Shown here piece after piece: positions 1 through 64,000 of a stretch of 64,000 nt of DNA (position 1 is the stretch's first letter; the number at the start of each line of letters is the position of its first letter). Source of the stretch: Gammaproteobacteria bacterium (lineage in GTDB: Bacteria > Pseudomonadota > Gammaproteobacteria > Thiohalomonadales > Thiohalomonadaceae); NCBI GenBank assembly GCA_003252455.1, contig QKED01000013.1, positions 1 through 64,000 on the forward strand. The letters run 5' to 3'. The position numbers and the translations under genes were made by a program. The notes beneath the pieces are model-generated. The model made no database searches and had not been told where the DNA came from. It was given only the letters and a program-made list of their open reading frames with translations.

Positions 1-34
1 GACCCCGTCGGCCCTTTTGCTTGGTATGGCGGGA

Positions 35-478
35 CTAACCGGCCAGGCGACGCAGCTTGCCGAGCCAGGTGCTCTTCATGCCGTTGCGCATGAAGTGCTC
101 GGAGTAGGCCTTGTCGCGCTCCATGATGTGGTCGAGCAGCCAGTCTTTGAGGAACTGCAGCAGCTCCAGCCCCACGTGCTTGTCGCCCTTGTGGAAGCGC
201 AGCTGGAACTCCACCACCTGGGTGACGATGCGGTTGTGGATCGCCTTGTGCGTGTCGTAGTCGCCGTAGTCGAAGATACGCATCAGCGCCTCCTCGATGG
301 CGAAGTGGATCTTGGTGTACTCGACCAGATCGTCCAGCACCTTGCCGATGCGCTCGCGCTCCTCGCGCTTGGCCAGCGCCTCGTATAGCTCGTTGATGAG
401 GCCGATGAGGTGTTTGTGCTGCTCATCGATCTCCTGGATCTCCACGCTGTAGCGATCATCCCATTCGATGACTGGCAT
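35..478 (-). CDS. Bacteriohemerythrin
   Basis: A 147-residue non-haem di-iron oxygen-binding protein of the hemerythrin family, probably cytoplasmic. From the ATG at 478 every expected iron ligand is present in the canonical spacing: H21, H58, E62, H77, H81, H117 and D122, inside DEQH, HFxxEE, HxxxH and WLxxHIxxxD motifs. The start at 478 is chosen because AGGAGG lies 7 nt upstream; an in-frame start at 502 lacks this. It is transcribed away from modE. Such proteins bind O2 for storage, delivery or sensing in microaerobic bacteria; there is no fused signalling domain here. A second copy lies at 23962. Confidence 0.93.
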   Translation of the reverse strand: MPVIEWDDRYSVEIQEIDEQHKHLIGLINELYEALAKREERERIGKVLDDLVEYTKIHFAIEEALMRIFDYGDYDTHKAIHNRIVTQVVEFQLRFHKGDKHVGLELLQFLKDWLLDHIMERDKAYSEHFMRNGMKSTWLGKLRRLAG

Positions 479-868
479 CTTGAACCTCCTAATGCGACTC
501 ATCTCGGTTCGGGTCGGGGCCGTCTGCCCCGTTGCCCGCTATGGCAATTTCAGTGACCTGTCTCAAGGATTGCAACCACTGTGCCAGCCGTGGAGACCGA
601 GGAAAGCCCTCGATTATTCCCCCCGGGTGAGAAGCCCTTCACACCCTGTGTCGGTTATCCCACAGCGTGCCGTTCGGGGTGTGCACCAATTGCGTCAAAC
701 GCGACAATCGCCGGGTGCGGTGCCCTCCATCACCCCATACTTATGCCAATTATCAAGCAGATAGTGGGTGTGGCACGCATTTTGTTATACGCTACTCGAC
801 GCTATCACCCCAGGTTTATAACCATGTCCCTAAACCCGGCGTCTGCCCAACCCATCGGAGATCCAGCC
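479..868. other. Intergenic region between hemerythrin and modE
   Basis: This 390-bp gap separates two divergent genes. I see no convincing coding sequence in it. It holds a sigma54-like element at 771-786 (listed separately) and two closely spaced CGCTA words around 790-810 just upstream of modE, which might be part of a ModE operator but do not clearly match the known ModE box. An in-frame ATG at 824 could extend modE by 15 codons. Confidence 0.5.
771..786 (+). promoter_or_regulatory. Sigma54-like -24/-12 element upstream of modE
   Basis: The sequence TGGCACG, four bases, then TTGTT matches the sigma54 consensus TGGCACG-N4-TTGCW except for C to T in the -12 GC. The spacing between the -24 GG and the -12 GT is the required 10 nt. 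It would start transcription near 797, ahead of modE. A sigma54 promoter would fit a molybdenum locus serving nitrogenase, but the imperfect -12 element keeps this tentative. Confidence 0.35.
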
Positions 869-1675
869 ATGCGTGTGGATGAGCAACATTGTCTGTCCGG
901 GGGGCTCACCCTGGAGCGCGACGGCCACGCCTTTCTCGGTGGTCGCCGCATCGCCCTGTTGCGCGCCATCCACACCACTGGCTCTATCTCCCAGGCGGCC
1001 AAGCAGATCGGCATGAGTTACAAGGCGGCATGGGAGGCGGTGGATGCGATCAACAACCTCACCACCCATCCGGTGGTGAGCCGTGAGACCGGAGGGCGTA
1101 ACGGTGGCGGCTCCCAGCTGACACCCTACGGTGAGAACCTGCTCAACCTGCTCGAGCGCATGGAGCGCTCCTATCAGGAGTGGTTGGCCGGGTTGGCACG
1201 TCATATCGATGACCCTCGGGGCTTGGTTCAACTGATGGAGCAATTCAGCATGCAGTCGAGCGCACGCAACCAGTTCCTCGGTCGGGTGGAGTCGATCCTC
1301 GCCGGACCGGTGAACGCCGAGGTGACAGTGCGGATCAGCGAGACCCTCTCGGTGGTGGCCACGGTCACCCACACCAGTGTGGAGAACCTGGGGCTGCGCC
1401 CCGGGGGACAGGCGCTGGTGCTGATCAAGTCCTCCTCCGTGGTCCTCGCCAGCGAGAACAACGGGGCCCTCTGCAGTGCCCGTAACCAGCTCTGTGGCTC
1501 GGTGATCCTACTGGCCGACGGCCCGGTGAACAGCGAGGTGAGCCTCGACATCGGCGGCGGCAAGCAGATCACCGCGGTGATCACCCACGCCAGCAGCGCC
1601 AATCTGGACCTGAAGTTGGGCAGCCGAGTCTGTGCCCTGTTCAAGGCCAGTAGCGTCATCCTGGCACGCGCCTGA
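869..1675 (+). CDS. modE: ModE-type molybdate-responsive transcriptional regulator
   Basis: A 268-residue regulator with the ModE architecture. The N-terminal winged-helix HTH spans about residues 15-110 (recognition region near 38-60, SISQAAKQIGMSYKAAW), followed by two Mop/TOBE molybdate-binding repeats (about 131-195 and 200-268), each beginning SARNQ. In known ModE dimers, molybdate binding to the Mop domains triggers DNA binding that represses molybdate uptake genes. Length agrees with the family (about 262). The ATG at 869 has GGAG upstream; ATG 824 is an in-frame alternative. It lies directly upstream of a molbindin gene and modABC, its likely targets. Confidence 0.93.
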   Translation: MRVDEQHCLSGGLTLERDGHAFLGGRRIALLRAIHTTGSISQAAKQIGMSYKAAWEAVDAINNLTTHPVVSRETGGRNGGGSQLTPYGENLLNLLERMERSYQEWLAGLARHIDDPRGLVQLMEQFSMQSSARNQFLGRVESILAGPVNAEVTVRISETLSVVATVTHTSVENLGLRPGGQALVLIKSSSVVLASENNGALCSARNQLCGSVILLADGPVNSEVSLDIGGGKQITAVITHASSANLDLKLGSRVCALFKASSVILARA

Positions 1676-1715
1676 GGTCTTCCGGTAACCCTACCCCTGA
1701 TTGGAGACAGACCTC

Positions 1716-2156
1716 ATGACCTCAAACACCCTTATCTCTAGCGCCCGCAACCAGTTCGTCGGCAGCGTCGAATCGATCCTCAACGGCCCCGTCAGCGCGG
1801 AGCTGTCGATCCGTGTCGCCACGGGCTGCCACGTGGTGGCCACCATCACCCACGCCAGTGTCGAGAGCCTCGGCCTTGAAGTGGGCAGTGAGGTGGTGGT
1901 GCTGATCAAGTCCTCCTCCGTGATGCTCGCCACCGAGGTGCCCGGGGCCCGCTACAGTGCGCGCAACCAGCTTTGCGGTGCGGTGAGCTCGGTGACCGAC
2001 GGCCCGGTCAACAGCGAGGTGAACATCGACCTCGGTGACCAGATGGGCATCACCGCCGTCATCACCCACGCCAGCCGCGACCTCCTCCAACTGCAGACCG
2101 GCAGCCGGATCTGCGCCCTGTTCAAGGCCAGCAGCGTCATCCTGGCGCGCCCCTGA
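1716..2156 (+). CDS. modG: Two-domain molbindin (ModG-like molybdate-binding protein)
   Basis: A 146-residue cytoplasmic protein made of two Mop repeats (residues about 7-72 and 79-146), both opening with SARNQ and ending near a KxSSV core. It closely resembles the C-terminal half of the adjacent modE product and probably arose by tandem duplication of it. Di-Mop molbindins such as Azotobacter ModG bind several molybdate ions per oligomer and buffer or store the anion. The ATG at 1716 is preceded by GGAG; the TTG at 1701 is less likely. It sits 40 bp after modE and 27 bp before modA, suggesting co-transcription. Confidence 0.88.
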   Translation: MTSNTLISSARNQFVGSVESILNGPVSAELSIRVATGCHVVATITHASVESLGLEVGSEVVVLIKSSSVMLATEVPGARYSARNQLCGAVSSVTDGPVNSEVNIDLGDQMGITAVITHASRDLLQLQTGSRICALFKASSVILARP

Positions 2157-2183
2157 TCCCCCTTATCTTCTAGGAGTACCCCC

Positions 2184-2957
2184 ATGTCTTCGACCCGTAA
2201 CCCCCTGTTTTGCGCCACCCGTTATGTAGTGGCGGCTATTGCGCTGGGTGGGGCCACCCTGCTCCACGCCGCCGAGGTGAAGGTGGCGGTGGCCGCCAAC
2301 TTCACCGCCGCGATGAAGGAGATCGTCACCCAGTTCGAGGCCAGCAGCGGGCACACCGCGCTGGTCAGCTACGGCTCCACCGGCAAGCTCTATGCCCAGA
2401 TCGAGAACGGTGCCCCCTACGGCCTGTTCCTCTCCGCCGATGCGAGCCGTCCGCAGATGCTCGAAGAGGCCGGGCGTGCCGTCCCCGGCAGCCGCTTCAC
2501 CTATGCCAAGGGCAAGCTCACCCTGTGGAGCGCCACCCCCGGTCTGGTGGACGCCGAGGGTGCTGTGCTCAAGGCCGGCGGTGACGGCAAGATCGCCATC
2601 GCCAACCCCAAGGGCGCCCCCTACGGTGCCGCGGCGGTGCAGGTGCTGGAGAAGCTCGGTCTGTGGGAGGCGGTGCAGGCGCGCGTGGTGCAGGGTGACA
2701 GCATCAGTCAGACCTACCAGTTCGTCTCCACCGGCAACGCCCCCATCGGCTTCGTCGCCCTGGCCCAGGTGGCACTGCTCCCCGCCGACCAGGCCGGCTC
2801 GCGTTGGGATGTGCCGCAGTCGCTCTATGACCCCATCGAGCAGCAGGCGGTGCTGCTCGACAAGGGCGCCGACAACGAGGCGGCAAAGGCCTTGCATGCC
2901 TATCTGCAGAGCGACGCCGCCCACGCCATCATCGAGCGTTACGGCTACGGCCTCTGA
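2184..2957 (+). CDS. modA: Molybdate ABC transporter periplasmic binding protein
   Basis: A 257-residue solute-binding protein. A cleavable Sec signal peptide covers roughly residues 1-29, ending LLHAAE. The mature start AEVKVAVAANFTAAMKEI, followed by the GSTGKLYAQI segment, is typical of ModA, which captures molybdate or tungstate in the periplasm. AGGAG lies upstream of the ATG. It is followed after 117 bp by modB and then modC, completing the transporter. The spacing to modB is larger than elsewhere in the locus and contains GC-rich inverted sequence, so expression of modBC may be attenuated relative to modA. Confidence 0.95.
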   Translation: MSSTRNPLFCATRYVVAAIALGGATLLHAAEVKVAVAANFTAAMKEIVTQFEASSGHTALVSYGSTGKLYAQIENGAPYGLFLSADASRPQMLEEAGRAVPGSRFTYAKGKLTLWSATPGLVDAEGAVLKAGGDGKIAIANPKGAPYGAAAVQVLEKLGLWEAVQARVVQGDSISQTYQFVSTGNAPIGFVALAQVALLPADQAGSRWDVPQSLYDPIEQQAVLLDKGADNEAAKALHAYLQSDAAHAIIERYGYGL

Positions 2958-3074
2958 GCTCGTCCCGCTGGTGCGGGGCGACCTGGCCCCACGCCTCGAT
3001 TCAGGCTAGGGTAGCGCCCGCAAACAGGGCCGGGCAGCGCGTCCGGCCCGCCCACACCCCGCGAGAGAGCAGAG

Positions 3075-3743
3075 ATGGATTACACACCGGTCTGGTTGAC
3101 CCTCAAGTTGGCCACCCTCACCACCGTCGTGCTACTGCTGGTGGGGGCCCCCATCGCCTGGTGGCTGGCGCGCACCCGCTGCTGGTGCAAGCATGTCATC
3201 GGTGCGGTGGTGGCCCTGCCGCTGGTACTGCCGCCCACGGTACTCGGCTTCTACCTGTTGGTGCTGCTCGGCAGCAACGGCCCGCTGGGGCAGCTGGCCA
3301 CCGAACTCACCGGCCGCCCACTCGCCTTCACCTTCTACGGCCTGGTCATCGGCTCGGTGATCTACTCCATGCCCTTCGTCATCCAGCCGCTGCAGAACGC
3401 CTTCGAGGCGATCGGCACCCGCCCGCTGGAGGTGGCCGCCACGCTGCGCGCCTCGGCGTTGGATACCTTTTTCTCCGTGGTGCTGCCGCTGGCGCGCCCC
3501 GGTTTTCTCACTGCCGCCACCCTCGGCTTTGCCCACACCGTGGGCGAGTTCGGCGTGATCCTGATGATCGGTGGCAACATCCCCGGCGAGACCAAGGTGC
3601 TCTCGGTGGCCATCTACGACCACGTGGAGATGCTCGAATACGAGCAGGCGCACATCCTCTCCGCCGGCATGCTGGTGTTCGCCTTCGCGGTGCTGCTGGT
3701 CATGCACCTGCTCAACAAGCGCCTGCAGAGGGTCGGCCAATGA
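3075..3743 (+). CDS. modB: Molybdate ABC transporter permease
   Basis: A 222-residue inner-membrane permease with about five hydrophobic segments. It carries the EAA-type cytoplasmic loop ([20 protein letters not shown]) that contacts the ATPase, and the conserved [18 protein letters not shown] segment of ModB. It forms the translocation pore for molybdate delivered by ModA. GAGAG lies upstream of the ATG. Its stop codon overlaps the start of modC in an ATGA arrangement, so the two are translationally coupled. Confidence 0.95.
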
Positions 3744-4819
3744 ACAGCATCGAGATGCGCTTCCACTTGCCCCTGGGGGCCTTCACCCTGGATGTGGCGT
3801 TGAGCGTCCCGGCGAGTGGCGTCACCGCCGTGTTCGGCCACTCCGGTTCGGGCAAGACCACCCTGCTGCGCTGCGTCGCTGGCCTCGAACGGGCCAAGGG
3901 TCGCCTCACGGTCAACGGCGAGCCGTGGCAGGACGACGACCAGGGGCGCTTCCTGCCGGTGCACCAGCGCCCGCTCGGTTATGTCTTCCAGGAGGCGAGC
4001 CTCTTTCCCCACCTCTCGGTGGAGCAGAACCTGCGCTACGGCTGGAGGCGTCTGCCCGCCGCCGCGCGCCGCGTCGGCCTCGACCAGGTGGTGCCGCTGC
4101 TCGGCATCGAGCACCTGCTCGGGCGCGACCCGACGCGCCTCTCCGGCGGCGAGCGCCAGCGCGTGGCCATCGCCCGCGCCCTGCTCACCAGCCCGCGCCT
4201 GCTGCTGATGGACGAGCCGCTCTCGGCGCTCGACAACCGTAGCAAGGCGGAGATCCTCCCCTTCTTGGAGCGCCTGCACGACGAGCTGGAGATCCCCGTG
4301 CTCTACATCTCCCACTCCCCGGACGAGGTGTTGCGTCTGGCCGACCACCTGGTGCTGATGGAGCGGGGGCAGGTCAGCGCCCACGGTCCCATCGCCGAGC
4401 TGGCCACCCGCCTCGACCTGCAGATGGCCCAAGGTGAGGGCGCCAGCGCGCTGATCGAGGCACAGGTGGCGGCGCACGACGACCACTACCACCTCACCTA
4501 CCTGCGCTTTCCGGGGGGGCGGCTGGCCGTCACCCGCAGCCCCGCCGAGGTGGGGCGGGCGGTGCGCGTGCTGCTGCACGCCAAGGATGTGAGCCTGACC
4601 CTCGACCCGCCCCAACGCACCAGCATCCTCAACAGCTTCCCGGTCATCGTGCGCGAGTTCCTCCCCCAACACCCCGCGCGCGCCATCGTGCGCCTCGACT
4701 GCGGTGGTACCCAACTGCTCGCGCGTATCACCTGGAAGTCCGCCGAGCAGCTCGGCCTCAAGGTGGGCCAGTCACTCTATGCCCAGGTGAAGGCGGTGGC
4801 CCTGATGAGCGAGCGCTGA
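3740..4819 (+). CDS. modC: Molybdate ABC transporter ATP-binding protein
   Basis: A 359-residue ATPase that powers molybdate import. Walker A is GHSGSGKT (33-40), the Q-loop is near VFQEAS, the signature LSGGERQR starts at 134 and Walker B LLLMDEP ends at 160. The C-terminal third (about 290-355) is a Mop/TOBE domain ([15 protein letters not shown] onwards), which in ModC binds molybdate and can trans-inhibit the transporter. Together with modE and the molbindin, the locus therefore encodes five Mop repeats. The start overlaps the modB stop by four bases. Confidence 0.95.
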
Positions 4820-4853
4820 GCAAGGCGATGGCATGAGCAAGGCGGCGGCATGA
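4820..4853 (+). repeat. Two tandem 17-bp repeats after modC
   Basis: Two adjacent copies of GCAAGGCGRYGGCATGA (4820-4836 and 4837-4853) follow the modC stop and differ at two positions. A third, partial copy (GCAGGGC) follows. It looks like slippage of the 3' flank; no function is evident. Confidence 0.6.
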
Positions 4854-5043
4854 GCAGGGCAAAACCCGCTACGCAGGGCCAGAGCGCCGAGTGGGGCGCT
4901 CTGCTGTGGGCAGGTACCGACCCGACGGCGTAGGCGAAGCGGCTCACCCCGACAGGCGCGGCCCCTGTGCGTGACCACTGCGCCGCTGTGGTCGGCGCTC
5001 GGGGCGAGTAGAATGCGCGTTCGCTCCACCGCCCGATACGCCC

Positions 5044-5790
5044 ATGCCCGACCTCCTCGCCGCCACCCTCGCCCACTACAGCCACTGGGAGCTGGCGCTG
5101 GCCATCGCCGCCATCACCGCCGGGACCCTCACCCAGGGGGCGGTGGGTTTTGGCTTTGCCCTCATCTCCGCCCCCATCCTGTTGCTCATCGACCCGCTGC
5201 TGGTGCCGGTGCCGCTGACCCTGGTCGCCCTCTGGCTCACCGGTAGCAGCTTCCAGCACCACCACGACCACGTGGATTGGCGCGGGCTCGGCTGGATCTT
5301 CCTCGGTAATCTGCCGGGCTACGCCCTGGGGGCGGTGGCCCTGACGCTGCTGCCGATCCGCGAGTTGGCGCTGCTGTTCGGTCTCCTGACGCTGGTCACC
5401 ACCGCCCTCAGCGTGGCCCACCTGCACCTCACCCCGGTGCCGCGTTGGCTGGTGCCGATGGGGGCCTTCTCCGCGTTCATGGGCACCACCATGGGTATGA
5501 ACGGCCCGCCGGTGGCGTTGCTCTATCAACACGCCCACGGCAACCGCATTCGCGGCACCCTCGGCGTCTACTTTTTCACCAGCAACCTGGTGCTGGTGGC
5601 CATCTACTGGGCGGTCGCGCGTATCGACAGTGCCGCCCTCGGCGCGGCGCTGGTGATGCTCCCCGGGGTGTGGCTCGGCCTGCTGTTGGTCAGGCCGTTG
5701 CGCCGCTGGTTCGATGCCGGGCGTATGCGTGGCGGGGTGTTGTGGATCTCCGCCTTCAGCGCCGTGGCGGTGCTCTGGCGCTACCTCTGA
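5044..5790 (+). CDS. TauE/SafE family sulfite/anion exporter
   Basis: A 248-residue integral membrane protein with about eight hydrophobic helices. The N-terminal GTLTQGAVGFGFALISAPILLL segment and the internal FMGTTMGMNGPPVALLYQH repeat are the two signature helices of the TauE/SafE family. Members export sulfite, sulfoacetate or related organic anions. The substrate cannot be told from the sequence; proximity to the mod genes is not informative because 225 bp separate them. The start is the first ATG of the conserved N-terminus. Confidence 0.85.
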   Translation: MPDLLAATLAHYSHWELALAIAAITAGTLTQGAVGFGFALISAPILLLIDPLLVPVPLTLVALWLTGSSFQHHHDHVDWRGLGWIFLGNLPGYALGAVALTLLPIRELALLFGLLTLVTTALSVAHLHLTPVPRWLVPMGAFSAFMGTTMGMNGPPVALLYQHAHGNRIRGTLGVYFFTSNLVLVAIYWAVARIDSAALGAALVMLPGVWLGLLLVRPLRRWFDAGRMRGGVLWISAFSAVAVLWRYL

Positions 5791-5973
5791 GGCGCGCGTC
5801 GCGCGGGGTATCGCGGCCTCTTTGCCGGGTGCCTACGCCGCCCGGGGGCCACGCGTCGGGCCGACCCCGGATGCAGTGACCTTTCACACACTCGGGCGGC
5901 GCCTGTCATTATTAATAGAATTTGGGTTAGTTATAGTCTGGCGAAAATGTCACAGACTGTTTCGGATGGACCC

Positions 5974-8900
5974 ATGGCCCCCCTTCGCGCGCTCGCTACC
6001 GCCCTGTTGCTACTCGCCTTCACCGGCGCCCACGCCGCTAATCTCCTCTCCAACCCCGATTTCGAGGCGGGTAACCTGGGCGGCTGGTACGCCTTCGCCG
6101 CCGCCGGTGACCTGGTGCTCTCCTCCGACGCCTGCCACTCCGGTGGCTACTGCGCACGTATCGAGAATCGGAGCGCCAACTACGCCGGACCGGCGCAGGA
6201 TCTGCTCGGTCTGCTCAGCGCCGGGGTGCGTTACGACCTCTCCATCTGGGTGCGCCTGGAGAATGCCGGCCCCGAGTCCCTGGCTATCTACCTCAAGCAG
6301 GTGGACGGCGCCGGGACCCACTACATCGAGGTCGACAGCACCAGCGTGGCCACCGAGGATGGTTGGGTGCAGCTCTGGGCCCCCTTCGTCTACCAACCCA
6401 GCGGCAGCGTCACCACCCTCACGCTCTACATCACCAGCGCCACGGCGGCGGTGAACTACACGGTGGACGACGCCGAGCTGCGCCCCTACGACCCCGCCTA
6501 CAGCGTCACCCCCGCGACCGCGGCGGACTTCGTGCACGCCTCGGGGCGCGACCTGGTGGTGGGGGCGAACAACCGCCTCATGCGCCTGCAGGGGGTCAAC
6601 TTCAACGCCTATGACGAAGAGGGCAGCGACCTGGAGCAGGTCTACGCCAGCAAGAACAACGGCCCCGAGGATTACCAGCGCGTCGCCGCCACCGGCCTCA
6701 ACGTGGTGCGCCTCAACCTCTGGTGGAAGCTGTTCGAGGACGAGGGCAATCCCTACAACTACACCGCCACCGGCTGGCAGTGGCTGGAGCGCCACATCGG
6801 CTGGGCGCGCGACGCCGGGGTCTATCTGATCCTCGACCTGCACGCCCCCATCGGCGGCTTCCAGGGGCCCGACTCGGCCACCGGCTTTTGGGACGACGCC
6901 GACTGGCGGGCGCGCACCCTGGCGCTCTGGGTGGCCATCGCCAGCCGCTACAAGGACGAGCCGTGGATCGCCGGCTACGACCTGCTCAACGAGCCCAACC
7001 CCTACAGCGACGCCGACTGGCAGGCCTACGCCCAGAGCCTGACCGACGCCATCCGGACCGTCGACACCCACCACCTGCTCATCGTCGAGCAATCCTTCGC
7101 CGCCGACGCCGAGGCCTTCCTCATCGACGACCCGCAGGGCAACGTCGCCTACGACTTCCACTTCTATACCCCGTGGAAGTACGCCGCGCAGATGTCCGCC
7201 ACCCACGGCTACGGCTACCAGGGCAGCTACCCGGACGACGCCACCCCGGTCATCCCCTGGGATTGGAACAACGTCGGCAGTGTGCAAAATCCGGTGATCC
7301 CCACCGGCGACAGCGCCTGGAGCTGGTACGAGGGGGCGCTCTTCACCATCAACGACGCGAACATCTTCGGCGCCAGCCCGCTGCTCATCTCCGGTACCAA
7401 CGCCGGGGCCCTCTACTTCGACGACTTCGAGGTCAACGAGTACGACGCCGAGGGCAACTTCGTGCGCACCCTGATGCGTCTCGACCCCGAGCCGCGCCCG
7501 AGCGACTGGTACGCCCACGACGATGAGGAGCCGATGCTCAGCTACGCCGAGTACTGGAGTCGCCGGGTGGTGAGCGGCAGTGGCACCAAGGCGCAGGTGA
7601 GCGACGCCCACGCTGGCACGCGCGCCTGGAGCCTCAGTGCCGTCAGTGGCGAGGTGTGGATCTTCAACCACCAGCTCATCTTCCCCGTGCGCCAGGGCTA
7701 CCAGTACCAGATCAGCGGCTGGATCAAGGGCGTCGGTGTCACCGACCAGAGCGGCTCCTTCGGTCTGCGCCTGCACGGCTACAAGGCGTGGGACGGCTTC
7801 CAGCCGCTCAACCGCGCCTACCTGGAGGAGCAGCTCATCGCCAGTGGCTTGACGTTCTACATCGACCACCAGGTGCCGGTGAACATCGGTGAGTTCGGTG
7901 TCAGCAACGGCGCTTGGGTGCGCGACAACGGCGCCGCCGCCTGGACCCAGGACCTGCTCGACCTCTTCGCCCAGTACCGCATCAGCTATCAGTACTTTCA
8001 GTGGCACGCCGCCATCTTCGGCATCTACGACAACCCCTACGGCTTCCCCCACGAGAACTACGCCAACACCGAGCTGCTGGGCATCCTGAGTAGCCACCTC
8101 GCCAGCCAGACGACCGATGACGACAGCGACGCTGACGGCATGCCCGACAGTTGGGAGTTGGCCCACGGCCTCAACCCCGGTGACCCGAGCGATGCCGTCC
8201 TCGACCCGGATGGCGACTACGTGAGCAACTACGCCGAGTACCAGGCCGACAGCGACCCCAACACCTTCGACCACTTCGCCACCGCCCCGGCCACCACACC
8301 GCCCGCCGTGGCCGCGCACACCGCGATCAAGGTCGACCAGTTCGGCTACCTGCCGGGGGCGCAAAAAGTGGCGGTGATCGCCAACCCGGTGAGCGGCTTC
8401 GACACCAGTGAGGCCTACGCCCCCGGCAGCCGCTTCGAGGTGCGCCGCACAAGCGACGACAGCGTCGCCTTCAGCAGCACCATTAGCGCCTGGAACAGCG
8501 GCGCCACCGACCCCGCCAGCGGCGACCAGGTGTGGTGGTTCGACTTCTCCGCCCTCACCGAGGCGGGCGAATACCAGGTGGTCGACCCCAGCACCGGCGA
8601 GCACTCCTACACCTTCGCCATCGGCGCTGGCGTCTACAGCGAGGTGATGCGCCACGCCCTGCGCACCTTCTTCTATCAGCGCGCCGGGCAGGCGAAGGTC
8701 CCCCCCTACGCCGACGCGCGCTGGGCCGACCCCGCGAGCCACGCGCAGGACGCCGAGGCGCTGCTGATGGACGCCGCCGACCCGAGCGGCGGCGACCCCG
8801 CCACCGTGCGCGACCTCTCCGGCGGCTGGTACGACGCCGGTGACTTCAACAAGTACGTCAACTACGCCGACGGCGCGCTGCACGACCTGCTCTACGCCTA

Positions 8901-10632
8901 CAGCGAGCACCCCGACGTCTGGGGCGACGACTACGCCATCCCCGAGTCCGGCAACGGCATCCCCGACCTGCTCGACGAGGTGAAGTACGAACTCGACTGG
9001 CTGCTGAAGATGCAGCTGGCCGACGGCTCCGTGCTGCACAAGGTGGCCAGCTACGAGTGGGGTGAGGTCTCGCCGCCGAGCACGGATGCCATCGCCCGGC
9101 GCTACGCCCCGGCCACCGCCTCGGCCACCATCTCCGCCGCCGGGGCCTTCGCCCACGCCGCGCGGGTCTACAGCGCCCGCCCCGAGGCGGCGCTGCAGGC
9201 CTACGCCGCAACGCTAGAGAGCGCCGCCGTGGCCGCCTGGAACTGGCTCGACGCCAACCCCTCGGCGATCCCCTCCAACTTCGACAACGCCGGTTTCGTC
9301 AACGCCGTGGCCGAGGATTGCCTGTGGAACGGCGACTGCGACACCCCGCAGCGCGCCAACCGCGTCGCCGCCGCCATCTACCTCTACGCCCTCACCGGCG
9401 AGAGCGCCTACGCCGAGCACATCGTCGCCAACGCCAGCGCCTACGTACTGCTGCTGAGCGACGGCTACCTCATCCCCAACGGCGTCTCCAGCGAGCTGGT
9501 CAGCGCGCTGCTGCTCTACACCACCCTGCCCGGCGCCGACGCCACCCTGGTGGGCGAGATCGAGACGGCCTTCGCCGAGGCGCTGAGCATGCCCTACGCC
9601 TGGACCCCCTTCTCGCCGCTGGCGCGCTTCCAAGAGGGGTACGACGCCTACCGCGCCTATCTGGACGACTACATCTGGGGTAGTAACCGCGACAAGGGCA
9701 TCGCCGGTAACTTCATGCTCGCCGCCATCGCCTACGGTCAGGCCGGGACCGATGCCAGCGACTATCGCAACGGTGCCGACGGCTATCTGCACTACCTGCA
9801 CGGGGTCAATCCGCAGGCCATCGCCTACCTCTCGAACATGTACGAGAGTGGCGCGGAGCAGTCGGTGTCGGAGTTCTACCACATGTGGTACGCCGATGGC
9901 TCGGCGCTGTGGGACAGCGTCTTCGACAGCACCTACGGCCCCGCCCCCGGCTTTCTCGTCGGTGGTCCCAACGCCGCCTACAGCATGGCCTCCAGCGTCT
10001 ACATCGACGACCTCGTGCAGGCCGACCACCTGATGGCCAATCAACCCGACCTCAAGGCCTACTGGAGCTGGAACCGCGTCGCCGATGCCAGCTACGAGGT
10101 GACCGAGAACCACATCCCCTACCAGGCCGCCTACATCCGCCTGCTCGCCGCCTCGCTACCGAGCCTCGCCCCCAGCGGCCCGGCGGACAGCGACGGCGAC
10201 GGCATCCCGGACGCCACCGAGGCCCTGCACGGTACCGACCCGCACAGCGCCACCGGCCTGCTCCAGGGCAGCAGTCTCGACGACACCCTGAGCGGCGGCG
10301 CGGGTGCAGAGCTGATCATCGGGGGCCTCGGGCGTGACACCCTGAGCGGGGGTGGTGGGGCCGACGTCTTCGTGCTGCAGAGTCGCGACGACAAGGGCGA
10401 CGAGTTCACCGACTTCGACCCCCTCGACGACCGCTTCAGCGTGGTCGAGCTGCTCGCCGCCGAGGGGCTCAGTGTCAGCGTCGGCGCGGTGAGCGACGGC
10501 TACTTCAGCGCCGCCGCCCGCCGTGGCATCACCTACCTCTACTTCAACCCGCCGGGCGAGCGCGCCGTCACCCTCGGCAAGCTCAACGGGGTGGCACCGA
10601 GCGCCATCACCGACGCCCAGTTCGTCTGGTAA
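5974..10632 (+). CDS. Secreted bifunctional GH5-GH9 glycoside hydrolase with RTX C-terminus
   Basis: A very large secreted enzyme of about 1552 residues. The Sec signal peptide is MAPLRALATALLLLAFTGAHA; the in-frame ATG at 5947 is an alternative. In order: CBM4/9-like domain (to about 6510); GH5 cellulase domain (about 6530-8090) with acid/base LNEP (Glu codon 6991) and nucleophile IGEFG (Glu codon 7891); calcium-binding DSDADGMPD repeat (8120-8270); Ig-like and GH9 domains (8320-10160) with GGWYDAGDF (Asp codons 8833, 8842) and TENHIPYQA (Glu codon 10105); a second DSDGDGIPD motif; and RTX glycine-rich repeats (10280-10370) with a serralysin-like tail. The two GH5 glutamates are 300 residues apart, so an extra domain is inserted between them. 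Likely substrate is cellulose or another beta-1,4-glucan. Confidence 0.88.
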   Translation: MAPLRALATALLLLAFTGAHAANLLSNPDFEAGNLGGWYAFAAAGDLVLSSDACHSGGYCARIENRSANYAGPAQDLLGLLSAGVRYDLSIWVRLENAGPESLAIYLKQVDGAGTHYIEVDSTSVATEDGWVQLWAPFVYQPSGSVTTLTLYITSATAAVNYTVDDAELRPYDPAYSVTPATAADFVHASGRDLVVGANNRLMRLQGVNFNAYDEEGSDLEQVYASKNNGPEDYQRVAATGLNVVRLNLWWKLFEDEGNPYNYTATGWQWLERHIGWARDAGVYLILDLHAPIGGFQGPDSATGFWDDADWRARTLALWVAIASRYKDEPWIAGYDLLNEPNPYSDADWQAYAQSLTDAIRTVDTHHLLIVEQSFAADAEAFLIDDPQGNVAYDFHFYTPWKYAAQMSATHGYGYQGSYPDDATPVIPWDWNNVGSVQNPVIPTGDSAWSWYEGALFTINDANIFGASPLLISGTNAGALYFDDFEVNEYDAEGNFVRTLMRLDPEPRPSDWYAHDDEEPMLSYAEYWSRRVVSGSGTKAQVSDAHAGTRAWSLSAVSGEVWIFNHQLIFPVRQGYQYQISGWIKGVGVTDQSGSFGLRLHGYKAWDGFQPLNRAYLEEQLIASGLTFYIDHQVPVNIGEFGVSNGAWVRDNGAAAWTQDLLDLFAQYRISYQYFQWHAAIFGIYDNPYGFPHENYANTELLGILSSHLASQTTDDDSDADGMPDSWELAHGLNPGDPSDAVLDPDGDYVSNYAEYQADSDPNTFDHFATAPATTPPAVAAHTAIKVDQFGYLPGAQKVAVIANPVSGFDTSEAYAPGSRFEVRRTSDDSVAFSSTISAWNSGATDPASGDQVWWFDFSALTEAGEYQVVDPSTGEHSYTFAIGAGVYSEVMRHALRTFFYQRAGQAKVPPYADARWADPASHAQDAEALLMDAADPSGGDPATVRDLSGGWYDAGDFNKYVNYADGALHDLLYAYSEHPDVWGDDYAIPESGNGIPDLLDEVKYELDWLLKMQLADGSVLHKVASYEWGEVSPPSTDAIARRYAPATASATISAAGAFAHAARVYSARPEAALQAYAATLESAAVAAWNWLDANPSAIPSNFDNAGFVNAVAEDCLWNGDCDTPQRANRVAAAIYLYALTGESAYAEHIVANASAYVLLLSDGYLIPNGVSSELVSALLLYTTLPGADATLVGEIETAFAEALSMPYAWTPFSPLARFQEGYDAYRAYLDDYIWGSNRDKGIAGNFMLAAIAYGQAGTDASDYRNGADGYLHYLHGVNPQAIAYLSNMYESGAEQSVSEFYHMWYADGSALWDSVFDSTYGPAPGFLVGGPNAAYSMASSVYIDDLVQADHLMANQPDLKAYWSWNRVADASYEVTENHIPYQAAYIRLLAASLPSLAPSGPADSDGDGIPDATEALHGTDPHSATGLLQGSSLDDTLSGGAGAELIIGGLGRDTLSGGGGADVFVLQSRDDKGDEFTDFDPLDDRFSVVELLAAEGLSVSVGAVSDGYFSAAARRGITYLYFNPPGERAVTLGKLNGVAPSAITDAQFVW

Positions 10633-10661
10633 TCGACCCTCTGTCTATCAGGAATCGCACC

Positions 10662-11342
10662 ATGTTCAAGCGCATTCAAGGCGCGGCCCTCGTCGCGCCC
10701 CTGCTCCTCGGCCTCGGCACGGCACAGGCCGCCGTCTTCACCTACACCGACCCGGCCCAGTACGCCATCGACCTCGGCGGCTTCACCTTCACCACGGAGG
10801 ATTTCGAGGGCTACACCCTCGGCACCACCTTCGCCAGTGGCGCCACCCTCGGGCCCTTCACCTACATCGATGCGGGGGCGACCGGGCTCGACTTCGTCAT
10901 CCACGCCGACGCCGACACCAGCTCCGGTACTCAGGGGCTCGGCCTCGACGATGGCGGCTGGGGGCTGATGACCGAGCTGGACAGCATCACCATCAGCTTC
11001 GCCGCCACCCAGGCCTTCGGTATCAGCCTGCTGGTGGAGCCCGGCGCCTTCGACGACGACCTGGTGCTCGATGGCGCCGGCAGCAGCGTCGGACTGTTCA
11101 CCACCGACCTCGTCGCCACCCTCGGCGACGGTACCGAGCAGTACTTCCTCGGCCTCTATGACGACAGTGGCAGCTTCACCAGCGTCACCCTCAGCGCCAG
11201 CGGCGCCGGGACCTGGAGCTGGCACGTCGACGATGTCATGGTGCAGACCGGTGTTGCCGCACCCGAGCCGGGGCAGGGGCTGGGGGCGCTGCTCGGGGTG
11301 TGGGCGTTGGCTGCGGTGGCGCGGCGGCGTCGGGGCGTCTAG
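10662..11342 (+). CDS. PEP-CTERM-like exported protein
   Basis: A 226-residue exported protein. It has an N-terminal signal peptide (about 1-23, ending GTAQA) and a C-terminal tripartite sorting signal: APEP, a hydrophobic stretch (LGALLGVWALAAVA) and a basic RRRR end. This matches PEP-CTERM/exosortase substrates; a MYXO-CTERM-type tail is a less likely reading. The body is rich in acidic, Gly, Thr and Ser residues with no recognised enzyme motif. It begins 29 bp after the GH5-GH9 gene with AGGA upstream, so the two may be co-transcribed. No exosortase gene is in the window. Confidence 0.7.
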   Translation: MFKRIQGAALVAPLLLGLGTAQAAVFTYTDPAQYAIDLGGFTFTTEDFEGYTLGTTFASGATLGPFTYIDAGATGLDFVIHADADTSSGTQGLGLDDGGWGLMTELDSITISFAATQAFGISLLVEPGAFDDDLVLDGAGSSVGLFTTDLVATLGDGTEQYFLGLYDDSGSFTSVTLSASGAGTWSWHVDDVMVQTGVAAPEPGQGLGALLGVWALAAVARRRRGV

Positions 11343-11364
11343 CTGAAGTAGGTCGGTGTATCTG

Positions 11365-11420
11365 TGTTCGGCTGTTCACCACAGAGCACACAGAGAACGC
11401 AGAGAGAAGAAGAGGGGAGT
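11365..11420. repeat. CACAGAG-type low-complexity repeat
   Basis: The stretch ACCACAGAGCACACAGAGAACGCAGAG is made of repeated CACAGAG/GCAGAG words. Similar words occur in many environmental genomes and give spurious translated ORFs of the HTEN/HRER type. It abuts the REP-like array and lies outside any gene I can support. Confidence 0.6.
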
Positions 11421-11422
11421 GC

Positions 11423-11955
11423 GACGTAGGAGCCACAAGCCAACGGCTTGTGAGATGCGGCCTCGAACGGAGTGCGAATATTCAAGCCGTTGGCTTGAAG
11501 CTCCGGCGTGGTGGTTGGCAGATGAATACTGTGGTCATTCGCACGTAGGAGCCACAAGCCAACGGCTTGTGAGATGCGGCCTCGAACGGAGTGCGAATAT
11601 TCAAGCCGTTGGCTTGAAGCTCCGGCGTGGTGGTTTGCAGATGAATACAGTGGTCATCCGCACGTAGGAGCCACAAGCCAACGGCTTGTGAGGGGCGGTG
11701 TTGTTCGGGGAAGGTTCGGTGATGGTCGGCAGATGAATGATGTGTTCAGCTGCACGTAGGAGTCACAAGCCAACGGCTTGTGAGCTGTGTTGTCGTTCGG
11801 AGTGTGAAGATTCAAGCCGTTGGCTTGAAGCTCCGGCGTGATGGTCGGCAGATGAGTCATGTGGTCTGCCGCACGTAGGAGCCACAAGCCAACGGCTTGT
11901 GAGATGCGGCCTCGCTCGGAGTGCGAATATTCAAGCCGTTGGCTTGAAGCTCCGA
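11423..11955. repeat. Array of five paired inverted REP-like elements (REPIN-like)
   Basis: Five units begin with ACGTAGGAG at 11424, 11543, 11662, 11754 and 11873. The period is 119 bp except between the third and fourth starts (92 bp), because unit three has an internal deletion. Each full unit contains two hairpins in opposite orientation: ACAAGCCAACGGCTTGT, then TTCAAGCCGTTGGCTTGAA about 50 bp later. Their cores are reverse complements of one another, and each carries GGAGC at its outer side. This is the layout of REPIN/BIME elements mobilised by RAYT transposases. The GTAGGAGC head resembles pseudomonad REPs. No RAYT gene is in the window. Confidence 0.85.
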
Positions 11956-12055
11956 TGAGGTGGTCAGCCTGACCCAGCGAGCAACAGCGCGTGGGGGCCT
12001 GTGGTGCGCGCCTTTCAGCCAACCCGAGGGGCCTTCCCCAACCCCCTGAGTTATC

Positions 12056-12577
12056 ATGCCAGCCATGAGCATCGACCAACTCATCACCCTCATCGGCCAG
12101 CAGCGCACGCTGCTGTTCGCCTTTTTCCTCGCCGTGCCGCTGCTGGCGCTGCTCTGCGGCCTCTGCCAGCGGCGCGGGGGAGGGCGCTCGGCGTTCGATT
12201 ATCTCGACTCGGCGCTGGTCTACCTGGCCGCCGTGCCCGGCATGTTCGCCGCCGTGCTCACCTTCTACGCGCTCTTCATCCTCCACGCCAACCTGCTCAA
12301 GGTGGATGCGCTGGTCTACTTCATGCCGATCCTCAGCATGGGTGCGACGCTGTGGCTCATCGCGCGGCGTCGTTCACTGGAGCCGCTGCCGGGCTTTGGG
12401 CGTATCTGGGGGCTGATGTTGCTATTGGCACTGGTCTGTATCCTGGTGCTGCTGCTCTATCGGCTGCGCTTCGTGGTCGGCTTTTTCGGTTCACTGCAAG
12501 GGCTGCTCATCGCCGCGCTGCTCTTCTGGTGGCTAGTAAAACTCGCACTCTCGCGCCTCAAGGGAGAGAAGCCGTGA
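12056..12577 (+). CDS. Small inner-membrane protein of unknown function
   Basis: I do not recognise this 173-residue protein. It is strongly hydrophobic, with about four transmembrane helices (near residues 17-36, 55-80, 88-104 and 118-165) and short basic loops. The start may be 12056 or the ATG at 12065 (MSIDQ); neither has a clear ribosome-binding site. Its stop overlaps the GTG of the radical SAM gene, so the pair is translationally coupled and may act together. Confidence 0.7.
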   Translation: MPAMSIDQLITLIGQQRTLLFAFFLAVPLLALLCGLCQRRGGGRSAFDYLDSALVYLAAVPGMFAAVLTFYALFILHANLLKVDALVYFMPILSMGATLWLIARRRSLEPLPGFGRIWGLMLLLALVCILVLLLYRLRFVVGFFGSLQGLLIAALLFWWLVKLALSRLKGEKP

Positions 12578-14067
12578 TCCAGCTGGTCACCCTCAACGCA
12601 CGCTACATCCACGCCTCCCTCGGCCTGCACTACCTCTACGCCAACATGGGCGAGCTACAGGCGCAGACGCGGCTGCACGAGTTCATCCTGCAAGACCAGC
12701 CGGTGGCCATCGCCGAGCGGCTGTTGGCAGAAAAGCCGCGCATCATCGGTATCGGTGTCTACATCTGGAACGTCACCGAGAGCACGGCGCTGGCGGCGCT
12801 GCTGCGCACCCTCGCGCCCGAGGTGACCCTGGTGCTCGGCGGCCCGGAGGTGAGCCACGAGTTGGCGGGGCAGGCGATCGCCGACTACGCCGACCACGTG
12901 ATCCAGGGCCCGGCGGACCTCGCCTTTGCCGCGCTCTGCCAGCAGTTGCTCGCCGGTGAGACGCCGCCCAAGGTGATCAGCGCCGAGGCCCCGGACCTCA
13001 GCCGACTCACCCTGCCCTACGACCACTACAGCGACGACGACCTGCACCAACGGGTGGTCTACGTGGAGGCGTCGCGCGGCTGCCCCTACCGCTGCCAGTT
13101 CTGCCTCTCGGCACTCGACCGTAAGGTGGAGAACTTCCCCCTCGACCGGCTACTCGCGGCCCTCGGGCGCCTACACGCGCGTGGCCTGCGCCACTTCAAG
13201 TTCGTCGACCGCACCTTCAACCTGCGCCTGGAGCAGTGTCGCACCATCCTCGAATTCTTCCTCGACCGCCTCGACGACGCGCTGCTGCTGCACTTCGAGC
13301 TGGTGCCGGACCGCCTGCCCGAGGGCCTGCGCGAGCTGATCCTGCGCTTCCCGCCCGGTCAGTTGCAGTTCGAGGTGGGGGTGCAGAGCCTCGACCCCGA
13401 GGTGCAGGCGCGCATCGACCGGCGTCAGGACAACGCCAAGAGCCTGGCCAACATCCGCTGGCTGCGCGAGGCGAGCGGCGCCCACCTGCACACCGACCTC
13501 ATCTTCGGCCTGCCCGGCGAGACGCTGGCGAGCATCGCCCACGGCTTCGACAGCCTCATCGGCCTCGGCGTGCAGGAGGTGCAGCTCGGCCTGCTCAAGC
13601 GCCTGCGCGGGGCGCCCATCGCCATGCACAGCGAGGCGTTTGCCATGCGCTACGACCCGGCGCCGCCCTACATCATCCTGGCCAACAGCACGCTCGACTT
13701 CTTCACCCTGCGCCGCCTCGCCCGCGTGGCGCGCTACTGGGACATGATCGGCAACTCCGGGCGCTTCCCCCACACCCGCCCACTGCTGCTCGGCGCGGCC
13801 CCCTTCGACCGCCTGCTGGCCCTGAGTGACTGGCTCTACGCCACCACGCAGCAGACCCACCAGATCGCCCTGCCGCGCCTCTTCGGCCTGCTCCTAGAGG
13901 GGCTGCCGGAGCTCTTCGCCCTCGATGCCGAGCGGGTACAGGCCGCGCTCACCCACGACTACGCACACAACGGCATCAAGGGGCCGCCGCCGTGGCAGAG
14001 TCCGGCGCAGGGCAGTCGGCGCCAGCGGCGTGCCGGGGCGCGCCAGCAGCGCCACGCCGAGGGCTAG
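12574..14067 (+). CDS. B12-binding/radical SAM protein (DUF4080-like)
   Basis: A 497-residue protein starting at GTG 12574, with AGGGAGA upstream. The N-terminal third is a cobalamin-binding-like Rossmann fold (IGIGVYIWN, VLGGPEVSHE). The radical SAM cluster motif CPYRCQFC supplies C170, C174 and C177 for the 4Fe-4S cluster. The C-terminal region resembles DUF4080. Members of this class often methylate or rearrange unactivated carbons, but the substrate here is unknown. The gene overlaps the upstream membrane-protein gene by 4 nt and is followed after 57 bp by a membrane-anchored methyltransferase. Confidence 0.82.
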   Translation: MIQLVTLNARYIHASLGLHYLYANMGELQAQTRLHEFILQDQPVAIAERLLAEKPRIIGIGVYIWNVTESTALAALLRTLAPEVTLVLGGPEVSHELAGQAIADYADHVIQGPADLAFAALCQQLLAGETPPKVISAEAPDLSRLTLPYDHYSDDDLHQRVVYVEASRGCPYRCQFCLSALDRKVENFPLDRLLAALGRLHARGLRHFKFVDRTFNLRLEQCRTILEFFLDRLDDALLLHFELVPDRLPEGLRELILRFPPGQLQFEVGVQSLDPEVQARIDRRQDNAKSLANIRWLREASGAHLHTDLIFGLPGETLASIAHGFDSLIGLGVQEVQLGLLKRLRGAPIAMHSEAFAMRYDPAPPYIILANSTLDFFTLRRLARVARYWDMIGNSGRFPHTRPLLLGAAPFDRLLALSDWLYATTQQTHQIALPRLFGLLLEGLPELFALDAERVQAALTHDYAHNGIKGPPPWQSPAQGSRRQRRAGARQQRHAEG

Positions 14068-14124
14068 CCCAACCGCACAAGGTGCGGGGTGGTATGCTCC
14101 CCGCGCCCGACCCAAGGAGTCCCC

Positions 14125-14904
14125 ATGCTGTTCAACACCCTGCTCATCCTGCTGCTGCTGGTCGTGACGGCGCTGCTCGCCTATCTGGTGTTCAAGCTGC
14201 GCACCCTGCAACTCCAGCTCCAGGCGCTGCAACTGACCCAGGGGCGCAGCGCCGAACAGGCCGCACGCAACCTCTTCGCCCAGCTGGAGGCGTGGGCCTT
14301 CGTGCGCGAGCGGCTCGACCTGCGCCAGGGGCTGCCCTATACGCGCGACTGGTCGGCGGCGCCGGACTTCCTCAAGCTCATCGCCGAGCACGCCCTGAGT
14401 GCCAAACCCAAGCAGATCCTCGAATGCAGCTGCGGCACCACCAGCCTGGTGCTGGCGCGCTGCTGTGAGTTGAATGGGGTAGGTACGGTGACCAGCCTGG
14501 AGCATGGCCCGGAGTTCGCACAGAAGAGTCGCGACGAGCTGGCGCGCTACGGCCTCGATGGCATCGCCCAGGTGGTGGATGCACCGCTGGAGGCGGTGAC
14601 CGCAGACGGGCGCACCTTTCAGTGGTACCGCCTCCCCGTGCTGGCCGAGCGCAGCGTGGAGATGCTGGTGATCGACGGCCCACCCGGTCCACTCCAGCCC
14701 TGGTCGCGCTACCCGGCGCTGCCCTTGTTGCACACCCGGCTGGCCGACCGCTGCAGCCTCTTTCTCGACGATGCGGCGCGTCCCGACGAGCGTGCCCTGG
14801 TGGCGCGCTGGATCGAGCAGTTGCCCGAGTGGGGTTTTAGTGTCGAGCGGGTCGAGGCGGTGGCGGAGCGCGGCTGTACCATCCTCCACCTGCGTCGCGG
14901 CTGA
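14125..14904 (+). CDS. Membrane-anchored class I SAM-dependent methyltransferase-like protein
   Basis: A 259-residue protein with one N-terminal transmembrane helix (about 5-25), a short Leu/Gln-rich coiled coil (about 26-45) and a Rossmann methyltransferase-like domain. The nucleotide-binding loop appears as ILECSCGTTSLVLA, an unusual Cys-containing form of motif I, and LVIDGPPGP fits the later acidic motif. The fold resembles Methyltransf_24-type enzymes. The ATG at 14125 has AAGGAG 8 nt upstream. It follows the radical SAM gene on the same strand and ends 4 bp from the convergent EAL gene. Confidence 0.72.
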   Translation: MLFNTLLILLLLVVTALLAYLVFKLRTLQLQLQALQLTQGRSAEQAARNLFAQLEAWAFVRERLDLRQGLPYTRDWSAAPDFLKLIAEHALSAKPKQILECSCGTTSLVLARCCELNGVGTVTSLEHGPEFAQKSRDELARYGLDGIAQVVDAPLEAVTADGRTFQWYRLPVLAERSVEMLVIDGPPGPLQPWSRYPALPLLHTRLADRCSLFLDDAARPDERALVARWIEQLPEWGFSVERVEAVAERGCTILHLRRG

Positions 14905-14907
14905 GGC

Positions 14908-16746
14908 TCAGCCGACCCGGGTAAGCAGGTGTTCACGCAGCCAGTAGTCCATCAGCTGCGGGGGGTCGAGGGGGCGGGAGAAGTAGAAGCCCTGGCAGAA
15001 GTCGCAGCCGAGGCGCTTGAGCGCCTGGTGCTGGGTCGGGTGCTCGATACCCTCGGCGATCACCTGTAGCCCGACGTTGTGGCCCAGGGCGATGATGCTC
15101 TTGACCATGGCGTAGTCGCTGCCGCGCGAGAGCAGGCCGTGGATGAAGCGCTGGTCGATCTTTAGGTAGTCCACCGGCAGGTCGCACAGGCGACTGAGGG
15201 AGGAGTAGCCGGTGCCGAAGTCGTCGATGGCGATGCGAATCCCCATCTCGCGCAGGCGGCTCAGGGTGCGTACCCCCTGTGCCAGGTCGGTGATGAAGAG
15301 GCTCTCGGTGATCTCCAGCTGCACCTGGTCGTAGGGCACCTGATGGCGCTGTAGCACGCGCTCGAAGCGCTGTGCGTAGTCGGGCAGGGCCAACTCGCGG
15401 GCGGAGGCGTTGAGGGCGATGCACACCTGCTGGCCGCGGTCCTGCCACAGGCCGTAGTCGCGGCAGACCCGCTCGATGAGCCACTCGCCGATGGCGAGGA
15501 TCTGCCCGCTCTCCTCTGCCGCCGGGATGAAGCGCGCCGGTGAGATCTCCCCGAGCGGCGAGCGCCAGCGCAGCAGTGCCTCGACCCCCACCGGGCGACC
15601 GCTGAGGCACTCCACCTTGGGTTGATAGTGCAGACGAAACTCATCGCGCTCCAGGGCGCGATGCAGCAGTCCCTCGATCTGTAGCCGTTCCGAGCGCTGC
15701 GCGTGCAGGTGCTGCTCGAACACCCCGTAGCCCTCGCCGTCGCGGCGGCGCACCTCCAGCATTGCCGCATTGGCGTTGCGCAGCAGGGTGTCGGCGCTGT
15801 TGGCGTGGCGCGGATACTCCGCCTGACCGATACACAGCTCCAGGTGGAACTGCAGGCGCCCGATGGGGATGGGTTGCTGGAACTGTTCGAGCAGGCGGCG
15901 TGCCTCCGCCTCAGGGTCGAGTGCACCATCCAGCAGCAGAAGGAAATCGGCGCCGCCGAAGCGTCCGAGCACCCCACGGATGTTGCCGTCGTTCATCAGT
16001 TGCACCATGCGCAGGATCACCGAGTCGCCGATGGTGTGGCCGTGCACCTCGTTGATCTCGGTGAAGCGCGGTACGCCGATGCAGAGCAGGTAGAAGGGTC
16101 GGCCATCGGCGATGCGCTCCTCCAGCAGCTGCTCCATGCGCGTGCGGTTGGGGAGCTGGGTGAGTGGGTCGAAGTAGGTCATCTGCTCCAGTTGCAGGGC
16201 CAGGGTGTGCACCTCACTCCTATCGTTGAAGCTGACGCGCAAACCCTCGTCACCGTCCGGGGTGCGGGCGCGTTGGGTGGTCACCTCCAGCCAGTGCATC
16301 TCGCCGTGCGTGTCGCGCAGCTCCAACCACAGCGGGGTCTCGCAGGTACCCCGGAGCCGTTCGCGCCACGGTGCGACCTGGGCCGGTGGCATGAGGGTCT
16401 CGATGAGGCCGAGGTCGTGGCGTAGCTGCACCGCGCTCAGCCCCGTGAGGCGCGTCAACCCGGCGGAGACGTGGAGGGGGTGGCCCTCGGGGTCGATGAG
16501 CAGGAAGCCATCGGGGCCCAGCTCGGCGAGCTCACACAGCAGTGTGTGGCGCTGTTGGCGGGTGAGCTGCCAGCGATAGGCGTGGCCGATGAGCAGCAGG
16601 CCGAGCAGGAGTAGCAGGCTGAGTTGGTAGCCGGGCATGGCGAAGGGCTCGCTGCGCAGGAGGGGGATGCAGACGAGGCCGGTGACGAGCAGGGCGAGGG
16701 GGAGCCGGTTCTTGGCGACGAGTGAGAGGGGTGCCTGAGGGGCCAT
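14908..16746 (-). CDS. Membrane PAS-GGDEF(degenerate)-EAL protein, likely c-di-GMP phosphodiesterase
   Basis: A 612-residue protein with two N-terminal membrane helices (about 13-28 and 35-55), a PAS domain (about 70-185), a GGDEF domain and a C-terminal EAL domain. The cyclase signature is GGADF rather than GGDEF, so diguanylate cyclase activity is doubtful. The EAL domain keeps VEALLRW, ITES, DDFGTGYSSL, KIDQRF, EGIE and the QGFYFSRPL end, so c-di-GMP hydrolysis is likely. The ATG at 16746 is preceded by GGAGG; the upstream in-frame start at 16815 lacks this. The degenerate GGDEF may act as a GTP-binding regulator. Confidence 0.88.
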   Translation of the reverse strand: MAPQAPLSLVAKNRLPLALLVTGLVCIPLLRSEPFAMPGYQLSLLLLLGLLLIGHAYRWQLTRQQRHTLLCELAELGPDGFLLIDPEGHPLHVSAGLTRLTGLSAVQLRHDLGLIETLMPPAQVAPWRERLRGTCETPLWLELRDTHGEMHWLEVTTQRARTPDGDEGLRVSFNDRSEVHTLALQLEQMTYFDPLTQLPNRTRMEQLLEERIADGRPFYLLCIGVPRFTEINEVHGHTIGDSVILRMVQLMNDGNIRGVLGRFGGADFLLLLDGALDPEAEARRLLEQFQQPIPIGRLQFHLELCIGQAEYPRHANSADTLLRNANAAMLEVRRRDGEGYGVFEQHLHAQRSERLQIEGLLHRALERDEFRLHYQPKVECLSGRPVGVEALLRWRSPLGEISPARFIPAAEESGQILAIGEWLIERVCRDYGLWQDRGQQVCIALNASARELALPDYAQRFERVLQRHQVPYDQVQLEITESLFITDLAQGVRTLSRLREMGIRIAIDDFGTGYSSLSRLCDLPVDYLKIDQRFIHGLLSRGSDYAMVKSIIALGHNVGLQVIAEGIEHPTQHQALKRLGCDFCQGFYFSRPLDPPQLMDYWLREHLLTRVG

Positions 16747-17076
16747 GACAGCGCCTCCGCAGCGGGCTGTGACGGTGAATGGGGCGCAAGACTCCGTTTG
16801 CCGGTAGTTCTCCAATACTTGGAGCGAGTAACATTAAGAGTGGAATGCCACGCAAAATCAGCAACCTATACTGACCTAATCGCCTGTGGGTGTGTTGCGT
16901 CAAACGCTGTAAGAGAGTCGCCTTACTAGGCCGTAGAGGATTGTGGGTCGCTTGCGTCGGTTGTGAGCCGCGCGGGCGCGGGGCGCCGCGTGCGGGCGCG
17001 GCGCTTTGCCCAAGCTGGCCTTTGGTGCGAGAATCGCCCGACACTCACATTTCCGAGCAGCCCGAGGCGTAGCGCG
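16747..17076. other. Intergenic region upstream of ubiE and the EAL gene
   Basis: This 330-bp gap separates divergent genes. The left part is AT-richer (around 16815-16880) and is the likely promoter zone for the EAL gene. A short hairpin GCGTCAAACGC lies near 16898. The right part (16960-17010) is extremely GC-rich. I see no coding sequence. Confidence 0.4.
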
Positions 17077-17832
17077 ATGAACCAGCACGACCAGGAGACC
17101 ACCCACTTCGGTTTCGAACAGGTCCCGGTGGGCGAGAAGGCGGGCAAGGTGGCCGAGGTGTTCCACTCGGTGGCGGCCAAGTACGACCTGATGAACGACC
17201 TGATGTCGCTCGGCATCCACCGTCTGTGGAAGCGCTACACCATCGAGCTCTCCGGGGTGCGCAAGGGGCAGCGGGTGCTCGACATCGCCGGGGGTACCGG
17301 CGATCTGACGGCCAAGTTTGCCGAGATCGTCGGGCGCGAGGGGCAGGTGGTGCTGGCCGACATCAACGCCTCCATGCTCGAAGTGGGGCGGCGGCGCCTC
17401 ATCGATCGCGGCATCATCGGCAACGTGGAGTATGCCCAGGCCAACGCCGAGGCCCTGCCCTTTCCGGACAACTACTTCGACGCCATCACCATCGCCTTCG
17501 GCCTGCGCAACGTCACCGACAAGGACCGGGCGCTCGCCTCCATGTACCGCGTGCTCAAGCCGGGCGGGCGTCTGTTGGTGCTGGAGTTCTCCAAGCCGGT
17601 GGCCCCCGGTCTCGGCCCCATCTACGACCAGTACTCCTTCAAGCTGCTGCCGCTGATGGGCAAGCTGGTGGCCGACGACCCCGACAGCTACCGCTACCTG
17701 GCCGAGTCGATCCGCATGCACCCCGACCAGCAGACCCTCAAGGGGATGATGGAGGCGGTGGGCTTCGAGCGCTGCGATTACCACAACCTCACCGGCGGCA
17801 TCGTCGCCCTGCACCGCGGGTTCAAGTTCTGA
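17077..17832 (+). CDS. ubiE: Ubiquinone/menaquinone C-methyltransferase UbiE
   Basis: A 251-residue SAM-dependent C-methyltransferase acting on 2-polyprenyl-6-methoxy-benzoquinol in ubiquinone synthesis (and on demethylmenaquinone where that is made). [36 protein letters not shown] (SAM motif I) and AFGLRNVTD are family hallmarks. The ATG at 17077 gives the usual UbiE length. Its stop overlaps the ubiJ ATG by one base (TGATG). Confidence 0.97.
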
Positions 17833-18470
17833 TGAGCGACCTGGCGCTGCTCTCCACCGCCGCCTGCGCCGCGTTGCAGCAGGTGGTCAATGCCGCCCTG
17901 ACCCTCGACCCCGATACCCTGGCGCGTCTCGCACCACTGCAGGGGCGGGTGGTGGCGCTACACCTCGACGGCATCGAGCGCACCCTCTTCCTGCTCCCCG
18001 GTCCCGAGGGGCTGACCCTCTATGCGCACTTCGACGGCGAGGTCGACACGCGCCTCTCCGGCACCCCCCTGGCCCTGGCGCGCATGAGCACCAGCCACCG
18101 CCCCGGCGAGGTGATGTTCGGCGCCGGGGTGCGTATCGACGGCGATGTGGAGCTGGGTCAGCAGTTCAAGGCGATCCTCGCCCAGCTCGATATCGACTGG
18201 GAGGAGCACCTCTCGCGCCTGGTGGGCGACGCCTTGGCACATCAGGCCGGGCGCCTGCTGCGGGGCCTGCGCGCCTGGGCTGGCCAGAGTGAGGCGGCGC
18301 TGGGCGAGGATACCGCCGACTACCTGATGGAGGAGCGCCGCTGGCTACCCCATCGCGACGAGGTGAGTGAGTTCCTCGACCAGGTCGACACCCTGCGCAG
18401 CGATGCCGAACGGCTGCAGGCGCGCATCGCACGTCTCGATCGCCTGCTGCCGCCGAATGGCGGCGGATAG
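17832..18470 (+). CDS. ubiJ: Ubiquinone biosynthesis accessory factor UbiJ
   Basis: A 212-residue protein with an N-terminal SCP2-like lipid-binding domain (about 20-110, with RVDGDVELGQQF-type strand region) and a C-terminal coiled coil (about 175-208). UbiJ pairs with UbiK and helps the cytosolic Ubi complex handle hydrophobic intermediates. Overlap with ubiE and the nearby ubiB reproduce the gammaproteobacterial ubiE-ubiJ-ubiB order, here interrupted by a small EF-hand gene. Confidence 0.9.
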   Translation: MSDLALLSTAACAALQQVVNAALTLDPDTLARLAPLQGRVVALHLDGIERTLFLLPGPEGLTLYAHFDGEVDTRLSGTPLALARMSTSHRPGEVMFGAGVRIDGDVELGQQFKAILAQLDIDWEEHLSRLVGDALAHQAGRLLRGLRAWAGQSEAALGEDTADYLMEERRWLPHRDEVSEFLDQVDTLRSDAERLQARIARLDRLLPPNGGG

Positions 18471-18589
18471 ACGTGGCGGGGCTCTGCGGAGTCGGACATA
18501 ATAGCCGCGATTATTGTCACGTAACCCAAGGGTGCGGGGGGCAGATCCCCCGGACGCGATCCGCCACGGAACCTCAAGGAGTCAAACCC

Positions 18590-18883
18590 ATGCATCTGCC
18601 GCGTAACCTCAGCCTGCTCCTCATCGCCCTGCTCATGGCCCCCACTGCGCTGCTCGCCGAAGAGAACGCCGACGAGAGCGATAGCCTGAGCATCTTCCGT
18701 CACATGGATACCGACAAGGACGGCAAGATCAGCCAGCAGGAGTTCGTCAACGAGGTGGTGATGCGAGCCAACAACGGTTTCGCCCGTCTCGACCTGAACG
18801 GTGACGGCTACGTCACCCGCGAAGAGGGCGCCACCGTCAGCGGCGCCGTGCGCGACGCCTACCGCGAAGGTGCCGTCGAGTAA
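18590..18883 (+). CDS. Periplasmic EF-hand calcium-binding protein
   Basis: A 97-residue exported protein. A signal peptide (about 1-23, ending LLAEE) is followed by two canonical EF-hand loops, D40-E51 (DTDKDGKISQQE) and D68-E79 (DLNGDGYVTREE), with Asp/Asn at positions 1, 3 and 5 and Glu at position 12. It probably binds calcium in the periplasm. AAGGAG lies upstream of the ATG. It sits between ubiJ and ubiB on the same strand, an unexpected insertion in a conserved operon; an imperfect AT-rich inverted repeat at 18495-18520 could carry its own promoter. Confidence 0.85.
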   Translation: MHLPRNLSLLLIALLMAPTALLAEENADESDSLSIFRHMDTDKDGKISQQEFVNEVVMRANNGFARLDLNGDGYVTREEGATVSGAVRDAYREGAVE

Positions 18884-18980
18884 TCTCCCCCGCTCTCCCG
18901 ACCGGCCCAGTGCCGGTCGCCTGGTGCCGCCGCCCCGCGCAGGGGCACCCTCACCTCTCCCCTGCACGAGGTAGCCCCTG

Positions 18981-20639
18981 GTGATCCGCCCCGGTCAGGC
19001 GATGCGCCTGCTCTATATCAGTTGGGTGCTGTTCAAACACGGCCTGGACGAGGTGATCCTCGCCACCCATCTGTTCCGCCCGATCCACTTCCTACGCTAC
19101 CTCATGTGGTGGCGCGTGCTGCGCGACACCGAGCTCAGCCGTGGCGTGCGGATCCGGCGTACCTTGGAGGATCTGGGGCCGATCTTCGTCAAATTTGGGC
19201 AGATCCTCTCTACCCGCCGCGACCTCATGCCGGACGACATCGCCATCGAGCTGGCGCGCCTGCAGGACCGTGTGCAGCCCTTCCCCAGCAATCAGTCGCG
19301 GGCGATTATCGAGAAGTCTCTGGGTAAGCCCATCGGCGAGCTGTTCGAGCGCTTCGATAGCGAGCCGATGGCCTCTGCCTCCATCGCCCAGGTGCACGGC
19401 GCGCGCCTGCACGACGGACGCGAGGTGGTGGTGAAGGTGGTGCGCCCCACCATCAAGCCGGTGATCCAGCGTGATATCGGTCTGCTCTACATCCTCGCCG
19501 ACAAGCTGGAGCGCTACTGGTCGCAGGGCCCCCGACTGCGCCCGCGCGAGGTGGTGGCGGAGTTCGAGAAGACCCTGCTCGATGAACTCGACCTGATGCG
19601 CGAGGCCGCCTCCTGCTCCATCCTGCGGCGCAACTTCGACGGCTCGCCGGTGCTCTACATCCCCGAGGTGCACTGGGAGATGACGCGGCGCAGCGTGATG
19701 GTGATGGAGCGCATCCACGGCATCCCCATCGGCAATGTGGAGGCGATCCGCGCCGCTGGCATCGACCTGCAGACCCTCTCCGAGCGCGGCGTGGAGATCT
19801 TCTTCACCCAGGTCTTCAGGCACAACTTCTTCCATGCCGACATGCACCCGGGCAACATCTTCGTCGGCCCCGATGGGCGCTATATCGCCGTCGACTTCGG
19901 CATCGTCGGCTCACTGAGTCCGGATGACCAGCGCTATCTGGCGGAGAACTTCCTCGCCTTCTTCAAGCGCGACTACGCCCGCGTGGCGGAGCTGCACGTG
20001 GAGTCGGGCTGGGTCCCCGCCTCCACCCGCGTGGATGAGTTCGAGGCGGCGATCCGCACCGTCTGCGAGCCGATCTTCGAGCGTCCGCTGTCGCAGATCT
20101 CCTTCGGCCATCTGCTGCTGCGCCTGTTCCAGACCGCACGGCGCTTCAACATGGAGGTGCAGCCGCAGCTGGTGCTGCTGCAGAAGACCCTGCTCAACAT
20201 CGAGGGCCTTGGTCGCCAGCTCTACCCGGACCTCGACCTGTGGCGTACCGCCAAGCCCTTTCTGGAGCGCTGGATGGACGAACAGGTGGGGGGGCGTGCC
20301 TTCCTCAACCGCATGAAGGGCAATCTGCCCAAGTGGGGGGAGACCCTGCCGGAGCTGCCCGGCCTGCTGCACGAGCTGTTACAGCAGGCGCGCCACGGCC
20401 AACTGAAGATCGGCTCCGATCCCCGCGAGATGGCCGAGCTACGCGCGGAGATCCGCCGCGCCAACCAGCGTACCTTCTTTGCCATCACCGGCGCCGCCAT
20501 GCTCATCAGTTCGGCGCTCATCTTCGGCCTCGACGGCTACGCCCCCCCGGTGCTGGTCTCAGGGGCCCCGTTGCTGAGCTGGATCAGCGGCATCCTCGGC
20601 GCTGCCCTGCTGGTGGCCGCCTGGCCCAAGGAGCGCTGA
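18981..20639 (+). CDS. ubiB: Ubiquinone biosynthesis atypical kinase-like protein UbiB
   Basis: A 552-residue member of the UbiB/ADCK family needed for ubiquinone production; ATPase activity is thought to help extract intermediates from the membrane. The KxGQ motif is KFGQ at 71-74, with ASASIAQVHGA (Ala-rich nucleotide loop), HADMHPGN and VDFG further on. Two C-terminal hydrophobic helices anchor it in the inner membrane. The start is GTG at 18981; an internal ATG at 19002 is possible. It completes the ubiE-ubiJ-ubiB block. Confidence 0.95.
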   Translation: MIRPGQAMRLLYISWVLFKHGLDEVILATHLFRPIHFLRYLMWWRVLRDTELSRGVRIRRTLEDLGPIFVKFGQILSTRRDLMPDDIAIELARLQDRVQPFPSNQSRAIIEKSLGKPIGELFERFDSEPMASASIAQVHGARLHDGREVVVKVVRPTIKPVIQRDIGLLYILADKLERYWSQGPRLRPREVVAEFEKTLLDELDLMREAASCSILRRNFDGSPVLYIPEVHWEMTRRSVMVMERIHGIPIGNVEAIRAAGIDLQTLSERGVEIFFTQVFRHNFFHADMHPGNIFVGPDGRYIAVDFGIVGSLSPDDQRYLAENFLAFFKRDYARVAELHVESGWVPASTRVDEFEAAIRTVCEPIFERPLSQISFGHLLLRLFQTARRFNMEVQPQLVLLQKTLLNIEGLGRQLYPDLDLWRTAKPFLERWMDEQVGGRAFLNRMKGNLPKWGETLPELPGLLHELLQQARHGQLKIGSDPREMAELRAEIRRANQRTFFAITGAAMLISSALIFGLDGYAPPVLVSGAPLLSWISGILGAALLVAAWPKER

Positions 20640-20753
20640 GAGCGCCCCGTTCATCGTCCCCGTCGGCGGTTTGTCGGGCCACCCGCCGAGTGGGCCCCGG
20701 CAGGCCCCGGGCAGAATCCATCCCTTGCGGGAGATGGTGTAATATCCCCCGGC

Positions 20754-20767
20754 TAAACGTGCGTTTA
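20754..20767. promoter_or_regulatory. Inverted repeat TAAACGTGCGTTTA upstream of the DUF945 gene
   Basis: TAAACG and CGTTTA flank a two-base centre, 75 bp upstream of the DUF945 start. The perfect dyad in an AT-poor context looks like a dimeric repressor operator. No matching regulator can be named from the window. Confidence 0.3.
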
Positions 20768-20841
20768 CACACGCTGCACGGTGGTGTCCGCGGGGGTCCC
20801 GCGCGCGCCGCCCCGCCATGCACTGCCCCGGAGTTCGAGCG

Positions 20842-22203
20842 ATGAGACGAGGTACCATCCGACGCTACACGAGCACCCTGTTGGCCTTGGCGCTCGGGCT
20901 CGTCTATCTGGTCCCCTACCTCATCGGCATCTTCATCGAGCAGCAGGTGAACGAGGGCTTCTACGAGCTGGAGCGTGAGAGTCGTGGCCTCATCGGCGTG
21001 CGCCCCATCGGTTACACCCGTGGCTGGTTCGAGTCGCAGTCGAGCACCATGCTCACCCTGCAGCGGCGCGAGAATGTGGAGCCGCTGCAGGTGACGGTCA
21101 ACGGCGCCATGACCCACGGCTGGGTCGGCAACCTGGAGCTGCTCTACCGCGCCACCTTCACCCCGCAGCTCGACGAGGGCTTCGTGCGTGCCAGCGGCCT
21201 CAACCTGCCCGAGGTGCCGTTCGCCCTGACCCGCGAGATGGACACCCAGGGCGGTACCACCACCAGCCTGCTGGTGAGCCCGTATCACGGCGTCTACGCC
21301 GGCGAGCTGCCGCTGCAGGTCAGCTGGGGGGCCGCCGATGGGCGGGTCGAGCGCGCCATCGCCGGGCGCACCATGGCGATCGAGTTCCGTCTGCCGACGT
21401 TGCGCCTGCGCGAGCGTACCACCGAGATCGCCCTGCGCGACCTCGCCTATCGTGGCGACCTGGAGCGAATCGACGCCTTCCTCTGGCAGGGCAGCCAGCA
21501 GCTGAGCCTCGAAGACCTACACTTCATGCACCGCATCGCCGGCAAGGAGCACTGGCTGCAGCTGGTCCGCCCCCACACCGAGCTGAACCTCACCCCCGAC
21601 GGCAAGCAGTTCAACCTCGATCTCGCCTTCGGTGCAGACGCCCTGCGCCTGAACAGTCAGGTGTACGGTGACCTGCGTCTGGCGCTGACCCTGCATGGCA
21701 TCAACGAGAGCGCCCTGAGCCAGTTCAATCTGGAGCTCTACAACCGCCTGCTCTCCATCTTCGCCCCCTCCTCCATGGGGCTGCCAGGGGTGCTGCGTTC
21801 GGCCCTCCACTCCCTCTCCAGTACCCAACCGGAGCTGGAGGTGAAGGAGTTCAGCGCGCGCACCCCGGATGGTCTGGTGAACGCCAATCTGCGTGCGCGG
21901 CTGTTGCCCGTAGACGCGCAGACGGCACCGCAGCTGGAGGCGCAGGGTGAGCTGCTGCTGCCGCGCTCACTGATGTATATGCTGCTGGAGGGGAGCGCCG
22001 GGACGCAGGCGTGGCACCGCCGCCTCGACGGGGGCGGGCGCGTGCAGACACGCGCCGAGGTGAAGGCGATGCTGCTGGAGAGGTTGCTGCTGGAGGGGTT
22101 GGTGACCCGCGCTGGCGACGGGCTGCTGGTGAAGTTCCGCTACTCTGACGGCACCCTGCTACTGAACGGGCGTGACCCGAGCGCGGCGCTCAACCTGCAG
22201 TAG
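20842..22203 (+). CDS. DUF945 (YdgA-like) family protein
   Basis: A 453-residue protein of the DUF945 family. One N-terminal transmembrane helix (about residues 9-30) leads into a long periplasmic part with the family start VNEGFYELERES and GWFESQSST motif. E. coli YdgA-type proteins are inner-membrane proteins of unclear role. The ATG at 20842 has GGAG about 11 nt upstream. It converges on the DUF2058 gene with a 19-bp gap. Confidence 0.75.
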   Translation: MRRGTIRRYTSTLLALALGLVYLVPYLIGIFIEQQVNEGFYELERESRGLIGVRPIGYTRGWFESQSSTMLTLQRRENVEPLQVTVNGAMTHGWVGNLELLYRATFTPQLDEGFVRASGLNLPEVPFALTREMDTQGGTTTSLLVSPYHGVYAGELPLQVSWGAADGRVERAIAGRTMAIEFRLPTLRLRERTTEIALRDLAYRGDLERIDAFLWQGSQQLSLEDLHFMHRIAGKEHWLQLVRPHTELNLTPDGKQFNLDLAFGADALRLNSQVYGDLRLALTLHGINESALSQFNLELYNRLLSIFAPSSMGLPGVLRSALHSLSSTQPELEVKEFSARTPDGLVNANLRARLLPVDAQTAPQLEAQGELLLPRSLMYMLLEGSAGTQAWHRRLDGGGRVQTRAEVKAMLLERLLLEGLVTRAGDGLLVKFRYSDGTLLLNGRDPSAALNLQ

Positions 22204-22222
22204 TCGCCTGCAGTCGCCGCGC

Positions 22223-22768
22223 TCACCACATCAGGTCGTCGGGGATCTGGAACTCGGCATAGGGGTCGTCCGGGTCGCTCGGCGCCTCCGCTTCGGCCAG
22301 GGCGTACCAGTACCCCGGGGCCAGCTCGCGCAGCTTGGCGACCCCCTCCAGGTCGAGCAGGAAGTGGCGCCGCCCCATGGCGGTGATGGCCAGACGCCCG
22401 GCACTCAGGGCGGCGTGCTGCTGGGCATCCACATAGAGCCGCTTGACGGCGCCCTGTTCGACGAAGTGATACACCACATCTCCCTGGGCCGGCGCCTTGC
22501 CGGCGTGGGTGAGAAAGTCGTGCAACTGGGCGCGGCGCTCCTTCTCCAGACGCTCCGCCTCACGCTGGCGGTTCAGCTCGCGGTCGTGGGCCGCCTTCTC
22601 CTGGGTCGCCTGGCGTGCCAGACGCTCGCTCTCGCTCAGCTCAGGGCCGCTGCCCTTCTTGCCTTTGTTGGCCTTTTTGGCCTTGCTCTGTTCCTTACGC
22701 GCCTTCTGAACCTGCTTCTCGTCGACCAGGCCGGCGCGTAGTAGCTGGTCCGCCAGTGAGTTCGCCAT
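22223..22768 (-). CDS. DUF2058 family protein (YaiL-like)
   Basis: A 181-residue soluble protein. The N-terminus MANSLADQLLRAGLVDEKQVQKARKEQ, the Lys-rich linker (KAKKANKGKK), a charged helical segment and the C-terminal globular part ending with an acidic tail are typical of DUF2058. The family is nucleoid or ribosome associated by annotation only; function is unclear. The ATG at 22768 has GGAG 7 nt upstream, better than the one at 22780. Confidence 0.85.
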   Translation of the reverse strand: MANSLADQLLRAGLVDEKQVQKARKEQSKAKKANKGKKGSGPELSESERLARQATQEKAAHDRELNRQREAERLEKERRAQLHDFLTHAGKAPAQGDVVYHFVEQGAVKRLYVDAQQHAALSAGRLAITAMGRRHFLLDLEGVAKLRELAPGYWYALAEAEAPSDPDDPYAEFQIPDDLMW

Positions 22769-22881
22769 CGATCGCTCCATCTTGCTGGGTCGGCGGGGAC
22801 CGCCGGGGGGCTAAGGATAGCAAATTCGCCGCCGCGATCCCTGCGCCCTCGTCTGTGTGTGATCCCGGCGACCGGCCACGC

Positions 22882-23085
22882 CTAACGCAATGGCGCGCTG
22901 GGGTGAGCATCGCGCACGAGGAAGTGGCGCAGGAGGAACTCCTCATCCTGCGGTGAGAGGTCGAAGCGTAGGCTCACCGCGTCGAGGGTGGCACGGTCGC
23001 AGCGCCCGTGGTACTCCTCTGCGATGGCGCGCACGGCGCGTCTGAGCCCCTCGTGCTCGGGGAGCAGCCCATGGTGGTCGCTCAC
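22882..23085 (-). CDS. Small protein of unknown function
   Basis: A 67-residue acidic/basic soluble protein starting at GTG 23085, which is preceded by AAGGAGG at optimal distance, so translation is well supported. It contains a helix-rich segment (LRRAVRAIAEEYHGRC, LSPQDEEFLLRHFL). I recognise no family. It is divergent from the inositol-monophosphatase-like gene 48 bp away, and the two probably share a promoter region. Confidence 0.65.
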   Translation of the reverse strand: MSDHHGLLPEHEGLRRAVRAIAEEYHGRCDRATLDAVSLRFDLSPQDEEFLLRHFLVRDAHPSAPLR

Positions 23086-23133
23086 GGTACCTCCTTGAGT
23101 GACGGGTCGAACAATGTGGATCGGGAGTATGAC

Positions 23134-23928
23134 ATGCAGCTGGAACAGGTGGTGCTCGATGAGCTTGCGGCGCTGCTGCGTGCGGTGGCGGCGCGTGAGT
23201 TGGTACCGCGCTACACCCATGTGACGCGTCGTATCAAGGCGGATGGCTCGCTGCTCACGGAGGCGGACCTGGCACTGCAGCGCGCCATTGCTACCGCGCT
23301 GGCGGCGCGCTGGCCCGAGGTACCGCTGCTCGGCGAGGAGATGCCGGCCGAGGAGCAGCGACTGCTGCTGCAGAGTCGCGGGGCGGTGTGGCTGCTCGAC
23401 CCCTTGGATGGCACCAGTAACTTCGCCGCCGGGTTGCCCTACTTCGCTATCTCCCTGGCCCTGCTCACCCCCGAAGGGGTGGCCCTGGGGCTGGTCTACG
23501 ACCCGATGCGCGATGAGTGCTTCTGCGCCCGGCGGGGGGGCGGGGCGACACTCAACGGCGTGGCACTAAGGCCCACCACGGAGGGCGCATTGGCCGACTG
23601 CCTGGCCATCGTCGACCTCAAGCGGCTGCCGTCGGCGTGGCTCGGGCGCCTGGTGGCGGGGCCGCCGTATCGCTCGCAGCGCAGCTTCGGGGCGGCGGCG
23701 CTGGAGTGGTGCTGGCTCGCCGCCGGGCGCTGTCAGCTCTACCTGCACGGGCGCCAGATGCCATGGGATCACGCCGCCGGGGCACTCATCCTGCAGGAGG
23801 CGGGCGGGGCCTTGTGCCGCCTCGACGGGGCACCGCTCGACTATCGCCATCTAGCCCCCAGCGGGGTCATCGCGGCGGGGTCGGCAAGTCTGCTGCCGCT
23901 CTGGTACGATTGGCTGATAGGACTATAA
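23134..23928 (+). CDS. Inositol monophosphatase family protein
   Basis: A 264-residue metal-dependent phosphatase of the IMPase/SuhB/CysQ superfamily. Metal-binding residues are visible: GEE (E68, E69), DPLDGTSNF (D89, D92, G93, T94) and the late WDHAAG motif. Substrates in this superfamily include inositol phosphates, fructose bisphosphate, PAP and histidinol phosphate; which applies here is not clear. The ATG at 23134 fits the family N-terminus. A bacteriohemerythrin gene follows after 33 bp on the same strand. Confidence 0.88.
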   Translation: MQLEQVVLDELAALLRAVAARELVPRYTHVTRRIKADGSLLTEADLALQRAIATALAARWPEVPLLGEEMPAEEQRLLLQSRGAVWLLDPLDGTSNFAAGLPYFAISLALLTPEGVALGLVYDPMRDECFCARRGGGATLNGVALRPTTEGALADCLAIVDLKRLPSAWLGRLVAGPPYRSQRSFGAAALEWCWLAAGRCQLYLHGRQMPWDHAAGALILQEAGGALCRLDGAPLDYRHLAPSGVIAAGSASLLPLWYDWLIGL

Positions 23929-23961
23929 CGGAAAGAAGCTACGGTTATTCCGAGGTGGGCG

Positions 23962-24426
23962 ATGGAAGCAGTGTTCGAATGGGATGGGCAGTACAGCGTC
24001 GATTGCCCGCTGCTCGACGAGCAGCACGAGGAGCTGATCCAGTTGGCGGCGGAGCTGCACCGGCGTTACGACGCGCAGGAGCGAGGTACGTTGGCGGAGG
24101 CGTTTGGCTATATGAACGCCTACACCAAGTATCACCTGCGCCTGGAGGAGGTGGTGATGGAGCGGGTCGACTATCCACAGTTGACCGAGCATGTGGAGGA
24201 GCACCGCCGCTTCGAGGAGGCGATCGGCCTGCTGCAGGCGCGCTTCGAGGCGGGTGACGAGTCGGCGGCGGACGCCGCTGCCGGGCTGCTCAGCGACTGG
24301 CTGCTCAAGCACATCCGTGAGGTGGACCGCCATCTGGTCGATTACCTCAAGCAGAGCTACCCCGCCGAGGAGCTGAAGGCGCTGATGGAGCGCTCCTACA
24401 GCGAGGTGTCACTCTACACCCACTGA
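23962..24426 (+). CDS. Bacteriohemerythrin
   Basis: A 154-residue di-iron O2-binding protein, the second in the window. Ligands are H22, H58, E62, H77, H81, H117 and D122. It diverges from the first copy at 35-478 outside these motifs and has a longer C-terminal extension. GAGGTGG precedes the ATG. It follows the inositol-monophosphatase-like gene closely and converges on the GAF gene. Confidence 0.92.
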   Translation: MEAVFEWDGQYSVDCPLLDEQHEELIQLAAELHRRYDAQERGTLAEAFGYMNAYTKYHLRLEEVVMERVDYPQLTEHVEEHRRFEEAIGLLQARFEAGDESAADAAAGLLSDWLLKHIREVDRHLVDYLKQSYPAEELKALMERSYSEVSLYTH

Positions 24427-24442
24427 GTGGGTGCGCGTGGGG

Positions 24443-25069
24443 TTACTCCCCGCCGCCGCGCTGGTGTAGTTTGGCGCGCACCAGGCGCCCTTCGAGCAGG
24501 CGGATCTTCTCGCTCATCTCCAGGGAGATCTTCAACAGCTCCTGGCGCAGATAGATGTTCTCGATCTGCATCTGCAGGTGGTAGGCGAGCTTCTCCAGTA
24601 GCGCCTGGTCGTCGGCGTTGAACTGCAGGCCGGGCTTTTTGTTGAGGACCTGGATCGCCCCGACCACGGTATCGACCTTGCTCACCCCCTTGATCGGCAC
24701 CACCAGCGCGTTATAGGTGATAAAGCCGGTCTGCTGGTCGACGCGCCCGTGGGTGCCCATGGTCTGGTCCATCTTGTGGCGCATCTCGGCCTTGCCGCTG
24801 GCGATCACCTCGCCGACCAGGGAGCCACGGATCGGCACCTCGATCTCGCGCTGTTTGACCCCGGTGCCGGAGTGTAGCCAGACATGTTCGGACTTGGGGT
24901 CGAGGATGAAGATGCTGCAACGCTCGGCGGCGAGCGCCTTGGGCATCAGCTCGACGAAGAACTCCAGCAACTCACGATTACCGGTCTTGCGCCAGGCATC
25001 GTCCACCAGCCGCTGCTTGTCACGGAGGCGCGTGAGGGCCGCCTCAATCTTGTCTATCTCACCATCCAC
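24443..25069 (-). CDS. GAF domain protein
   Basis: A 208-residue soluble sensor-like protein. Residues about 1-25 form a charged helix, about 30-170 a GAF domain (CSIFILDPKSEHVWLHSGTG, RGSLVGEVIASGK, VPIKGVSKVDTVVGAIQVLNK), and the C-terminus is a coiled coil. No output domain is attached, so it may act by dimerisation or with a partner. The GTG at 25069 has AGGAG upstream; a longer in-frame version starts at 25117. Ligand unknown; GAF domains commonly bind cyclic nucleotides, haem or small metabolites. Confidence 0.8.
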   Translation of the reverse strand: MDGEIDKIEAALTRLRDKQRLVDDAWRKTGNRELLEFFVELMPKALAAERCSIFILDPKSEHVWLHSGTGVKQREIEVPIRGSLVGEVIASGKAEMRHKMDQTMGTHGRVDQQTGFITYNALVVPIKGVSKVDTVVGAIQVLNKKPGLQFNADDQALLEKLAYHLQMQIENIYLRQELLKISLEMSEKIRLLEGRLVRAKLHQRGGGE

Positions 25070-25174
25070 ACTCTCTCTCCTCGCTAGACTGTCGGCCCGG
25101 GGCGCCCTAGTCGACAAGGCCGAATTGTAAGACTAGGTCAGGCCCGCTGTCATGGGGGCGCAAAGTCGACGTCA

Positions 25175-26398
25175 TCACAGTCGCGCGCGTTCATCGCGCA
25201 GGCTGAAGCCGCACCAAGGCCCCTCCACGCCACGGGTCAGCAGCAGCACCTTGAACAGCTCGCCCATCTCGCCGGGTAGGGTCAGGCGGCGAAGGGCATT
25301 GGCCGTGGCCAGTCGCTGGCGCTCGTCGCCCGGTGCGGCACCGGCCAACGTCAGCAGGCCGCAGGCGAGTAGGAAGTTGGCCTGGGTGGCGAAGCCGGCC
25401 ACCTGCAGCCCCTCGGTGTGGGCCACTTCGGCGAGGGCACTGAAGTCTACGTGCGCGGTGATGTCCTGTAGGCCGAGTAGCAGCAGTGGTTCGGGGTGGG
25501 CGCGGTGGCGGTAGTGGCACATGAGGGTGCCGCCGTCGCGCTGTGGGTGGTAGTACTCCGGCGCGGGGAAGCCGTAGTCGATGAGCAGCAGGGCACCGCG
25601 CGTGAGGCGTTCGGCCACTGCACGCAGCCACCCCTCGGCGGCGAGGTTGAGCTCCGAGCTGTAACCCGGTGGCAGGTCGAAGCGCACGCGCAGCCGCTCG
25701 GCGCGCTCGGCCAATACCCCTGTGGCGGGGCGCGAGGCGTGGCACAGGCGCCCCTGGGGGTCGAGGGCCACACCCAGCTCCTCGACACCGTGGGCGGCGA
25801 GGCGAAAGCGCGCGCAGGGCTGGGCATCGAGCAGCTCGTTGGCCACCACCACCGCGGCCAGAGGCGCCTCTGGGAGTCGGTCGAGCCAGGTGACGCGCCC
25901 GGTGAGGTGGGGCACACACTGTGCCAGGGTCGCGGCCTGGCGCTGCCTCAGGTCGGCGCTCAGCTCGACGATGTGGTAGTGCGTGGGGAGGGCGTCGAGG
26001 CGCTCCAGCGTGGCGAGCAGCTCGGCGGCCATGCGTCCGCTGCCAGCGCCGAACTCCATCAGGGTGTCGGCCTCGGCGCGGCGCAGCAGCTCGGCGCACT
26101 GCACGGCGAGGGTCTGGGCGAAGAGCGGGGTCAGCTCCGGGGCGGTGATGAAGTCGCCGTGCTCGCCGAACTTGGTCGAGCCCGCGCTGTAGTAGCCGAG
26201 TCCCGGGGCGTAGAGTGCCAGCTCCATGAAGCGCTCGAAGGGGAGAAAGCCCCCGGTCGCCTCCAGGCCCTGCCCGAGCAGGTCGAGCAGGCGCGCGGAG
26301 TGGGCCGTGGCCGCGGCACTGGGGGCGGGGAGCTGGCCCAGCTCGGCGGTGGTTTGGCGCAAGGCGGCGGCGAAATCGGGGCGCAGGCAGTGGGGCAT
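25175..26398 (-). CDS. MidA/NDUFAF7-family SAM-dependent methyltransferase
   Basis: A 407-residue protein of the DUF185 (COG1565) family. The motifs FMELALYAPGLGYYS, GDFITAPELTPLFAQ and MEFGAGSGRMA are hallmarks; the last is the SAM-binding loop. Eukaryotic homologues (NDUFAF7/MidA) methylate an arginine on a complex I subunit; bacterial members are poorly studied. It is divergent from the pteridine reductase gene, sharing a 100-bp promoter region. Confidence 0.88.
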   Translation of the reverse strand: MPHCLRPDFAAALRQTTAELGQLPAPSAAATAHSARLLDLLGQGLEATGGFLPFERFMELALYAPGLGYYSAGSTKFGEHGDFITAPELTPLFAQTLAVQCAELLRRAEADTLMEFGAGSGRMAAELLATLERLDALPTHYHIVELSADLRQRQAATLAQCVPHLTGRVTWLDRLPEAPLAAVVVANELLDAQPCARFRLAAHGVEELGVALDPQGRLCHASRPATGVLAERAERLRVRFDLPPGYSSELNLAAEGWLRAVAERLTRGALLLIDYGFPAPEYYHPQRDGGTLMCHYRHRAHPEPLLLLGLQDITAHVDFSALAEVAHTEGLQVAGFATQANFLLACGLLTLAGAAPGDERQRLATANALRRLTLPGEMGELFKVLLLTRGVEGPWCGFSLRDERARL

Positions 26399-26498
26399 GG
26401 TGCTTGAGGTGGAGGTGACTTGGATTTAGGGTACGTGGGCGCGATATCGCGCAGTGTGCCAAAAAACCGACCAGGGGGCGAAGGTGGAGCAAGCAGTG

Positions 26499-27242
26499 AT
26501 GGATGGAGTCGAGGGTAAGGTGGTGCTGATCACCGGGGCGGCGGCGCGTATCGGCGCCAGTGTGGCACGTACGCTGCACGCCGCCGGGGCCAATCTGGTG
26601 GTGCACTATCGCAACTCGCGGCCAGCGGCGGAGGCGCTGCGCGACGCCCTCAACGCCGAGCGTGCCGACTCCTGCTCCCTGCTGCAGGCCAACCTGCTCG
26701 ATGTGGGCGCCTTCCCCGAGTTGGTGCGCCGTGCCCACGCCACCTGGGGGCGGCTCGATGTGCTGCTCAACAACGCCTCTACCTTCTACCCCACCCCGAT
26801 CGGCGAGGTCGACGAACGTATGTGGGACGACCTGCTCGGCTCCAACCTCAAGGCGCCGTTCTTCCTGGCCCAGGCCTGTGCGCCTTACTTGCGCGAAACA
26901 GGGGGCTCCATCGTCAATATTGTCGACATTCACGCCGAACGACCGTTGAAAGGGTTCCCCGTCTACTCGCTGGCCAAGGCCGGTCTGGTGATGCTGACCA
27001 AGGCGCTGGCCTGTGAGCTGGGGCCCGAGGTGCGCTGTAACGGCATCGCCCCCGGGGCGATCCTCTGGCCCGAGCACGCGCTGGACCCGGCGGCCAAGGA
27101 GCGGATCGTCGAGCGCACCTTCCTCAAGCGTCAGGGCTCTCCGGAGGATATCGCCCGCGCCGCGCTGTTTCTCATCCGCGATGCCGGTTACATCAGCGGC
27201 CAGATCGTGACGGTGGATGGCGGGCGCTCGCTCAACAGCTGA
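26499..27242 (+). CDS. Pteridine reductase (short-chain dehydrogenase)
   Basis: A 247-residue SDR enzyme. TGAAARIGASVA is the NADPH-binding loop with the Arg typical of pteridine reductases, NNAST is the second motif, and the catalytic Tyr-Lys lie in YSLAK following HAERPLKGFP. PTR1/FolM-type enzymes reduce dihydropterins or dihydrofolate to the tetrahydro forms. The ATG at 26499 has GGAG about 10 nt upstream. A perfect 10-bp stem (27275-27306) follows the gene. Confidence 0.88.
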   Translation: MDGVEGKVVLITGAAARIGASVARTLHAAGANLVVHYRNSRPAAEALRDALNAERADSCSLLQANLLDVGAFPELVRRAHATWGRLDVLLNNASTFYPTPIGEVDERMWDDLLGSNLKAPFFLAQACAPYLRETGGSIVNIVDIHAERPLKGFPVYSLAKAGLVMLTKALACELGPEVRCNGIAPGAILWPEHALDPAAKERIVERTFLKRQGSPEDIARAALFLIRDAGYISGQIVTVDGGRSLNS

Positions 27243-27274
27243 GGCCCCGGCCCCGGCAGCGCGACCCGGGGCAG

Positions 27275-27306
27275 GGCATTTCACCTGTGCGGGTGTGTGA
27301 AATGCC
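27275..27306. promoter_or_regulatory. Inverted repeat GGCATTTCAC / GTGAAATGCC
   Basis: A perfect 10-bp dyad separated by 12 bp lies between the pteridine reductase stop and the three-gene envelope module. No T-run follows, so it is either a weak terminator or a regulator-binding site for the downstream module. Confidence 0.45.
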
Positions 27307-27386
27307 GTATTCGTTGCGCACAATCCGTCCAGTAGAATACGCAAGCGTTTGATTTTTCTGCGAAAATAGTTCTGGCACGCTTCTTT

Positions 27387-27419
27387 CAAAAGGGTCATGG
27401 ATAACCGCCACCCTTTTTG
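27387..27419 (+). promoter_or_regulatory. Hairpin CAAAAGGGT / ACCCTTTTTG in the leader of the envelope module
   Basis: CAAAAGGGT (27387-27395) pairs with ACCCTTTTTG (27410-27419), leaving a 14-nt loop. The stem ends shortly before AGGAG and the ATG at 27438, so it could act as a leader hairpin influencing translation or transcription, or be an operator. A poor sigma54-like match (TGGCACG, then TTTC) lies just upstream. Confidence 0.4.
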
Positions 27420-27437
27420 AGCCTAGGAGCCGCCTGA

Positions 27438-29231
27438 ATGTCTACCCTGCCCCTGCGTCTTGCCACCCTGACCACCCTCACCGCCGCCCTGCTGCTGGCC
27501 GGTTGTGACAGTGGTTCCAGCGGCACCGCCGCGACCGATACCAGTGTCACCGTCAACGGCAGTGCCGTGGCCGGTCCGGTGGATGGTCAGCTGCAGGTAC
27601 GTGATGCCGCCGGCAACACCGTGGCCAATGCCACGGTCACCCAGGGCAGTTTTCGTGTGCGTCTGACCCAGGCACAGTGCGCCCAGGAGCTCGACTTCGC
27701 CGTCACCGGTAGCTACACCGACGAGGTCTCGGGCAGCCCAGTACAGCTCAGTGCCAGCCACCCGCTGGCGGCGCGCAGCGCCGCGGGTGCCTTCTGCGGT
27801 AGCGCCAGTAACGACCTCGGTGTCACCCCGGCGAGTAGCGTCATTCGCGCCATGGTAGAGGAGGGTGGCCTCACCCTGACCCAGGCGCAGGTGATCTTCC
27901 AGAGCACCTTCGGCTCCCTGCCCGACAGCGCGGCACTCCCCTTCGACCCGACCCAGGCCGAGCCGGCCGATGTCGACGACGCCCGTCGCCTCGCCGCCTT
28001 CATGGTCGGCGCCTACAGTCAGTGGGCCAATGAGCTGGGGCTCACGGGTGACGCCCTCGCCACCCTGCCGGCACAGCTCGCCGCCGACCTGGCCGACGGC
28101 AGCCTCGATGGCATCGGCGCCGACGGCAACCCGGTGGCCCTCGGCAGCACCACCCTGGCGGCATTGAACGACCAGAGCCGTCTGCTCGCCCGTTACCTCA
28201 CCGCCATGGCCAACTTCGCTGGCGGCAGCGACAACGGCGCCGGGCTCAGTGCCCCCAGCGAGGGGCTGCCCACCGCCGAGGTGAGCGAGGCAATGACCCC
28301 CGCCGAGCCCGCCGAGCGCACCCTGACCCTGGCCAGCGGCAGCGTGCTGACGCTGAAGATGCATGTGGACAACCCCGCGCCCATGGCCGACCAGCCGATG
28401 GTCTCCTACAACCGCCACCAGTTGGTGATCACCGACGCCAGCGACCAGCCGGTGGACCTCTCCACCTGGGGGGGCAGTGCCGGTCTGCAGATCGCCATGA
28501 AGATGCACATGCTCAGCGGCATGAGCCACGCCACCACCTTCGACCCCGACTACATCGCCGCCGAATCCACCCCCATCACCGGCCTCTACGCCTTCGACGC
28601 CTACTACCTGATGGCCACCAGCAGTGCCGCCAGCGGCGGCGGCATGGGCAGTGGTGAGATGTCCGGTTCCGGCAGCGCCAGCGCCGGTCAGCCGCTCGGT
28701 GTGTGGGACCTGGAGGTGAAGCTCACCGAGGCGGACGGCACCCTGCATAGCGTCATCTTCCACCCCGAGGTGGTCGCCCCGAGCGACGGCAGCAATTACC
28801 AGTCGCGCAAGAGCAATTCCAGCCTCGGTGGTCCGGTCTTCCTCTGGTACCACGACGCCTCGGTCAATGTCAGTGGCAGCTACAACCTGGGCCTGGCCCT
28901 CTCTACCAAGCAGAACATGATGAGCTTCCCACTGCTGCAGGTGGGCACCCTGCTTGGTAGCGGCGCCACCGTCACCGGTATCAGCGTCAAGCTGGATGCG
29001 GATAACGACGGCAGCTACGAGACCGATATGGTCGGTGCCGCTGGCCTCTACCGCGCCAGCAACCTCACCCTGAACGGTGACGAGAGCGGCTTCGTCACTG
29101 TCGCGGCCCAGGTCACCCTGACCACGGATGCGGATGGCAACGACACGACCAGCGACGATGTGAGCGTCCTCCCCCTGAGCGGGTACAGCCTCACCTTCAA
29201 GCTGCCCCCGGCACTCGTCGTCGCGTATTGA
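27438..29231 (+). CDS. Large Met-rich lipoprotein of unknown function (module gene 1)
   Basis: A 597-residue predicted lipoprotein: a hydrophobic signal ends in the lipobox LLAGC, with the lipidated Cys at 23. I recognise no full-length family. The central region is rich in methionine and histidine (LKMHVDNPAPMADQPM at about 310, MKMHMLSGMSH at about 355) and has a Gly/Ser/Met linker (GGGMGSGEMSGSG) followed by PLGVWDLEVKL, a strand pattern like FixH/YtkA-type immunoglobulin-like domains. A DADNDGSYETD motif near the end could bind calcium. AGGAG precedes the ATG. It is the first of three tightly spaced genes with an outer-membrane barrel and a redoxin, suggesting a metal- or redox-linked envelope role. 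Confidence 0.75.
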   Translation: MSTLPLRLATLTTLTAALLLAGCDSGSSGTAATDTSVTVNGSAVAGPVDGQLQVRDAAGNTVANATVTQGSFRVRLTQAQCAQELDFAVTGSYTDEVSGSPVQLSASHPLAARSAAGAFCGSASNDLGVTPASSVIRAMVEEGGLTLTQAQVIFQSTFGSLPDSAALPFDPTQAEPADVDDARRLAAFMVGAYSQWANELGLTGDALATLPAQLAADLADGSLDGIGADGNPVALGSTTLAALNDQSRLLARYLTAMANFAGGSDNGAGLSAPSEGLPTAEVSEAMTPAEPAERTLTLASGSVLTLKMHVDNPAPMADQPMVSYNRHQLVITDASDQPVDLSTWGGSAGLQIAMKMHMLSGMSHATTFDPDYIAAESTPITGLYAFDAYYLMATSSAASGGGMGSGEMSGSGSASAGQPLGVWDLEVKLTEADGTLHSVIFHPEVVAPSDGSNYQSRKSNSSLGGPVFLWYHDASVNVSGSYNLGLALSTKQNMMSFPLLQVGTLLGSGATVTGISVKLDADNDGSYETDMVGAAGLYRASNLTLNGDESGFVTVAAQVTLTTDADGNDTTSDDVSVLPLSGYSLTFKLPPALVVAY

Positions 29232-29249
29232 GCCGAGTTGAATCGATTG

Positions 29250-30218
29250 ATGGCAATGCAGCTAGCCAAGTTGGCGCCCCTCGTGGGCGCCCTTTTTATC
29301 CCCTTGGGCAGTGTCCACGCCGCCTCCTGTTGCGGCGGGGGCTCCGCCTCCTCCCTGATCATGGCCAAGTCGTCGCAGCGCATGGTCGCCGCCAGCCTCG
29401 ACATCGAGCACTACGATGGCCTGTGGCGTGATGACGGCCACTGGGTGCCGGACCCGACCGGATCCGACCTCAACCAGTACCGCCTCAACCTCGGTTATGC
29501 CCAGCGCCTGGCCGACCGTTGGCAGGCATCGCTCAACCTCCCCTATGCGGTCAACGCCAACCACTACGGCGGTGTCAGCTCCGACACCCAGGGCTTCGGC
29601 GACGCCAGCCTCAACGTGCTCTACGAGACCTTCGACGACATCACCTGCGTCTATCAGGTCAATACGATCGAGGACCTGAAGCCGGCGGTCTACCTCGGCC
29701 TCGGTCTTACCCTGCCCACCGGCATCTCCCCCTACGATGACGTGAGCGACAACTTCGACATCACCGGGCGCGGCTTCTACCGCGTGGACGGCTCGCTGCA
29801 GGTGGAGAAGACCGTGTTCCCATGGAACGCCGCCTTCGGCTACACCTACGGGCGCTATCTGGAGCGCCCGGTCAACCGCGAGTACGGACGCTATGTGGAG
29901 CCCTACCACAAGCGCCTCGGCGACCGGCGTACCACCATGCTCTCCTTCGGGCGTAGCTTCCACGGTGCCAACTTCAGCACCTGGACCGCGACCCTCGCCT
30001 ACAGCGATATGAGCGAAGACCACGCGCGCATCGACGGCCACCTCGACCCCACCACCGGGCTGCAAAAGCGCTCCTACGCCTTCACCCTGGCCTGGGCCAA
30101 CGTGAGCAAGAGTTGGGTGCTCAAGGGCACCTGGAGCCACGCCCCGCGTAGCGACGACTGGGGGCGCAACTTCCCCACCACCGATGTGCTGACCCTGGGG
30201 GTGACCCATGTCCTCTAA
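29250..30218 (+). CDS. Outer-membrane beta-barrel-like protein with N-terminal CCGGG motif (module gene 2)
   Basis: A 322-residue exported protein. After a signal peptide (ending GSVHA) the mature N-terminus begins ASCCGGGSASS, a vicinal Cys-Cys followed by glycines. The rest alternates aromatic and polar residues in short strands with Asp/Gly turns (YRLNLGYAQRLADRW, YLGLGLTLPTG, FTLAWANVSKSW) and ends VTHVL, as in outer-membrane barrels. I choose ATG 29250; TTG 29238 and ATG 29256 are alternatives and no strong ribosome site is seen, so coupling to the upstream stop 19 bp away is likely. CCGGG-start barrels recur next to redoxins in other genomes (recollection, not searched); none has a firm function. 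Confidence 0.72.
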   Translation: MAMQLAKLAPLVGALFIPLGSVHAASCCGGGSASSLIMAKSSQRMVAASLDIEHYDGLWRDDGHWVPDPTGSDLNQYRLNLGYAQRLADRWQASLNLPYAVNANHYGGVSSDTQGFGDASLNVLYETFDDITCVYQVNTIEDLKPAVYLGLGLTLPTGISPYDDVSDNFDITGRGFYRVDGSLQVEKTVFPWNAAFGYTYGRYLERPVNREYGRYVEPYHKRLGDRRTTMLSFGRSFHGANFSTWTATLAYSDMSEDHARIDGHLDPTTGLQKRSYAFTLAWANVSKSWVLKGTWSHAPRSDDWGRNFPTTDVLTLGVTHVL

Positions 30219-30777
30219 GTGGTTCAGCCTGGTCTGCCTCGCCCTGCTCCTGGGCGGCTGTGACGTACAGGACGACCTGCTCCCCTCCGGCAGTGACGAG
30301 CGCCCCACGGTAAGCATCGGTACGGTAGGCATCGAGCCGGGGCAGATCGCCGCCGACTTCACCCTCTCCGACTCCCTCGGCAACCCCTTCACCCTCTCCG
30401 ACCAACTCGCCGGTGGGGCGCAGGCCGCCGACGCCGTGGTGCTCTACTTCACCATGTGGTGCCCCATCTGCCTCGGCCACAGCGACCACCTGCTGTGGGA
30501 GATCGAGCCGCGCTTTCGCGCCCGGGGTACGGTGCGCTACGTGCTGGTGGATTATGTCTCCGGCAGCGTCGTCGCGACCCGCTCCAGCGAGGTGGCCAAC
30601 GGCTACAGTGGTTCCATCTTCACTACCCTGGCCGACAGCCACCAGGCGCTGTTTCGCCAATTCGACGCGGCCATGGGCACCACCATCGTCATCGCCGCCG
30701 ACGGCACGATTTGGATGAACGAAGACTACAAGGACGGTAGCAAGCTGAGTGCGATGCTGGATGGGCTCCTGCCCTGA
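30208..30777 (+). CDS. Redoxin-like lipoprotein with CPIC active site (module gene 3)
   Basis: A 189-residue lipoprotein with lipobox LLGGC (Cys at about 19) and a thioredoxin/AhpC-TSA fold. The start of the fold is PGQIAADFTLSDSLGNPFTLSDQ and the active site is MWCPICLGH, a CxxC pair. A cis-Pro-type segment is not obvious, so the redox chemistry is uncertain. Its ATG lies inside the barrel gene (11-nt overlap), showing tight coupling. It probably reduces or oxidises thiols in the periplasm, possibly the vicinal cysteines of the barrel protein. Confidence 0.8.
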   Translation: MSSKWFSLVCLALLLGGCDVQDDLLPSGSDERPTVSIGTVGIEPGQIAADFTLSDSLGNPFTLSDQLAGGAQAADAVVLYFTMWCPICLGHSDHLLWEIEPRFRARGTVRYVLVDYVSGSVVATRSSEVANGYSGSIFTTLADSHQALFRQFDAAMGTTIVIAADGTIWMNEDYKDGSKLSAMLDGLLP

Positions 30778-30996
30778 GGTGCGTCCCTATGGCCCGCTGA
30801 CAGACCTTCCCACAGGGGGACATAGGGCGTTGTGTGGGGTGTCGAGGTGCGCGGTGTCGGGTATGTACCGCGGCATGCGCACGCATCGAGGTGAAAAGGG
30901 CGAGGAGTGGCGGCAGGGGCTTGGGTGGGGGCCGGGTCGAGCGTCAGGCACGCCCCCCCTCAATCCCCCGTCGCCTCGTCTCCCCTTTGCGGTGCG

Positions 30997-31995
30997 TCAG
31001 CCCTCTGACTCCGCGCGCCGGTCGCGGGTGAGCAGCGCCTGCACCGCGGCGAGTGGTGAGAGGCCCTCGTAGAGCACCTTATAGACCTGCTCGACGATGG
31101 GCATCTCCACCCCCTGCTCCTGGGCCAGACCGTGGATCTCACGGGCACTACGCACCCCCTCCACTACCTGATCGATACTCGCCAACCCCTGCTCCAGGCT
31201 GGCCCCGCGCCCAAGGGCGAGGCCAGCGCGGCGGTTACGCGATTGGTCGTCGGTGCAGGTGAGCACCAGGTCGCCGAGCCCGGCGAGGCCCATGAAGGTC
31301 TCGGCCTGTCCGCCCAGGGCGACGCCGAGACGACTGATCTCGGTGAGGCCGCGGGTGATCAACGCGGCACGGGTGTTGGCGCCGAAGCCGAGACCGTCGG
31401 CGATACCGGCGGCGATGGCCAGCACGTTCTTCGCCGCGCCGCCCACCTCCACACCGATCATGTCGCTACTGGTGTAGGCGCGCAGGGTCTCGCCGTGCAT
31501 CAGGTCGGCGTAGCGGTGGGCTACGGCGGCGTCCCCCGAGGCGACGGTGAGGGCGGTGGGTAGCCCACGCGCCACCTCCATGGCGAAGGTGGGACCGGAG
31601 ACCACGGCGCACGGCTGCCCCTCGCCGAACACCTCGGCCACCACCCGGTGCAGCAGCTTGCGGCTGCCCGATTCGAGCCCCTTGGTGGCCCAGGCGAGGT
31701 GGGGCAGGTCGGGGCGCTGCGCCTTGACCTGCTCCAGGGTGTCGCGAAAGGCGTGGGAGGGGATCACCAGCAGCAGGTGTTGCGCCTCGGCCAGTACCCC
31801 GTCGAGGTCGGCGCGGGGCTCCAGGGCCTCGGGCAGGGTGACCCCGGGGAGGTAGCGTGGGTTGGCACGCGTGGTGGCCATCTGTGCCATCACCTCGGGG
31901 CGGTGGCCCCAGAGTAGGGTGCGATGGCCGTTGCGCGCGGTGAGGCAGGCGAGGGCGCTGCCCCAGGAGCCGGCACCGAGGACGGCGAGGGTCAT
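30997..31995 (-). CDS. gpsA: Glycerol-3-phosphate dehydrogenase [NAD(P)+]
   Basis: A 332-residue cytoplasmic enzyme that reduces dihydroxyacetone phosphate to sn-glycerol 3-phosphate for phospholipid synthesis. The N-terminal VLGAGSWGSALA is the NAD(P)-binding loop; VSGPTFAMEVARGLPTA and GAAKNVLAIAAGIADGLGFGANTRAALITRGL are signature segments with the catalytic Lys. It follows secB by 6 bp on the same strand, as in the E. coli yibN-grxC-secB-gpsA cluster. Confidence 0.97.
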   Translation of the reverse strand: MTLAVLGAGSWGSALACLTARNGHRTLLWGHRPEVMAQMATTRANPRYLPGVTLPEALEPRADLDGVLAEAQHLLLVIPSHAFRDTLEQVKAQRPDLPHLAWATKGLESGSRKLLHRVVAEVFGEGQPCAVVSGPTFAMEVARGLPTALTVASGDAAVAHRYADLMHGETLRAYTSSDMIGVEVGGAAKNVLAIAAGIADGLGFGANTRAALITRGLTEISRLGVALGGQAETFMGLAGLGDLVLTCTDDQSRNRRAGLALGRGASLEQGLASIDQVVEGVRSAREIHGLAQEQGVEMPIVEQVYKVLYEGLSPLAAVQALLTRDRRAESEG

Positions 31996-32001
31996 GGGCG
32001 C

Positions 32002-32463
32002 TTAGTGCTTTTCGGCGCCGGCAGCCTGCTGCTGCTGACGCTCCAGGTGTTGGGCGTAGATGGCGTCGAAGTTGATCGGTGCCAGTACCAACTGCGGGAA
32101 GCTGCCACGGTTGACCAGATCGGAGATGCACTCGCGGGCGTAGGGGAAGAGGATGTTGGGGCAGAAGCTGTTGACCATCGGGCCCATCTCCTCGGCGTCG
32201 AAGCCGACGATGGTAAAGATGCCGGCCTGCTGCACCTCGGCCAGATAGGCGGTCTTCTCACCCACCTTGCAGGTGACAGTGAGGGCGATGGCGATCTCGT
32301 AGACCCCCTCGTTGAGCTTCTTGGAGCTGGTGTTGAGGTCGATATTGATCTCGGGCTGCCACTGCTGGGTGAAGATCTCGGGGGAGTGGGGGGTCTCGAA
32401 GGAGATGTCCTTGGTGTAGACGCGCTGGATGGCGAACTGCTTTTCGGCGGCGGCTTCGGTCAT
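32002..32463 (-). CDS. secB: Protein-export chaperone SecB
   Basis: A 153-residue tetrameric chaperone that keeps preproteins unfolded and hands them to Sec[46 protein letters not shown]-type strands and [27 protein letters not shown] are typical. It lies between trxC and gpsA and is probably co-transcribed with them. Confidence 0.97.
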
Positions 32464-32496
32464 GGGGGGTCCTATGGTCGGTTTGGGTGTGTCGGA

Positions 32497-32931
32497 TTAG
32501 ATATTCTGGCGGATCCAGGTGACAAGTTGTGCCTGCTGCATCGCCCCGGCGATGCGTGCCACCTCGCGGCCACCCTTGAAGATGGCCAGGGTGGGGATGG
32601 AGCGGATACCGTGGGCACCGGCGAGGGCCTGCTCCTGTTGGGTGTCGACCTTGGCCATGCGCACCTGCGGCTCCAGGGCCGCGGTGGTCTGGGCGAAGAC
32701 CGGTGCCATCATCTTGCACGGCCCGCACCAGGGGGCCCAGAAGTCGACCACCACGGGGATGTCGTTGTGCTGGATGTGTCGCTCGAAGTTGCTCTGATCG
32801 AGCGCCACTGGATGGCCATCGAACAGCGCCCCCTTGCAGCGCCCGCAGCGGGCGCCATCGGCGAGGCGCTCGGCGGGTACACGGTTGGTGCCGTGGCAAT
32901 GGGGGCAGACGATATGCAGTGGTTCACGCAT
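32497..32931 (-). CDS. trxC: Thioredoxin 2
   Basis: A 144-residue thioredoxin with an N-terminal zinc-ribbon (CPHC and CGRC, about residues 9-32) and a thioredoxin domain with active site WCGPC. Trx2 reduces disulfides, is often induced by oxidative stress, and its zinc site tunes activity. The ATG at 32931 matches the usual start (MREPLHIVCPHC); the longer frame upstream is noncoding. It is inserted between grxC and secB, an addition to the E. coli-type cluster. Confidence 0.95.
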   Translation of the reverse strand: MREPLHIVCPHCHGTNRVPAERLADGARCGRCKGALFDGHPVALDQSNFERHIQHNDIPVVVDFWAPWCGPCKMMAPVFAQTTAALEPQVRMAKVDTQQEQALAGAHGIRSIPTLAIFKGGREVARIAGAMQQAQLVTWIRQNI

Positions 32932-32974
32932 GTGGGGAGCCCTTATGTCGAAAACCCGGTTTCTGGGGGGCTGC

Positions 32975-33232
32975 TCAGGCCAGGCCGAGCAGGGGGTCGA
33001 GCTTGCCGTCCATGTCGTGGTCGACCATGTCGTCATAGCCGCCCACGTGGTAGTCGTCGATGAAGATCTGCGGTACCGAGGTGCGCCCGCTGAGGCGCTC
33101 CATCTCGGGGCGCAGATCGGGGCGCTCGTCGATACGGATCTCTTCGTAGCGCACGCCCTTGCGGTCGAGCAGACTCTTGGCGCGGATGCAGTAGGGGCAA
33201 GTGAGGGTGCAGTAGACCTTGACCTGAGGCAT
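32975..33232 (-). CDS. grxC: Glutaredoxin 3
   Basis: An 85-residue glutaredoxin with active site CPYC near residues 12-15, the TSVPQIFI cis-Pro segment and a GGYDD glutathione-binding motif. It reduces protein and mixed glutathione disulfides. It lies 44 bp downstream of the rhodanese gene and upstream of trxC on the same strand. Confidence 0.96.
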   Translation of the reverse strand: MPQVKVYCTLTCPYCIRAKSLLDRKGVRYEEIRIDERPDLRPEMERLSGRTSVPQIFIDDYHVGGYDDMVDHDMDGKLDPLLGLA

Positions 33233-33276
33233 GGGGGTTCTCCTTTGCTGGGGGGAATGCGGCAGGCCGAGGCGGG

Positions 33277-33726
33277 CTATTTTTTGCCTTTTTTGCCCTT
33301 GCTCTCGCGGTTCACCGGCAGGTTGGCGTTCTGCCAGGCGAGCATGCCGCCCTTGAGGTTGTAGACCTCTTCGAAGCCGTTCTTACGCAGTACGGCGCAG
33401 CCGCTGGCGGAGCGCGCCCCGCTGCGGCAACCTACTATGATCGGCTTTCCGCGTAGATTTTCAAGCCCCGCCAGGGCGCCGCTCAGTTTGCCCAGGGGGA
33501 TGTGGCGGGCGCCGAGGATGTGGCCATCCTGAAACTCCTTGTCCTCGCGTACATCGATGAGTACGGCGTCCTTGTGGTTCATCAGCCCCACGGCCTCCAG
33601 CGGGGCGACCTCCTCGTAACCGCGCAGGCGGCGGGAGATACCGCCACCAAAGAGCATGAGGAGGATAATGGCGAGGGCCGCGAAGAGGTCCCAGTGGTTA
33701 ATGAAGAATTGGCCGAATTGCTGCAT
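33277..33726 (-). CDS. Membrane-anchored rhodanese-like protein (YibN-like)
   Basis: A 149-residue protein with one N-terminal helix (about 10-30) and a rhodanese domain. The active-site loop is CRSGAR, with a persulfide-forming Cys, preceded by DVREDKEFQDGHI. A basic KGKKGKK tail follows. YibN-type proteins precede grxC in E. coli, so the order is conserved. It may move sulfane sulfur or serve disulfide exchange at the membrane. Confidence 0.9.
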   Translation of the reverse strand: MQQFGQFFINHWDLFAALAIILLMLFGGGISRRLRGYEEVAPLEAVGLMNHKDAVLIDVREDKEFQDGHILGARHIPLGKLSGALAGLENLRGKPIIVGCRSGARSASGCAVLRKNGFEEVYNLKGGMLAWQNANLPVNRESKGKKGKK

Positions 33727-33799
33727 GGTGAGATCGTTTCTACGTTGAGGGTGCCTGACGGGGGGCGATTATACTGCCTGGGTCGGGGCGTGGATAACG

Positions 33800-33823
33800 A
33801 AAGGGGCGCCGTAGCGCCCCTTT
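33800..33823 (-). terminator. Hairpin terminator downstream of the DUF2892 gene
   Basis: AAAGGGGCGC (33800-33809) pairs with GCGCCCCTTT (33814-33823) around a four-base loop. On the minus strand it follows the DUF2892 stop by 34 bp and is followed by a short T-rich stretch, so it likely ends the arsR-DUF2892 transcript before the rhodanese promoter. Confidence 0.65.
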
Positions 33824-33856
33824 GGTCAGGTCGGGTCAGGTCGGCCTGCGGTGGCC

Positions 33857-34069
33857 TTAAAGGCCACAGCTCTTCAGGCCGGCCTTCTTCAGCATAATGT
33901 CCATCGGGCAGAAGCGGGTGATACCGCTCTGGAACAGGTTGAAACCGACGAACAGGGTGAAGAAGAGCCAGTACTCGTGGTGGAACAGCGGGCTCATGGG
34001 CATGCCCAGGGCCAGGGAGATCATGATGAACAGACCGGCAACGATACGGACGACGCGCTCTACGGACAT
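33857..34069 (-). CDS. DUF2892 small membrane protein (YgaP-like transmembrane part)
   Basis: A 70-residue protein with two hydrophobic helices (about 7-24 and 31-47) and the family motif FQSGITRFCPMDIMLKKAGL. The same unit forms the membrane part of YgaP-type rhodaneses. Here it is a separate gene, 90 bp after an ArsR-family repressor, and a rhodanese gene lies further downstream, echoing the ygaV-ygaP and bigR-type sulfide-response loci. Confidence 0.88.
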   Translation of the reverse strand: MSVERVVRIVAGLFIMISLALGMPMSPLFHHEYWLFFTLFVGFNLFQSGITRFCPMDIMLKKAGLKSCGL

Positions 34070-34159
34070 GGGGCAACTCCTGTAAGGATGGGGGCGGGCG
34101 GGGCCCGCCGGATGGGCCGCTGGATGGGGGTGACGGTGGCCGCTTTCAACCCCGATGGG

Positions 34160-34483
34160 CTACGGGGCGGAGCAGAACACCTCACGCATCATGGAGATGA
34201 GCTTGAGGATGCGCCGATCCTCGACACGGTAGTAGACGCGATTGGCGTCCTTGCGGGCGGAGAGTATGCCCTTGTCGCGCAGGATGGCCAGGTGCTGGGA
34301 GATGTTGCTCTGGGAGGTGCCGACGCGCTCGACGATGTCCTGCACACTCAGTTCCTGGTCGCCCAGGGTGCAGAGGATCTTCAGCCGCAGCGGGTGGGAC
34401 ATCGCCTTCAGTGAACGTGAGGCGCGGTCGATATCCTCGTCGCGGGAGATGAGGTGCATTTCACCTTCGTCGATTTCATTCAT
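34160..34483 (-). CDS. ArsR-family repressor, SqrR/BigR-like persulfide-sensor candidate
   Basis: A 107-residue winged-helix repressor: LKAMSHPLRLKILCTL, then the recognition region VGTSQSNISQHLAILRDKGIL and the wing RKDANRVYYRV. It lacks the ELCVCDL metal site of ArsR/SmtB. It has only two cysteines, C38 and C104, 66 residues apart, the same spacing as the persulfide-sensing pairs of SqrR (C41/C107) and BigR (C42/C108). Its neighbours DUF2892 and rhodanese fit a sulfide-response role. The ATG at 34483 lacks a clear ribosome site; M9 is an alternative start. Confidence 0.85.
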   Translation of the reverse strand: MNEIDEGEMHLISRDEDIDRASRSLKAMSHPLRLKILCTLGDQELSVQDIVERVGTSQSNISQHLAILRDKGILSARKDANRVYYRVEDRRILKLISMMREVFCSAP

Positions 34484-34587
34484 GTGCTGCTACCCGTGGC
34501 TTGCTCTTGAAGCCGCTGTCTGGCCAGTACGCGGCGCCCTGCGGCACCCGCCCTCCGCTCGGCATGCTGAGCACGCAGGGGATCTAG

Positions 34588-34655
34588 AACAATATACCAA
34601 TATCATTGCATTTGAGAAGTGATTTATTCTAATACGTTTATTGATATCCCCAGGC
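34588..34655 (-). promoter_or_regulatory. AT-rich promoter/operator region of the arsR-like gene
   Basis: An AT-rich island with a TATATT -10-like hexamer on the minus strand and the dyad ATAT-ACCA-ATAT at its left end. BigR/SqrR-type repressors bind AT-rich palindromes at their own promoter, so autoregulation here is plausible but unproven. Confidence 0.35.
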
Positions 34656-34753
34656 CAGGGGCGGGTTCCATCTCGGGGTGGACGCCAAGGTCGCGGTGAC
34701 GCGTGCATCGGCCCAGTGCTCGGTGGCATACCCCTCGGGGCGCGGGAGGTGTG

Positions 34754-34762
34754 TGCTAGAAT
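34754..34762 (+). promoter_or_regulatory. Extended -10 promoter candidate for gpmI
   Basis: TGCTAGAAT matches an extended -10 (TGnTAnAAT), 90 bp before the gpmI start. No good -35 hexamer is present, which is tolerated with an extended -10. Confidence 0.4.
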
Positions 34763-34851
34763 GGGCGGTCGCCTAACCCTATATCTTCCATACAGCCGGC
34801 CCCCAGATCGGCGTACACCCACTTTTACCGACAAGGGAAGAAGACCGTACC

Positions 34852-36411
34852 ATGAGCGTTAGCGCCAGTTCCAAGCCGGTGGTCCTGGTCGTCCTCGACG
34901 GCTGGGGCTACTCGGAGAGCGAAGCCCACAACGCGATCCACGCCGCCAACACACCGGTGTGGGAGCGTCTGTGGCACAACTATCCCCACACCCTGGTGCG
35001 CTGCTCCGGGGCCGAGGTCGGCCTCCCCGGCGGCCAGATGGGTAATTCCGAGGTGGGACACCTCAATCTCGGTGCCGGGCGCGTGGTCTACCAGGAGTTC
35101 ACCCGCGTCAGTCGTTCGATCAAGACCGGCTCCTTCTTCACCAACCAGACCCTCACCGAGGCGGTGGATCTGGCGGTGGCCAACGACAAGGCGGTGCATC
35201 TCCTCGGCCTGCTCTCACCCGGTGGGGTGCACAGCCACGAGGAGCACATCCACGCCATGGCCAAGCTGGCAGTGGAACGTGGTGCGCGCCTCTATCTGCA
35301 CGCCTTCCTCGATGGGCGCGACACCGCGCCCAAGTCCGCCGCCGACTCCATCGCGCTGATGGAGGCGAAGTTCACCGAGTACGGTGGAGGGCGCTTCGCC
35401 TCCGTGGTGGGGCGCTACTACGCCATGGACCGCGACCACCGCTGGCCGCGCATCCAGGCCGCCTACGACCTGATCACCGGCTGTCGCAGCGAGTTCACCG
35501 CCGCCTCGGCGCAGGCCGCGCTGGAGGCCGCCTACGCGCGTGGCGAGAGCGACGAGTTCGTCAAGCCGACCCTCATCGACACCGGCGACGGGGTGCGCAC
35601 CTGCATGCAGGATGGCGACGTGCTGATCTTCATGAACTACCGCTCGGACCGCGCGCGGCAGATCACCCGGACCTTCATCGACCCTGAATTCGACGGCTTC
35701 GAGCGTGAACGGGTGCCGAAGTTGGGGGCCTTCGTCAGCCTCACAGAGTACAGTGCCGACTTCGAGGTGCCCGCCGCCTACCCCCCCGAGCGCATGCGTA
35801 ACGTCTTCGGTGAGCACATCGCCAACCTCGGTTTGCGTCAACTGCGCATCGCCGAGACCGAGAAGTATGCCCACGTCACCTTCTTCTTCAATGGTGGGCG
35901 TGAGGAGCCGTTCGAGTGGGAGGACCGCATCCTGGTCCCCTCGCCGAATGTCGCCACCTACGACCTGCAGCCAGAGATGAGTGCCCGCGAGGTGACCGCC
36001 CGTCTGGTCGATGCCATCCAGACCAACGACTACGACGCCATCATCTGCAACTTCGCCAACCCCGATATGGTCGGCCACTCCGGTAACTTCGAGGCGACGG
36101 TGCAGGCGATCGAGGTGCTCGACGGCTGCCTCGGGCAGGTGGTCGAGGCGGTGCTTGATGTGGGTGGCGCCCTGCTCATCACCGCCGACCACGGCAATGC
36201 CGAGCAGATGCGCAGCGACGAGACCGGTCAGGCGCACACCGCGCATACCGTCAACCCGGTGCCGCTCATCTATGTGGGTGCTCACCCGCGCCCACTGATG
36301 GGCAGTGGCACCCTAGCCGATATCGCCCCCACCCTGCTCGACCTAATGGGCGTCAACCCGCCCAGCGAGATGAATGGGCACTCCCTCATCGAGGCCGGAA
36401 CGGAGGCCTGA
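34852..36411 (+). CDS. gpmI: 2,3-bisphosphoglycerate-independent phosphoglycerate mutase
   Basis: A 519-residue manganese-dependent enzyme converting 3- to 2-phosphoglycerate in glycolysis and gluconeogenesis. VLDGWGYSE holds the first metal-binding Asp, [17 protein letters not shown] contains the catalytic Ser, and [11 protein letters not shown] is the late metal motif. Length fits the family. Its stop overlaps the envC start (TGATG), the usual gammaproteobacterial order gpmI-envC-ctpA. Confidence 0.97.
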
Positions 36412-37592
36412 TGGGGTCCGCGCTGCTGTGTCGCGCACTACGTTGGGGCCCCTGGCTGGCCCTGTTCGCCCTCCTCTGTACCCCCTGCGCCTGGGCGGCG
36501 GAGCCGCCGGCTGATGCCGACCTCACGGCCGAGCAGCTCAAGGCGATCAATGAGCAGATCGCCAAGCTCAACCGTAAGCTCTCGCGCACGCGTCAGACGC
36601 GGCGTGGCGAACAGGGGGAGCTGGCGCGCATCGAATCGGCCATCGGTGAGCAGACCCGGGCGCTGGCCGAGTTGGATACCCAACTGGTGGCGCAGGGCGA
36701 GGAGGAGCAGCGCCTGGTGCAGCGGCGCCAGACGCTGGAGGCGCAGCTCGCCTCCCAACGCGCCTCGCTTGAGAAGCTACTGCGTGCCGCACAGCGCCAG
36801 GATGGCCATGAGTACCTGCGCATGCTGCTCGACCAGGAGGACCCGGCGGCGGTGGGACGTACCCTGGCGTTCTACAACTACTTCCACCGCGCCCGTCAGG
36901 CGCGTCTCGACGCCCTGCGCCAGACCCAACGCCAGCTGCGCCAGGTGGCCCACGAGTTGAGCCTGCGACGGGGCGAGATGGAGGCGACGCGCGCGCGCCA
37001 GGTAGAACAGTTGGCGGCGCTGGAGTCGCGGCGCGGCGAGCGTGAGAAGGAGATCAAGCGTCTGGCGCGACGCATCGGTCAGCAGAAGAGCGAACTCCAG
37101 GCGTTGGAGGCGGACAAACAACAGTTGGAGGGGCTGCTGCAGACCATCCAGGAGGCCCTCAACGAGAGTCGCTACGCCCTCCCGAACGGGCGTTTCAAGG
37201 AGCTGCGCGGGCAGCTGCGCTGGCCCACCCGTGGGCAGATCGGCGCGCGCTTCGGCGAGAGTCTCGACGCCAAGAACCTCACCTGGCAGGGGGTGCTGAT
37301 CCAGGCCCCCGCCGGACAGGAGGTGCGCGCCGTGGCCGGGGGTAAGGTGGTCTTCGCCGAGTGGCTGCGCAGCTACGGCATGCTCATGATCATCGACCAC
37401 GGCGACGACTACATGAGCCTCTACGGCCACAACCAGAGCCTGCTGCGCAAGGCCGGTGACTGGGTGCGCCCCGGTGAGCTGATCGCCACCGTCGGTGATA
37501 GTGGTGGTCAGCGCGGCGCCGGGCTCTATTTCGAGATCCGTGTGCGTGGGCGCCCGAGCAACCCGGAGAGTTGGTGCAAGGGGAGCCCCTGA
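36411..37592 (+). CDS. envC: Murein hydrolase activator EnvC
   Basis: A 393-residue periplasmic protein: signal peptide (ending CAWAAE), a long coiled coil (about 35-255) and a C-terminal LytM/M23-like domain (about 275-390). The metal ligands of active M23 peptidases are not all present (for example YGHNQ instead of HxH), as expected for EnvC, which activates amidases AmiA/AmiB at the septum instead of cutting peptidoglycan itself. The coiled coil normally binds FtsEX. It overlaps gpmI by one base. Confidence 0.93.
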   Translation: MGSALLCRALRWGPWLALFALLCTPCAWAAEPPADADLTAEQLKAINEQIAKLNRKLSRTRQTRRGEQGELARIESAIGEQTRALAELDTQLVAQGEEEQRLVQRRQTLEAQLASQRASLEKLLRAAQRQDGHEYLRMLLDQEDPAAVGRTLAFYNYFHRARQARLDALRQTQRQLRQVAHELSLRRGEMEATRARQVEQLAALESRRGEREKEIKRLARRIGQQKSELQALEADKQQLEGLLQTIQEALNESRYALPNGRFKELRGQLRWPTRGQIGARFGESLDAKNLTWQGVLIQAPAGQEVRAVAGGKVVFAEWLRSYGMLMIIDHGDDYMSLYGHNQSLLRKAGDWVRPGELIATVGDSGGQRGAGLYFEIRVRGRPSNPESWCKGSP

Positions 37593-37732
37593 GGCGCCCG
37601 GCGTCACCCTCAGTCGTCTGTGGGTATGGTAATCTGCCGCGCAGGTGTATGGAGTTACACCCCGGCCTTCGGCCCTGTGGGCCATTCTTAGCCTGTCGGC
37701 CCGCCCTGGTGGGCCAATGTGGAGCTTGATAG

Positions 37733-39052
37733 ATGAATCAAATGACGCGGAACTTCTTGGTCCTGACCATTGGATTGGTGTTGGGTTTTACCCTCTCTGT
37801 GGGCGGCAATGTGCTCGCCGAGCGCGCCTCGGGCAGCGTTTTACCCATCGACGAGCTGCGCACCTTCTCTGAGATCTTCGCCAAACTGAAGGCGGACTAT
37901 GTGGAAGAGGTGGACGACAAGGAGCTGATCGAGAACGCCATCCGCGGCATGCTCAGTGGTCTCGACCCCCACTCCCAGTACCTCAACCAAGAGGAGTTCG
38001 CCGAACTGCAGGTGGGGACCACCGGTGAGTTCGGTGGCCTCGGTATCGAGGTGGGCATGAGCGAGGACGGTTTCGTAAAGGTGGTCTCGCCCATCGACGA
38101 CACCCCCGCCGACCGCGCCGGGGTCAAGGCCGGTGACCTGGTGGTGCGCCTCGACGACACCCCGGTGAAGGGCATGACCCTCAACGAGGCGGTGAAGATC
38201 ATGCGCGGCAAACCGGGCACCGACATCGTCCTCACCATCGTGCGCGAGGGCGAGGCCAAGCCGCTCAAGATCACCATCACGCGCGACGTGATCAAGGTGA
38301 AGAGTGTCAAGCATCGCACCCTGGAGCCGGGCTTCGGCTACCTGCGCATCACCAGCTTCCAGACCCGTACCGCCGACGATCTGGCGCGCGCCATCAGCGA
38401 GCTGCGCGAGGCCAACGACGGCAAGCTCAGCGGCCTGGTGCTCGACCTGCGTAACAACCCCGGTGGCGTGCTCAGCGCCGCCGTCTCCGTCTCCGACGCC
38501 TTCCTGGAGAAGGGCATCATCGTCTACACAGAGGGGCGCGCACGCGACTCCGAGCTGCGCTTCAACGCCACCCCGCGTGACCTGCTCGACGGTGCCCCCA
38601 TCGTGGTGCTGATCAATGGCGGCTCCGCCTCCGCCTCGGAGATCGTCGCCGGTGCCCTGCAGGACCACAAGCGCGCCATCATCATGGGCGAGACCTCCTT
38701 CGGTAAGGGCTCGGTACAGACCATCTTCCCCATGAGCAACAACACCGCAGTGAAGTTCACCACTGCCCGCTACTACACCCCCTCCGGGCGCTCCATCCAG
38801 GCCGAGGGCATCGTGCCCGACATCCAACTGGAGCCCCTGCGCCTGACCGAGGCCGAGAGCAACGGCGTAAAGGCGGTGAAGGAGCGCGACCTCACCGGTC
38901 ACCTGGAAAACGCCAACGGCGAGGGTGACAAGGGCAAGGAGGGGGATGACAAGGCGAAGGAGGAGGACGAGAAGGCGGCCCTGGCCAAGGACTACCCGCT
39001 CTACCAGGCGCTGACCCTGCTCAAGGGGCTGCGCATCCTCCAGTCCAGGTAG
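37733..39052 (+). CDS. S41-family C-terminal processing peptidase
   Basis: A 439-residue periplasmic serine protease. An N-terminal membrane/signal helix (about 8-28) is followed by a PDZ domain (about 95-180, LGIEVGMSEDGFVKVVSPIDDTPA) and the S41 core. The catalytic Ser is in GGSASASEI and the Lys in GETSFGKGSVQT. The acidic/Lys-rich segment near the end (GDKGKEGDDKAKEEDEK) is low complexity. CtpA-type proteases trim C-termini of periplasmic and peptidoglycan-associated proteins. It follows envC in the conserved order. Confidence 0.95.
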   Translation: MNQMTRNFLVLTIGLVLGFTLSVGGNVLAERASGSVLPIDELRTFSEIFAKLKADYVEEVDDKELIENAIRGMLSGLDPHSQYLNQEEFAELQVGTTGEFGGLGIEVGMSEDGFVKVVSPIDDTPADRAGVKAGDLVVRLDDTPVKGMTLNEAVKIMRGKPGTDIVLTIVREGEAKPLKITITRDVIKVKSVKHRTLEPGFGYLRITSFQTRTADDLARAISELREANDGKLSGLVLDLRNNPGGVLSAAVSVSDAFLEKGIIVYTEGRARDSELRFNATPRDLLDGAPIVVLINGGSASASEIVAGALQDHKRAIIMGETSFGKGSVQTIFPMSNNTAVKFTTARYYTPSGRSIQAEGIVPDIQLEPLRLTEAESNGVKAVKERDLTGHLENANGEGDKGKEGDDKAKEEDEKAALAKDYPLYQALTLLKGLRILQSR

Positions 39053-39062
39053 GGGCGGGGTC

Positions 39063-39611
39063 GTGGCACGGGCCATCGTGCCCCTCGCCGAGGGGTGTGA
39101 GGAGCTGGAGGCGGTGACCCTCATCGACCTGCTGCGGCGCGCCGGGGTCGAGGTGGTGGTGGCCGGGCTGCAGCCCGGTCCGGTGCGCGCCTCTCGCGGC
39201 GTGGTGCTGCTGCCCGATACCACCCTAGAGGCGGTGGCTGACGCCGACTTCGACATGGTGGTGTTGCCCGGTGGCCTGCCGGGTGCCGACCACCTGCGCG
39301 ACGACCCCCGAGTCATCGCCCTGCTGCAGCGGGTGGATGCCGCGGGCGGCTACTGTGCCGCCATCTGCGCCGCCCCCCGGGTGCTGGCCCGCGCCGAACT
39401 GCTCGGTGGCAAGCGCGCCACCAGCTACCCCGGGACCCTCGACAAGATGGCCATCGACGGCATGACCTACACCGGTGGTGCCGTGGAGCGCGATGGACGG
39501 GTGCTTACCTCGCGCGGGCCGGGCACGGCGATGGCCTTCGCCCTCGAACTCATCGAGGTGCTGCTCGGGGCGCAGCGACGCGCCGAGGTCGAAGGTCCGC
39601 TGCTGCGCTGA
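39063..39611 (+). CDS. DJ-1/PfpI family protein (YajL-like)
   Basis: A 182-residue DJ-1 superfamily protein. PLAEGCEELEAV contains the conserved Glu and AAICAAP the nucleophilic-elbow Cys; VLPGGLPGADHLR is also typical. YajL-like members protect against oxidative or carbonyl stress, with contested deglycase activity. The start is GTG 39063, preceded by AGGGGCGGGG. It is 10 bp after the S41 peptidase gene, so probably in the same transcript. Confidence 0.92.
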   Translation: MARAIVPLAEGCEELEAVTLIDLLRRAGVEVVVAGLQPGPVRASRGVVLLPDTTLEAVADADFDMVVLPGGLPGADHLRDDPRVIALLQRVDAAGGYCAAICAAPRVLARAELLGGKRATSYPGTLDKMAIDGMTYTGGAVERDGRVLTSRGPGTAMAFALELIEVLLGAQRRAEVEGPLLR

Positions 39612-39634
39612 GTGTGCCCTGTTTCGAATCGCTC

Positions 39635-39662
39635 CCACAAAGGCCCGCAAGGGCCTTTGTGG
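39635..39662. terminator. Bidirectional hairpin with REP-like flank between convergent genes
   Basis: CCACAAAGGCCC (39635-39646), loop GCAA, then GGGCCTTTGTGG (39651-39662): a perfect 12-bp stem between the convergent DJ-1 and transglutaminase genes. The flank CGCTCCCACA resembles the head of pseudomonad-type REP elements. It could work as a bidirectional terminator, be a solitary REP, or both. No T-run follows. Confidence 0.6.
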
Positions 39663-39681
39663 CGTCTGGACCCTGCGTGGC

Positions 39682-41670
39682 TCAGTGGGCCCGGGGCAGG
39701 TGTAGTGTGGCGACCGCTCGGGCCAGCGCCTTGACGGCCTCTGGGCTTGCCCCCGGACCGTAGTGCAGGCGGGCGTACTGGGCGAGCAACGGGCCGACGG
39801 CGGGGGCGAGACGGGGGTGCTCCAATGCGAGGCGCGTGGCCAGCGCCTGGGGCCCCTCGGCGGGGTGGCGTGGGGCCCCGGCGCGGGCCAGTTTCTGGTC
39901 GAGACGGCGACGGATACGCTCCAGCGGCCCCGCTCGACGGCGGTCGCGCCAGCCCAGCCAAGCGGCCACGGTGGCCAACAGCAAGGCGACACTGCCGACC
40001 AGGAACAGGCCCAGATCGCGCAGCTCCAGCCCGTCGAGGCCGAGGGCGCGCAGCAGGGCGCGTTGGCGCTCCTGGTTGTAGCCGATGACCCACAACTGCC
40101 AGCGGTAGTCGAGGGCATCCCACTGGTTGCGCAGGCCGCGCAGCAGCGCACTCGCCCACCCCATTTCGGGGCGCTCGCCGTCATCGAATCGGGCCTGGTC
40201 CGCACCCTCCTCCACCCGCTCAGGGGGGATCACACTGGTGGGGTCGACGCGGACCCAGCCACGCCCCTGCAGGTAGACCTCGGCCCAGGCGTGGGCGTCG
40301 GATTGGCGCACGGTAAGGGCGCCGTTGACCGGGTTGAGCTCGCCCCCTTGGTAACCGATGACGATGCGCGTGGGCACCTCGGCGGCGCGCATCAGCCAGG
40401 CGAAGGCGCTGGCGTAGTGCTCACAGAAGCCTCGACGGCTGTCGAACAGGAACTCATCCACCGGATTGGCGCCAGCGATGGGGGGACGACGGGTGTAGTA
40501 GTAGGGCTGTTCGCGAAACAGGGCGAGGGCCCGCGCCACCCGCTGTTGCGGGTCGAGCCCCTCGGCCACCCAGCGGTGCCCGAGGGCGGTGGCCTGGCGG
40601 TTGAGGGTGCGAGGTAGGTTGGTGGCGTAGCGGCGCTGCCAGTCGGGTAGGTCGGTGTCGCGGTAGTGGGTGTAGGAGCGGATGCGGTACTGCACCGCAC
40701 GCTGGATGGGGAAGCGTGCGAGCAGTTGGCGGTCCTCGCTCATGGCGTAGGGCACCGGCCACTCGGTGGGTAGGTCGAGGGCGAAGATCCAGCGTTTGCC
40801 ATGGGGCTCCAGGGTCACCTGGTAATCGACCGGCGGGCCTTCGGTGTCGAGGAGGATATCGATACTGCCCTCGGTGTGCTCGTCGGGGTGCCACTCGCGT
40901 CCGTTGGTCACCCAGAGCACTGGGCCGCGCCAGTAGAGCTGGTTGCGCGCAGGTACCGGACCGTCGAAGTCGACCCGAAAGGCCACGGCTTCGGAGTCTA
41001 CCAAGTCGCTGATCTGGCCCAGGCGCAGGCTGTCGGTGAGGCCGGTACGGCCCTGTTTGAAGGCATCGTTGGGCAGGCCCCAGAGGGGGCCTCCTAGGCG
41101 CGGGAAGAGGATGAACAGCAGCACCATGATCGGGAGGGCTTGGAGCAGCATCAGCCCCGCTTGGCGCAGGTAGAGTCCCAGCCGTAACCGTGCTGCATTG
41201 GGGTGTGAGAGGGCGCCGAGGGCGGTGGTGAGGGCGAGGGCGGCGAACAGTAGGTAGCCGCCAGCGAGGGGTGATTGGCTGTAGAGGAAGCCCGCCACCA
41301 CCAGGAAGTAGCCGAGGAAGATCACCAGCATGGCGTCGCGTAGTGAGCGCAACTCCAGCAGTTTGAGACAGAGCATCAGCGTGAGTAGGGCGGTGCCTGC
41401 CTCGCGTCCGAACAGGCTATGGTAGCTGCCGACCACCGCTGCAATGCCGGCCAGGGTCGCCCCCAGGCGCACGGCACGTCCGGGCAGCGCCCAGCCGCGC
41501 CGCTCCCCCTGGTAGCGCCAGAGGATCAGGGCCATGGCATAGAGGCCGAGGGGCAGGGGCATGTCGAGGGTCTGCGGCGCCACCACCAGCAGTAGGGCGC
41601 CGAGCAGGGTGAGGCGTGCGCCGCGCCCCGGCAGTGGTTCAGGCGGTTTGGATCTGCGCCACCAAACCAT
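39682..41670 (-). CDS. Membrane transglutaminase-like protein TgpA (DUF3488)
   Basis: A roughly 662-residue protein with an N-terminal block of about six transmembrane helices, a periplasmic transglutaminase-like domain and a C-terminal helix (about 545-570) plus cytoplasmic tail (DUF4129-like). The catalytic triad is visible as GFCEHYAS, DAHAWAEV and RVDPT. TgpA of Pseudomonas is essential and has transglutaminase activity. Start 41670 or 41673 overlaps the DUF58 stop. Third gene of the moxR-DUF58-tgpA operon. Confidence 0.92.
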   Translation of the reverse strand: MVWWRRSKPPEPLPGRGARLTLLGALLLVVAPQTLDMPLPLGLYAMALILWRYQGERRGWALPGRAVRLGATLAGIAAVVGSYHSLFGREAGTALLTLMLCLKLLELRSLRDAMLVIFLGYFLVVAGFLYSQSPLAGGYLLFAALALTTALGALSHPNAARLRLGLYLRQAGLMLLQALPIMVLLFILFPRLGGPLWGLPNDAFKQGRTGLTDSLRLGQISDLVDSEAVAFRVDFDGPVPARNQLYWRGPVLWVTNGREWHPDEHTEGSIDILLDTEGPPVDYQVTLEPHGKRWIFALDLPTEWPVPYAMSEDRQLLARFPIQRAVQYRIRSYTHYRDTDLPDWQRRYATNLPRTLNRQATALGHRWVAEGLDPQQRVARALALFREQPYYYTRRPPIAGANPVDEFLFDSRRGFCEHYASAFAWLMRAAEVPTRIVIGYQGGELNPVNGALTVRQSDAHAWAEVYLQGRGWVRVDPTSVIPPERVEEGADQARFDDGERPEMGWASALLRGLRNQWDALDYRWQLWVIGYNQERQRALLRALGLDGLELRDLGLFLVGSVALLLATVAAWLGWRDRRRAGPLERIRRRLDQKLARAGAPRHPAEGPQALATRLALEHPRLAPAVGPLLAQYARLHYGPGASPEAVKALARAVATLHLPRAH

Positions 41671-42611
41671 CACCGCCCCCCGCCGTAGAGGGCCAGGGCG
41701 CTGAGGCAGCGGTGACGGTGGCCGTCGCCACTACCGAGGGGGATGCGCTGGCCGGGCAGCAGCAGGCCGTAGCGCAATCCTTGTTGTTCTGCCTCCACCA
41801 CCCAGCGGGTGAGCAGGGCGAGGCGCGGCTCTACGGCGAGGCCAGGGAGCCCCTCCCAGTCGAGCCACAGCTGTCGGCTACGGTTGCCACCGAAGAGCTT
41901 CACCTGTAACCCCTGTTCGCGCGCCTCGGCCTTCCAGTGCACGTGGCGTAGCGAGTCGCCGCTGTGGAACGGGCGCAGGGCGACGAAATCGTCGCTGCCG
42001 CGCCCGGCGCTGCCACTCTGCCCCTCGCCGCCCCCCTCTGGCAGAGGGCCACGAGGGGCGGGGCGTGGGTAGATCAGGGCCTGGCTGTCGAGCTGCGCGT
42101 AGGCCCAGGCGCGAAACAGTCCTAGCGGGTAACGTGTCTCGATGGTCAGTTCGGGGAGTGCCAGCCAGCCACGATGCTGTGAGGGGACGGGCTGCACCAG
42201 TTCGATCACGCCGGCGGCGGGGAGGTCGAAGAGCTGCTGTGACGATGGGTCGAGACCTAGGCGCAGGGCGAGGCGCTCACCGGGGCCACCATCGATACTC
42301 AGATGAAAGTGCACGGGGTCACCGGCGAAGGCGGACGGGTGGCGGCCCGCGCGCAGGGTGAGGCCGCGCAGGTTGCGATAGGTGTGCAGGATGCTCACGA
42401 GTAGCAGCCCGCCGAGGAGGAAGGTGAGGGCGAAGGCGAGGCTGTTGACGTAGTTGATGGCGCCGAAGAGCATCGCCAGTAGCACGAGGGCGAAGTGGAT
42501 CCCGTGGCGGGTGGGCAGGATGTAGATGCGCCTTAGGCCCAACCTTACTTCACGCGCGGGGGTCGTATGCCCCCAACGGCGGGCGGGTTGAGGCGCCGCC
42601 TGGGTGGCCAT
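41670..42611 (-). CDS. DUF58 domain protein
   Basis: A 313-residue protein with two N-terminal membrane helices (about 35-55 and 58-78) and a DUF58 domain whose hallmark is SDDFVALRPFHSGDSLRHVHWKAEAR. Such proteins accompany MoxR ATPases and transglutaminases in bacterial operons; a vWA-like fold is proposed. Its start overlaps the moxR stop by one base and its end overlaps the tgpA start, giving strong coupling. Confidence 0.93.
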   Translation of the reverse strand: MATQAAPQPARRWGHTTPAREVRLGLRRIYILPTRHGIHFALVLLAMLFGAINYVNSLAFALTFLLGGLLLVSILHTYRNLRGLTLRAGRHPSAFAGDPVHFHLSIDGGPGERLALRLGLDPSSQQLFDLPAAGVIELVQPVPSQHRGWLALPELTIETRYPLGLFRAWAYAQLDSQALIYPRPAPRGPLPEGGGEGQSGSAGRGSDDFVALRPFHSGDSLRHVHWKAEAREQGLQVKLFGGNRSRQLWLDWEGLPGLAVEPRLALLTRWVVEAEQQGLRYGLLLPGQRIPLGSGDGHRHRCLSALALYGGGR

Positions 42612-43525
42612 CAGGGGATGGGGACCTCGCGGAAGTGGGCGGCGAGTTGGGTGGCCCCGAGGGGGGCTTGGTCATCGGCCGCCTGTAGGCGGTGGCCCGC
42701 CACGTAGGGGAGCAGGGTCTGCAGGTCCTCCGGCAGGACGTGGTCACGTCCTTCGAGTAGTGCCCAGGCGCGGGCGGCGCCGAGCAGTGCGAGTCCGGCA
42801 CGCGGCGAGAGGCCGGCAATGAAGTGGGGCGAACGGCGGCTGTGTTCGAGTAAGGCCTGCAGGTAGTCGAGCAGTGGCTCGGCCACGTGTACTTGGGTCG
42901 CCGCCTGTTGCGCCTCGATGAGCTGCGCCGGGGTCATGCGCGGGGTGAGTTCGTGGAGCATATCGCGGCGGTCGCGCCCGGCGAGCAGGGCGCGCTCGGC
43001 GTCGCGGTCGGGATAGCCCAGTTCGATGCGCATGAGGAAGCGGTCGAGTTGCGACTCGGGCAGGGGGAAGGTGCCGATCTGGTGCGATGGGTTCTGTGTG
43101 GCGATGACGAAGAAGGGGCTGGGTAGAGGGCGGGTCTCTCCTTCGATGGTCACCTGCCGCTCCTCCATCGCCTCCAGTAGTGCGCTCTGGGTCTTGGGGG
43201 TGGCGCGATTGACCTCGTCGGCGAGCACCACCTGGGCAAAGATGGGCCCAGGATGGAAGCTGAATTCCCCTGTTTCTCGTACGTAGATCGACACCCCGAG
43301 GATGTCGGCGGGGAGCAGATCGCTGGTGAACTGGACGCGGTTGAAGCGTAGCCCGAGTACCCCGGCGAGGACGTGGGTGAGGGTGGTCTTGCCGACCCCG
43401 GGGAGGTCCTCGATGAGCAGGTGACCACGCGCCAGCAGGCAGGCCAGCGCAAGGCGGATCTGATGCTCCTTGCCGAGGATGAAATGGCTGGTGGTCTCGA
43501 TGACCTGGGTGAGTGTCTGTTGCAT
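42611..43525 (-). CDS. MoxR-family AAA+ ATPase
   Basis: A 304-residue ATPase. Walker A is GVGKTT in LIEDLPGVGKTTLTHVLAG, Walker B is VVLADEVNRA, and FFVIATQNPSHQIGTFPLPESQLDRF is the MoxR sensor region. MoxR proteins act as chaperone-like ATPases with DUF58/vWA partners. The ATG at 43525 agrees with homologues; no strong Shine-Dalgarno is visible. First gene of the moxR-DUF58-tgpA operon. Confidence 0.94.
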   Translation of the reverse strand: MQQTLTQVIETTSHFILGKEHQIRLALACLLARGHLLIEDLPGVGKTTLTHVLAGVLGLRFNRVQFTSDLLPADILGVSIYVRETGEFSFHPGPIFAQVVLADEVNRATPKTQSALLEAMEERQVTIEGETRPLPSPFFVIATQNPSHQIGTFPLPESQLDRFLMRIELGYPDRDAERALLAGRDRRDMLHELTPRMTPAQLIEAQQAATQVHVAEPLLDYLQALLEHSRRSPHFIAGLSPRAGLALLGAARAWALLEGRDHVLPEDLQTLLPYVAGHRLQAADDQAPLGATQLAAHFREVPIP

Positions 43526-43553
43526 GAGGGAGATCTGGGGGCGATGGGGTGAA

Positions 43554-43859
43554 TCAGGAGGCGCCACAGCTCTGACGGGTGCCATTGCACAGGCGGCTGA
43601 AGTCACACCCCTTGCGGCTCAGGCGGTTGTACTCCTTGACCAGGGCAACTTGGGTGAAGGTGTAGTGCTTGAGCTGGTCGCCAGCGCGTTTCGCGGTGCT
43701 CTCGTCACCTGCCTGTACAGCCTGATAGTAGGTCTGCATGATGGCGTTTTTGTCGAACAGGTACTCCTGCATGCGCGAGGATACGCTCTCACAGCTACCG
43801 GCGGCGAGGGCGTGGAGCGGGGTGAACAACATGGCGATGAGCAGGGGGCGCAGAGGCAT
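43554..43859 (-). CDS. Small secreted cysteine-containing protein, unknown
   Basis: A 101-residue exported protein. The signal peptide is about residues 1-20 (ending HALAAG). The mature part has five cysteines (for example SCESV, KGCDF, LCNGT, SCGAS) and is helical. No family is recognised. It lies 28 bp upstream of moxR on the same strand and may share its transcript. Confidence 0.65.
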   Translation of the reverse strand: MPLRPLLIAMLFTPLHALAAGSCESVSSRMQEYLFDKNAIMQTYYQAVQAGDESTAKRAGDQLKHYTFTQVALVKEYNRLSRKGCDFSRLCNGTRQSCGAS

Positions 43860-43936
43860 GGTGGTGCACGCTTGGGGGTAGGTGGAGACACCTTAGAACA
43901 GCCGTGCGTGGCCTGTCCATGAGGTGGATCACCCGC

Positions 43937-44263
43937 TTACTCCCGGTCGTCGAACTCGGCCAGCTCCTCCATCACGCGCTTCTTGATCGCCAGCTTGTCG
44001 TGCTCCGGTAGACCGTAGCGTTCGGCCAGGGCGCTGTAGTCTTCGTCGGAGAGGGTGACGGTGAGACGCGGGCGCTTGGCCTTGCTGGAGGTGGGTAGGC
44101 CGATGATGCAGCGGATCTGGTCGGAGGGACTGATACCGGCCTGGCAGGCGGCGAGGCGGATGCGCGAGGCGATCTCCTCTCCGGTGTCGAAGGCCACCTG
44201 CACTGCCTTGACGGCGTTGCTGCTGCTCTTCCAGCGCTCGGGGATCTTTTTTTCGTCGGTCAT
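43937..44263 (-). CDS. Small protein, possibly ribbon-helix-helix-like, in the yjfI-yjfJ neighbourhood
   Basis: A 108-residue soluble protein. The segment IASRIRLAACQAGISPSDQIRCIIGLP resembles small helical DNA-binding folds, followed by RLTVTLSDEDYSALAERYGL, which would fit a ribbon-helix-helix strand and helix. This is a pattern judgement only. It follows the pspA-like gene on the same strand after a strong hairpin (44279-44300). If it is a DNA-binding protein it is a candidate ligand for the 28-bp dyad upstream of yjfI. Confidence 0.6.
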   Translation of the reverse strand: MTDEKKIPERWKSSSNAVKAVQVAFDTGEEIASRIRLAACQAGISPSDQIRCIIGLPTSSKAKRPRLTVTLSDEDYSALAERYGLPEHDKLAIKKRVMEELAEFDDRE

Positions 44264-44278
44264 AAGCACAAACGCGTT

Positions 44279-44300
44279 CGGGGGCGCCGAGGCGCCCCCG
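44279..44300 (-). terminator. GC-rich hairpin after the pspA-like gene
   Basis: CGGGGGCGCC pairs perfectly with GGCGCCCCCG around a two-base turn, 17 bp past the pspA-like stop. There is no following T-run, so it may attenuate read-through into the next gene or stabilise the upstream mRNA. Confidence 0.5.
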
Positions 44301-44316
44301 GTGGGTGGATATGGGC

Positions 44317-45009
44317 TTAGCCCTGCTTCTTGCGCAGCCGCGCCAGCACCTCGTTGGCACCACTCTGGCTCTTGGTGATGCCGGCCTGGCGCAGCTTCTC
44401 TTCGAGTTGGGCCTCGGGCCCGGCGGCCTCCAGCTCCTTCGCGGCCTGCATGCGGTCCTGCTCCTTCTGTTGGCGATCCTTGATGCGATCGAGGGACTCG
44501 CGGGCGCTGTAGAGGCGGCTGTTGCCGGAACCGAAGTGGTTGCCGATGGAGCGGGTCGCCTTCTGCACGCTGTCGGTGGTCTGCACGATGCTCAGCTCAC
44601 GCTCGTGGGCGTGGATGGTGCGCTCGATCTGCTGCACCTGCGCCTTGAGGCTGGTGGCCTGGGTGGCGAAGGTCGTGCGTGCCTGGCGCTGGGCCTCCAG
44701 CTCTTGTTCCAGGCTGGCGATGCGCTCCGCCACCTCGGTGGCCAGGGCCTCATCGCCCTTGTTCAGGGCGGCCACGGCGTAACCTTCGTGCTCGGCGACC
44801 TGCTTTTCGAGGCGCTGCACCTCTCGGGCACAACGCATCTCCTCGGCCATCACCTCGGTGAGGCTCTCCTTCGCCTTGGCCAGGTGGTCGCGCGCGTCCA
44901 CCAGCTCCTGACGGTAGATCCGGATGGCGTTTGCATCGACGATCGCCTCGCCCACTTCGGTGGCCCCACCGCGCAGGGCCGTCATCATCTTGCTCAGAAT
45001 ACCACTCAT
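44317..45009 (-). CDS. PspA/IM30-family protein (YjfJ-like)
   Basis: A 230-residue PspA/IM30-fold protein made almost entirely of long amphipathic helices. The N-terminus MSGILSKMMTALRGGATEVGEAIVDANAIRIYRQ and the coiled-coil region fit the YjfJ branch. These ESCRT-III-related proteins bind and stabilise stressed membranes. It follows the DUF2170 gene by 38 bp, as yjfJ follows yjfI in E. coli. Confidence 0.9.
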   Translation of the reverse strand: MSGILSKMMTALRGGATEVGEAIVDANAIRIYRQELVDARDHLAKAKESLTEVMAEEMRCAREVQRLEKQVAEHEGYAVAALNKGDEALATEVAERIASLEQELEAQRQARTTFATQATSLKAQVQQIERTIHAHERELSIVQTTDSVQKATRSIGNHFGSGNSRLYSARESLDRIKDRQQKEQDRMQAAKELEAAGPEAQLEEKLRQAGITKSQSGANEVLARLRKKQG

Positions 45010-45047
45010 GGTTGTGTACCTCTTCAGTGTCTAGTTGAACTGCACGC

Positions 45048-45464
45048 TCAGTGCAGGTAGTCGGCGAAGGCCTCTAGGGCATCGACCGCGTTATCGCTCA
45101 GGGTGGCCAGTTCCAGGGCCACATCCTCCACCGAGGAGTCTCGTGACAGCGCGCCGAAGATGGCGAAGCGGTCGTCGATGCGGGCGAAGCTCGACAGCGG
45201 CATGGGGATGTTCATATCCAGCATCGCCGCATAGAGGGCGGTGCGCCGCTCTGGGTCCACCTCGCTCTCGCCCCACAAATAGCAGATGCAGAGGAGCTGG
45301 GTGTCGGCCATGGTCAGGTAGATGGGCAGCTCCTCGCGGTCCTGCACGGTTACCTGCACCACTTCCACTTCGCCCGGCATGGGTTGATAGTCGAAGATCA
45401 GACCGCCGCAGCGTTCGCTGTCGAGGGCGCTGAGTCGTTCGACCAGCTGATGGAGACTCTTCAT
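45048..45464 (-). CDS. DUF2170 family protein (YjfI-like)
   Basis: A 138-residue soluble protein of the DUF2170 family (E. coli YjfI). It is acidic, with QVTVQDREELPIYLTMADTQLLCICYLW and a helical acidic C-terminus. The function is unknown; it typically precedes a PspA-like gene. The ATG at 45464 has GGAGG 7 nt upstream; longer frames to 45626 are noncoding. It is the first gene behind the sigma70 promoter at 45492-45520. Confidence 0.88.
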   Translation of the reverse strand: MKSLHQLVERLSALDSERCGGLIFDYQPMPGEVEVVQVTVQDREELPIYLTMADTQLLCICYLWGESEVDPERRTALYAAMLDMNIPMPLSSFARIDDRFAIFGALSRDSSVEDVALELATLSDNAVDALEAFADYLH

Positions 45465-45491
45465 GGTGTTTCCTCCGTTGAACATGACTCT

Positions 45492-45520
45492 AAGATAGTG
45501 GCGTAGACATAATATGTCAA
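45492..45520 (-). promoter_or_regulatory. Sigma70 promoter of the yjfI-yjfJ operon
   Basis: On the minus strand, TTGACA (45520-45515), a 17-bp spacer and TATCTT (45497-45492) form a strong sigma70 promoter. Transcription would start near 45485, giving a leader of about 20 nt that contains the GGAGGA ribosome site. Confidence 0.7.
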
Positions 45521-45533
45521 GACATATTATGTC
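45506..45533. promoter_or_regulatory. 28-bp inverted-repeat operator overlapping the yjfI -35
   Basis: GACATAATATGTC (45506-45518), AA, then its reverse complement GACATATTATGTC (45521-45533). Each half is itself a near-palindrome (GACATA/TATGTC), so two dimers could bind side by side. It covers the -35 TTGACA, which is ideal for repression. The cognate regulator is not identified. Confidence 0.75.
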
Positions 45534-45574
45534 GTGAGGTTGCAGTGGCGTATGGCAGCCGTGGGGGAGCAGGC

Positions 45575-45600
45575 AAAAAAAGAGGCGCCAGGGGCGCCTC
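45575..45600 (-). terminator. Rho-independent terminator of the MltF-like gene
   Basis: On the minus strand GAGGCGCC pairs with GGCGCCTC around a three-base loop, followed by seven T. It lies 22 bp past the stop of the MltF-like gene. Confidence 0.88.
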
Positions 45601-45622
45601 GAAGGGTGGAGAAGGGGGGGGA

Positions 45623-47749
45623 TCAACCGTTGGAGGGGTGGTCCCAGGCGGTGAGCAGGGTGTAGGCACGGTAGCGGCTACGGATCTCACGCACATAGTT
45701 GACCGGTTCACTGCCGCGTACATAGCCGTGGCGCGCCTTACGCGAGTATTTTCGCTCACTGAGTAGGAGCATCGCCTGTTCCACGTTGCCGAACCAGCGG
45801 TTGGGGTCGAGCCCCTGTTCGGCAGCGAGTTTGCGTGCGTCGAGTACATGCCCGAGGCCGGCGTTGTAGCTGGCTAGGGCGAACCAGGTGCGGTCCTCGA
45901 TGGTCAGCTCGGACTCGAACTTATCGCGCAGCCAGGCGAGGTACTTGATGCCACCACGTATCGACTCGACCGGGTCGTCGAGGTTGCGCACGCCGACCAG
46001 TCGCGCGGTGTCGGGCATGATCTGCATCAATCCCTTGGCCCCGGCGTCGGACTGAGCCTCGGGGTCGAAGCGGCTCTCCTGGAAGATCTGTGCGTTGATC
46101 AGGCGCCAGTCGAAGTCGAACTCCTCGGCCAGGCGTTTGACTTGGTCGTCATAGTTGGAGAAGGCACCCTGGGTCTCGCCGTCGATGCGTTTGCTGGCGT
46201 AGGCGATGATGCGCCCGGGATTGGTGAAGTATTTGCCCACCAACAGGTTATAGAAGGTGCTGCGATAGGTCTTGGTGTGGAACTTGTCCAGTTCGGCGAG
46301 CAATCCGGGTGCGTCGCTGCGCACCGCCCAGCGGTGCTCGGCCATCTCGCCAATCGGCATCAGCCCCTGGATATCGTCACGTAGGTGGCGCTGCTGCTTG
46401 AGCAGGTGGTTATCGACCACGGTGAACTCCAGCTCACCAGCGGCCACCGCGGCGAGCAGCTGTTCATCCTCCATCTCCTCCGGGGCAGGGGCCAGGGTGA
46501 AGCGGTACTCGGCGGAGAGCGGCAGCAGCGTGCGCCAGGCGCGACTGGATGGACGTACGGTGACGGTGTGGCCGACCAGGTCGGCGAGCGTCTCCATCGG
46601 CTTGGCGGCCTTGTCGCCGACCAGCATGGCGGTGGCATAGTGGTAGGGCTCGCTGTAGCGCACGCCAACATCGCTAAAGGCCGGGTCCTCGCTGAGGAAG
46701 CCGACGGCGATATCGCCCTTGCCTGCCAGCAGCATGGGCAGCAGGGCGGCGTGGTTGGGCACTACCACCACCTCCAGGTCGAGCTTTTCGCGTTTGGCGA
46801 AGCGCTCCGCCAGCTCGAATTCGAAGCCCATCTGGCGCCCGCGCCAGAGGAAGTAATTGGCGGTGTTGTTGCGCGTCAGGACGCGCAGGCTCCCTCGCTC
46901 ACGGATGGCCGCCAGGTCACCGAAGGCGGTCTCGTGGTGGTCGTGGGTCAGGCGGCGCTCGGTGAGATAGCGGTTAAAGGCACGCAACAGCGCGGGGCTG
47001 CTCTGACGTGCGGTGATCACACTCGCCAGAGGCTCGTCGAAGGTGTAGACCACGCTGAACTGTTCGGCCTGCCCCTCCTGCTGTTCGAGCAGGGTACTAT
47101 CCAGCAGTACCAGGTCGACCCGATGATCGAGCAGTTGTTGCAGGTTGTCGGCCACGGAGGTGTCGCCTGGTTGGGTCACGAGGCGCAACAGCGGCTGCAA
47201 GGTAAAAAGTTCGTTGGCCAGCGGCCAGTAGCCGCTGCCCTGGGGTAGCCCGAGGCGGAGGCCCGCGAGGGCGCTCGGCTCACTAATGGTGTCACTGCCA
47301 CTGCGTGCCACCAGCACGAGGTCGTGGTGTTGCAGGGGGAGGCTGTAGGCGAGGGGTAGGGCACTGCTAGGCGTGGGCGGGGTCACGCTGGCGATGAGGT
47401 CACCCTCGCCACGGGCCAGGCCGCGTAGCAGGTCGGGGTAACCGGGCACATCGATGGTGCGCGTGGTCAGGCCGAGGCTGTGGGCAAACTCTTCGAGCAG
47501 GGCCACGGACTGCTGTGTGGTGGGGTCGCCGCTCTGGGACTCGTTGCTCAGGGTAAGGATACGCAGCTCGCCACGGGTGCTGATTGCATCGAGGTCGACC
47601 TCAACGGGACCCTTGGCCGCCTGGGCGACCTGCCCGGGCAGATTGGCGGGTGCGGCAGAGGTTGCCTGCGGCTTGGGCCTCTCATCACATCCGGATAGGG
47701 CCAGGCCCAAGAGTGAGAGCGTGATGAGTTGTCGAAGGGTTCGCCACAT
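45623..47749 (-). CDS. MltF-like lytic transglycosylase lipoprotein with two SBP domains
   Basis: A 708-residue lipoprotein (lipobox LALSGC, Cys at 21) expected on the outer membrane. Two tandem extracellular solute-binding (SBP_bac_3-like) domains occupy about 58-275 and 288-520, each opening with a GELRILT or GSLRVLTR strand. They are followed by an SLT domain (about 550-690) with the catalytic Glu in FQESRFDPEAQSDAGAKGLMQIMP. Ordinary MltF has one SBP domain and about 480-520 residues. It probably cleaves peptidoglycan glycan strands under control of a muropeptide or amino-acid ligand. Confidence 0.9.
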   Translation of the reverse strand: MWRTLRQLITLSLLGLALSGCDERPKPQATSAAPANLPGQVAQAAKGPVEVDLDAISTRGELRILTLSNESQSGDPTTQQSVALLEEFAHSLGLTTRTIDVPGYPDLLRGLARGEGDLIASVTPPTPSSALPLAYSLPLQHHDLVLVARSGSDTISEPSALAGLRLGLPQGSGYWPLANELFTLQPLLRLVTQPGDTSVADNLQQLLDHRVDLVLLDSTLLEQQEGQAEQFSVVYTFDEPLASVITARQSSPALLRAFNRYLTERRLTHDHHETAFGDLAAIRERGSLRVLTRNNTANYFLWRGRQMGFEFELAERFAKREKLDLEVVVVPNHAALLPMLLAGKGDIAVGFLSEDPAFSDVGVRYSEPYHYATAMLVGDKAAKPMETLADLVGHTVTVRPSSRAWRTLLPLSAEYRFTLAPAPEEMEDEQLLAAVAAGELEFTVVDNHLLKQQRHLRDDIQGLMPIGEMAEHRWAVRSDAPGLLAELDKFHTKTYRSTFYNLLVGKYFTNPGRIIAYASKRIDGETQGAFSNYDDQVKRLAEEFDFDWRLINAQIFQESRFDPEAQSDAGAKGLMQIMPDTARLVGVRNLDDPVESIRGGIKYLAWLRDKFESELTIEDRTWFALASYNAGLGHVLDARKLAAEQGLDPNRWFGNVEQAMLLLSERKYSRKARHGYVRGSEPVNYVREIRSRYRAYTLLTAWDHPSNG

Positions 47750-47961
47750 GTCCGTTTCCTGCTACCCCTTTGCGGAGGGGTCGGTACCTTACGCTTGATA
47801 AGCGTGATGCAAGTTGAATATCAGAATATTCTAATATTATTGCGACGGCCTGTGAACCTTTCAAGTCATTCACCCGTCCTTGGAACTGTGGGGAGTATAC
47901 GTAGTGGGCGGGGCGCAGTCCGTAGGATATGGATTACAAGAGCGGGGTAAATGTGAAAATT

Positions 47962-47977
47962 CGTGATTAATATCACG
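47962..47977. promoter_or_regulatory. CRP/Vfr-like dyad CGTGATTAATATCACG
   Basis: The core GTGA-N6-TCAC is exactly that of CRP/Vfr sites, within a 16-bp perfect dyad. It lies 213 bp upstream of the MltF-like start on one side and about 85 bp upstream of the tRNA promoter on the other, so its target is unclear. Confidence 0.4.
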
Positions 47978-48048
47978 TGAGGCGTACATCGTATGACGGC
48001 GAGGGGTAGAGGGAAGTGAAAAAACTGTCATCGACGCGCAATTTTGTC

Positions 48049-48076
48049 TTGACGAGGGGCGCCTCGTGGGTAAAAT
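48049..48076 (+). promoter_or_regulatory. Sigma70 promoter of tRNA-Asp
   Basis: TTGACG (48049-48054), a 16-bp spacer and TAAAAT (48071-48076), 47 bp before the tRNA. The spacer contains ACGAGG-GGCG-CCTCGT, a short dyad. Confidence 0.7.
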
Positions 48077-48122
48077 ACGCCGCACTGATTGGCCAGCTGA
48101 ACAGCCTCTCGGTAATCGCGCT

Positions 48123-48199
48123 GGAGCGGTAGTTCAGTCGGTTAGAATACCGGCCTGTCACGCCGGGGGTCGCGGGTTCGAGTCCCGTCCGCTCCGCCA
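48123..48199 (+). tRNA. tRNA-Asp(GTC)
   Basis: A complete 77-nt tRNA with encoded CCA. The acceptor stem GGAGCGG pairs with CCGCTCC; the anticodon arm is CCGGC-CTGTCAC-GCCGG with anticodon GTC (Asp); the T-loop is GGTTCGAGTC. Confidence 0.97.
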
Positions 48200-48248
48200 C
48201 ATAAACGCAAAAAGGCCCGCTATATGCGGGCCTTTTTGCGTTTATGTG
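48198..48248. terminator. Long perfect bidirectional terminator after tRNA-Asp
   Basis: A 23-bp perfect stem (48198-48220 with 48226-48248) around the loop TATAT, including GGCCCGC/GCGGGCC followed by five T on both strands. It starts at the 3' CCA of the tRNA, so folding and CCA processing compete for two bases. Confidence 0.9.
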
Positions 48249-48274
48249 TTTGAGTCAATAGGCCCATGCCCTCT

Positions 48275-48302
48275 AGGGGTCGCTCCGTCGAGAGCGACCC
48301 CT
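48275..48302 (-). terminator. Hairpin downstream of uup
   Basis: AGGGGTCGCTC (48275-48285) pairs with GAGCGACCCCT (48292-48302), 5 bp past the uup stop. No T-run is present; together with the tRNA terminator it separates the two convergent units. Confidence 0.6.
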
Positions 48303-48307
48303 GTCGT

Positions 48308-50212
48308 TCACGCCTCCTCCAGCTCTTCCCAGCGGGCGTAGGCCTTGCTCAGGGCCGCCTCCAACGCCTCCAGACGGTTTCCGGTGGCGCTGATCGCCTC
48401 GCTCGACTGGTTGTAGAAATCGGCCTCCGACATGCGTGAGTGGATGGCGGCCTGCTCACTCTCCAGCGCCTCGATGGTCTGGGGCAGGGTCTCCAGTTCG
48501 CGCTGCTCCTTATAGCTGAGCTTGCGTGTGCGGTTGGTACTGGGGGCAGAGGGCGGGTTTGCCTTGGGGGCCGCTGAGGCCGTGGCCTGTGGCGGCGGGG
48601 CTTCGCTGCCCGGTGTGGGGCGCTGGCGCAGCCAGTCGCTATACCCTCCAACGTACTCATTCACCCGTGCTCCGTCATCGAAGGCGAGGGTGCCGGTCAC
48701 CACCTCGTCGAGAAAGGCGCGGTCGTGGCTCACCAGCAGTAGGGTCCCCTGATAGTCGAGCAGCAGCTCCTGGAGCAGGTCGAGGGTCTCGATGTCCAGG
48801 TCGTTGGTAGGCTCGTCCATTACCAGCAGGTTGGCCGGTTGGGTGAAGAGCCGCGCCAGCAGTAGGCGGTTGCGCTCGCCGCCGGAGAGGGCCCGGATGG
48901 GGCCGTTGGCACGTTCAGGGCTGAAGAGAAAATCCTGCAAATAGCTCATGATGTGCCGCGATTTGCCGTTTATCGTCAGGCTATCGCGTCCCTGGCCGAC
49001 GTTGTCGCGCACGGTTTGGTTCTCATCCAGGGCGGCGCGGTGCTGGTCGAAATAGGCGACCTCTAGATGGGTGCCGAGGCGGATTTGGCCGCTGCTGGGG
49101 GTGAGCTGGCCGAGCAGAAGGCGCAACAAGGTACTCTTGCCGGCCCCGTTGGGGCCGATGATACCGATCTTGTCGCCACGGTAGATGGCCGTATCGAGCC
49201 CTTGGATCACCGGTTTGCCCTGGTAATCGAACGAGACCCCTTGGGCCTCTACGACAAGCTTGCCGGAGAGGTCGGCGCCCTGCAGGGCCATACGCCCTTT
49301 ACCCTGTTGCTCGCGGCGCTGGGCTCGTTCGTGGCGCATCGCCTCCAGGGCGCGGACACGCCCCTCGTTGCGTGTCCGTCGGGCCTTGATGCCTTGGCGG
49401 ATCCACACCTCCTCTTGGGCCAGGCGCTTGTCGAACAGCGCGTTCTGCTTCTCTTCGGCCTCCAGGACCTCCTGCTTGCGCTTGAGGTAGGTGGCGTAGT
49501 CGCCGGGCCAGCTGGTGAGACGCCCACGGTCGAGGTCGATGATGCGCGTGGCCAGACGCTGCAAAAAGCGCCGGTCGTGGGTGACGAAGAGCAGTGCGGC
49601 GCGGTAACCGAGGAGGAACTCTTCGAGCCAGGTGATCCCCTCGATATCCAGGTGGTTGGTGGGCTCGTCGAGTAGCAGTACGTCGGGCTCACCAACCAGG
49701 GCGCGGGCCAATAGGGCCCGGCGCTTGAGGCCACCGGAGAGGGTGTTGAAGGGGGTCTCCGGGTCGAGACCGAGGCGACTTAGGGCACTCTCCACCTTCT
49801 GTGTCAGCTCCCAGCCGCCCTGCGCCTCCAGCTCACTCTGGATGTGCATCAGGCGCTTGAGCAGTGCCTCGTTTTCGTGCGCCTCGGCCAGCTCCTGGCT
49901 AATGTGGTGGTAATCGCGTAGTAGGCCGCCGACCCTGCCGAGGCCATCGGCCACCAGGTCGTAGAGCGAGCCCTCGGTACCGGCCGGTACCTCCTGCTCC
50001 AGGCGGGCGACACGCAGTCCATCCTCGCGGACAATCTCACCGCCATCGGCGACGATCTCCCCGGTAATGAGCTTCATAAAGGTGGATTTGCCGGCGCCAT
50101 TGCGCCCGACCAGGCAGACCCGTTCGTCCCGTTCCAGGGTGAATTCGACCCCGTCGAGCAGGGCCGGTCCGCCGAAGCCGACACTTACCCCTCGCATCCG
50201 TAGCAGTGCCAT
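48308..50212 (-). CDS. uup: ABC-F family ATPase Uup
   Basis: A 634-residue soluble twin-ATPase of the ABC-F class. Walker A motifs are GRNGAGKST and GPNGAGKST; signatures are LSGGLKRRALLARAL and LSGGERNRLLLARLF; Walker B motifs are LLLDEPTNHLD and LVMDEPTNDLD. The C-terminal coiled coil (about 560-630) after the KLSYKEQRELE segment marks the Uup branch, which has been linked to ribosome function and DNA intermediates. The ATG at 50212 begins MALLRMRGVSVGF; the longer in-frame extension to 50680 does not look coding. Confidence 0.94.
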   Translation of the reverse strand: MALLRMRGVSVGFGGPALLDGVEFTLERDERVCLVGRNGAGKSTFMKLITGEIVADGGEIVREDGLRVARLEQEVPAGTEGSLYDLVADGLGRVGGLLRDYHHISQELAEAHENEALLKRLMHIQSELEAQGGWELTQKVESALSRLGLDPETPFNTLSGGLKRRALLARALVGEPDVLLLDEPTNHLDIEGITWLEEFLLGYRAALLFVTHDRRFLQRLATRIIDLDRGRLTSWPGDYATYLKRKQEVLEAEEKQNALFDKRLAQEEVWIRQGIKARRTRNEGRVRALEAMRHERAQRREQQGKGRMALQGADLSGKLVVEAQGVSFDYQGKPVIQGLDTAIYRGDKIGIIGPNGAGKSTLLRLLLGQLTPSSGQIRLGTHLEVAYFDQHRAALDENQTVRDNVGQGRDSLTINGKSRHIMSYLQDFLFSPERANGPIRALSGGERNRLLLARLFTQPANLLVMDEPTNDLDIETLDLLQELLLDYQGTLLLVSHDRAFLDEVVTGTLAFDDGARVNEYVGGYSDWLRQRPTPGSEAPPPQATASAAPKANPPSAPSTNRTRKLSYKEQRELETLPQTIEALESEQAAIHSRMSEADFYNQSSEAISATGNRLEALEAALSKAYARWEELEEA

Positions 50213-50649
50213 GTACCGCGCTCTCTGGCTGATATTGAGATGGCTAGTGTACCTCAGCCCAGGTGTATCCGTTGCAGCCCTCCAGCGCCACGTGCAGGCG
50301 CTGGAGGGTGGCGGTATCGTCTCCTCTTCAGGGTGGTGTCGCGTGCAAACTTGGTGATAGCGGTGGCGCGTGGTAGCGAAATCTGGATCTTTATCGATGA
50401 AGTCCAGTATCTCAACCGCCGTATTTAGGTGTGCCAGTGGCCAGTCTGCATCAGAAGGCGGCGAGTTGGTTGAGAGGTCGAGAGGGTCGGCGCGCCGCGG
50501 CTCGTGAGGGTCGAGTCCCGGGCCCGTGTCGCCGGGGAAGGGGGAGTCGAGTGGACAACGGGTCGCAGGCCAGATAGCCCTCGGTACGTTGCTGGCGGTG
50601 TGCCTGCAATCGATAGAAATTAAGGTGAAAAGGGGAAAGTGACGGCGAA

Positions 50650-50805
50650 TTAGGCCGGGATTGGGGTGGCCCTTGGGCACTGCAAGTGGGGTGTCGAGCC
50701 GACTTCTAGGCGTTTCATGAGGGCATATTCGCCGATTCCGTCAGGATGTTCGTGTAGCTCGCAGGGTATGCCCTGTTCCAGTTGGGTCAAGAGTCCATTA
50801 GTCAT
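50650..50805 (-). CDS. Possible small ORF upstream of uup
   Basis: A 51-codon ATG-started frame with AGGGA 8 nt upstream. The first 35 residues (MTNGLLTQLEQGIPCELHEH and following) look protein-like, the last part (HLQCPRATPIPA) less so. It may be a remnant or chance frame. No family is recognised. Confidence 0.2.
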   Translation of the reverse strand: MTNGLLTQLEQGIPCELHEHPDGIGEYALMKRLEVGSTPHLQCPRATPIPA

Positions 50806-50862
50806 TACTAATTCCCTAAAAAATCAAAGGCCTGTGAATTATTGTTGAGAGCGCTTCTGCTC

Positions 50863-50893
50863 TTGACAGGGTAGGCGCCGAGCGGATTATAGT
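50863..50893 (+). promoter_or_regulatory. Sigma70 promoter candidate for slt
   Basis: TTGACA (50863-50868) and TATAGT (50888-50893) separated by 19 bp, about 105 bp before the slt ATG. Both hexamers are good but the spacing is long. Confidence 0.5.
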
Positions 50894-50998
50894 GAAGGCT
50901 ATCACATCCAACTTGCGCCCGATTTCGCGTTGTCGGGCGGTCACGGTGCGTCAGGGGGAGAGCGATACGCCCCCGTGGCACCGTAAGCGAGTCGAAGC

Positions 50999-52975
50999 AT
51001 GCACAATCCTTATCGCCTTGTCCGTATCGCCGCGCTGCTGCTGGTCTCCATTCTGCCAGCCCTGACTCAGGCCGCCTCGACCATCGAGGCGCAGCGCGAG
51101 GCCTTCAACGCGGCCAAACGTGCCCTCGATGCGGGCAAGCGCACCGAGTTCCAGCGCCTCAGCGCCGAGCTGCGCGACTACCCCCTCTATCCCTATCTCG
51201 TCTATTGGGACCTCTATAAGCGGATCGGTGAGCAGGATGCCAAGGCCGTCGCCGCCTTTCTCGCCGCGCAGGCCGATACCCCGCTGGCAGAGCCGTTGCG
51301 TGCGGTCTGGCTGCAGAGGCTCGGTAAGGAGCAGCGCTGGGGTGAGTACCTCGACTTCTACACCCAGAGCGATGATGAGGTGCTGCAGTGTTACTACCAG
51401 CGCGCCCTCTATGCCAAGGGGGAGCGGACCCAGGCATTGGAGGGGGCCAAGGGATTGTGGCTCTCTGGAAAGTCGGTGGATAACGCCTGCAATCCGCTGT
51501 TCGACGCCCTGGTCGCTAGTGGTCAGATCACCCGAGAGCTGCGCTGGCAGCGCATCACCTTGGCCATCGACAAGCGCAACTTCAGTCTGGTGAGTTATTT
51601 GGCCAAGGGGCTCGACAGCCACGACCGCGGTTGGGCCGAGCTATGGATCGCCGCACACGAGAAGCCAGCCCTGCTGTTGGAGGATGTGCGTCTGCAGCAG
51701 GAGAGTGAGATGGCCCGTCTCATTGTGGTCAGCGTGCTCGACCGTCTAGCGCGTAGCGACCTGGAGCAGGCGCAGACCCTTTGGGCGCAGATTGCCCCAC
51801 ATCTACCCTTCACCCAGGCGCAGCGAGACACCCTGAACAACCGCTTCGGCCTGGAGCTGGCACTCGATGGCAAGCCGGAGGCGCTCGATTGGTTCAAGCG
51901 AGTGAGCCAAGCCGGGCGTGATGAGAACACCTACACCTGGGCCGTGCGCAGTGCCCTACGTAACCAGGCATGGGCGGCTGGGCTCGAATGGGTTGCGCAG
52001 ATGCCCTCGGACCTGGCCAACGAGCCCGACTGGCTCTATTGGCGCGGGCGACTACTGGAGACGTTAGGGCGTAAGGAGGAGGCGCGGCCCTTCTACCAGC
52101 AGGCGGGACAGCAGCTCGGTTACTACGGTTTCCTCGCCATCGATCGCCTGGGTGAGGAGTATCGTCTCGATAGCCGCCCGATCCAGAGCGATGCCACGCG
52201 CAAGGCGGAGTTGGCACAGCGCCCCTCGTTCCTCCGTGCCCATGAGCTACTCGCCCTGGCGCGCAACTGGGAGGCGCGGCGTGAGTGGTTCCACGCCATT
52301 CGTGGGTTGGATAAGGCGGGACTCATCGCCGCTGGCGCCCTGGCGCGTGAGTGGGGTTGGCACGACCGTGCGTTGGTCACCCTGGCACGTGCCGACTACT
52401 ACGACGACCTGGAGATCCGCTTCCCACTGTTGCACACCGAGCAGATCTTCGACCAGGCCAAGAGCCATGCCATCGACCCTGCCTGGGTGCTTGCCGTGGC
52501 ACGCCAGGAGAGCGCCTTCATCGCCGATGTGCGCTCCCATGCCGGTGCCCTGGGGCTGATGCAGATCATGCCCCAGACCGGACGCATGATCGCCCGTGCC
52601 CTCAACACCCGCTGGCTCGGCAGCAACCAACTGCTCTCGCCGGAGACCAATATCCGCTTTGGCACCTACTACCTGCGTAGCGTGCTCGACGAGCTGGACG
52701 AGAACCCGGTGTTGGCCACTGCCGCCTACAACGCCGGCCCACATCGGGTACGCCGCTGGTACCCGGAGCAGGGTACCCTGCCCGCAGACATCTGGGTGGA
52801 GACGGTGCCCTTCAACGAGACCCGTACCTACCTGCGCCGGGTGTTTGCCTACACGGTCATCTACGATGCCCGCCTCGGGCGTAAGGTGACGCGCCTCAGT
52901 GATCGCATGCCCGAGGTGGGTCGGCAGGCCCCCCTGCTCACGGTCAACGAGGCACGCGGAGAGGGGCGTGGGTGA
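50999..52975 (+). CDS. slt: Soluble lytic murein transglycosylase
   Basis: A 658-residue periplasmic enzyme: signal peptide (ending TQAAS), a large superhelical alpha domain (about 30-450) and a C-terminal SLT domain. The catalytic Glu is in ARQESAFIADVRSHAGALGLMQIMPQTG, and AYNAGPHRVRRW is the second signature. It cleaves the MurNAc-GlcNAc bond of peptidoglycan producing 1,6-anhydro ends. Length matches Slt70. A GacA-like palindrome and a GGA-rich RNA follow directly. Confidence 0.95.
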   Translation: MHNPYRLVRIAALLLVSILPALTQAASTIEAQREAFNAAKRALDAGKRTEFQRLSAELRDYPLYPYLVYWDLYKRIGEQDAKAVAAFLAAQADTPLAEPLRAVWLQRLGKEQRWGEYLDFYTQSDDEVLQCYYQRALYAKGERTQALEGAKGLWLSGKSVDNACNPLFDALVASGQITRELRWQRITLAIDKRNFSLVSYLAKGLDSHDRGWAELWIAAHEKPALLLEDVRLQQESEMARLIVVSVLDRLARSDLEQAQTLWAQIAPHLPFTQAQRDTLNNRFGLELALDGKPEALDWFKRVSQAGRDENTYTWAVRSALRNQAWAAGLEWVAQMPSDLANEPDWLYWRGRLLETLGRKEEARPFYQQAGQQLGYYGFLAIDRLGEEYRLDSRPIQSDATRKAELAQRPSFLRAHELLALARNWEARREWFHAIRGLDKAGLIAAGALAREWGWHDRALVTLARADYYDDLEIRFPLLHTEQIFDQAKSHAIDPAWVLAVARQESAFIADVRSHAGALGLMQIMPQTGRMIARALNTRWLGSNQLLSPETNIRFGTYYLRSVLDELDENPVLATAAYNAGPHRVRRWYPEQGTLPADIWVETVPFNETRTYLRRVFAYTVIYDARLGRKVTRLSDRMPEVGRQAPLLTVNEARGEGRG

Positions 52976-53005
52976 TAGCTAGGCCATATAACATAGAACG
53001 CCATG

Positions 53006-53025
53006 ATGTAGTCCATGGACTACAT
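53006..53025. promoter_or_regulatory. 20-bp palindrome resembling a GacA/UvrY upstream activating site
   Basis: ATGTAGTCCATGGACTACAT is a perfect 20-bp palindrome. Its TGTA-N10-TACA layout is the same as the GacA box TGTAAG-N6-CTTACA, though the inner bases differ. It lies about 60 bp before the inferred start of a GGA-rich RNA, where GacA sites sit at rsmY/rsmZ-type genes. Confidence 0.55.
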
Positions 53026-53075
53026 GTCGGAGCTATCTCCTACTACATTCTTTTGTGATCTTGTACCGTGCGTCC

Positions 53076-53304
53076 CCCCCGGCCCTATGCCATCATCTCT
53101 CTCACCAGGAGGGCATTGCTGCAAGGAATCGGGAGCCAGGATGCACCCGGCAGCGCAGGGATGGAATCGGATCGGATGTCCCGCGAGGAAGGCACCTGAC
53201 CACGCCTCTGCCAAGGAGGGTAGTAAGCGGGGTTTGCTCAAGTCATTAAGGTTTTATCCTACATTTAAGGCGGTGAGGGTCTCCTCACCGCCTTTTTCTT
53301 TTCT
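53076..53304 (+). ncRNA. Candidate CsrB/RsmZ-family small RNA
   Basis: No protein gene fits this segment, but it has the parts of a CsrA-sequestering RNA. Ten GGA motifs occur within 110 nt (53108 to 53217), several as AGGA or GGGA; some would lie in loops, for example between GGGAT at 53159 and GTCCC at 53178. A GacA-like palindrome lies upstream (53006-53025), and a strong intrinsic terminator ends it (53267-53304). The 5' end is estimated from a weak TACCGT -10 near 53064. Known RsmY/RsmZ/CsrB RNAs carry 5-20 such motifs and sequester CsrA/RsmA. No csrA gene is in the window. Confidence 0.6.
53267..53304 (+). terminator. Intrinsic terminator of the GGA-rich RNA
   Basis: AAGGCGGTGAGG (53267-53278), loop GTCT, CCTCACCGCCTT (53283-53294), then TTTCTTTT: a 12-bp perfect stem with a T-rich tail. 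It lies about 290 bp after slt, so it more likely ends a separate transcript than slt itself. Confidence 0.9.
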
Positions 53305-53496
53305 ATCCTGTTGCCCAGATACGGGCCGAATGTCTCCCCATTGCATGGTCCCCTCGCCTGCTCAACCATGCTTACATTAAGCAACGCTATTCTTAATCCG
53401 AGTAAGCGCATGCCCACACAATACACACCTCGCGCCCCATGGGGGATCGTCTACGCTTGGTGAAAAGCCTGTCCGTTATCCACCGAGGGGGCTGTT

Positions 53497-53769
53497 ATGT
53501 CGACCACGGAGAACCAACTCATCATTCGCGGGATCACGCAGGGGGGGCGCACGTTTCGGCCGAGTGATTGGGCCCAGCGTCTGAGTACCGCCATCGCTAC
53601 CCGAGGTCCGGGGGGGCGCATCCGCTTCCACCCCATGGTGAGTCTGGCGACGCTGGAGGGGGTGAATTGTGTGGTGGTCGACAAGGGGCTGGAGCAGAGT
53701 GATCCGATGCTCTACCGCTTTCTACTCAACTTCGGGCGGGACAATCAGCTGCAGTTGGATGGGCTTTAG
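53497..53769 (+). CDS. DUF3579 family protein
   Basis: A 90-residue protein of the DUF3579 family, recognised by IIRGITQGGRTFRPSDWAQRLS and DPMLYRFLLNFGRDNQLQL. The function is unknown. It is well preceded by GAGGGGG and converges on the CBS-domain gene with an 8-bp gap. Confidence 0.85.
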   Translation: MSTTENQLIIRGITQGGRTFRPSDWAQRLSTAIATRGPGGRIRFHPMVSLATLEGVNCVVVDKGLEQSDPMLYRFLLNFGRDNQLQLDGL

Positions 53770-53777
53770 CGGCACAT

Positions 53778-54254
53778 TCAGCCGCCGTCGCCATCTTCGC
53801 CAGCGGCCTCGTCGGGCCAGTTCTTGATGTAGTTCTTCAGTAGCCGGTTTTCGAAGCGGCTCATCTCCAGCTGTGCGGCGACTAGGTCGGCGATGGAGAT
53901 GATGCCGAGCAGACGCCCCTCGTCCACCACCGGTAAGTGACGCACACGTCGACCGCTGCGATTGTGCAGCATCAGGTCCATGGTCTCGTCCACCTCCATG
54001 CCTTGATGGCAGGTAACCGGGTCGGCGCTCATCGCCTCGGCGACCTGGCGTAGACCGAGCGCATCAGGGGCCAGGTCCACCTCGCGCAGAATATCGCGCT
54101 CGCTCAGTACACCCAGCAGCTGACCATCCTCCACCACTAAGAGTGCGCCGATATGCTGCTCCATCATCTGGCGCACGGCGGCGGTGAGGGGTTCGTTGGG
54201 GGCGATGCTGAAGATGTTGTGGCCTTTCTCGGCGAGCACCTGGGCGATTTTCAT
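53778..54254 (-). CDS. CBS domain pair protein
   Basis: A 158-residue stand-alone tandem CBS protein (about residues 15-65 and 80-135), with GALLVVEDGQLLGVLSERDILR and RHLPVVDEGRLLGIISIADLV. CBS pairs usually bind adenine nucleotides and regulate partner proteins; no partner is apparent. The C-terminus is acidic. The ATG at 54254 has GAGG upstream; the frame to 54410 is noncoding. Confidence 0.9.
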   Translation of the reverse strand: MKIAQVLAEKGHNIFSIAPNEPLTAAVRQMMEQHIGALLVVEDGQLLGVLSERDILREVDLAPDALGLRQVAEAMSADPVTCHQGMEVDETMDLMLHNRSGRRVRHLPVVDEGRLLGIISIADLVAAQLEMSRFENRLLKNYIKNWPDEAAGEDGDGG

Positions 54255-54410
54255 GACGGACCTCGGCCTGTTGGCGTGGTGTGCACTTAGGGGAAATCTA
54301 ACACAGGGGGGGGAATCGGCAAGGTTTGCCGTGATAGGGCGGCCACGACTCGACCCCTTTCGGGGGTTCTTCGTGGTCCAGCGGGTGCGACCCACGGCGG
54401 GTGTATTCAT

Positions 54411-54428
54411 TATTAGCCTGAGCTAATA
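54411..54428. promoter_or_regulatory. Inverted repeat TATTAGC-CTGA-GCTAATA
   Basis: A perfect 7-bp dyad with a 4-bp centre lies 39 bp upstream of the membrane-protein start at 54467, in the likely promoter. It is AT-rich relative to its surroundings and could be an operator. Confidence 0.35.
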
Positions 54429-54466
54429 TAGGCGGATCGCCACAAGCCATCCCTGGGAGTGATTCG

Positions 54467-54985
54467 ATGAAGTATGCCATCGACGATGCCGTACGCCGTC
54501 AAGCCAAGGCGCCGCACGAGCTGTTTATGCTGAATCTGGGCTTCTTCCACCTGCTGCTCGGTCCGGCGGCTCTGTTCCTCGGTATCGGTCTGGTCGGGCT
54601 GCTCATCCCCCTGGGCTTCTCGCTGGCGATGATGGGTTACATGCTGCTGCGCTGTAAGCGTGTGCAGGGTGGGGGGGATTGGTTTGTGGCGCGCCACTGG
54701 AGCCTGGCGGTGCGGCGTAACCGCTGGCTCCTGCTCGGCTACAGCCTGACCGCGGCGATCTTGCTCGGTGGCTGGCTGCTCACCCTGGGTGTGGACCGCG
54801 AGAGCACCCGCCACATCCTGGTAACGGTGATCACCCGTATCGCGGTGATGCCGACCATCATCACCGTCCTGGTCTGCTTCGTCATGGAGAACGGCGGGCT
54901 CAACATGGCCCTGGAGGGGGAGCTGCCCAAGGGCTTCGTGGAGCGTTTCCCGCCACCCGATGGCATCACCCCCATCAGCGAATGA
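54467..54985 (+). CDS. Membrane protein of unknown function
   Basis: A 172-residue protein with about four transmembrane helices (near 22-42, 46-62, 90-108 and 118-140) and a basic loop (RHWSLAVRRNRW). No family is recognised. GGGAG precedes the ATG. Its 3' end overlaps that of the convergent yaaA gene by 11 bp, an arrangement that allows mutual antisense interference. Confidence 0.7.
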   Translation: MKYAIDDAVRRQAKAPHELFMLNLGFFHLLLGPAALFLGIGLVGLLIPLGFSLAMMGYMLLRCKRVQGGGDWFVARHWSLAVRRNRWLLLGYSLTAAILLGGWLLTLGVDRESTRHILVTVITRIAVMPTIITVLVCFVMENGGLNMALEGELPKGFVERFPPPDGITPISE

Positions 54986-55742
54986 AGACCCACTCGTCGG
55001 CGTTGGAGCGCTGCGGGTCGAAGCGGTAACCACCGGCGGTAAAGCCCTGCAGTGCCTCAACGTCGGTGATGCGCTGGTCGATGGCGTAACGACTCATCAT
55101 GCCTCGGGCGCGCTTGGCGTGCACCCCGATCACCTTGTAGCTGTCCCCCTTCTGCTCCTTGAAGATGGGTGTCACCAGGCGACCCGCCAACTTGGCCGGC
55201 TGGACCGACTTGAAGTACTCCTCGGAGGCGAGGTTGACCAAGACCGGCGCCTCATCCATCTGTTCGAGTTCGGCGTTGAGCCGTGCAGTGATGATCTCGC
55301 CCCAGAACTGATAGAGGTTGCTCCCCCGAGGGTTTTGCAGCCGGGTGCCCATCTCCAGGCGATAGGGTTGCATCAGGTCGAGGGGGCGCAACACCCCATA
55401 GAGCCCGGAGAGCATGCGCAGGTGCCCTTGGGCGAAGGCGAGCCCCTCGGCGTCCAGGCTGCCCGCCTCCAGCCCCTGATAGACATCCCCCTGAAAGGCG
55501 AACAGTGCCTGCTTGGCGTTTTCGGGTGTAAACGGCAGAGAGAAGTCGTGATAGCGCTGCACGTTGAGCTCGGCGAGCTTCATGCTCAGCTTCATCAATT
55601 CGGCCAGGGCATCAGGCGAGTAGGGGCGCAGGGTGTCGATGAGTCGGGCCGACTCGTCGAGTAACGAGGGCAGAGTGAAGTGGCGGGTTGGGGGTGGGGT
55701 AGCGTAGTCGAGGGTCTTGGCGGGGGAGACGACAATCAGCAT
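54975..55742 (-). CDS. yaaA: Peroxide stress protein YaaA
   Basis: A 255-residue protein of the DUF328/YaaA family. MLIVVSPAKTLDY, LMKLSMKLAELNVQRYHDF and GLYGVLRPLDLMQPYRLEMGT are hallmarks. In E. coli YaaA is induced by OxyR and limits intracellular free iron during peroxide stress. It overlaps the 3' end of the upstream membrane-protein gene. Confidence 0.95.
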   Translation of the reverse strand: MLIVVSPAKTLDYATPPPTRHFTLPSLLDESARLIDTLRPYSPDALAELMKLSMKLAELNVQRYHDFSLPFTPENAKQALFAFQGDVYQGLEAGSLDAEGLAFAQGHLRMLSGLYGVLRPLDLMQPYRLEMGTRLQNPRGSNLYQFWGEIITARLNAELEQMDEAPVLVNLASEEYFKSVQPAKLAGRLVTPIFKEQKGDSYKVIGVHAKRARGMMSRYAIDQRITDVEALQGFTAGGYRFDPQRSNADEWVFIR

Positions 55743-55754
55743 GCGCGCAAAATC

Positions 55755-55797
55755 CGGCGAAAAAGAGGGGCGAGGCGGCGGGGTGGGGGCCCCGCCG
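55755..55797 (-). terminator. Probable terminator of the DUF302-like gene
   Basis: CGGCGGGG (55776-55783) pairs with CCCCGCCG (55790-55797) 26 bp past the stop of the DUF302-like gene on the minus strand. A CTTTTTC run follows at about 12 bp, a little far from the stem. Confidence 0.45.
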
Positions 55798-55822
55798 GCA
55801 AGGGCGCGACGGTCAGGGGCGC

Positions 55823-56320
55823 TCAGAGGTCGCCGTTGGCGCCAGCGGTCATGATGCTCATCAGCTTAGTGTTTACCTCATTGGCCAGGGTCTGCAGCTC
55901 GGGGGAGAGCTTGGCGCCCTGAATGAGCATGTCGAGGTTGAGCATCATCAGGCTGATCTTCCCCTCGCTATCCTCCACCATGGCGATACGACAGGGCATG
56001 TAGGCGGCGAAGATGGGGTTGTAATCGACCATCTTGCGAGCGATGAGCGGGTCGCAGAACTGGAAGATCTCCAGGGTGCGCGACTCCACGCCCATGTTGC
56101 GGATCTGGGTGGAGACCGGCTGGTGCGCCACGAACATCATGTTCTCCTGATTGGCACGCAGCTTCATGGAGTCGATCGCCTCCTCCTTACTGATACCCTC
56201 GGCCAGATCGAGGCGTACCACGGTCTGGGCGATGTCGATCTGCTGCGGTTGCGGGGCGGCCTGGGTGGGGAGGGTGAAGAGGGCGGCCAAGAGCACGAAG
56301 GGGAGCAGGATGCGGGACAT
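55823..56320 (-). CDS. Periplasmic DUF302-like protein
   Basis: A 165-residue exported protein with a signal peptide (ending PTQAAP). The fold resembles DUF302: SMKLRANQENMMFVAHQPVSTQIRN, EIFQFCDPLIARKMVDYNPIFAAYMPCRIAMVED. Two cysteines (in FCDP and PCRI) are retained. Function unknown; DUF302 proteins are sometimes linked to sulfur or copper metabolism. Confidence 0.78.
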   Translation of the reverse strand: MSRILLPFVLLAALFTLPTQAAPQPQQIDIAQTVVRLDLAEGISKEEAIDSMKLRANQENMMFVAHQPVSTQIRNMGVESRTLEIFQFCDPLIARKMVDYNPIFAAYMPCRIAMVEDSEGKISLMMLNLDMLIQGAKLSPELQTLANEVNTKLMSIMTAGANGDL

Positions 56321-56652
56321 GGGTACCTCCAGAGGGGATTTTATGGGCTGATAGCGTATCGTAGCACGCCCCCCATGGGGGGACGTGGGACCTAAGTGGC
56401 AAAGACGGGTAAAGGGCCGCCATGCCGCCCGCGATCGGTCGGGGTCGTGCCCGCCGGGTCATATTCAATGCGCAAAAAAAGCGCCGAAGTGGCCGAGGGG
56501 GCCGATCGCGAGACGTATCCAGGCCATCATCCGCCATTTCCGTGTATCTTACTCGGGTGTATGCTGCGCGCGAGAGCGGGTTGTGCCGTATTGGCCAGCG
56601 TCTTTGTCCGCCGCTCGCCGCCTAACTCAACGCTCAAAGAGTCGACCACGTC
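56321..56652. other. Intergenic region upstream of glgP
   Basis: A 332-bp gap between divergent genes. It contains the palindrome CCCCCCATGGGGGG near 56370 next to the DUF302-like promoter zone. A possible glgP promoter is TTCCGT and TATGCT with a 16-bp spacer around 56538-56565, which is weak. No coding sequence is convincing. Confidence 0.4.
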
Positions 56653-59148
56653 ATGACCTTCAAACCCCTCAAGCTCAGCCAGCCGAACGCCACCCTCACC
56701 GAATTCCCCCCCCTGCCGATGGACGCAGAGGGGCTGGCGCTCGACTTTCGCCGTCACTTCAACCACACCTTGGGGCGTGATAAGAACTGCAAGTCGACCC
56801 ATTACCCCTATGAGGCGCTGGCCAAGACCCTACGCGACCGCCTGATGGAGCGCTGGAAGGAGACCCGCTACCGCTACGACGAGCACGACTGCAAGCGCGC
56901 CTACTACCTCTCCCTTGAGTTCCTCATGGGCCGTGCCCTCGGCAATGCCATGCTCAACCTGGGTGTGCAAAACGCCGCCACCGAGGCGCTGCGCGGCCTT
57001 GGTCTGGCGTTGGAAGAGATCGCCGAGAGTGAGGCCGACGCCGGCCTCGGTAATGGTGGCCTCGGGCGTCTGGCCGCCTGCTTTCTCGACAGCTGCGCCA
57101 CCCTCGGCCTGCCGGTGGTGGGTTACGGCATCCGCTATGAATACGGCATGTTTCGCCAGAAGTTGGAGAATGGCCATCAGGTGGAGGAGCCCGACCACTG
57201 GCTGCGTAACGGCAATCCCTGGGAGCTGGAGCGCCCGGAATACACCCGCCGCATCCAATACTACGGGCGCACCGAGGCCTACCGTGATGGCAGTGGCGTG
57301 ACGCGCATGCGCTGGGTCGATACCCACGATATCCTCGCCGTGCCCTATGACGTACCGGTGCCCGGCTATGAGAACGGCGTGGTCAACACCCTACGCCTGT
57401 GGAAGGCCGCCGCCACCGACGAGTTCGACCTCGGCGAGTTCAACGCCGGCAGCTACCCCGAATCGGTCGCCTCCAAGAACAACGCCGAGCACATCTCCAT
57501 GGTGCTCTACCCCAACGACGCCAGTGAGAACGGCAAGGAGCTGCGTCTGCGTCAGCAGTACTTCCTCGCCTCCGCCAGTCTGCAGGATGTCATCTTCCAC
57601 TGGCAGCGCGGCCACGCGGGCTTCGAACAGTTCGCCGAGAAGAACGTCTTCCAGCTCAACGATACCCACCCGACTATCGCCGTCGCCGAGTTGATGCGCC
57701 TGCTGATGGACGAGCACGGCCTGGGTTGGGAGGCGGCGTGGAACATCACCCGCCGTACCATGGCCTATACCAACCATACCCTGCTGCCCGAGGCGCTGGA
57801 GCGCTGGCCGGTGGCGCTGTTCGAGTCGCTGCTGCCGCGCCTTTTGGAGATCATCTACGAGATCAACGCCCGTTTTCTCGCCGAGGTGGCGCGCCGCTGG
57901 CCCGGTGACACCGAGCGCCTGCGCAAGATGTCGATCATCGAGGAGGAGAGCCGCTCCGTACGCATGGCCTACCTGGCCATCGTCGGCAGCTTCTCGGTCA
58001 ACGGCGTCGCCGAGCTGCACTCCGAACTGCTCTGCTCCGGCCTGTTCAACGACTTCTACCAACTCTGGCCCGAGCGCTTCAACAACAAGACCAACGGCGT
58101 TACCCAGCGCCGCTGGTTGGCCATGTGCAATCCCGGTCTGCGCCAGCTGGTAAGCGGGCGCATCGGTGGTGCGTGGGTGACCCAGCTCGACCGCCTCGCC
58201 GAGCTGCGCCCGCTGGCCGACGACCCCGCCTTCCGCGCCGAGTGGGCGCAGGTCAAGCGCGAGAACAAGGCGCGCCTGGCCGCCCTGGTGGCCAAGGATT
58301 GCGGGGTCGATTTCCCCCTCGACTCACTCTTCGACGTACAGGTGAAGCGCATCCACGAGTACAAGCGCCAGCTGCTCAACATCCTCCACGTCATTCACCT
58401 CTACATCCGCATCAAGCAGGGTGACACCGCCAACTGGACCAACCGTTGCGTGCTCATCGGCGGTAAGGCGGCCCCTGGCTACTACATGGCCAAGCTGATC
58501 ATCAAGCTGACCAACAACGTCGCCCAGGTGATCAACAACGACCCGGACGTGGGCGAGCGTCTCAAGGTCGCCTTCCTGCCTAACTACCGTGTCTCGGCCA
58601 TGGAGATCATCGCCCCCGGTACCGACCTTTCCGAGCAGATCTCCACCGCTGGCAAGGAGGCCTCGGGGACCGGCAACATGAAGTTCATGATGAACGGCGC
58701 GGTGACCATCGGTACCCTGGACGGGGCCAACATCGAGATCCTGGAGGCCGTCGGCGCGGAGAACTTCTTCCTCTTCGGCCTCACTGCCGAACAGGTACAG
58801 GCGGCGCATGCGGGTTACGACCCCGACGCCATCGTCGCCGCCGACCCGGCCCTGGCCGAGGTGATGCGCTGGCTTGAGGCGGGCCATTTCAGCCAATTCG
58901 AGCCGGGGCTGTTTCAGCCCATCGTGCACTCCTTGCGCAGTCCCCACGACCCATGGAAGAGCCTGGCCGACTTCGGCAGCTATGTCGCGGCCCAGGCGCA
59001 GGCCGCCTCCGCCTATCGGGATCGTGAGCGCTGGTTGCGCATGAGCATCCTCAATAGTGCCGGAAGCGGCAAATTCTCCACCGATCGCACCATCAGCGAC
59101 TACAACCGGGAGATTTGGGGGCTGGAGTCAATGGGTGGTTGCAGGTAA
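56653..59148 (+). CDS. glgP: Glycogen/alpha-glucan phosphorylase
   Basis: An 831-residue PLP-dependent enzyme releasing glucose 1-phosphate from alpha-1,4-glucans. NGGLGRLAACFLDS, NDTHPTIAVAELMRLL and the PLP-lysine segment EASGTGNMKFMMNGA are signatures. Length fits the family. No other glycogen gene is adjacent; the following gene is an unknown membrane-anchored protein. Confidence 0.96.
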   Translation: MTFKPLKLSQPNATLTEFPPLPMDAEGLALDFRRHFNHTLGRDKNCKSTHYPYEALAKTLRDRLMERWKETRYRYDEHDCKRAYYLSLEFLMGRALGNAMLNLGVQNAATEALRGLGLALEEIAESEADAGLGNGGLGRLAACFLDSCATLGLPVVGYGIRYEYGMFRQKLENGHQVEEPDHWLRNGNPWELERPEYTRRIQYYGRTEAYRDGSGVTRMRWVDTHDILAVPYDVPVPGYENGVVNTLRLWKAAATDEFDLGEFNAGSYPESVASKNNAEHISMVLYPNDASENGKELRLRQQYFLASASLQDVIFHWQRGHAGFEQFAEKNVFQLNDTHPTIAVAELMRLLMDEHGLGWEAAWNITRRTMAYTNHTLLPEALERWPVALFESLLPRLLEIIYEINARFLAEVARRWPGDTERLRKMSIIEEESRSVRMAYLAIVGSFSVNGVAELHSELLCSGLFNDFYQLWPERFNNKTNGVTQRRWLAMCNPGLRQLVSGRIGGAWVTQLDRLAELRPLADDPAFRAEWAQVKRENKARLAALVAKDCGVDFPLDSLFDVQVKRIHEYKRQLLNILHVIHLYIRIKQGDTANWTNRCVLIGGKAAPGYYMAKLIIKLTNNVAQVINNDPDVGERLKVAFLPNYRVSAMEIIAPGTDLSEQISTAGKEASGTGNMKFMMNGAVTIGTLDGANIEILEAVGAENFFLFGLTAEQVQAAHAGYDPDAIVAADPALAEVMRWLEAGHFSQFEPGLFQPIVHSLRSPHDPWKSLADFGSYVAAQAQAASAYRDRERWLRMSILNSAGSGKFSTDRTISDYNREIWGLESMGGCR

Positions 59149-59217
59149 ACTCACCCCCGGTGGAAAAAGAACTATAAGCACCCGCTTGGGTCGACTTGAG
59201 GCTGCACGACCGCTGTA

Positions 59218-60174
59218 ATGGAGACGGTTCAGATCATTTACGCCGCTGTAGGCATCACCATCGGGGTCCTCCTGGTGGCGGTGTTGCTGCGCCGTCGACG
59301 GGGCCCGGGGCTGCCCCGGCTGATCACCCAGAAACCGCGTAACATCATGCGCTCCGCGCGCGTGCGTAACGACTTCGACCTGGACGAGGACGACGAGTCA
59401 CGCCTGACCATCGTCGGTCTCAACCACCAAGAGACGCGCCACCTCAAGCATCTCATCGACGACGCCGATGTCTATATCGTGGCCGCCTTCCTGGCGCGAC
59501 ACGCCGCGCGCTGCGTCGAGCTGGACACCTACATGGAGGAGTTGAAGAAGCAGTATCTCGAACTGCTCGACATCCTGCCCCAGGCCGCCAGTGAGTCCGA
59601 CAAGCGCCGCGCCGCGCGCCGCATCAAGTACCCCCCGACCTCTTACTGGATGACCTTCGCCAACATCCACAAAGAGGACCTCATCTACTTCTTCGAGGTG
59701 GGTGAGCGCCACGACCGCGCCATCCCCCCTGGCCTCATCGACAAGTTCGGTGGAGAGGATTTCATCGCCAACCTCACGCGCTACGCCGAGTACGTCAAGA
59801 GCGGCGCCGTGACCCTCTATCTGGGCCGCAACGACAGCGATTTCGACTGGCTCGACGGGCTCTCGCGCACCGGGGCTGTAACCCGTAGCAACGCCATCCC
59901 CCAAGAGCAGCGGCTCGCCGCCCTGGGGTTGCGCACCCTGCAGCGGCGCGCGCGCGCCGTAGGCATCACCCTGACCAACGCCAGTCGTAGCGAATTGGCC
60001 CAGGCCCTCTCTCAGCGCCCCGATACGGAGGCGTGGATGCAGCAGGAGTTCAATCTCAACGGCTTCTTCCATCTGCCGGCGCTGAACGTCGACATCCGCC
60101 AGATCGAGCGCGAGTGGATCCACACCTTGATGTATGCCGCACTGTTGATCCACATCGAACCCGTGTTCCGCTAG
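59218..60174 (+). CDS. Membrane-anchored protein of unknown function
   Basis: I do not recognise this 318-residue protein. It has one N-terminal transmembrane helix (about 5-24), a basic stretch (RRRRGPGLPR), and a long helical cytoplasmic region rich in Arg and Asp. Conserved-looking blocks are LNHQETRHLKHLIDDADVY, YPPTSYWMTFANIHKEDLIYFFEVGERHDRAIPPGLIDKF and the C-terminal REWIHTLMYAALLIHIEP. It follows glgP by 69 bp with a terminator after its own stop, so the two may be co-transcribed. Confidence 0.65.
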   Translation: METVQIIYAAVGITIGVLLVAVLLRRRRGPGLPRLITQKPRNIMRSARVRNDFDLDEDDESRLTIVGLNHQETRHLKHLIDDADVYIVAAFLARHAARCVELDTYMEELKKQYLELLDILPQAASESDKRRAARRIKYPPTSYWMTFANIHKEDLIYFFEVGERHDRAIPPGLIDKFGGEDFIANLTRYAEYVKSGAVTLYLGRNDSDFDWLDGLSRTGAVTRSNAIPQEQRLAALGLRTLQRRARAVGITLTNASRSELAQALSQRPDTEAWMQQEFNLNGFFHLPALNVDIRQIEREWIHTLMYAALLIHIEPVFR

Positions 60175-60206
60175 TCATCGCCGACCTTCGGGCGCATACA
60201 AGACTG

Positions 60207-60224
60207 ACCCCGCGAGAGCGGGGT
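60207..60224. terminator. Bidirectional hairpin terminator
   Basis: ACCCCGC-GAGA-GCGGGGT followed by TTGTCG, 32 bp after the unknown gene and 35 bp past the stop of the convergent M48-like gene. It is short but placed to serve both. Confidence 0.6.
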
Positions 60225-60259
60225 TTGTCGTCTCTGGCCCCCGGGCGTCTGCCGTGGGC

Positions 60260-61786
60260 TCAGAAGTCGTCAAGCTTGGGCTGGCGCTGGGCCGCCTTGA
60301 AGCGGCTGATGAGCTGGGCGGCGGCATCGGCGTAGCGCTTGTCGAGCAGCATGGCCCGCTCCAATACCTGCACCGTCTCCTTCTCCTTCGCCGCATAGAG
60401 GATGCGCCCCACGTTGTAGAAGAGGCGGGCGTCCTCCGGCGCCTGCTTGAGCAGGCGCTTGTAGACGGGGACGGCCTTCTCCAGCCCCGCGTGGCGCTCC
60501 AACAGGGTCGCCAGGCGCCACCCCTCGTCCACGCTCGGGCTCGCCAAGGTGGCGAGTTTGCGTAGCTCGGCCTGTTCGGCCTGCCCCTTGTGGTGCAGGC
60601 GTTGCCACAGCTCCTGATGGCGCACCAGCCAGAGCTGGTCCACCGTGCTGATGATCTGCTCGCGTTGTCCGCCCAGGTAGTGCTGGGCGGCGCAGTGGCG
60701 TGGCAGCTCCACCGTGGGTAGCAGATGGATGTGGCCGATGTCGAACAGGCGCAGGCGCAGCGGTGGGATGGGGTTCTGCGGCTCCAGTGGGGCCTGGAAG
60801 GCGCGCTTGAGCCAGCGCTCCACCGCGTGCGGCGCCAGCTCCATGTGGGCGTGGGCCTCCAAGTGGCTGAAGGGCAGGAAGGGCGGACGGGGGTATTTGT
60901 TGGCCAGGGCGAGGTAGCGCGGCCAGTAGCGTCGGTGCAGGTAGTTCTCACCCACCACCTGGGCCGAGAGCGCCTCTACCAGGTCGAGGTCGCTGATGAA
61001 GCGCAGGCTGCGACGATCGGCGGCGCGCTGGGCGGCGCGCGAGACCTGCTGCGAGTGGGCTTGATAGAAGGGGGCGTACCAGGCGAAGAAGTGGTGCAGC
61101 AGGTGGTGGCGCAGTGGGGGGTGACCGCTCTGCTGGGTGGCGTACTGGGGCCAGACGTCACGCAGCAGGTAGAGCCAGGAGAGCAACGCGTGGCGCCAGT
61201 CGAGATGTCCGAACTCGCGTAGCAGCAGGCTGCGGAACTGCTCAGGGCCGAGCAGCTGGATGAGTGGCATGCCGATGTGAAGGTCGTACTCGAACCAGAC
61301 CGGGGGCAGGAGGCGGGGGCGGGGGCGCAGGGTCACCTCGTAACGGTCGGTGAGCAGGATGCGCAGGGGCAGGGGGAGGTGGAACTCTTCGTGGTAGCTG
61401 TGCAGCAGGCTGAACAGCTCCTCGGCCTGGGTTTCCAGCAGCTCCGGCTCGCGCAGCGAGGGGCCGTGGCCGATCTGCATGAAGTAGGTGAACACCCCGG
61501 CCGCCAACGCCAGCGGCAGCTCCAGTAGGGCGAAGAGCAGGTTGTCGCCGAGGTGGCCCAGGGCGTCGAGTAGCAGATAGAGGGCGAGCAGCGGGGGCAG
61601 GGCGAGGTAGGCGTAGCCGAGCAGGGCCAGGGCGAGGGTCCCGAGGAGGGCGTCGAGAGAGAGTCGCTCGCTCTGCTTGGGGCGTGCGGCATCGCTACGT
61701 GCCAATGGCTCGGCGTCGAACTCCGCCGGGTCGAGTTCACTCGGCGCCGATTTTGGCCGGATGAAGCGTGCGAAGGGATTCGCCAT
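60260..61786 (-). CDS. Degenerate M48-like membrane protein with TPR-like C-terminus
   Basis: A 508-residue membrane protein with two or three N-terminal helices (about 45-105), then an M48/M56-like segment. Where an active protease has HExxH, this has LREFGHLDW, so the first zinc His is Arg; the later ligand region reads RAADRRSLR without the usual Glu. It is probably proteolytically inactive. The C-terminal 100 residues (LERHAGLEKAVPVYKRLLKQAPEDARLFYNVGRILYAAKEKETVQVLERAMLLD) form TPR-like helices. Role unknown; a scaffold or pseudoprotease is likely. Confidence 0.72.
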   Translation of the reverse strand: MANPFARFIRPKSAPSELDPAEFDAEPLARSDAARPKQSERLSLDALLGTLALALLGYAYLALPPLLALYLLLDALGHLGDNLLFALLELPLALAAGVFTYFMQIGHGPSLREPELLETQAEELFSLLHSYHEEFHLPLPLRILLTDRYEVTLRPRPRLLPPVWFEYDLHIGMPLIQLLGPEQFRSLLLREFGHLDWRHALLSWLYLLRDVWPQYATQQSGHPPLRHHLLHHFFAWYAPFYQAHSQQVSRAAQRAADRRSLRFISDLDLVEALSAQVVGENYLHRRYWPRYLALANKYPRPPFLPFSHLEAHAHMELAPHAVERWLKRAFQAPLEPQNPIPPLRLRLFDIGHIHLLPTVELPRHCAAQHYLGGQREQIISTVDQLWLVRHQELWQRLHHKGQAEQAELRKLATLASPSVDEGWRLATLLERHAGLEKAVPVYKRLLKQAPEDARLFYNVGRILYAAKEKETVQVLERAMLLDKRYADAAAQLISRFKAAQRQPKLDDF

Positions 61787-62178
61787 GGCGTTTCGCTTTC
61801 GTACCGTCCGGGTACATGGGGATCGGGATTTAACAGATTAATACGATATCCCATCCGACGGGGAGAGATGAATCACCGAAAGCCGGGATCGGCCTGGATT
61901 GTGTGCCTTTCGCCCCTATTCGCGCCGAGATGCGTGTGCCGCCACGCACAACTCGGGGCATAACCCATCACGGCGGCGCTGAGACAGGGAGAGGCGTGGC
62001 GCGGCGCCGCATTGGTGTATGGGTGGGGATGGGTGAAAAGGCCACTCCGATGTGGACATCGCCCCTCTTGAATGCACGCCGAAAAGGCGGTGGTCGAGGG
62101 TGGTGGACGCGTGGCGCGCGAGTCGGAGGTCATTTTGCGGTAATCTGTGCGGATTCAGTTCAACGTGGGGCGGTGAGC
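61787..62178. other. Intergenic region between M48-like gene and mlaE
   Basis: A 392-bp gap between divergent genes. An AT-richer patch (61829-61850, TTTAACAGATTAATACGATAT) is the likely promoter zone for the M48-like gene. The mlaE frame stays open through much of the gap, but its translation upstream of 62179 is low-quality. No RNA or repeat is evident. Confidence 0.4.
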
Positions 62179-63288
62179 ATGGCGACACCGGACGAGCAGG
62201 GGTGGTGCAGGGCGGATGGGTCGGGGGTCGCCTGTGGCGGCTCCTGGCGGCTCGACGACGCGCCGATGCTAGAGCGTCAGCTCGCCCGGCTCAAACCCGC
62301 TGACGCGGGTGCGATCGACGCCACCGCCATCACCGCCCTCGACTCAGCCGGGGCGCTGCTGCTCAACGACCTGGTGGTGCGCCTGGGGCTCGGGGTGGGA
62401 GCGGTCGATGGCCTGCGCAGTGAGCAGCGCGCCCTGCTCGACCTGGTGGCGCGCCACCACCCCAGTGAGCGCGAGCTGCCCGGTCTCTCCCGCGAGGGGG
62501 CGCTCGCCAGCCTGGGGCGCAATGCCTGGGTGCACTGGGAGCAGGCGACCCGCTTCATCCACTTCGTCGGCGAGGTGAGTCTGGTGCTGCTCGGTACCCT
62601 GCTGCACCCTTCGCGTATCCGCTGGAGCGCCTTTGCCCGCACCCTGGAGACCGCCGGCTTTCAGGCCATGCCGATCCTCGCCCTGCTCTCCTTCCTCATG
62701 GGCGTGGTGATCGCCTATCAGGGCGGCCAACAGTTGGCCAACTACGGGGCCAATATCTTCATTGTCGAATTGGTTTCGTTGACCATGGTGCGCGAGCTGG
62801 CCCCGCTGCTCACGGCGATCATCGTCGCCGGTCGCACCGGCTCCGCGTTTACCGCGCAGATCGGCACCATGGTGGTCACCGAGGAGGTGGACGCCATGCG
62901 CACCATCGGCATCTCGCCCATGGAGCTGCTGGTGCTGCCGAAGATCTTCGGTCTGGTGCTGGCGATGCCACTGTTGGCGCTGTTCGCCGACATGGTCAGC
63001 GTCTTTGGCGGCATGGTGATGGCGCGCTTTATCCTCGACGTGAGCTTCAGCGAGTTCCTCGACCGTATTCCGGACATCCTCTCCCTCACCTCCTTCCTCA
63101 TCGGTATCGGCAAGGTGCCGGTGTTCGCCGCCGTGGTGGCGGTGGTGGGCTGCTTCCAGGGTTTCCAGGTGCAGGGCGACGCCGACAGCGTCGGGCGCCA
63201 GACCACGGTCAGTGTGGTACAGGCGATCTTTCTGGTGATCCTGGTCGACGCCTTCTTCTCCGTGGTGCTCGGTGGGATGGGGTTGTGA
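62179..63288 (+). CDS. MlaE-family lipid ABC transporter permease with N-terminal STAS-like domain
   Basis: A 369-residue inner-membrane permease. Residues about 1-110 form a STAS-like domain (LDDAPMLERQLARLKPADAGAIDATAITALDSAGALLLNDLV), followed by the MlaE core with six helices: MRELAPLLTAIIVAGRTGSAFTAQIGTM, VTEEVDAMRTIGISPMELLVLPKI and GCFQGFQVQGDADSVGRQTT. MlaE carries phospholipids for outer-membrane asymmetry. The ATG at 62179 is preceded by GGGCGGTGA. The ATPase gene follows one base after its stop. Confidence 0.9.
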   Translation: MATPDEQGWCRADGSGVACGGSWRLDDAPMLERQLARLKPADAGAIDATAITALDSAGALLLNDLVVRLGLGVGAVDGLRSEQRALLDLVARHHPSERELPGLSREGALASLGRNAWVHWEQATRFIHFVGEVSLVLLGTLLHPSRIRWSAFARTLETAGFQAMPILALLSFLMGVVIAYQGGQQLANYGANIFIVELVSLTMVRELAPLLTAIIVAGRTGSAFTAQIGTMVVTEEVDAMRTIGISPMELLVLPKIFGLVLAMPLLALFADMVSVFGGMVMARFILDVSFSEFLDRIPDILSLTSFLIGIGKVPVFAAVVAVVGCFQGFQVQGDADSVGRQTTVSVVQAIFLVILVDAFFSVVLGGMGL

Positions 63289-63289
63289 G

Positions 63290-64000
63290 ATGAGCACGGT
63301 ACTGGAGATCGAGGGCCTGGAGACCCGCTTCGGCCCCCAAGTGGTGCACCAGGGGCTCGACCTGCGTATCGATGCCGGTCAGGTGGTGGCTATCGTCGGT
63401 GGCAGCGGTGCCGGCAAGACCACCCTGCTGCGCGAGATGATCATGCTGCAAAAGCCTGCCGCCGGCACCATCCGCCTGTTTGGCGAGGAGGTGGTCAACG
63501 CGCCGCTGGAGCGTGAGCAGCGCCTGCGCCGTCGCTTCGGCGTGCTGTTCCAACAGGGTGCCCTGTTCAGCGCGCTGACGGTCAAGGAGAATGTGATGGT
63601 GCCGCTGGCCGAGCACACCGATATCAGCCGCCACCTGATGGGTGAGTTGGCGGAGCTGAAGATCGCCCTCGCCGGGCTGCCGCCGCTGGCCGCGAACAAA
63701 TACCCGCGCGAGCTCTCCGGCGGCATGATCAAACGCGCCGCCCTGGCCCGTGCCCTGGCCCTCGACCCGGACCTGTTGTTCCTCGATGAGCCGAGCGCCG
63801 GTCTCGACCCGATCAGTGCCGGGGCGCTGGACGACCTCATCCTGCAGCTGCGCGAGGCCCTCGGCCTCACCGTGGTGATGGTCACCCACGACATGGACTC
63901 GCTCTGGCGGGTCACCGACAAGGTCGCCTTCATCGGCGAAAAGCGCGTATTGCGCCTCGGCCCCATGCGCGAGCTGGTGGACGACCCGCACCCGCTGATC
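63290..64000 (+). CDS. MlaF-family lipid ABC transporter ATPase (truncated by window end)
   Basis: The first 237 codons of an ABC ATPase. Walker A is GGSGAGKTT, the signature is LSGGMIKRAALARAL and Walker B is LLFLDEPSAGLDP; the H-loop is VTHDM. The LSGGM form is typical of MlaF. It partners with MlaE, whose stop codon lies one base before this ATG. The 3' end and any mlaD/B genes lie beyond the window. Confidence 0.92.
   Translation, partial: MSTVLEIEGLETRFGPQVVHQGLDLRIDAGQVVAIVGGSGAGKTTLLREMIMLQKPAAGTIRLFGEEVVNAPLEREQRLRRRFGVLFQQGALFSALTVKENVMVPLAEHTDISRHLMGELAELKIALAGLPPLAANKYPRELSGGMIKRAALARALALDPDLLFLDEPSAGLDPISAGALDDLILQLREALGLTVVMVTHDMDSLWRVTDKVAFIGEKRVLRLGPMRELVDDPHPLI

Follow-up and report, generated by a model that had tools for sequence, protein, structure and literature searches.

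A candidate CsrB/Rsm-type small RNA gene downstream of slt, preceded by a palindrome that departs from the GacA box

Introduction

CsrC and CsrB of E. coli (RF00084 and RF00018; clan CL00106) are intergenic RNAs of ~200-370 nt that contain many GGA motifs, end at an intrinsic terminator and are preceded by a far-upstream palindrome. Published GacA/UvrY sites have the form TGTAAG-N6-CTTACA (PMC4682653, PMC4950607). The E. coli csrC repeat, TGTGAGACATTGCCGATA, is a footprinted UvrY binding site, and in csrB the repeat is followed, 5 bp downstream, by an additional half-site, TGTAGGAGA (PMC4682653). GacA sites of P. aeruginosa are located at -75 (rsmY) and -196 (rsmZ), and the same organism makes RsmW, an RsmA-binding RNA encoded behind a protein gene, which lacks a proper GacA box, is presumably a processing product of a 3' UTR and has three of its seven GGA motifs exposed (PMC4950607). 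Several sponges per genome are common in the CsrB/Rsm class (PMC11882849).

Here we describe a candidate small RNA (sRNA) locus in a 64-kb stretch of DNA, referred to below as the window. It shares with CsrC and CsrB the features given above; however, its GGA motifs are not predicted to lie mostly in hairpin loops, and the core of its palindrome differs from TGTGAGAGATCTCTTACA of csrB (PMC4682653). In size class, GGA number and palindrome spacing (75-90 bp, versus -75 for rsmY) it resembles Pseudomonas RsmY/RsmZ (PMC4950607), whose UAS is TGTAAG-N6-CTTACA whereas the candidate has TGTAGT-N6-ACTACA. The absence of a proper GacA box and the position behind a protein gene recall RsmW, although CsrA binding is in the present case a prediction and the palindrome suggests a separate promoter rather than processing from a 3' UTR. 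Finally, a CsrB-like RNA in a genome of the same family (G010) likewise combines a box, a GGA array and a terminator in an intergenic gap and has a similar sub-threshold Rfam score, but its GacA box is near-canonical, it has about twice as many GGA motifs, it lies beside dnaJ, and there is no detectable sequence similarity between the two.

Results

Layout of the slt-DUF3579 gap

The features of the locus are listed in Table 1. The genes slt and DUF3579, both on the plus strand, are separated by 521 bp, and this gap contains, in 5' to 3' order, a palindrome, a cluster of GGA motifs and an intrinsic terminator. A second DUF3579 gene is present in the source genome (G000:C79:53875-54117). A preliminary description of this DNA had placed these three elements in a region without protein gene immediately behind slt, and these points hold: slt ends at 52975, shortly ahead of the palindrome, the palindrome is exact, ten GGA motifs within 110 nt are counted, and the 12-bp terminator is found with its tail. 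All open reading frames over the candidate stretch are short or run through the terminator; none is gene-like, and the gap contains no credible protein gene. A consensus scan of the gap gave no sigma-70 promoter, and neither a -10 nor a -35 consensus is present; the promoter entered in Table 1 is a weak one picked by eye.

Table 1. Coordinates of the candidate sRNA locus and its flanking genes (positions in the window)
Feature	Start	End	Strand	Remarks
slt, soluble lytic murein transglycosylase	50999	52975	+	Upstream neighbour; PF01464 2.4e-28, PF14718 1.3e-19
Perfect 20-bp palindrome ATGTAGTCCATGGACTACAT	53006	53025		May bind an activator (GacA/UvrY type); centre 75-90 bp ahead of inferred start
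Imperfect inverted repeat TGTCGGAG-CTAT-CTCCTACT	53025	53044		Putative; abuts the palindrome
Weak promoter guess, TTGTAC (53061-53066), 19 bp, TATGCC (53086-53091)	53061	53091	+	By eye; putative
Inferred sRNA transcript, about 205 nt	53098	53304	+	5' end from weak -10 and first GGA; 3' end from terminator
Ten GGA motifs	53108	53217	+	Candidate CsrA-binding sites; 7 of 10 fit A(N)GGA
Intrinsic terminator AAGGCGGTGAGG-GTCT-CCTCACCGCCTT-TTTCTTTTCT	53267	53294	+	12-bp stem, 4-nt loop, then TTTCTTTTCT
DUF3579 gene	53497	53769	+	Downstream neighbour; PF12112 E 1.3e-29

The GGA cluster and its rarity

The GGA motifs start at positions 53108, 53125, 53132, 53139, 53159, 53163, 53169, 53174, 53187 and 53215. 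No other place in the window, on either strand, equals this density of 10 per 110 nt, the runner-up having 7, which agrees with the initial remark that it is far above that of the surrounding DNA. Ten GGA motifs were reached in none of 2000 local dinucleotide shuffles. Because a cluster of at least ten turned up somewhere in 8 of 100 shuffled versions of the whole 64 kb, the density taken alone is suggestive only, and we therefore scanned 2.07 Mb, corresponding to 45% of the source genome. In 1.06 Mb, both strands included, three places have 10 GGA per 110 nt, and only the slt-side locus has a terminator within 400 nt downstream. When stretches upstream of a terminator were compared over the 2.07 Mb, the slt-side locus was the densest (10 per 110 nt) and had the highest count (12 GGA in 260 nt). 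The cluster by itself is thus unusual, chance being possible in a GC-rich genome, and it is the conjunction of elements that counts. That palindrome, GGA cluster and terminator came together by accident is unlikely; we attach no probability to this conjunction because the criteria were chosen after the locus had been seen.

The palindrome and its relation to the GacA box

In 2.06 Mb of the genome the sequence at 53006-53025 is the only perfect palindrome of the form TGTA-N10-TACA, out of 15 perfect palindromes of 20 bp, whatever their sequence. At two mismatches six more sites resembling it were found, giving 7 in all versus 16 for a reversed control pattern. The palindrome lies ~83 bp ahead of the first GGA, and its spacing of 75-90 bp to the inferred start would fit a GacA site, that of rsmY being at -75.

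The GacA box used as reference is the 18-bp sequence TGTAAG-N2-AT-N2-CTTACA (TGTAAGNNATNNCTTACA), which has 14 fixed positions. The palindrome core, TGTAGTCCATGGACTACA, retains the TGTA, the central AT and the TACA of this box, is without its AAG/CTT core and mismatches at 4 of the 14 fixed positions; a search allowing up to three mismatches gave no match at the palindrome. The csrC repeat of E. coli likewise has 4 mismatches, but retains a TGTGAG half. Hence, of the GacA-box layout that had been ascribed to the palindrome, the outer and central bases stand and the AAG/CTT core does not, and the box sequence lends no support to the link from GacS/GacA to CsrA that had been drawn through it. 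Because this core is missing the GacA link is a guess: control of the candidate sRNA by GacA is possible, and another regulator would be a live alternative. The halves of the imperfect repeat abutting the palindrome are more like GacA half-sites than those of the palindrome itself, with a spacing of 4 instead of 2 bases. Elsewhere in the source genome, five near-canonical GacA boxes were found, none with a GGA cluster behind it; the one with the best palindrome (C111:63872) is inside a gene.

CsrA, GacA and GacS in the source genome

Both csrA and gacA are present. The CsrA gene is located at G000:C75:20575-20730 (93.3 bits, E 4.4e-26), and a GacA/UvrY orthologue at G000:C47:578-1219 scores 301.9 bits, above the curated NCBI cut-off of 280. 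The start of uvrC was read just past the stop of the latter gene, and gacA-uvrC is the usual gene order. In a protein alignment, for which an E. coli UvrY sequence served only as search query and label, the recognition-helix region of this GacA, LSPKTISTYRYRLFDKL, is close to that of the GacA of G010. A search for GacS/BarA returned many hybrid kinases; the fullest coverage of the model from its start was given by C74:20214-22526, with 477.9 bits, below the cut-off of 890 bits.

Matches to Rfam models

Nothing in Rfam matches the candidate sRNA stretch at gathering thresholds. A permissive search produced a weak full-length match to the CsrC model (RF00084) at 53108-53305, with 19.3 bits versus a threshold of 61 and an E value of 0.001 for 541 bases or 0.12 for the whole window. 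No other match to the CsrB clan occurs in the 64 kb, nor does any in three control stretches of 20 kb (60 kb) from the source genome, in which four clusters reach 9-10 GGA per 110 nt. The RNA of G010 provides a positive yardstick: it scores only 18.7 bits in Rfam, to RsmY. A score of ~19 bits would therefore be typical for such an RNA in this lineage, and since that RNA carries a box and also reaches ~19 bits, a sub-threshold score would be compatible with the CsrB class. For the CsrB/RsmZ family proposed at the outset, the searches yield a single sub-threshold match, to CsrC. As the threshold for family membership is not reached, we describe the candidate as working like a CsrB-type RNA. When 20 genomes were searched with the models of CsrB and CsrC, no match exceeded the cut-off; the slt-side locus itself is absent from the resulting list, probably lost at the first pass. 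At another place in the window, 48206-48240, a strong terminator-like stem lies just 3' of a tRNA gene (48123-48196), with a weak Thr_leader match on both strands.

Related genomes

The 20 genomes sampled from the order comprise, besides the source genome, 19 that belong to other genera of one family. BLAST of the stretch against 55 further genomes from the order and class gave, besides itself, only a 29-nt chance match. The slt-DUF3579 arrangement was not found in any relative among the 20 genomes, and DUF3579 is not beside slt in the slt loci examined. A protein search with Slt over the relatives' contigs returned only relatives that are 35-39% identical, and the gap downstream of slt in these loci is without a comparable GGA cluster. 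GGA clusters upstream of DUF3579 in two genomes of the order are inside LysR- and DksA-like genes.

CsrB-like RNAs are nevertheless found in the relatives, conserved neither in sequence nor in position. That of G010 (L093:1501-1833) has the box TGTAAGTAATTCCCTACA, ~20 GGA motifs and a terminator, and is located between a DsrE-like gene and dnaJ, a position without equivalent in the source genome. Two more, in other gaps, are real-looking sub-threshold CsrB matches with a terminator. The one in G003 (L044:1480-1750) has 13 GGA per 150 nt; that genome, which is 78% complete, has neither a GacA box of this form nor a GacA match above the cut-off. The one in G026 (L045:1520-1712) has 9 GGA per 150 nt, and the box TGTAATCTATGGCTTACA is present ~190 bp upstream. 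A further box with a GGA cluster, on L103, proved to lie inside an integrase-like gene.

Predicted structure and a second candidate beside minC

The folding energy of the candidate sRNA is ordinary (z -0.81 versus shuffles). The predicted mean unpaired probability of its GGA motifs is 0.43, with 2 of 10 above 0.5; the corresponding predictions are 0.40-0.63 for GGA-rich coding controls and 0.53-0.81 for the RNAs of the relatives.

The source genome contains a second CsrB-like candidate, on the minus strand in the gap before minC (G000:C111:139705-139930; L199:19712-19925; L263). It has 7-8 GGA motifs, a 17-bp terminator and a weak, sub-threshold RsmV match of 18.3 bits. Two of its GGA motifs are in the loops of strong hairpins, GGGGCGGGC-GCGGAT-GCCCGCCCC and GGTGC-AGGAG-GCACC, and the motifs are predicted to be better displayed than those of the slt-side candidate.

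Discussion

The GGA cluster, the terminator and the presence of csrA make a CsrA-titrating sRNA, as proposed in the preliminary description, the best explanation of the slt-side stretch, and judging from its sequence we consider it probable, short of firm, that this is a gene of the CsrB/Rsm type. The gene would stand alone and specify a non-coding RNA of the functional type of CsrB, CsrC and RsmX-Y-Z, with the palindrome as activator site 75-90 bp ahead of the transcription start. The ten GGA motifs would bind several CsrA dimers, and transcription would stop at the terminator; once synthesized, the RNA would draw CsrA off its mRNA targets, so that CsrA control would be relieved or removed. 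We infer that the stretch is transcribed, and from where, that the RNA binds and titrates CsrA, and that GacA or some other regulator activates it via the palindrome.

Several observations count against this explanation. The palindrome has its four box mismatches although the recognition helix of this GacA resembles that of G010, where the box is near-canonical. Also, the GGA motifs are predicted to be no better exposed than in the coding controls, the folding energy is ordinary, the CsrC score stays below its threshold, there is no promoter consensus, and no homologue is present in 55 other genomes. Moreover, the minC-side candidate in the same genome is predicted to display its GGA motifs better.

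Some of these points would equally be expected if a GGA-rich spacer in GC-rich DNA had by chance come to lie between the operator palindrome of an unrelated regulator and an ordinary slt terminator. The whole-window shuffles that reach the same GGA density, the ordinary exposure and folding energy, the 15 perfect 20-bp palindromes in 2.06 Mb and the missing homologue all agree with such a coincidence. However, the three elements in this order within 290 bp are unique in the sequence scanned, and the one CsrB-clan match of the window falls on precisely this stretch; we regard coincidence as unlikely, and rank it next after the CsrA-titrating sRNA.

Less likely again is that the stretch is the 3' UTR of slt, extending to an slt terminator 291 nt past the stop codon, and that a CsrA sponge without promoter of its own is released from the mRNA. 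The gene slt is on the same strand, no other plus-strand terminator-like site lies between it and the GGA cluster, a promoter consensus is absent, and RsmW, proposed to derive from PA4570, offers a precedent (PMC4950607). Yet a separate promoter accounts better for a unique palindrome within a 291-nt 3' region, and in G010 and G026 the CsrB-like RNA has a box of its own upstream.

That the stretch acts in cis on the downstream DUF3579 gene, as its leader or attenuator, is very improbable: the gene is on the same strand, with the terminator 202 nt ahead of its start codon, and a weak L20-leader-like match exists that rests largely on the terminator stem, but the predicted fold contains no alternative antiterminator, and upstream of DUF3579 in relatives there is no non-coding stretch of similar GGA richness, both clusters examined there being coding. 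A small protein gene can hardly be entertained, for although open frames of 121 codons (53015-53380) and 64 codons (53055-53249) exist, the longest starts within the palindrome and continues across the terminator, and such frames arise by chance at 66% GC.

If the CsrA-titrating sRNA is real and its palindrome, TGTAGT-N6-ACTACA, is not a GacA box, either another regulator or a GacA of shifted specificity may in this lineage feed the sponge through it, the minC-side RNA then being a second, independently controlled sponge. This extended proposal is doubtful as a whole.

The candidate is a plausible further example, by its sequence features, of the known kind of CsrA sponge, with a switch-on site that would be non-standard. 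RNAs that antagonize CsrA are poorly conserved in sequence and escape Rfam, and the present comparison suggests that in related genera such RNAs occupy unrelated places, have unrelated sequences and score far under Rfam thresholds. For the gammaproteobacterial order sampled by the 20 genomes, most of the circuit can now be proposed: CsrA, GacA, and at least one and perhaps two sponges.
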